A stretch of 20,979 nt of DNA from a virus: positions 1 through 20,979 of IMG/VR virus record IMGVR_UViG_3300037427_000577; one strand, written 5' to 3'. How positions within the stretch are numbered: the stretch's first letter is position 1; every line of letters starts with the position of its first letter. Below the pieces are notes generated by a model. The model saw only the letters and a program-made list of their open reading frames with translations. It did no database searches and was not told where the DNA came from. Made by a program: the position numbers and the translations under genes. Positions 1 through 20,979 of the stretch are shown here, piece by piece.

Positions 1-1
1 A

Positions 2-736
2 TGGACTGAACATAATCTTATTTTTAAACCGACTGGACCAACCAGTAATCACTTTGCAATAGATACCCTTGGATATGCTAATAGTTCTACTTTAGCTTTT
101 GAATATCCCGATGAATGCGAACATACTTATCTTCCGTGGGATATGGATAAGTATATTGAAACCAAATCTAACAAGTGGGATGATTCTGCTATTATTAAAT
201 GGAAAAATGATTTAAGAAAGAATTTCCCGAAAGATCATATACTTGTTATAGTACAACAGCCAAAAGATGAAACAGTAAACGGATTTGGATTTGGTAACCA
301 TTGGACTAAGGTTTGTAATATAGTAGCTAAATTAATAGTCTGTCAGACAAGACCTATTGTGGTTAAATTACATCCATCATTTCAGGACAAAAGAAAATTA
401 AACCAAATCAACCAATGGAAAGAATCTGGGGTTAGAGTAATAGAAGGTTATATTAATATACATGACGTATTACCTAAAACAAGAGTAGCTATTACCGAAA
501 ATAGTACTGCTGGAATAGAGTGTTTAATTCACCAAGTACCTATCATATCCTACGGATTTCCAGAATATCATTGGGTTACTAAACAACTACAATCATTAAC
601 CCAATTAGAGGATTTAGTTACAGATTTAAGTTGGCATGATCCTTTGCTAGCTTCTAAGTTTACCTCTTGGTACATAGATTGGTATCTTTGTAGTGATATA
701 AATAGTACTGTGCAAAGATTAAGAGAGCTTATATAA
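2..736 (+). CDS. GT-B / capsule-synthesis-like glycosyltransferase, 5'-partial
   Basis: The reading frame is open from base 2, so the gene enters from the left edge; the ATG at 143 is only an internal Met. About 244 residues are visible. The C-terminal half has the look of the second Rossmann domain of GT-B enzymes and Capsule_synth/KpsS-type proteins: a VVKLHP stretch, a turn predicted to follow VRVIEGYINIHDVLPK, then the donor-site-like ENSTAGIECLIHQVPIISYG (positions about 500-560). That family transfers sugars from nucleotide-sugar donors. In a phage the acceptor could be modified DNA, a virion protein or host surface glycan; none is shown here. The stop TAA overlaps the uvsW start by one base. 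No hydrophobic segment is seen, so it is probably cytoplasmic. Family assignment is from motif resemblance and is moderate; the substrate is unknown. Confidence 0.55.
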   Translation, partial: WTEHNLIFKPTGPTSNHFAIDTLGYANSSTLAFEYPDECEHTYLPWDMDKYIETKSNKWDDSAIIKWKNDLRKNFPKDHILVIVQQPKDETVNGFGFGNHWTKVCNIVAKLIVCQTRPIVVKLHPSFQDKRKLNQINQWKESGVRVIEGYINIHDVLPKTRVAITENSTAGIECLIHQVPIISYGFPEYHWVTKQLQSLTQLEDLVTDLSWHDPLLASKFTSWYIDWYLCSDINSTVQRLRELI

Positions 737-2241
737 TGGATCAGATAAAGATAGTGAAAAAGAACCATGCGTTTATGCATATTGAAACTGATCCTAGTAT
801 TGAAATGGAACTTACTGAACATTTTTGTTTTTACGTACCTGGTTATAAATTTATGCCGGCATATCGTAACAAATATTGGGATGGAAAAATAAGACTGTTT
901 GATTCGCGAAAGAAAACTTTATACATTGGTTTATATAAGTACCTGAAAGAATTTGCATTAGACCGCGAATACGAAGTCCTGACAGCATCTTCTAAGCAGT
1001 ACGGGGACTTAGAACCAAATAAAGACTTATCTTATATCGACAAAAAATGGTTAGATGATTTAAATATAACATCTAATCAAGTACCGATAACACCCCGGGA
1101 CTATCAGTTAAACGCTCTAGGACACTCGCTAACAAACAAAAATGCTTTACTATTATCACCAACTGCCTCTGGTAAATCTTTAATTATATATTTGGCTTCT
1201 AGATGGTATATCGATAATGAGCCAAGTAAAAAGATATTAATAATAGTTCCAACTATATCTTTGGTAGAGCAAATGTATTCAGACTTTGCAGATTATAGTA
1301 TGAAAGATGATTCTTTTAATATAGATGAATGGGCAAATAAAATTCATGGTGGTGTACAGAAAGGACAAATGTTAGAAAGAATAGTTATATCTACATGGCA
1401 ATCAATCTATAAAAAGCCTACAGGATTCTTTCAGAATTTTGGAATGGTTATTGGCGATGAAGCACATCAGTTTAAAGCTAAGTCACTAACTGCTATTATG
1501 GAAAAATGTACAGAAGCAGAATACCGTATTGGTACTACAGGAACACTGGATGGTACACAGACACATCAATTAGTATTAGAAGGATTATTTGGTCCAGTAA
1601 ATAAAGTCACAACAACAAAAGATTTAATCGATTCAGATCAGTTAGCTAAATTGGATATTAAAATGTTATTGTTAAAATATAAAGATGAACATTGTAAAGA
1701 GATATCCAAACTAAAATACCAAGAAGAATTAGACTTTATTGTAAGGTATACACCAAGAAATAATTTTGTTGCTAATCTAGCAATAGACCAAGAAGGTAAT
1801 ACTTTAATCCTGTTTAATTACGTCGAAAAGCATGGTAAGCCCTTACATAACATCTTAAAAGAAAAACTTAAAGGTAAAGATAGGAAGCTTTTTTATGTCT
1901 CGGGCGAGACGGACGTGGACACGCGCGAGAGCGTACGTGCGATAACTGAGAAAGAACAGAATGCAATTATTGTAGCTTCTCTTGGTACGTTTTCAACTGG
2001 TATAAATATAAAGAGATTACATAACTTAATCTTTGCTTCGCCCTCTAAGAGTCAGATTCGTGTATTACAATCTATTGGAAGAGGGCTTAGAAAAAGCGAT
2101 AGAGATACCCAAGTGTTTGATATTGCAGATGATTTACATTGGAAGAATAAAAAGAACTATACACTTGAACACGCAGCTGAAAGAATTAAGATATATAGTA
2201 AAGAGAAATTTGATTACGAACTACACGAAGTGAAAATATAA
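736..2241 (+). CDS. uvsW: UvsW-type recombination DNA/RNA helicase
   Basis: 501 residues, close to T4 UvsW (about 500). This is a superfamily 2 ATP-dependent helicase that unwinds R-loops and branched DNA, drives branch migration, and in T4 switches replication from origin-dependent to recombination-dependent mode. Seen in the sequence: N-terminal wedge-like region (1-110), Walker A as PTASGKS at 142-148, DEAH box at 241-244, a TGT motif near 270, and motif VI QSIGRGLR at 445-452 with the arginine finger. The start overlaps the upstream stop by one base and the stop overlaps the next start by one base, so the three genes are translationally coupled. A short stretch (bases 1897-1940) is far richer in GC than the rest and holds several inverted repeats; the protein there is unremarkable. 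Identification is firm. Confidence 0.95.
   Translation: MDQIKIVKKNHAFMHIETDPSIEMELTEHFCFYVPGYKFMPAYRNKYWDGKIRLFDSRKKTLYIGLYKYLKEFALDREYEVLTASSKQYGDLEPNKDLSYIDKKWLDDLNITSNQVPITPRDYQLNALGHSLTNKNALLLSPTASGKSLIIYLASRWYIDNEPSKKILIIVPTISLVEQMYSDFADYSMKDDSFNIDEWANKIHGGVQKGQMLERIVISTWQSIYKKPTGFFQNFGMVIGDEAHQFKAKSLTAIMEKCTEAEYRIGTTGTLDGTQTHQLVLEGLFGPVNKVTTTKDLIDSDQLAKLDIKMLLLKYKDEHCKEISKLKYQEELDFIVRYTPRNNFVANLAIDQEGNTLILFNYVEKHGKPLHNILKEKLKGKDRKLFYVSGETDVDTRESVRAITEKEQNAIIVASLGTFSTGINIKRLHNLIFASPSKSQIRVLQSIGRGLRKSDRDTQVFDIADDLHWKNKKNYTLEHAAERIKIYSKEKFDYELHEVKI
1897..1940. other. GC-rich inverted-repeat island inside uvsW
   Basis: In an AT-rich gene this 44-base stretch switches to codons such as GGC, GAG, ACG, CGC and GCG. 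It contains GTCTCG-gg-CGAGAC (1897-1910), CGTG-ga-CACG (1914-1923) and ACGC-n6-GCGT (1921-1934). The encoded residues (GETDVDTRESVR) fit a normal helicase C-terminal domain, so the change is mostly at synonymous positions. Function unknown. Confidence 0.4.
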
Positions 2242-2642
2242 TGGAAGATACACAAGTAAGACATTTTAAATTAATTAACGGAGAACAAATAATAGCTGCT
2301 GTTAATTCTAAGAACCAAGACAATTGGTATCTGGGATTACCAGTACAGGTAAATTCTGGAATTCTAAATGGATTTACATTTGCACCTTGGTTCCCGTTTT
2401 CAACGGAAGAGAACTTTAAAGTTAAGTTTTCTAATGTATTACAATCAACAAAAGTTGATCAAGAAATTAAAGAAGCATACGTTAAGTTTGTGCTATCTTT
2501 AAAAGACAATCCACCTAAACCTAAAATGGAAACCCGTTCCCAACACGAATTGTTGGAACAGTTAGAAGCCGAGGTGGATGAACAAATGGCTGAAGTGTTT
2601 GAGAATGAAGGATTCATTGGTAAGAAGAAGGTAATTCATTAG
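2241..2642 (+). CDS. Sm-like (LSm/Hfq-fold) phage protein, copy 1
   Basis: 133 residues. The N-terminal 90 resemble the Sm-like protein family known from T4-like cyanophages: FKLINGEQIIAAV (first strands), a middle hydrophobic strand, then APWFPFS and a helix near VDQEIKEAYVKFV. It aligns by eye with the second Sm-like gene at 18384 (LRLSSGEEIIADV ... MPFMPYT ... VDPIDEMVEQH). The C-terminal 40 residues are a charged extension with a predicted helix (LLEQLEAEVDEQMAEVF), absent from the shorter copy. Sm-fold proteins usually form rings and bind RNA; RNA binding here is inferred, not shown. It overlaps uvsW by one base. A minus-strand promoter just downstream points into this gene, so its mRNA may be countered by antisense RNA. 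Confidence 0.75.
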   Translation: MEDTQVRHFKLINGEQIIAAVNSKNQDNWYLGLPVQVNSGILNGFTFAPWFPFSTEENFKVKFSNVLQSTKVDQEIKEAYVKFVLSLKDNPPKPKMETRSQHELLEQLEAEVDEQMAEVFENEGFIGKKKVIH

Positions 2643-2671
2643 TATACCTCTTCCCTCGAATGGACTCTATT

Positions 2672-2700
2672 ATTATATCATAAAAATCAAGATTTGTAAA
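2672..2700 (-). promoter_or_regulatory. Minus-strand sigma70-type promoter, antisense
   Basis: Read on the minus strand: GGGGG, TTTACA (2700-2695), 17-base spacer, TATAAT (2677-2672), preceded by TATGA. This is the same G-run/-35/17/-10 design as the six plus-strand promoters of the window. Transcription would start near 2665 and run leftwards through the Sm-like gene and uvsW, where no minus-strand gene is credible apart from a 25-codon frame at 2639-2562 preceded by GGAAGAGG. Confidence 0.7.
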
Positions 2701-2734
2701 CCCCCTAGCAAAAATAAATTTAGGGATTTACAAA
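2693..2734. repeat. Inverted repeat between divergent -35 boxes
   Basis: TTTGTAAACCCCCTA (2693-2707) faces TAGGGATTTACAAA (2721-2734), leaving a 13-base AT-rich loop. The arms pair over about 13 bases with one mismatch and one bulge. Each arm contains the -35 box and G-run of one of two outward-facing promoters, so the repeat may simply reflect duplicated promoters, or may be a shared operator or an RNA hairpin. Confidence 0.6.
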
Positions 2735-2755
2735 TGCTTAAAAGTATGGTATAAT
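2727..2755 (+). promoter_or_regulatory. Early-type promoter for gene 55
   Basis: TTTACA (2727-2732), 17-base spacer ending TATGG, TATAAT (2750-2755). The extended -10 (TGn) is present. Expected start near 2762 gives a leader of about 28 bases with GGAG before the ATG at 2790. It drives gene 55 and probably 47, 46 and downstream genes. Confidence 0.85.
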
Positions 2756-2789
2756 AGTACCTTCTATTAAAAAATGGAGATATAATTTT

Positions 2790-3356
2790 ATGGCAACAAA
2801 AAAGAACAAAGCTCATTATATAAACAATAAAGAGTTTTCATTAGCAGTTGTAGAATATGTAAAAGAATGCGACAAGGCAAGGTCCAAGAACAAAGACATT
2901 CCCAAAGTTACGGATTATATTGCACAATGCTTTATAAAAATTGCAGAGGGACTATCGCACAGACCAAACTTCGTAAGATATACTTACAGAGAAGAAATGG
3001 TTATGGACGGCGTAGAGAATTGCCTACGCGCAATCTATAATTACAATATTGATACTGCTACACGTACTGGTAATCCGAATGCATTCTCGTATTTTACACA
3101 AATATGTTTTTATGCTTTTATTCGTAGGATTACTAAAGAGAAAAAACAACAAGAGATTAAATTCAGATTCATTGAAAAAATGGGTATCGACGATTTCGTA
3201 GAAATGGGTATGGATGCCGAAGGTGCAGAACAAACCATGAGTTATGTAGATACGCTAAGACAAAGAATTAGTACTGTTAGAAAGAAAGACGAAGCAGTAA
3301 AAGAATTTGCTAAAGAAGAAAAAGAAAGAGAAAAGTTAGAACTTTTCATGAGGTAA
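2790..3356 (+). CDS. 55: Late-transcription sigma factor gp55
   Basis: 188 residues (T4 gp55: 185). gp55 is a minimal sigma factor that directs host RNA polymerase to TATAAATA late promoters and links transcription to the sliding clamp. Seen: a sigma region-2-like core, YREEMVMDGVENCLRAIYNYN followed by NAFSYFTQICFYAFIRRITKEKK (about 70-128), very basic at its end, then a charged linker and a C-terminal KLELFMR (182-188). That hydrophobic tail sits where T4 gp55 has its sliding-clamp-binding motif. It has its own strong promoter just upstream and a four-base gap to gene 47. Late promoters that it could read occur in this window at 11880 and 14711. Identification is firm; the clamp-binding tail is inferred from position and composition. 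Confidence 0.93.
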   Translation: MATKKNKAHYINNKEFSLAVVEYVKECDKARSKNKDIPKVTDYIAQCFIKIAEGLSHRPNFVRYTYREEMVMDGVENCLRAIYNYNIDTATRTGNPNAFSYFTQICFYAFIRRITKEKKQQEIKFRFIEKMGIDDFVEMGMDAEGAEQTMSYVDTLRQRISTVRKKDEAVKEFAKEEKEREKLELFMR

Positions 3357-3360
3357 GTCT

Positions 3361-4422
3361 ATGAAGATAGCAATACTTAATGATACGCATTGTGGTGTCC
3401 GAAACTCATCAGACATCTTTTTACAATACCAAGAACGATTTTACGAGGAAGTATTTTTTCCTTATTTAAAAGAACATAACATCAAGAATATCCTACACTT
3501 AGGTGATTATTACGAGCATAGAAAGTTTGTTAACTTTAAAGCGCTTAACCAAAATAGAAAACATTTTCTTGAGCCTATGCGTGATGCAGGAATTACTATG
3601 GATATTATACCCGGTAATCACGATGTCTATTTTAAGAATACAAACGAGCTATGCTCCTTAAAAGAATTACTTGGTTACTTTACATCAAATGTAAATATTA
3701 TAATGAAACCAACAGTCTTAGATTATGATGGATTAAAAATTGGTGTAATACCGTGGATTAATAATTCTAACTACGAGGAATATACAAAATGGGCTATGCA
3801 ATGTGAAGCTCCTATCCTTGGTGCACATTTAGAATTAAAAGGTTTTGATATGATGGCAGGTATGCCGAATCCACACGGTATGAATGCAGATATTTTTTCT
3901 AGGTTCGAAAGTGTTCTATCAGGACATTTCCATACAAAGTCTAGTAGAGATAACGTTCATTATCTAGGATCACAAATGGAATTTACCTGGGCAGATGTAG
4001 ATGATCCTAAATATTTCCATGTATTAGATACTGAAACAAGGGAAATGGAACAAGTCCGTAATCCCATAACTATATTTAAAAAAGTAGTTTATGATGACAC
4101 CAAAGTGGATTACAATGAAGTTGATGTTAGCCAATATGAAAAACATTTCATTAAATTAATAGTAATAAATAAGAATGACTTATACATGTTTGATAAGTTT
4201 ATAGATAAATTAAATAGCATAGAAACCTATGAATTAAAGATTGCAGAATCTTTTGAAGAGTATCTTGGAGAAAGCGTAGAAGACGAGAAAATATCCATGG
4301 AAGATACAACCACACTTTTAGATTCATATGTTGATGCAGTAGAAACTGATCTGGATAAAGATCATATTAAAGTAGAACTGCGTAAGCTATACACGGAGGC
4401 ACAGAATCTCGAAGTATTATGA
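3361..4422 (+). CDS. 47: gp47 recombination nuclease subunit (Mre11/SbcD-like)
   Basis: 353 residues (T4 gp47: about 340). This is the metallophosphoesterase subunit of the gp46/47 complex, which resects double-strand ends for recombination-dependent replication and host DNA breakdown. Metal-site motifs are complete: D8-x-H10, GD at 48-49, GNHD with N86/H87/D88, and GHFH with H189 and H191. Motif II reads GDYYEHR where many relatives have GDxFD, but the ligand Asp is kept. The C-terminal third, acidic and helical, is probably the gp46-binding region. The ATGA overlap with gene 46 predicts coupled 1:1 synthesis. Identification is firm. Confidence 0.95.
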   Translation: MKIAILNDTHCGVRNSSDIFLQYQERFYEEVFFPYLKEHNIKNILHLGDYYEHRKFVNFKALNQNRKHFLEPMRDAGITMDIIPGNHDVYFKNTNELCSLKELLGYFTSNVNIIMKPTVLDYDGLKIGVIPWINNSNYEEYTKWAMQCEAPILGAHLELKGFDMMAGMPNPHGMNADIFSRFESVLSGHFHTKSSRDNVHYLGSQMEFTWADVDDPKYFHVLDTETREMEQVRNPITIFKKVVYDDTKVDYNEVDVSQYEKHFIKLIVINKNDLYMFDKFIDKLNSIETYELKIAESFEEYLGESVEDEKISMEDTTTLLDSYVDAVETDLDKDHIKVELRKLYTEAQNLEVL

Positions 4423-6134
4423 TACATTTTAAATCATGTGAGTGGAAGAATTTTCTATCCACTGGAAACGATCCTATAAAGGTCTTACTAAATAAATCCC
4501 CAACAACACTAATCGTAGGACAAAATGGTGCAGGTAAATCTACACTATTAGATGCAATGTCCTTTGCGCTCTTTAATAAACCCCATAGGGATATTAATAA
4601 AGGCCAATTAGTGAATTCCATTAATCAGAAGAAAGCAGAAGTTACTGTTGAGTTTGATATAGGTGGACAAGAATTTAAAATTGTCCGTGGAATAAAACCA
4701 GCTAAGTTTGAAATATGGCAAAATGGTAATATGATTAACCAGGCATCAAACGCTAGGGATTACCAGAAATTTTTAGAACAAAATATACTTAAGCTAAATC
4801 ATAAATCATTTCACCAAGTGGTTGTATTAGGTTCTAGTTCTTTTATTCCCTTTATGCAATTACCTGCTTGGTCCCGAAGATCAGTTATAGAAGATCTTTT
4901 GGATATTAATATATTCTCTAAGATGAATACATTATTGAAAGAACGTAATTCTAAGATAAGAGAAGAATTGGTAGATATTAGTCACCAAATTGAATTACTG
5001 AAAACAAAAATAACATCGCAATCAAAATATATAAAAGATTTAGAGTCATTAAACCAGGATCAGATTGATCAGAAAAGAGATTCTATTAAAGAACATAAAT
5101 CAACAATTAAAGAAACCTTCGAGGAAAGTAAAGATCTAGGTAAAGGATTAGAAACCTTATTAAAAGAAGAAGAGAAAAGACATAAAGATAATCTAAATCA
5201 ATCTTCACACTTAACCTCTATAGATTTATCCTGTAATCATAAAATAAAAGAGTTAGTAGAACAAGCAAGATTCTATGAAGAGAATGACCATTGTCCAACA
5301 TGCGATCAGGATGTAAAGCCAGAGCTAAAAAAGAAGAAAATACAAATCATCCAGAATGATGCTAAGACTATTCAACAGGAAAAAGCTGCGGTCGAAAAAG
5401 AACTAAACAATCTTAAGAAAGAAATGCAAGAGATTGCTAATAAGACTAATCAGCTAAAACAGAAACAACAAAAGATTAATTCAAATAATGAAAAGATATC
5501 TGTTATCCAGAAAGAGATAGATAAAATACAAAAAGAAATTAATCAATTAAATAACCAAACTGGCGATACTGGTACCGCTAAAAAAGAATTGAAAGATCTA
5601 CGTAAAGGTAAAGAAAGCTTTACTGAAAAGAAATTAGAGTATGTAGAAGAAAGAACCTATAATGAAGTGATTGGGGAAATGTTAAAGGACACTGGTATTA
5701 AGACCAAAGTCATTAAACAATATTTGCCGGTCATGAATAGGTTAATCAATAGCTATCTACAAATACTAGACTTCTTCGTAGCTTTTCATTTGGACGAAAA
5801 CTTTAATGAAACAATTAGATCTCGACATAGGGATAGCTTTAATTATGCTTCGTTCTCAGAAGGGGAGAAACAAAGAATAGATCTAAGTCTCCTCTTTACA
5901 TGGAGACAAATTGCTAAGCTAAAAAACAGTGCAGCGACAAATCTCTTAATACTCGACGAGACATTTGATAGTTCTCTGGACCACGACGGTGTAGATAGTT
6001 TAACAAAAATACTAGATACATTGGATTCAGATAGTAATACATTTATCATATCTCACAAAGGCGATGTATTAGAAAATAAATTTAGATCTAAAATAGAGTT
6101 CTTCAAATCAAAGAACTTTTCGAAAATCAGATAG
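4419..6134 (+). CDS. 46: gp46 recombination nuclease ATPase (Rad50/SbcC-like)
   Basis: 571 residues (T4 gp46: 560). This SMC-like ATPase partners gp47. Domains in order: Walker A GQNGAGKST (34-42), Q-loop region VVLGSSSF near 140, a long Lys/Glu/Gln-rich coiled coil from about 175 to 400, interrupted at its apex by a CPTC zinc hook (C292, C295), then ABC signature FSEGEKQRI (479-487), Walker B LLILDE with D513/E514, and an H-loop ISH near 545. All elements for ATP-driven dimerisation and zinc-hook linkage are intact. The start ATG lies in the ATGA overlap with gene 47. Identification is firm. Confidence 0.96.
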   Translation: MIHFKSCEWKNFLSTGNDPIKVLLNKSPTTLIVGQNGAGKSTLLDAMSFALFNKPHRDINKGQLVNSINQKKAEVTVEFDIGGQEFKIVRGIKPAKFEIWQNGNMINQASNARDYQKFLEQNILKLNHKSFHQVVVLGSSSFIPFMQLPAWSRRSVIEDLLDINIFSKMNTLLKERNSKIREELVDISHQIELLKTKITSQSKYIKDLESLNQDQIDQKRDSIKEHKSTIKETFEESKDLGKGLETLLKEEEKRHKDNLNQSSHLTSIDLSCNHKIKELVEQARFYEENDHCPTCDQDVKPELKKKKIQIIQNDAKTIQQEKAAVEKELNNLKKEMQEIANKTNQLKQKQQKINSNNEKISVIQKEIDKIQKEINQLNNQTGDTGTAKKELKDLRKGKESFTEKKLEYVEERTYNEVIGEMLKDTGIKTKVIKQYLPVMNRLINSYLQILDFFVAFHLDENFNETIRSRHRDSFNYASFSEGEKQRIDLSLLFTWRQIAKLKNSAATNLLILDETFDSSLDHDGVDSLTKILDTLDSDSNTFIISHKGDVLENKFRSKIEFFKSKNFSKIR

Positions 6135-6142
6135 AGGATATA

Positions 6143-6373
6143 ATGATGACAGAACAATTAGAATTGTTCGAAGTAACATATGTTGACTATAAAATTAAAA
6201 TGAACCCATACGCTATTCAATTTAGCGACGAAGGTCCAGATAGGTTAACAATGGAACAATTAGAAAGACATGATTTTAAAAGTGGAGATAAGTTTGTATT
6301 GTATACCGATACAACTGGCAAAGTCACCTTAAAAAAAGATAGAGATTCTACATCAACAACCTGGTCAATATAG
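6143..6373 (+). CDS. Small protein with N-terminal QLELF clamp-like motif
   Basis: 76 residues, not recognised as a known family. The start is preceded by AGAGGA; the second ATG (6146) is equally possible. Residues 5-9 are QLELF, which matches the bacterial beta-clamp-binding consensus QLxLF, and resembles the LELF at the end of gp55 in the same window. The rest alternates charged and hydrophobic residues (FKSGDKFVLYTDTTGKVTLKK), suggesting a small beta barrel. It follows gene 46 by eight bases and precedes the tRNA, so it is probably co-transcribed with 55-47-46. A role in binding a sliding clamp is only an inference from a five-residue motif. Confidence 0.6.
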   Translation: MMTEQLELFEVTYVDYKIKMNPYAIQFSDEGPDRLTMEQLERHDFKSGDKFVLYTDTTGKVTLKKDRDSTSTTWSI

Positions 6374-6379
6374 AACCAA

Positions 6380-6456
6380 GCACCCATAGTTCAACTGGAT
6401 AGAACATCGGCCTTCTAAGCCGAGGGTTGGAGGTTCGAGTCCTCCTGGGTGCGCCA
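6380..6456 (+). tRNA. tRNA-Arg (anticodon UCU), CCA encoded
   Basis: A complete cloverleaf can be drawn. Acceptor GCACCCA (6380-6386) pairs with TGGGTGC (6446-6452), followed by G and an encoded CCA (6454-6456). Anticodon stem TCGGC/GCCGA encloses loop CTTCTAA with anticodon TCT at 6414-6416. The T arm GGAGG-TTCGAGT-CCTCC is perfect. It reads AGA, the arginine codon that dominates these AT-rich phage genes. It lies seven bases after the 76-aa gene, so it is probably processed from that transcript. Confidence 0.96.
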
Positions 6457-6459
6457 TTT

Positions 6460-6467
6460 TATAAATA
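6460..6467 (+). promoter_or_regulatory. Possible late promoter (TATAAATA) after the tRNA
   Basis: TATAAATA begins four bases after the tRNA CCA. A T4-type late start would fall near 6473, which is the ATG of the zinc-ribbon gene, so the message would be leaderless. The motif occurs by chance inside other genes here (for example 2001 and 14104), so confidence is low. Confidence 0.3.
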
Positions 6468-6472
6468 CTAGT

Positions 6473-6646
6473 ATGGACACTAATCATCTAAAATGTAGAG
6501 CTCCTAAATGCAAATACGTAGGTCCGGTATTACACTTTGCATTCATATATAATACCACTCTTTGCCCCTCCTGCGCTACTAAATTAATCTATCAAAAGAA
6601 TTTAGCATCGAGTAATTTACTCTGGAAAAAGGTTATAACTCGTTAG
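6473..6646 (+). CDS. Small zinc-ribbon-like protein
   Basis: 57 residues from the ATG at 6473. The open frame extends back into the tRNA, but a start there is not credible, so the first ATG after the tRNA is chosen; there is no clear Shine-Dalgarno sequence. Cysteine pairs C-x4-C (CRAPKC) and C-x2-C (CPSC), about 22 residues apart, look like a zinc knuckle/ribbon; the rest is short and basic (pI high). Such proteins in phages often bind nucleic acid or RNA polymerase, but no function can be assigned. It may have its own late promoter at 6460. Confidence 0.6.
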   Translation: MDTNHLKCRAPKCKYVGPVLHFAFIYNTTLCPSCATKLIYQKNLASSNLLWKKVITR

Positions 6647-6677
6647 CAATCGTCACAGTTACGTGAATTTTCGTCAG
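6641..6677. repeat. Phased CGT array, left inverted-repeat copy
   Basis: CGT occurs at 6641, 6651, 6662 and 6672, at spacings of 10, 11 and 10 bases, that is, on one face of the helix. Bases 6662-6677 are the exact reverse complement of 8965-8980, a 16-base inverted repeat that brackets the VWA gene. Located just upstream of that gene's promoter, it looks like a protein-binding site. The first CGT lies inside the end of the zinc-ribbon gene. Confidence 0.55.
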
Positions 6678-6692
6678 TTTTTGATCTTTTTT

Positions 6693-6705
6693 GGGGGGAG
6701 GGGGG
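6693..6705. other. G6-A-G6 tract next to promoter
   Basis: Two runs of six G separated by one A, after six T, directly upstream of the -35 box of the VWA-gene promoter. Shorter G-runs sit at the same place in all the related promoters of the window, so this is an exaggerated version of a promoter feature. Homopolymer length here is also a point where assembly could err. Confidence 0.5.
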
Positions 6706-6734
6706 TTCTCAAGCACTCAAAAATACGGTATAAT
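6706..6734 (+). promoter_or_regulatory. Promoter of the zincin-VWA gene
   Basis: TTCTCA (6706-6711), 17-base spacer ending TACGG, TATAAT (6729-6734). The -35 is weaker than the TTTACA of its relatives. From 6718 onwards it matches the AAA+ gene promoter over nearly 40 bases, including the AT-rich leader ATAAATTAAAAAAA and the AGGAG ribosome site. The weak -35 beside a phased repeat suggests activator dependence. Confidence 0.75.
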
Positions 6735-6767
6735 ACACACATAAATTAAAAAAATAAGGAGTTTTTA

Positions 6768-8963
6768 ATGATACAAAGTTCAATACTACCAAAGCTACTA
6801 GCTAAGGAAAACATTACTATTCAGCATGGTAACTATCATACTGCATGGTTCGATGTTGAAAAACGTGTACTTGGTTTACCTATGTGGAAAGATATGGGTA
6901 AAGATGTATATGATCTTTTGGTTGGACACGAAGTATCACACGCTCTACATACCCCATTCGAAGGTTGGCACGATAGCCCAGAAAAATTAGAAGGTGCTCC
7001 AAGGTCATACCTTAACGTTGTAGAAGATGCACGTATCGAAAGATTTATCAAAAACATATATCCCGGTTTAGTTGGACCTATGGCACGAGGTTATAAAGTA
7101 CTTCACCAAGAAGGGTTCTTCGGCGATGTAGATAAATTAGAATGGGACGAAGTTAAGCTTATCGATAAGCTAAACATTAAAGCTAAATTAGATCATTTAG
7201 CAGAGGTTCCTTTGGATTCAGAAGAACAGGTTTTCTTAGATAGAATGATGACAACCCAAACATTCGAAGAGGTTGTACAATTAGCTAAAGATATCCTAGA
7301 TTATACCAAAGAGAATCAACCAGAATTATTAGAGCCACAACCTTTACCAGAATCAAATGAAGATGAGGGTATACAAGAAGGCGAAGATAATCTTCCACAG
7401 GGACATGACGATATGGATCCACAGGAAGGTTTACAAGAAGAAGAAACAGTTTCAGAAGATTCTGATTCTGCAGATGGGGAAGAATCCGACGATTGCAAAG
7501 AGGACAATAAAAACAGCTCAGAAGGCAACGAAGATGAAACCCCATCCGCGGATGATGATTTCGAAGGTGATGCATTAAATCCTACAATCTCAGAGCAACC
7601 TACATATTCAGAAGAAGACGTATCTAAGACGGATCAGGCTTTACGTAGGTCAGAGTCTAGATTATTAGATACTGACGATAATGGCGAAAGTCAAGCAGTT
7701 CTAATTAATGAAGTTAAAAAAGATCTTAGAAAAAAAGTTGTTATTGACTACCAAACGTTAAGTAAAGCTAGAGCTAAGATAGAAGATTCTGATTCTAGTA
7801 AATATAACGGCTATAGTGAATATGTGAAATCTACAAAAAAAGCTGTTAACTTCGCTGTTAGAGAATTTGAACAAAGAAAAGCTGCTTACCAATACACCAG
7901 AGCACAAACAGCTAAAACCGGTCGTATTGACGTTAACAAACTTTGGTCTTATAAAACCTCTGAAGATATATTTTCCCAGGTTACAAGATTAGCAGATGCT
8001 AAAAACCACGGTATGATAATGCTCGTAGACTTTTCTGGTTCAATGTGTAACTCAATGCCATATGTAATGGATCAGTTATTACACTTAGTTATGTTTTGTA
8101 AATCAGTTAACATACCATTCGACGTTTATGGATTTACTAGCACTAACCCAAACATTAAAGACGAAAGCACTTATAATTCAGACGGTGACTTACACCTAAA
8201 CGGATTATCAATGCCACTTATTTGTTCTTCTTCTCTTAAGAAATCAGATTATGAAAACGCTATCAAGCACATGTATGGAAGAAAGACTAATAATTACTAT
8301 TGGGATAGTCTTTGTTCATACGAAGAATATGGTTCAACTCCTTTGGATCAAGCTCTTATAGTTTCGCACCACTTAGTAAAAGAATTTAAAATCAAGCACG
8401 GTGTGCAAAAAATGAATTTTATTACTTTTACAGATGGGGATTCAAACGGAATAAGTGCTATCCAGGATAGAAGATTAGAAGACAAAAAAATGGACACTAA
8501 TGGATATTCTGCAGGCTATAAAGCTATCATCGACGGTAAGCTTACTGATCTAGGAAGAAGATACAACTCAACTAAAAATCTTTTAGAAAGCTTAGGCAAA
8601 AGATATAATACCAAAACTATCGGATTCTTCATGGCAGATGATTCAGCTCACTGGAGAGATAGATTATATAATATGAGAAGGGATATGCTAAAAGGCGAAT
8701 ACGATTGGGAAGATAATGACAATTTTAAGAAAGAAGCTGCTAAAGAATACAGAAGAAACAAATGCGTTTCTAAGCAGAACGTATTTGGATATGACCAATA
8801 CTACCTATTAAAAGGTGGCAAACAACTATCTGCAGAAGATGAAGAATTCGAAACATTCGGAACTGAGACCGATGCTCAACTAAGGAATGCATTTAAAAAG
8901 CACTCCAAATCTAAAAAACTAAATAAAGTTCTTATGACATCATTTGGTAAAGAGGTGGCTTAA
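6768..8963 (+). CDS. Zincin-like plus VWA (CobT-like) protein
   Basis: 731 residues. Residues 1-160 carry HEVSH (54-58) inside LLVGHEVSHALHTP and a downstream VVEDARIER, a zinc-metallopeptidase-like (gluzincin) arrangement. Residues about 185-290 are an extreme Glu/Asp-rich linker, as in CobT and related chelatase subunits. From about 410 there is a von Willebrand factor A domain with an intact MIDAS: DFSGS (D421, S423, S425), a Thr in GSTPLD and FTDGD with D556. Its neighbour is a MoxR/CobS-type AAA+ ATPase, the usual partner of such VWA proteins in metal chelatases and protein-remodelling machines. No CobN-type chelatase large subunit is visible, so cobalt insertion is unproven. Start supported by AAGGAG upstream. 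T4 itself lacks this gene; it occurs in marine T4-like phages. Confidence 0.85.
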   Translation: MIQSSILPKLLAKENITIQHGNYHTAWFDVEKRVLGLPMWKDMGKDVYDLLVGHEVSHALHTPFEGWHDSPEKLEGAPRSYLNVVEDARIERFIKNIYPGLVGPMARGYKVLHQEGFFGDVDKLEWDEVKLIDKLNIKAKLDHLAEVPLDSEEQVFLDRMMTTQTFEEVVQLAKDILDYTKENQPELLEPQPLPESNEDEGIQEGEDNLPQGHDDMDPQEGLQEEETVSEDSDSADGEESDDCKEDNKNSSEGNEDETPSADDDFEGDALNPTISEQPTYSEEDVSKTDQALRRSESRLLDTDDNGESQAVLINEVKKDLRKKVVIDYQTLSKARAKIEDSDSSKYNGYSEYVKSTKKAVNFAVREFEQRKAAYQYTRAQTAKTGRIDVNKLWSYKTSEDIFSQVTRLADAKNHGMIMLVDFSGSMCNSMPYVMDQLLHLVMFCKSVNIPFDVYGFTSTNPNIKDESTYNSDGDLHLNGLSMPLICSSSLKKSDYENAIKHMYGRKTNNYYWDSLCSYEEYGSTPLDQALIVSHHLVKEFKIKHGVQKMNFITFTDGDSNGISAIQDRRLEDKKMDTNGYSAGYKAIIDGKLTDLGRRYNSTKNLLESLGKRYNTKTIGFFMADDSAHWRDRLYNMRRDMLKGEYDWEDNDNFKKEAAKEYRRNKCVSKQNVFGYDQYYLLKGGKQLSAEDEEFETFGTETDAQLRNAFKKHSKSKKLNKVLMTSFGKEVA

Positions 8964-8964
8964 T

Positions 8965-8991
8965 CTGACGAAAATTCACGAAAAAGACACG
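8965..8991. repeat. Phased ACG array, right inverted-repeat copy
   Basis: ACG (mostly ACGAAA) at 8968, 8978 and 8989, spacings 10 and 11. Bases 8965-8980 are an exact inverted copy of 6662-6677, and the similarity continues at a lower level. It starts immediately after the VWA stop codon and lies upstream of the AAA+ promoter. Confidence 0.55.
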
Positions 8992-9000
8992 AAAGGGGGG

Positions 9001-9029
9001 TTTACAAAGGTCCAAAAATACGGTATAAT
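9001..9029 (+). promoter_or_regulatory. Promoter of the AAA+ gene
   Basis: Preceded by six G: TTTACA (9001-9006), 17-base spacer ending TACGG, TATAAT (9024-9029). From 9013 it is nearly identical to the VWA-gene promoter and leader. GAGGAG before the start codon. Confidence 0.85.
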
Positions 9030-9069
9030 ACATACCATAAATTAAAAAAAACTGAGGAGTTAATATATT

Positions 9070-10224
9070 ATGAAAAAGAGTGAAATGAGACAATCAACCA
9101 AAATTATCTTAGAAGAAATATCTAAGAAATTTCCTGGTCAAACAGACTTCCGTAGGGCAATCATCGAAGATATTGCTAAGTCTTTTGGCTATACCCAGAA
9201 GGATTATTATCCTTTACTTCAACCAAGCAATCGTGTTAAAATCGGTACTTATTCATTAGACGGTTTATTACCTAAGGATATTACAATGGATCCTATTCCA
9301 GCAAACGCAGCTACTATGGCTCAATCAGTTACTTCATTTGGTAATGAAGAAAGAACCTTCGCAGAAGTAGATCCTACTTTCGTAGCTTGGGGTTCTTATA
9401 CGGACATTATGAAAATTATTAAATCAGAAATGTTTTATCCCACATACGTTTCTGGCCTATCTGGGAATGGTAAAACATTTATGGTCGAACAAGCTTGTGC
9501 AAAAGCAGGCAGAGAATTTATTAGGGTTCAAATTAACCCAGAAACCGACGAAGATGATTTGCTCGGTGGATTCAGATTGATTAACGGCGAAACCGTTTTC
9601 TGTAAAGGTCCAGTACTAAAAGCTATGGAGAATGGCGCAGTACTTCTACTCGACGAGATCGATAGGGCTACAAACAAGATTATGTGTCTTCAAGGTGTGC
9701 TCGAGGGCAAACCAGTTCTTGTTAAGAAAACTGGTGAAACAATTAAACCTACAAAAGGTTTTAATGTTATCGCTACCGCTAACACGAAAGGTAAAGGTTC
9801 CGAAGATGGACGATTTACCGCAGCTTCTATAATCGACGAAGCTTTCCTAGAAAGGTTTACTATATCAATCGATCAACAATTTCCATCTGCTTCAATCGAA
9901 AAGAAAATCCTCAACAAGCACATGGATAAATTCGATGTTAAAGATGATGAGTTTGTAGATAGATTGGTTACTTGGGCAGATATTATTAGAAAGACTTTCT
10001 TCGACGATGGTGTTGATGAAGTTATTTCTACTCGTAGGCTCTGCCACGTTGTACAAACTTTTTCTATCTTTACGGATAGAATGAAAGCGATTGACCTATG
10101 TATTTCTAGATTCGATGAAGATACTAAGGCAGCTTTCCTAGATCTTTACACTAAGGTCGACTCAGGTGTTCTAACCACAGATTCCGAAGTAGAAGACTTT
10201 GACCATCAAACAGAAGAGGTATAA
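9070..10224 (+). CDS. MoxR/CobS-like AAA+ ATPase
   Basis: 384 residues. An N-terminal helical region (1-60) precedes a AAA+ core: Walker A GLSGNGKT (129-136), Walker B LLLDEID with D195/E196, sensor 1 in GFNVIATANT (about 235-245), and an arginine-finger-like EAFLERF (about 257-263). This is the MoxR/CobS branch, whose members form hexamers and act with VWA partners to load metal into a chelatase or remodel proteins. The partner is very likely the adjacent VWA protein: the two genes share near-identical promoters and leaders. Cyanophage homologues are usually labelled cobS; the true substrate in phage is not known to me. A one-base-plus gap (10224/10227) links it to the next gene. ATPase assignment is firm, the pathway is not. 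Confidence 0.9.
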   Translation: MKKSEMRQSTKIILEEISKKFPGQTDFRRAIIEDIAKSFGYTQKDYYPLLQPSNRVKIGTYSLDGLLPKDITMDPIPANAATMAQSVTSFGNEERTFAEVDPTFVAWGSYTDIMKIIKSEMFYPTYVSGLSGNGKTFMVEQACAKAGREFIRVQINPETDEDDLLGGFRLINGETVFCKGPVLKAMENGAVLLLDEIDRATNKIMCLQGVLEGKPVLVKKTGETIKPTKGFNVIATANTKGKGSEDGRFTAASIIDEAFLERFTISIDQQFPSASIEKKILNKHMDKFDVKDDEFVDRLVTWADIIRKTFFDDGVDEVISTRRLCHVVQTFSIFTDRMKAIDLCISRFDEDTKAAFLDLYTKVDSGVLTTDSEVEDFDHQTEEV

Positions 10225-10226
10225 TA

Positions 10227-10511
10227 ATGGCCAAAAAAATAAATTATAAATTTAACGAAGGAGCTCTTATCGAAGAGCTTCAAGCGTATATTGACTCCAC
10301 TTACGGTGGGCATTATTCTAAAAACAAATTTCAATCAACAGAGTTTATATCAGACTGCGGTCATGGTATTGGTTTTGCAATTGGAAACATACTTAAATAT
10401 GCACAGAGATATGGCCGTAAAGGTCATCGTACTGATCATAGGAAAGATCTTATGAAAGTATTACACTATGCATTAATCGCTCTTAGCGAGCACGACAGGG
10501 ATATAAAATGA
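10227..10511 (+). CDS. DUF3310-like small protein
   Basis: 94 residues. YGGHYSKNKFQSTEFISDCGHGIGFAIGNILKYAQRYGRKG followed by a helix DLMKVLHYALIAL matches the pattern of the DUF3310 family (YGGxY ... GNxxKYxxRxxxKG ... DLxKAxxY), found widely in phages; T7 gp1.7, a nucleotide kinase, carries a DUF3310-type region. The protein here is only about half the size of gp1.7, so kinase activity should not be assumed. It is coupled to the next gene by an ATGA overlap at 10508-10511 and is separated from the AAA+ stop by two bases. Confidence 0.85.
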   Translation: MAKKINYKFNEGALIEELQAYIDSTYGGHYSKNKFQSTEFISDCGHGIGFAIGNILKYAQRYGRKGHRTDHRKDLMKVLHYALIALSEHDRDIK

Positions 10512-11047
10512 AAAAAATACCACCAATCTGGTCATCAAGTTCGAAATGGTTTGTTCCATTTCACCTATGTTTGATGTCACTAATACTAATATTCGGTTTA
10601 TGGTCTAATCACGCGCACGGGTACGACGAGAATGGAGACAGGTTTTGTCTAGCTCAGAATATCTATTTTGAAGCAGGTAACCAACCGTTTGCAGGAAAAA
10701 TGGCAGTTGCAAATGTTACTCTAAATAGAGTTAACGATTTACAGTTTCCAAACACTGTGTGTGAGGTCGTATATCAATCTAAGGATTATTACAAATCTTG
10801 GTCCGGGGAAATGATTCCTAAAAGAGGAATGTGCCAATTCAGTTGGTATTGTGATGGCAAATCAGATGAACCAAAAGACTCTATTACCTGGATAGAATCA
10901 ATTCGAATTGCTGATATAGCTCTAGAGTCTTCTAACTTTGATATAACAGAAGGATCGCTATGGTATCACGCAGACTATGTTCACCCTTATTGGGCAGATC
11001 ATTTAGAATATGTTATTCAAATTGAAACCCACAGATTTTACAAATAA
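10508..11047 (+). CDS. SleB/CwlJ-type cell-wall hydrolase (endolysin) with N-terminal export signal
   Basis: 179 residues. Residues 14-32 are strongly hydrophobic after a Lys-containing N-terminus and are followed by a small-residue site (SNHAHG, about 33-38): either a cleavable signal peptide or a signal-anchor-release segment. The mature part matches the Hydrolase_2 family (SleB, CwlJ): LAQNIYFEAGNQ with the likely catalytic E55, AVANVTLNRV, FPNTVCEVVYQ and CQFSWYCDG. This family cleaves peptidoglycan. A sec-exported lysin would need no conventional holin. It is unusual to find it among replication genes; it is coupled to the DUF3310 gene by ATGA. Its stop is just before the promoter at 11052. 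Confidence 0.9.
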   Translation: MKKIPPIWSSSSKWFVPFHLCLMSLILIFGLWSNHAHGYDENGDRFCLAQNIYFEAGNQPFAGKMAVANVTLNRVNDLQFPNTVCEVVYQSKDYYKSWSGEMIPKRGMCQFSWYCDGKSDEPKDSITWIESIRIADIALESSNFDITEGSLWYHADYVHPYWADHLEYVIQIETHRFYK

Positions 11048-11051
11048 GGGG

Positions 11052-11080
11052 TTTACATTTAGATCTAACTATGGTATAAT
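11052..11080 (+). promoter_or_regulatory. Promoter for small membrane peptide and clamp gene 45
   Basis: GGGG, TTTACA (11052-11057), 17-base spacer ending TATGG, TATAAT (11075-11080). It starts only four bases after the lysin stop codon. Expected start near 11087, so the first ATG (11092) would have a leader of only about five bases. Confidence 0.85.
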
Positions 11081-11091
11081 ATACCCTTATT

Positions 11092-11214
11092 ATGGAATTA
11101 CTTATTAATATTATTTTTCTTTTACTCGCAGCGTGGTTTGCAATCGGTTCTAGTATAATCGTTAGCGAAGAAAAAGAAATGAGGAGAAAAGAAAGAAATG
11201 AAACTATCAGATGA
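11092..11214 (+). CDS. Small single-span membrane peptide
   Basis: 40 residues, opening with MELLINIIFLLLAAWFAIG, one clear transmembrane helix (about 2-24), then a charged Lys/Arg/Glu tail (SEEKEMRRKERNETIR). It begins 12 bases after the -10 box of its promoter with virtually no leader and no ribosome site. Its end overlaps gene 45 by 17 bases, and the GAGGAG used by gene 45 lies inside it. It could be a real membrane peptide beside the lysin gene (spanin-like or holin-like size) or only an upstream frame that tunes clamp translation. Not recognised; moderate confidence. Confidence 0.55.
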   Translation: MELLINIIFLLLAAWFAIGSSIIVSEEKEMRRKERNETIR

Positions 11215-11884
11215 AACTATTGCAGTACTAAAAAACTTTGCAACGATTAACCCTAACTTGGTTGTTAAACCAGGTCAGAAACTAAAAACAATTGCCGAAT
11301 CTAAAACGATTATGGCAGAAGCGGATATAGTAGAAGACTTCCCAGTTGAATTTGGGATTTATGATTTGAATGAATTCCTATCTGTACTAAGTTTAATCCC
11401 AGATCCTGAACTAGAATTTTTCGATAACCATGTCACCATTTCAAACGATCAAGTTGGATGGCAACAAAAGGTTACCTATTATTATTCTAACCCAGAGATC
11501 TTAACAACTCCTTCGAAGACTATTACAATGCCTTCTGCAGAAGTTGGTATGAATTTAACTGCAGAAGATTTAAAAAAGATAAACCAGGCAGCAGCAGTTC
11601 TTGGTCATAGCGATTTAAGTTATGTCCAAGATGAAAGTACCTATGCTAAAATATACGATGCTAAAGATGCTACGGCAAACCAATATACTTTGGATTTAAC
11701 AATGCAAGCAGACGTAAAAGTACCAAACAAATTTAACTTTGACTTTAATATAGCAAACTTAAAATTGTTACCTGGAGATTACTATATTTCTCTCTCTAGT
11801 TCTAAAATATCTAATTGGACTAACAACGATTACCCAGTAGAATATTTTATAGCTTTAGAGAATTCAACGGATTTTCATGTATAA
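11198..11884 (+). CDS. 45: DNA polymerase sliding clamp gp45
   Basis: 228 residues, the same length as T4 gp45. It is a PCNA-like trimeric ring that tethers gp43 and also activates late transcription through gp55. The N-terminus MKLSDETIAVLKNFATINPNLVVKPGQ and the SPLL/DLNEFLSVLSLI region follow the T4 clamp pattern; two PCNA-like domains are expected with a boundary near 110. GAGGAG at 11181-11186 sits 11 bases before the ATG. It shares a promoter with the 40-aa peptide. Clamp-binding tails are visible on its presumed partners gp43 and gp55 in this window. Identification is firm. Confidence 0.95.
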   Translation: MKLSDETIAVLKNFATINPNLVVKPGQKLKTIAESKTIMAEADIVEDFPVEFGIYDLNEFLSVLSLIPDPELEFFDNHVTISNDQVGWQQKVTYYYSNPEILTTPSKTITMPSAEVGMNLTAEDLKKINQAAAVLGHSDLSYVQDESTYAKIYDAKDATANQYTLDLTMQADVKVPNKFNFDFNIANLKLLPGDYYISLSSSKISNWTNNDYPVEYFIALENSTDFHV

Positions 11885-11887
11885 ATA
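11880..11887 (+). promoter_or_regulatory. T4-type late promoter for the 84-aa gene
   Basis: TATAAATA at the very end of gene 45 (overlapping its stop codon). A late start would be near 11893, giving a leader of about 60 bases with a hairpin (11902-11926) and AGGAG before the ATG at 11954. This fits gp55-dependent transcription of a highly expressed late gene. Confidence 0.7.
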
Positions 11888-11901
11888 TAACATGAAAAGA
11901 A

Positions 11902-11926
11902 AAGAATCGCCAATTATGGGATTCTT
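11902..11926 (+). other. Leader hairpin before the 84-aa gene
   Basis: AAGAATC (11902-11908) pairs with GATTCTT (11920-11926), extended by CC/GG inside with a one-base bulge and an AATTAT loop. No T-run follows, so it is more likely an mRNA leader hairpin than a strong terminator for gene 45, although either is possible. Confidence 0.5.
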
Positions 11927-11953
11927 AATTTGTCAAACCTATAGGAGAATATC

Positions 11954-12208
11954 ATGACAGATGTAAATGAAGCACCAGCAGCAGACGCTCCTCAGATCAC
12001 TCTTGGTGACATGGCAACAATGGTTCAAGTTGTTGACTTATGTTCTAAGAGAGGCGCATTCGAAGGTCCCGAGCTCGAGACCGTCGGTGGACTGAGATCC
12101 AGAATCGTTGCGTTCGTAGAGGCTAATCAGCCTAAAGACGAGCCCGCACCGGAAGGCGCTGTTCCAGAAGTGGAAGCAGAAGTTGTTGAAGAAGCTGAAG
12201 AAGCTTAA
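11954..12208 (+). CDS. Acidic small protein, probably late-expressed
   Basis: 84 residues, no recognised family. A central conserved-looking segment (ITLGDMATMVQVVDLCSKRGAFEGPELETVGGLRSRIVAFVEA, about 16-58) looks helical, and the last 25 residues are almost all Pro, Glu, Ala and Val (a disordered acidic tail). Codon use is clearly richer in GC than its neighbours (GAG CTC GAG ACC GTC style), as expected for a highly expressed gene. It has its own late-type promoter, a strong ribosome site and its own terminator, so it forms a one-gene late unit inserted between the early replication genes 45 and 44. A structural or virion-associated role is a reasonable guess. Confidence 0.75.
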   Translation: MTDVNEAPAADAPQITLGDMATMVQVVDLCSKRGAFEGPELETVGGLRSRIVAFVEANQPKDEPAPEGAVPEVEAEVVEEAEEA

Positions 12209-12213
12209 CAAAT

Positions 12214-12231
12214 GTGGGGCTTCGGCCCCAC
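12214..12231 (+). terminator. Hairpin terminator after the 84-aa gene
   Basis: GTGGGGC (12214-12220), TTCG tetraloop, GCCCCAC (12225-12231): a perfect seven-pair stem with an extra-stable loop, followed by a loose T-rich tail (CTACTTTATTATT). It begins six bases after the stop codon. Confidence 0.8.
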
Positions 12232-12256
12232 CTACTTTATTATTTAAGGATATATT

Positions 12257-12514
12257 ATGCAAGACTTTGATAGATATGAACTACTCACAGCCTTATTCAA
12301 AGGCACAGTCACAGTAACTTTTCGCAAGATAGACACTGATGAAATTAGGGTTATGCCCTGTACACTCAATCCTGAACTCCTAGAAGCTAATGGTGTAACT
12401 ATTACCGTAGATTATAGTGCTAAGGATCAAGAGCATTTTGCTGTTTGGTCATTAGATAAAAACGCATGGAGATCATTTAGACTAGATACAGTCGAGGGTT
12501 GGGAAGTACTATGA
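12257..12514 (+). CDS. WYL_2 / DUF2693-like Sm-fold SH3 barrel protein
   Basis: 85 residues. The pattern KGTVTVTFRKIDTDEIRVMPCTLNPELL followed by HFAVWSLDKNAWRSFRLD agrees with the WYL_2 family (formerly DUF2693, Sm-like SH3 beta barrel), common in T4-like phages. Function is not established; a nucleic-acid-binding role is inferred from the fold. It follows the hairpin terminator by 25 bases with GGATAT before the start, so it is probably reached by read-through from the clamp gene or by an unseen promoter. Its stop overlaps the gene 44 start (ATGA), which suggests coupling to the clamp loader. Confidence 0.75.
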   Translation: MQDFDRYELLTALFKGTVTVTFRKIDTDEIRVMPCTLNPELLEANGVTITVDYSAKDQEHFAVWSLDKNAWRSFRLDTVEGWEVL

Positions 12515-13446
12515 CAGAATTTTTATGGGTCGAAAAATACCGACCAAACAATATTGCAGAGGTCATTCTGCCTTCCCACATAAAAGCAACGTTCGAGCAA
12601 ATTGTTAACGGAGGTGAAGTACACAATATGCTCCTAACCGGCACGGCCGGAGTGGGAAAAACTACAGTTGCAAAGGCACTCTGCAATGAACTAGATCTAG
12701 ATTTTCTATTGGTCAATGGATCAGAAGAAGGAAATATAGACACACTTAGAAATAAAATTAAACAGTTCGCAAGCACTGTTTCGCTCTCGGGTGGATATAA
12801 GGTTGTAATCCTTGATGAAGCTGATTACCTAAATCCACAGTCCACCCAACCTGCTCTCAGAGGATTCATAGAAGAATTTTCTAACAATTGTAGGTTTATA
12901 TTAACCTGTAATTTTAAGAATAGGATTATACAACCTCTACATTCTAGATGTACTGTTATCGAGTTTAATGTAGCTAAAAAAGATATGCCTGAGCTTTGTA
13001 AACAGTTTATGGATAGAGCTACAAACATGCTAGAGATAGAAGGTATATCATACGACAGAGAGATTGTTGCAGAATTAATAATGAAACACCAACCAGATTG
13101 GCGTAGAGTTATAAATGAACTCCAAAGATATAGTTCTAGTGGTATCATAGATAGTGGTATATTAGTTAATCTTGCTGATGATTCGATGGATGATTTAATA
13201 AAGTTTCTTAGAATGAAAGACTTCCGTAAGATGAGACAATGGGTTGCTGATAATATGGATAGTGAACCAGCTGCTATATTTAGAAAGCTTTATGATACCT
13301 CGTATGATTATGTTGTACCTAGATCTATACCGCAAATGATTCTTATCTTAGCAGATTACCAATACAAAAATAGCTTTGTCGCCGATCATGAATTGAATCT
13401 TGTGGCATGCTTAACAGAAATAATGGCAAACACGGAGTTTAAATAG
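12511..13446 (+). CDS. 44: Clamp loader large subunit gp44
   Basis: 311 residues from the ATG at 12511 (T4 gp44: 319). The longer frame from 12499 would overlap the upstream gene more and begin at a non-ATG codon, so the ATGA start is chosen. gp44 is the AAA+ ATPase that, as a 4:1 complex with gp62, opens and loads the gp45 ring. Seen: WVEKYRP at the N-terminus, Walker A GTAGVGKTT (44-52, K50), DEAD box (102-105), sensor 1 LTCN (about 131) and the SRC motif in LHSRC with the arginine finger (about 145). The C-terminal collar domain is present. Identification is firm. Confidence 0.96.
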   Translation: MTEFLWVEKYRPNNIAEVILPSHIKATFEQIVNGGEVHNMLLTGTAGVGKTTVAKALCNELDLDFLLVNGSEEGNIDTLRNKIKQFASTVSLSGGYKVVILDEADYLNPQSTQPALRGFIEEFSNNCRFILTCNFKNRIIQPLHSRCTVIEFNVAKKDMPELCKQFMDRATNMLEIEGISYDREIVAELIMKHQPDWRRVINELQRYSSSGIIDSGILVNLADDSMDDLIKFLRMKDFRKMRQWVADNMDSEPAAIFRKLYDTSYDYVVPRSIPQMILILADYQYKNSFVADHELNLVACLTEIMANTEFK

Positions 13447-13682
13447 TGAATACTAGAGAAATCTTAGAACAACATGTAAAAGAATTGCAAGGACAATTAC
13501 AAGCAGCTTATGTCCGTATTGGAGTTCTTACAGAAGAGTTAAATAAATATAAAGAAAAATATAGAAATGAAGTCGACGAGCACTTTGATCAAAGAATGAA
13601 ACAAAAGAGTATGACAGAATTAAATTATGACGGCAACGAGGAAAGAGGCCGTTATGGAGAGGATGAGAGCCTTGGCTGTTAA
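13446..13682 (+). CDS. Small coiled-coil protein between clamp-loader genes (A)
   Basis: 78 residues, starting at GTG in the overlap TAGTG with gene 44. Residues 5-40 form a likely coiled coil (LEQHVKELQGQLQAAY, then LTEELNKYKEKY), followed by a polar tail ending ESLGC. Not recognised. In T4, 44 and 62 are adjacent, so this and the next gene are insertions. Its last 29 bases overlap the following gene in another frame. Tight packing argues that it is translated, but no function can be given. Confidence 0.6.
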   Translation: MNTREILEQHVKELQGQLQAAYVRIGVLTEELNKYKEKYRNEVDEHFDQRMKQKSMTELNYDGNEERGRYGEDESLGC

Positions 13683-13926
13683 TTGGAACATATCTGGTTA
13701 TAGGGATACGGACAAGGATCGTATTCTACAGCTGGAAAAAGAAAATGTATCTCTTAAAAAGCAGATAGATAAGCTATTGGAAAAGAATAGGGATTTGCTA
13801 AACGATATTCATTCTGCTAGCAGAGAGTTAATTGATTTCCAAAAACAATACCAGAAGAATCAACAGGAAATGTGGGATTGGATTCAATATGAACGAAACT
13901 ATGGGTATGAAAGTGAATCCGTTTGA
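13654..13926 (+). CDS. Small coiled-coil protein between clamp-loader genes (B)
   Basis: 90 residues from the ATG at 13654, chosen because GAGGAAAGAGG lies 5-16 bases upstream; an in-frame ATG at 13627 and one at 13663 are alternatives. Residues about 25-75 are a long predicted coiled coil (ILQLEKENVSLKKQIDKLLEKN and onwards) with an aromatic end (MWDWIQYERNYGY). It resembles its neighbour A in architecture, so the pair may be partners or an old duplication. It overlaps A by 29 bases and gene 62 by 20. Function unknown. Confidence 0.6.
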   Translation: MERMRALAVNWNISGYRDTDKDRILQLEKENVSLKKQIDKLLEKNRDLLNDIHSASRELIDFQKQYQKNQQEMWDWIQYERNYGYESESV

Positions 13927-14293
13927 TTTTATAAATGCAATTAATTTTACAAAAAAGGATCTAATTGTAGATGATATAACTGAAAAAGAATACCAACCTT
14001 TTTTAGTCAATAGAACATTATCCCATTTTAAAGATACCATTCTATATGCTAATGAAATGAATGTGAATCACCACATCGATAAGCGCCTTCAGAATCATTT
14101 TTTTATAAATATAATTACAAAGAAAAAAAGGTTCTCTAAATGGGTAAAACCATCGGAGATAGAAGATTTGGATTGTATTAAGAAACATTATGGATATAGC
14201 AATGAAAAAGCAAAGTCTGTATTACACCTTCTTACTAGCGACCAGATAAAACAAATAAAAAATAGGATGAAGAAAGGTGGACGAACAAAGTAA
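13907..14293 (+). CDS. 62: Clamp loader small subunit gp62
   Basis: 128 residues from MKVNPFDF (T4 gp62: 187, so this is a short form). The open frame reaches back to 13832 but begins with TTG; ATGs at 13889, 13901 and 13907 are the candidates and the last is chosen because the conserved-looking NPFDFINAINFTKKDL follows directly. gp62 is the non-ATPase subunit of the gp44/62 loader. RLQNHFFINIITKKKRFSKWVKP parallels the T4 RYGKWAK segment, and KKHYGYSNEKAKSVL parallels AKRYQVNTNDAINY. No ribosome site is obvious, so translation is probably coupled to gene B, which ends 20 bases inside. Identification is good, start uncertain. Confidence 0.85.
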   Translation: MKVNPFDFINAINFTKKDLIVDDITEKEYQPFLVNRTLSHFKDTILYANEMNVNHHIDKRLQNHFFINIITKKKRFSKWVKPSEIEDLDCIKKHYGYSNEKAKSVLHLLTSDQIKQIKNRMKKGGRTK

Positions 14294-14705
14294 CGAAATT
14301 AAAGCATGGATTCCTGACGATATGTTAGAAGTCACATTAAATGAACCTGATGATTTTCTAAAGATTAGAGAAACACTTACAAGGATCGGGGTCGCATCAC
14401 GCAAAGATAATAAACTATTTCAATCTTGCCATATACTACACAAACAAGGCAGATATTTCATAGTGCATTTTAAAGAATTATTCTTATTGGATGGTAAGCC
14501 ATCTAATTTAGTAGAGAATGATATACAACGTAGAAATACTATTACTACATTGTTATCGGATTGGGGATTGGTCACTATGGTGAAACCTTCCCAAGCCAAG
14601 GACGTAGCTCCACTTAGACAAATAAAGGTTATACCTTTTAAAGAAAAGTCTCAGTGGGAATTATGTCCAAAATATAATATCGGAAATAATCAATCTAAAG
14701 ATTAA
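14277..14705 (+). CDS. regA: RegA translational repressor
   Basis: 142 residues from GTG at 14277 (AGGA nine bases upstream, 17-base overlap with gene 62). An internal ATG at 14322 would give MLEVTLNEPDDFLKIRETLTRIG, which aligns exactly with the T4 start (MIEITLKKPEDFLKVKETLTRMG; T4 RegA 122 aa) but has no ribosome site. So either there is a 15-residue extension or the start is 14322. RegA binds the initiation regions of many early mRNAs, in T4 including genes 44, 45 and its own. Seen: QSCHILHKQGRYFIVHFKE, RRNTITTLLSDWGL and a C-terminal WELCPKYNIGN, all as in T4. Identification is firm. Confidence 0.95.
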   Translation: MDEQSNEIKAWIPDDMLEVTLNEPDDFLKIRETLTRIGVASRKDNKLFQSCHILHKQGRYFIVHFKELFLLDGKPSNLVENDIQRRNTITTLLSDWGLVTMVKPSQAKDVAPLRQIKVIPFKEKSQWELCPKYNIGNNQSKD

Positions 14706-14710
14706 TTCCG

Positions 14711-14718
14711 TATAAATA
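14711..14718 (+). promoter_or_regulatory. T4-type late promoter for hsp20
   Basis: TATAAATA five bases after the regA stop. Expected start near 14724, at the base of a strong leader hairpin; leader about 60 bases to the ATG at 14784. Confidence 0.75.
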
Positions 14719-14720
14719 AT

Positions 14721-14753
14721 ATCGAAGAATGCGGCATTGAGCCGGTTCTCGAT
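14721..14753 (+). other. Leader hairpin before hsp20
   Basis: ATCGA / GAAT / CGGC on the 5' side pair with GCCG / GTTC / TCGAT on the 3' side around an ATTGA loop: about 13 pairs with two one-base bulges. The expected late start lies within the first arm, so the lower pairs may be absent from the mRNA. No T-run follows, arguing against a terminator. Confidence 0.55.
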
Positions 14754-14783
14754 TAACCTTGCTATATATAGGAGGAACTAAAA

Positions 14784-15239
14784 ATGGTAAGAAATACATT
14801 GAACGTACCGCGTTCGTTATTCGTAGGCTTTGAGCCTTTATTAGATGAACTGGAGAGGATTCACTCTGCAGGAAAGTCACCAAAAGATAACTATCCACCA
14901 CATAACGTGGTGAAGATCGATGAGGAGAAATTTCTCATTGAAATGGCATTAGCTGGTTTTCGACAAGAAGACATATCAGTTGAGGTCAAAGATGGTATTC
15001 TCAAGGTAAAGGGTGAGATGCCTAAAGATGAACGTGAATTCGCGTACAAAGGTATATCGTCCCGCAAATTTGAGAAGAGCTTCCGCCTCTCAGAATTTGT
15101 CGTAATAGACGGTGCTGATCTGAATGATGGAATACTCGTAGTGTATGCTAGAGTAGAACTTCCAGAAGAGAAGCGTCCTAGGGAGATCAAAATAGGGTCT
15201 GCTGGGGCATCAACAAAGAAAGAATTCCTGAAAGGGTAA
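14784..15239 (+). CDS. hsp20: Small heat-shock protein Hsp20 (alpha-crystallin family)
   Basis: 151 residues, usual length for IbpA-type proteins. A short N-terminal arm (MVRNTLNVPRSLFVGFEPLLDEL), an alpha-crystallin domain from about 40 to 130 (YPPHNVVKIDEEKFLIEMALAGFRQEDISVEVKDG, then KGISSRKFEKSFRLSE, GADLNDGILVV) and a C-terminal tail. These ATP-independent chaperones hold unfolding proteins. hsp20 genes are a hallmark of T4-like marine phages. AGGAGG eight bases before the ATG is the strongest ribosome site in the window, and a late-type promoter lies at 14711, suggesting a role in late protein folding or virion assembly. The usual C-terminal I-x-I/V motif appears as IKI at about 139-141. 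Identification is firm. Confidence 0.96.
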   Translation: MVRNTLNVPRSLFVGFEPLLDELERIHSAGKSPKDNYPPHNVVKIDEEKFLIEMALAGFRQEDISVEVKDGILKVKGEMPKDEREFAYKGISSRKFEKSFRLSEFVVIDGADLNDGILVVYARVELPEEKRPREIKIGSAGASTKKEFLKG

Positions 15240-15295
15240 TTCTCAATTAGCGACACTCAGTAGATAGTTGAAACACTTTTTACTGGAGATTAATC

Positions 15296-15430
15296 ATGGA
15301 ACAAATAAAAGCCTATGTGGCTGAACATGAAATCGCTAAGACCTTAATTGACGCATTGCACGTAACATTAGTATTTGGAGTTTGTGTTGGAACAGCTCCT
15401 GCACTAATTTGGCTGGCATCGTACGGTTAA
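15296..15430 (+). CDS. Small membrane peptide downstream of hsp20
   Basis: 44 residues: a soluble start (MEQIKAYVAEHEIAKTLIDAL) then a single hydrophobic helix (about 22-42, with Gly, Cys and Pro) ending SYG. TGGAG precedes the ATG by eight bases. It lies 57 bases after hsp20 and just before a terminator, so it probably belongs to the hsp20 late unit. Not recognised; a holin-like or membrane-anchor role is possible given its size but unsupported. Confidence 0.55.
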   Translation: MEQIKAYVAEHEIAKTLIDALHVTLVFGVCVGTAPALIWLASYG

Positions 15431-15446
15431 GGAATTAGATAATATG

Positions 15447-15478
15447 GAACGGGAGGGGAAACTCTCCCCGTTCTTTTT
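15447..15478 (+). terminator. Intrinsic terminator ahead of gene 43
   Basis: GAACGGGAGGGG pairs with CTCCCCGTTC (one A bulged, GC-rich seven-pair base) and is followed by TTTTT (15474-15478). It closes the hsp20 unit and isolates the gene 43 promoter 12 bases downstream. Confidence 0.85.
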
Positions 15479-15489
15479 GAAATTAGGGG

Positions 15490-15518
15490 TTTACAATCCC
15501 GCTGAATTATGGTATAAT
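15490..15518 (+). promoter_or_regulatory. Promoter of gene 43, predicted leaderless
   Basis: GGGG, TTTACA (15490-15495), 17-base spacer ending TATGG, TATAAT (15513-15518). The ATG of gene 43 starts at 15526, the eighth base after the -10, which is where transcription should start. With the terminator just upstream, most gene 43 mRNA should have no 5' leader. Confidence 0.85.
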
Positions 15519-15525
15519 ATACATT

Positions 15526-18048
15526 ATGAATTTTTACACAAACGTGTCTCGTTATGGTAATATGCTTCTCTACAGAGGTATAGAAAATGGTAAACGTGTA
15601 CAAAGAAAAATCAAATACAAACCTACACTCTTCGTAGGAACTAACAAAGCTACTCAATGGAAATCCCTCGATGGGAATCCCGTTGCTCCTGTCCAATTCG
15701 AATCTATGCGTGATGCTAAGAATTGGATCCAAGAAAATCAATACGTTGCTGGAAGACACATCTATGGTAACACACGCTACCAATCTTGCTTAGTCAACGA
15801 CTTATTCCCTGGCGAAATAGAATTCGACAGATCTAAAATTAACGTAACCACTATCGATATAGAAGTTCAATCCGACGATGGATTCCCTGAACCATCTGCA
15901 GCAGCTAAAGTAGTTACTGCAATTTGTCTTAAAAATAATATCGACAATACCTACTATGTTTGGGGCTTAGGCGACTATGATGTTACAACATCGCTTATGA
16001 AAACCAATCGTGTGGTTTACAAAAAATGTGCAGACGAAAAAGAATTACTAATAGACTTTATTAATCACTGGGCTACTCCATCTAATACACCCGATGTTAT
16101 CACTGGTTGGAACTCTAAGTTCTTCGATATACCTTATCTGGTCAATCGTATCCGTAGGGTATTTGGTCCAGATCTTGGCGAAGAAAATATTAAAAAGCTT
16201 TCCCCTTGGGGTATGGTAGAACGTAGAGAAGCTAGAATAGCTTACAAGTCTATGAACCGAGATGAGACATATGAATTCCAAGGTATATCCCAAATGGATT
16301 ATATGGAAGTATTTAAAAAGTTTGGTTATGCTTACGGTCCACAAGAATCCTATTCACTAAACAATATTTCACATGTAGTGCTTGGGGAAGAAAAACTATC
16401 CTACGAAGAACACGGTTCACTATTCGATCTATACAAAGCTGATCACCAAAAGTTTATCGATTATAATATCAAAGATGTAGAATTAGTAGATCGTCTAGAA
16501 GATAAAATGGGTCTAATTACCCTAGGTCTTACTATGGCATATCGGGGTGGTGTTAACTATACAGACGTATTTGGTACTACTGCAATATGGGATTCTATTA
16601 TCTTCCGTGACCTATATCAAAACAATGTTATAGTTCCCTTTCCTAAAGATTCAGAAAAAGGTAATTATCCTGGTGGTCACGTAAAAGAACCTTATGTTGG
16701 CATGCACGAACATGTAGTTAGTTTCGATTTAAACTCTCTATATCCATCTATCATTATGCAGTTCAATATGTCACCAGAAACTATACGAAATGAATATAGT
16801 CCAGAACTAAATGTAGAAACAGTTCTATCTAAACCAAATATTAACAAACCAGATAATACTGGTATCGCAGCTGGTGGCCAACACTTCGATACTTCTAAAC
16901 AGGGTGTACTACCTAAGATCATCGAAGAAATGTACAGCGAACGTGTTACTGTTAAAAAAGATATGCTTAAGTATCAGCAAGATTTACAAAAAGCAGAAGA
17001 CAAACAAGACATCTTTGAACTACAAAGAAAAATATCTCTTGCAGAAAACAGACAAATGTCTATCAAGATTCTACTTAACTCCCTTTATGGTGCACTTGGC
17101 AATCGTTACTTTAGATTTTTCGATCAACGTATTGCAGAAGCTATTACACTATCAGGTCAAGCTATTATTAGATGGGGTGAAAATGCAATCAATGAATACC
17201 TACAAAAGCTATTAGGATCTAAAAAAGATTATGTTATTACTATCGATACAGATTCCTTATATGTTGGATTAGGTGATTTAGTTAATAAATTTAATCCTAA
17301 GAATCCTGTAGACTTTCTCGATACAGTTTCCAAAGACAAATTGGAACCTGTGTTTATAAAAGCTTACCAAGAATTCTTCGACAAGTTTGGTGGCATCGAA
17401 AACAAAATGGTTATGTCCAGAGAGGTTATAGCTGATAGGGGTATATACTTAGCTAAGAAAAGATATATCCTAAACGTAATTGATAATGAAGGTGTAAGAT
17501 ATAAAGTACCAAAGATTAAAACTATTGGCGTAGAAGCTACTAAAAGTTCCACACCAGAAGTTTGCAGAGAAGCACTAAAAGAAATATTCAAAGTTATTAT
17601 ATCCAAAGAACAAACAGATGTTCAAAAGGCAATAAAGCAATTCAAAGAACATTTCTTTTCTTTAAATCCATATCAGATTGCATTTCCACGCGGTGCTCAA
17701 AATATAACTGGATATGCAGATACAGCTACAATATACAAAAAAGGTACACCAATCCACGTACGTGGTGCTTTACTTTACAACAAGCTAAGAGATGATATGG
17801 GACTAACTAAATACCCAAATCTAAGAAATGGCGACAAACTAAAATTTATTTACTTAAAGCAACCAAACCCAATTAAAGAAAATGTAATTGCTTTCCCAGA
17901 TTATTTGCCAGAAGAATTTCAATTAGATGAATACATCGACAAAGAATTGCAATTCGAAAAAACATTCTTAGATGCTATCGAAGCTATTTTACAACCAATC
18001 GGTTGGACATCCAGCCCACAAATGACATTGGACTTATTTTTCGAATGA
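15526..18048 (+). CDS. 43: Family B DNA polymerase gp43
   Basis: 840 residues (T4 gp43: 898, so somewhat shorter). Replicative polymerase with 3'-5' exonuclease. Exonuclease: TTIDIEVQ with D111/E113 (T4 D112/E114), ITGWNSKFFDIPYL (exo II) and YNIKDVELVDRL (exo III). Polymerase: motif A SFDLNSLYPSI with D401, motif B KILLNSLYGALGN with K514 and Y521, motif C DTDS with D574/D576. The last residues, QMTLDLFFE, match the canonical PCNA-interaction box QxxLxxFF and correspond to the clamp-binding tail of T4 gp43. No ribosome site precedes the ATG; it probably starts a leaderless message. The stop overlaps the UDG-like gene by ATGA. Identification is firm. Confidence 0.97.
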   Translation: MNFYTNVSRYGNMLLYRGIENGKRVQRKIKYKPTLFVGTNKATQWKSLDGNPVAPVQFESMRDAKNWIQENQYVAGRHIYGNTRYQSCLVNDLFPGEIEFDRSKINVTTIDIEVQSDDGFPEPSAAAKVVTAICLKNNIDNTYYVWGLGDYDVTTSLMKTNRVVYKKCADEKELLIDFINHWATPSNTPDVITGWNSKFFDIPYLVNRIRRVFGPDLGEENIKKLSPWGMVERREARIAYKSMNRDETYEFQGISQMDYMEVFKKFGYAYGPQESYSLNNISHVVLGEEKLSYEEHGSLFDLYKADHQKFIDYNIKDVELVDRLEDKMGLITLGLTMAYRGGVNYTDVFGTTAIWDSIIFRDLYQNNVIVPFPKDSEKGNYPGGHVKEPYVGMHEHVVSFDLNSLYPSIIMQFNMSPETIRNEYSPELNVETVLSKPNINKPDNTGIAAGGQHFDTSKQGVLPKIIEEMYSERVTVKKDMLKYQQDLQKAEDKQDIFELQRKISLAENRQMSIKILLNSLYGALGNRYFRFFDQRIAEAITLSGQAIIRWGENAINEYLQKLLGSKKDYVITIDTDSLYVGLGDLVNKFNPKNPVDFLDTVSKDKLEPVFIKAYQEFFDKFGGIENKMVMSREVIADRGIYLAKKRYILNVIDNEGVRYKVPKIKTIGVEATKSSTPEVCREALKEIFKVIISKEQTDVQKAIKQFKEHFFSLNPYQIAFPRGAQNITGYADTATIYKKGTPIHVRGALLYNKLRDDMGLTKYPNLRNGDKLKFIYLKQPNPIKENVIAFPDYLPEEFQLDEYIDKELQFEKTFLDAIEAILQPIGWTSSPQMTLDLFFE

Positions 18049-18362
18049 AAGTAATATACGTAGGAACAAAACCAGGTAATCATCCTCCAGAAAAATCACC
18101 TACAATAAAGAGGATAACTAAATGGTCAATAGAAGCTGGAATTAAAAACTGGACTTGGACAAACATTTCTGATCCAGACTGGAGAGCTCTGATTATAGGA
18201 TGCAGAGTAATAGCTATGGGAAACGATGTAGCTAAACACTTTACAGAAAACAACGTAGAACATTTAAAAGTTCCCCACCCTAGTGGATTAAACCGAATGT
18301 GGAATGATCCGGAATTAGAACCCAAAGTGATTGAACAAATTAGGGGGTTTACATCACTTTAA
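18045..18362 (+). CDS. Small uracil-DNA-glycosylase-superfamily-like protein
   Basis: 105 residues from the ATG at 18045 inside an ATGA overlap with gene 43 (the frame is open further upstream but lies within gene 43). Two short motifs sit where UDG-superfamily enzymes have their catalytic loops: GTKPG (7-11) in the first strand-loop, with SPTIKRITKW after it, and PHPSGLN (77-83) near the end, with a central hydrophobic strand ALIIGCRVIAMG. Known members are about twice this size, so this would be a minimal version; activity is uncertain and the first motif lacks the usual acid. Coupling to the polymerase fits base-excision or uracil surveillance. Its last codons double as the -35 region of the next promoter. 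Confidence 0.55.
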   Translation: MKVIYVGTKPGNHPPEKSPTIKRITKWSIEAGIKNWTWTNISDPDWRALIIGCRVIAMGNDVAKHFTENNVEHLKVPHPSGLNRMWNDPELEPKVIEQIRGFTSL

Positions 18363-18376
18363 AAATATGGTATAAT
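18348..18376 (+). promoter_or_regulatory. Promoter of the second Sm-like gene, predicted leaderless
   Basis: GGGGG, TTTACA (18348-18353), 17-base spacer ending TATGG, TATAAT (18371-18376). The -35 and G-run lie inside the end of the UDG-like gene. The next ATG (18384) is the eighth base after the -10, and no ribosome site precedes it. Confidence 0.85.
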
Positions 18377-18383
18377 ACACACT

Positions 18384-18677
18384 ATGAAAAATATACAACT
18401 ACTAAGATTAAGCTCGGGCGAAGAAATTATTGCTGATGTTGATTTAAATGGTATTGACACAGATACTGTTATAGTTAAAGATGCAATTGTTTTAATCCCA
18501 GCTGGAGAAGGTAAAATTGGCTTTATGCCGTTTATGCCTTATACAAAAGCCAAAGACGGCGTCGAGATTGATATGAAATGGATTATGTTTATGGTTGATC
18601 CAATCGACGAAATGGTAGAACAACATAGGAATGCTACAAGTCAAATAGCAATCCCAGATAAGAAGATCGTAACATGA
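18384..18677 (+). CDS. Sm-like (LSm/Hfq-fold) phage protein, copy 2
   Basis: 97 residues. Clear member of the Sm-like family of T4-like marine phages, one of which (from a marine metagenome, putative cyanophage) has a published crystal structure: LRLSSGEEIIADV, VIVKDAIVLIP, FMPFMPYTKA, then MKWIMFMVDPIDEMVEQH. Expected to form an oligomeric ring; RNA binding is inferred from the fold. Related by eye to the longer copy at 2241. It has its own strong promoter and is predicted to be translated from a leaderless mRNA. The ATGA overlap couples it to the MazG-like gene. Confidence 0.85.
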   Translation: MKNIQLLRLSSGEEIIADVDLNGIDTDTVIVKDAIVLIPAGEGKIGFMPFMPYTKAKDGVEIDMKWIMFMVDPIDEMVEQHRNATSQIAIPDKKIVT

Positions 18678-19078
18678 GTAAAGATTGGGTAAAAGATATT
18701 CACCTAATGCAGGCTAAATATCTTACACGTCAATGGATTGAAACTAATCCAGATAAATTAAAAGCATTTCTAGATTTTAGGGTTGATTTCCTAAGAGAAG
18801 AACTAGAAGAAACAGAAGCAGCATTAGTTAATATGGATGCTGAAGAAATAGTCGACGGTCTAATAGATATTTGCGTTATCGCAATTGGTACATTAGACGC
18901 ATTCGGTGTCGATGCATATCAAGCTTGGGATGAAGTTCTAAAAGCTAATATGAAAAAAGAAGTTGGCATTAAGCCAGAAAGACCAAACCCGATGGGTCTT
19001 CCAGATCTGATGAAACCAGAGGATTGGGAAAGTCCATCACATGCAGGAAACCATGGTAAGTTGCACGATATTCAATAA
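18674..19078 (+). CDS. mazG: MazG-like nucleotide pyrophosphohydrolase
   Basis: 134 residues. An all-alpha MazG-like NTP pyrophosphatase: FLREELEETEAAL gives the EExxE metal site (E42, E43, E45/E46), and EEIVDGLIDICVIAIGTL gives the second, ExxD-type, half (E58, D61, D65). Such enzymes hydrolyse (d)NTPs to monophosphates; marine phage MazG has been proposed to act on damaged or host-derived nucleotides, or on signalling nucleotides, without settled agreement. The C-terminal 40 residues (PERPNPMGLPDLMKPEDWESPSH) are a proline-rich tail. It overlaps the Sm-like gene by four bases and the primase-fold gene by 26 bases. Confidence 0.9.
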   Translation: MSKDWVKDIHLMQAKYLTRQWIETNPDKLKAFLDFRVDFLREELEETEAALVNMDAEEIVDGLIDICVIAIGTLDAFGVDAYQAWDEVLKANMKKEVGIKPERPNPMGLPDLMKPEDWESPSHAGNHGKLHDIQ

Positions 19079-19973
19079 TATATATGATAACCAAACCGAT
19101 AAGAGGATGGATTATGAATCATTCGACCAGTTCGAAACAATCTTATATAGGCTCGCAGAGTCTACAAAATACCCTACTAAATCTGAAGCTCCTCTTATCA
19201 GTCCTGCTACATATCTGCCTGATAGTACTCGTGCTAACGATAACGTGGTGTCTTGGGGCGGTTTTGGTATTCTCGATGTGGATGACTTTGTAGGCAACAT
19301 AAAAGATATAGAAAAAAAATATGAAAGATTTAGATATGTTTGCTATTCTACTGCTTCTTCTAGTGTTGATAAGCCTAGGTTTCGATTAGTATTTCCACTA
19401 GATAGATGGGTAGAGAAAGATGAAATTAAACACTTCTGGTTTGCACTTAATAAAGAAATTGGTGGAATCGCTGATGCACAAACTAAAGATTTATCTAGGA
19501 TGTATTATATTCCTGCCAAATATAAGAAGGCTAATAATTTTATTTTTAGTCATGATGGCGATATTATGGACGTTGGAAGCTTACTAGAAACACATCCCTA
19601 TTTTCAGCAATCAGATAACTTCTTCGATAGATTGCCAGAATCAATACAAAAAGGTTTACTAGAACATAGAAAAAGCCAATTAAAAAATACTTCATATACT
19701 TGGACTGGTTATCACGATTGTCCATTTGTAAATAAAAAACAAGTTAGCGAATATAAAACTATTCAAGGAACAGGCTGGTATGCTAAGATGTACCAGATAA
19801 TGGTTTCAACAGCAGGAAATGCTTTAAACAAAGGTTATCCCATTACAGCTAAAGAGGTTGCACATATATGCAGAACTTTAGATAATGAAACGGGTAATTG
19901 GTATCTAAAACGAGATATGGAAAAAGAAGCAGACCGAGCTATTGAATTTGTGTTTAGAAATCAGGGGCTATAA
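19053..19973 (+). CDS. Primase-polymerase (AEP)-like protein with PriCT-like C-terminus
   Basis: 306 residues from the ATG at 19053, chosen for AGGA four bases upstream and because TIFNNIYDNQTDKRMDYESFDQF reads as true protein; 19041 and 19107 are alternatives. Residues 70-160 show the order seen in archaeo-eukaryotic primase-fold replication proteins: ILDVDDF (D75, D77), STASSSVDKPRFRLVFPL (100-116), then QTKDLSRMYYIPAKY (D146, S148, R149). The C-terminus (GYPITAKEVAHICRTLDN ... W ... EADRAIEFV) resembles a PriCT domain. T4-like phages already encode a DnaG-type primase (gp61, not in this window), so this would be an extra or inactive primase-fold protein. Assignment is from motif pattern only. 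Confidence 0.6.
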   Translation: MVSCTIFNNIYDNQTDKRMDYESFDQFETILYRLAESTKYPTKSEAPLISPATYLPDSTRANDNVVSWGGFGILDVDDFVGNIKDIEKKYERFRYVCYSTASSSVDKPRFRLVFPLDRWVEKDEIKHFWFALNKEIGGIADAQTKDLSRMYYIPAKYKKANNFIFSHDGDIMDVGSLLETHPYFQQSDNFFDRLPESIQKGLLEHRKSQLKNTSYTWTGYHDCPFVNKKQVSEYKTIQGTGWYAKMYQIMVSTAGNALNKGYPITAKEVAHICRTLDNETGNWYLKRDMEKEADRAIEFVFRNQGL

Positions 19974-20497
19974 TGTTTAAAGACTATATTAATAATTTAA
20001 AGTTAATCGTCACTCAAGAAATGTTCGACAGACATAATGAGGAATGGGAAACTATAAAGAGTGGGTATTCTTCTAGAGCTAATCTAGATTCAGAATATCT
20101 GGAAGATAACGTAATTGAAAATAATGAAGAGGCTATACGTATAACTGGACCAGGTAGATACCTAGCTGATATCCAATGGCGAAATATGAAGATCGATTTT
20201 AAAGAAATCGCATCTCAATGGTATAATCTACAACACGATTATACGAGATACCTCGATGCTTTTCAAAAAAATAAACTAACGCATTTCTTGTTTTTCAAGT
20301 CAAATCGTCCTCGTTATAACAATAAGGAATATAGAAATATGCCAGATGTAATACCAGTAGGGTTTGAATTAGAATTTGAATATTTAGGTTGCTTTGATGT
20401 TATGGAAGTCATGGGATCAATAGAACAAATACAACCAGGAACACTTAGAAACAGAGTTAAGATAGAAACTTTACAGGAGAAATATGGGATTATTTAA
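19973..20497 (+). CDS. Unrecognised protein downstream of the primase-fold gene
   Basis: 174 residues; starts in the TAATG overlap with the previous stop. No family recognised. It is acidic in the first third (DSEYLEDNVIENNEEA), then has RITGPGRYLADIQWRNMKIDFKEIASQWYNLQHDYTRYLDAFQKNKLTHFLFF, which looks largely helical, and a C-terminal beta-rich part (DVIPVGFELEFEYLGCFDVMEVMG). No membrane helix or signal peptide. Strict coupling to the primase-fold gene suggests a shared function in DNA metabolism, but nothing more can be said. It overlaps the methyltransferase start by 14 bases. Confidence 0.75.
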   Translation: MFKDYINNLKLIVTQEMFDRHNEEWETIKSGYSSRANLDSEYLEDNVIENNEEAIRITGPGRYLADIQWRNMKIDFKEIASQWYNLQHDYTRYLDAFQKNKLTHFLFFKSNRPRYNNKEYRNMPDVIPVGFELEFEYLGCFDVMEVMGSIEQIQPGTLRNRVKIETLQEKYGII

Positions 20498-20979
20498 CAC
20501 ATATAAAACCCCCGGAATAACTGATAAGATATATCACCGAAAAGAAATACCAAATGATTATCATTGTACATGTGATTATTGTAGAAAGAATTTCTTAGGA
20601 GAAATATTCCACACACCAACTGGTGAATACTATACGCAATCGTCTAGAAAGAAGTATTACTTTCCCGATGTAAAACCTGAGGGCGGATTCGACAAACACA
20701 TCTGCCCGGGTCATTGGTCTGGTTATAGATGGGCAGTTCAGAATTTAACAAAACCAGGAGATACAGTCTTTGATCCAACAGTAGGAACAGGAACAGCAAT
20801 AGTAGAAGCTATCAATGCTGGCAGAAATGCTGTAGGTATAGAATTAGAATTTCCACACATTACAAAAAGATCTGTAGATGTACAATATGAAAGAGGTACT
20901 GCTACAGGGAAAGGAACAGTTATACAAGGAGATGCTAGAGACCAGTTAGAATTATTAGACCAGAATGGATTCGAGGGAG
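20484..20979 (+). CDS. DNA amino-methyltransferase, 3'-partial
   Basis: About 165 residues before the window ends. CAGGAGAA precedes the ATG. It opens with a Cys-rich segment (CTCDYC at about 28-33) that may bind zinc. KHICPGHW resembles motif X; TKPGDTVFDPTVGTGTAIVEA is motif I (the SAM-binding DPxxGxGT loop), NAVGIELE is motif II with the acidic SAM ligand, and VIQGDARDQ is motif III. The catalytic DPPY-type motif IV should follow beyond the edge, which makes the order X-I-II-III-IV and not the usual beta-class order. It most likely methylates N6-adenine or N4-cytosine in phage DNA; the sequence target is unknown. Class assignment needs the rest of the gene. Confidence 0.85.
   Translation, partial: MGLFNTYKTPGITDKIYHRKEIPNDYHCTCDYCRKNFLGEIFHTPTGEYYTQSSRKKYYFPDVKPEGGFDKHICPGHWSGYRWAVQNLTKPGDTVFDPTVGTGTAIVEAINAGRNAVGIELEFPHITKRSVDVQYERGTATGKGTVIQGDARDQLELLDQNGFEG

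Follow-up and report, generated by a model that had tools for sequence, protein, structure and literature searches.

Helically phased repeat arrays in uncultured marine T4-like phages as the mark of a putative second promoter class

Results and discussion

Short direct repeats with a period of 10-11 bp stand upstream of two promoters in the window (the whole 20,979-nucleotide stretch of viral DNA analyzed, IMG/VR record IMGVR_UViG_3300037427_000577), and about 45 distinct promoters of uncultured marine T4-like phages carry arrays of the same kind (units CGTSA/TSACG, with the wider core GTNAC). On balance we favor the reading, drawn from sequence patterns, that these arrays are tandem boxes for an activator that would bind head-to-tail along one face of the helix, in the manner of OmpR and PhoB, and that is more likely to be encoded by the host than by the phage. 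For marine T4-like phages with no recognized MotA-type middle promoters, the timing of gene expression is, to our knowledge, an open question.

Arrays and promoters in the window

The elements concerned, from the first array to the end of the second gene, are as follows.

6641..6679, + strand: array 5' of the VWA-gene promoter, 'F' orientation, with units CGTTAGC (6641), CGTCACA (6651), CGTGAAT (6662) and CGTCAGT (6672); units conserved in L004, L005 and L007-L017
6693..6705, + strand: G-rich spacer GGGGGGAGGGGGG between the array and the -35 hexamer
6706..6734, + strand: sigma70-type promoter of the VWA gene (-35 TTCTCA, 6706-6711; CGG, 6726-6728; TATAAT, 6729-6734)
6768..8963, + strand: VWA/CobT-like gene ('peptidase', phrog_459), 731 aa
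8964..8991, - strand: array 5' of the MoxR-gene promoter, 'R' orientation, with units TCTGACG (8964-8970), ATTCACG (8974-8980) and AGACACG (8985-8991)
9001..9029, + strand: sigma70-type promoter of the MoxR gene (TTTACA, 9001-9006; CGG, 9021-9023; TATAAT, 9024-9029)
9070..10224, + strand: gene for a MoxR-type AAA ATPase (CobS-like, phrog_249; Pfam AAA_5), 384 aa

The original prediction had placed phased CGT triplets at 6641, 6651, 6662 and 6672 and ACG triplets at 8968, 8978 and 8989; all seven coordinates are correct, and its statement that every other promoter in the window lacks such an array holds on a promoter scan. Relative to the -35 hexamer, the CG steps are centered at -64.5, -54.5, -43.5 and -33.5 in the VWA array and at -31.5, -21.5 and -10.5 in the MoxR array. 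The outermost VWA unit (6641) overlaps the final codon and stop of a small upstream ORF ending at 6646, and its conservation is absent in L005. The VWA promoter itself has a weak -35 hexamer, and CGG replaces the TGG of an extended -10 element; the G-rich spacer accompanies an array that is displaced by about one helical turn upstream with respect to most F-type promoters.

Several further features of this region were recorded. The G-run directly 5' of the weak TTCTCA hexamer is found in L005 as well as in the window, and a G precedes the -35 hexamer at position -1 in 45 of 45 array promoters and at -2 in 43 of 45, a preference that is also frequent in non-array promoters. The small upstream ORF (6449-6646), which lies between a tRNA-Arg and the VWA promoter, is cysteine-rich and zinc-ribbon-like in appearance and has no Pfam or PHROG match; a tRNA was the sole Rfam match in the window.

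Bases 6662-6677 (CGTGAATTTTCGTCAG) and 8965-8980 (CTGACGAAAATTCACG) are indeed exact reverse complements, as had been noted before, and form the only exact 16-mer inverted pair in the window. At least one 16-bp inverted pair occurred, though, in eight of 40 dinucleotide-shuffled windows, so that the repeat alone is weak evidence and is not significant window-wide; with the comparison confined to the two short spacers it is significant, none of 2,000 shuffles having reached 14. The case therefore rests on relatives. The repeat arises because the VWA array is F-oriented and the MoxR array R-oriented, with both near the clade consensus, and looping is not required to explain it.

Conservation of the helical register in relatives

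Homologous spacers were collected from IMG/VR through relatives of the VWA protein, confirmed by tblastn. Phased CGTSA/TSACG units stand 5' of the VWA promoter, the MoxR promoter or both in L004-L017, the L004 MoxR promoter having lost them. Counted from the start of the -35 hexamer, the CG steps fall at -10.5, -21.5, -31.5/-32.5, -42.5/-43.5, -53.5/-54.5 and -64.5, and across two dozen promoters this register is the same regardless of orientation, gene or clade. Pooling all loci brings the number of array promoters to 71 and that of gene families to at least nine; many of these promoters are homologous, such that the counts are not independent, and the non-homologous promoters of G001 (a 130-kb relative) and the differing gene families are the better guide. 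In distant clades the repeats take the GTNAC form (TGTTACA, TGTCACA), pairs exactly 11 bp apart being observed 12 times with 0.03 expected, and the unit nearest to the -10 element lies only at 35-36/57 or at 41-43/51-53/62-63 nt from it. The motif variants track phage clades. The comparison with related phages that had been proposed thus bears out the proposed spacing of 10-11 bp, together with the promoter register, including at unrelated genes.

By inspection, no array was seen in the isolated relatives HTVC008M, Mosig, P-SSM4, AG-345-F15 and C48C1, and a query made of array plus promoter had zero BLAST matches among 50,697 phage records. Two other features of the homologous spacers are recorded here. 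In L019-L036 and other loci, RTGAAAAAAA recurs at intervals of about 10 bp close to the -35 hexamer of the VWA or MoxR promoter, possibly as an A-tract or UP-type substitute for GTNAC arrays. A conserved hairpin-like insert (GCGTGAATATGGCAAGGTTAACCCCTTGCTTCGCTGT...AGTGACGCTG) lies between VWA and MoxR, just 3' of VWA, in L026, L030, L031, L034, L035, L050 and L061/L062, and is possibly a structured RNA or a mobile element.

A two-unit core box and its two sets of distances

The commonest array is a two-unit box, CGTCACAATYNCGTGAAC, which is sometimes extended to three to five units. IMG/VR contains 48 copies of this 18-bp core, 45 of them immediately 5' of a sigma70-type promoter (the -35 hexamer being TATACA in three of these). 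Its start lies 32, 33 or 43 bases from the -35 hexamer in the F orientation and 27 or 37 bases in the R orientation, the R-type box being the reverse complement of the F-type; written as a 17-mer (6+5+6), the box lies 33/43 nt from the -10 element for R and 37-38/48 nt from it for F. Promoter distance is thus quantized by helical turns, with reverse boxes half a turn off, and the orientation of a box predicts which of the two combs it uses. An asymmetric activator that binds in tandem and has to face RNA polymerase is expected to leave two such combs, offset by half a turn.

Association with loss of the extended -10 element

The window and its close relatives contain 74 sigma70-type promoter matches. 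Of the 19 with CGG before the -10 hexamer, 18 carry arrays, versus three of the 55 others; for G001 alone the figures are four of four and one of about 15 (Fisher, 0.0013). A scan of IMG/VR in which promoters were selected only by their CGG core gave 59 distinct upstream regions, 25 of which have phased pairs, with CG dinucleotides piling up at -10.5 (11 occurrences), -21.5 (20) and -31.5/-32.5 (22). The phase concentration of CG at these promoters (R = 0.44) exceeds the shuffle maximum of 0.28, an effect that is absent at TGG promoters. Position -15 is occupied by C in 31 of the 45 distinct array promoters, by T in 13 and by A in one; most of the 45 have a TTTAC-type -35 hexamer, with the box upstream of it. 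The arrays would accordingly seem to mark a second class of phage promoter, and the loss of the extended -10 element would fit dependence on an activator.

Genes served and a proposed mechanism

The array promoters serve at least nine genes that are not homologous to one another, among them the MoxR/CobS-like and VWA/CobT-like genes, a PNKP-type phosphatase and a DNA ligase. In G001, arrays precede five promoters, namely those of VWA, MoxR, a short ORF followed by the PNKP-type phosphatase gene, a 166-aa protein and a 104-aa protein. The motif thus appears to mark a co-regulated gene set that a putative activator would switch. Directly 5' of one array promoter of G001 is a gene (L085:617-2464) that encodes CHASE2 and class III adenylate/guanylate cyclase domains (Pfam E-values 5e-36 and 2e-19), an unusual cargo for a T4-like phage.

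In the mechanism that we propose, each unit (CGTSA in the window's clade, GTNAC more widely) would be a half-site, probably read in the major groove, and head-to-tail units every 10-11 bp would align protein monomers on the face of the helix toward RNA polymerase. The bound protein would then bring the sigma70 RNA polymerase of the host to promoters whose own strength is usually reduced by a missing extended -10 element (a T-to-C change near -15) and, for VWA, by a poor -35 hexamer as well. A box would be active in either orientation provided that it lies on the right face, giving the two sets of distances from the -10 element, half a turn apart. The rule is sharp enough for members of the regulon to be discovered by pattern search (at least five promoters in G001 and at least nine gene families overall), and it predicts that the CobS/CobT-like ATPase pair and genes for nucleic-acid repair are under the control of an activator that binds in tandem on one face, probably a response regulator of the host.

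The search for a candidate binder

The OmpR-type DNA-binding domain (PF00486, Trans_reg_C) is absent from nine related phage records, and the Pfam families listed for the small ORFs of G001, a genome that may be incomplete, include no HTH or RHH regulator; the listing covers all but five weak families. The absence of a regulator from the nine records makes a host protein or an unrecognized phage protein the likely binder. Two regulon proteins were considered as autoregulators and rejected, since their AlphaFold folds are not winged helices; one is a helix plus an SH3-like barrel and the other an alpha/beta protein with no significant PDB match. No promoter of the species-representative genomes carries the 21-bp form of the box; a single coding-region match, in Colwellia, lies inside an AraC-like-looking coding sequence and was taken as chance. 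In 24 small gammaproteobacterial genomes, taken as candidates, the motif was not in excess over a reversed-pattern control. A phage-encoded ribosomal protein S21 (L083:11729-11980) is closest, among the genomes searched, to small gammaproteobacterial genomes (57%), which we treat as a host lead only.

Alternative readings of the arrays

The arrays might instead bind a phage-encoded activator of an unrecognized family, a counterpart of T4 MotA that would recognize phased CGTSA units in either orientation, would have co-evolved with the loss of the extended -10 element, and would set up a separate timing class of genes. We regard this as a tentative alternative. The box is restricted to contigs of phages (with 45 of 48 viral matches at promoters and no promoter match in species-representative genomes), several of the served genes resemble phage nucleic-acid functions, and the variants follow phage clades, all of which would suit such a protein; against it, no candidate DNA-binding protein was found, the two modeled regulon proteins included. 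A repressor or silencer that polymerizes on one side of the helix between about -65 and the extended -10 element, with the CG at -15 as its last contact, seems unlikely to us. That CG lies roughly three turns from the unit at -10.5 and shares the phase of the array, as would also suit a protein covering the promoter, and the base counts at -15 show the change to be specific. The -35 hexamer and the spacer are free of units, however, and the box usually ends 9-25 bp 5' of the -35 hexamer, as is typical of activators; a repressor would moreover be redundant, since CGG destroys the extended -10 element, and 13 array promoters keep TGG.

Readings in which the arrays act through the DNA itself, by intrinsic curvature or as UP elements for the alpha C-terminal domains of RNA polymerase, are very improbable: some units do contain A-tracts (TTCACGAAAA), and the RTGAAAAAAA repeats of distant clades have a similar period, but many arrays have no A-tract (for example TTTCGTCACAATCACGTGAACAATGC in L216 and L184) and still keep the CG register, and the invariant part is the GC-containing CGTSA/GTNAC. 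The original prediction had offered a one-face regulator site or, alternatively, a pair of looping sites. Conserved spacing and register strongly support the former. The latter, in which a protein would bridge the two ends of the VWA gene, accounts for the exact 16-bp inverted repeat at those ends but has almost no probability left, given that arrays occur elsewhere at single promoters (L083, L085 and others) and that the position of each array is locked to its own promoter and not to the other array. We reject looping because the combinations of F and R vary between phages, with same-facing arrays in L012, L014, L016 and L017.

Comparison with known systems

The T4 middle promoters, which depend on MotA and AsiA, are a distinct activator-dependent class in which the MotA box, at about -30, replaces the -35 hexamer. 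Array promoters resemble them in forming a distinct, putatively activator-dependent class in a T4-like genome; identity was rejected, as the -35 hexamer is usually kept, with the site farther upstream. Nor do the arrays match UP elements, whose A/T-only tracts lie between about -40 and -60, given that the invariant units of the arrays contain GC. The alphaproteobacterial LexA box (GTTC-N7-GTTC) is present in the MoxR arrays of L007 and L009 and absent from the window and most arrays, and both this and a symmetric-dimer reading were set aside, with only some units fitting.

Likenesses to the OmpR/PhoB family are closer. TGTCAC-N5-TGTCAC forms in L042, L069 and L139 resemble what we take to be the Escherichia coli Pho box consensus, and the MoxR promoters of L007 (there TTCACGAAAAGTTCAC) and L009 have TTCAC-N6-TTCAC, the tag of CreB/BlrA (TTCACN6TTCAC; PMC4689548). 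In contrast to boxes of this family, the phage arrays have two to five units, lie mostly 5' of an intact -35 hexamer and are tied to loss of the extended -10 element, and no cognate regulator was found in the phage records or candidate host genomes searched. In the cyanophages S-PM2d and P-SSM2, which are likewise marine and T4-like, promoters contain boxes for host PhoB (with EMSA for S-PM2d), such that a host two-component response regulator controls them (PMC10976474); those boxes are PyTTAAPyPy repeats and are not described as phase-locked arrays. This precedent may tip the balance slightly toward a host response regulator, and a host-encoded activator would tie phage expression to the physiological state of the host, as PhoB does in cyanophages.

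The PhoP boxes of Salmonella offer the closest parallel in geometry: in experiments, tandem half-sites 11 bp apart are active in both orientations, in the same pair of combs offset by half a turn, direct at 12, 23 or 33 nt and reversed at 27, 37 or 48 nt from the -10 element (PMC3335776). The sum of the direct and reverse gaps is unaffected by the framing of the half-site; it comes to 7.5 modulo 10.5 for PhoP and to 7-8 for the phage box, an agreement with a chance of roughly one in seven that is supportive of a PhoP-like arrangement, not proof of it.
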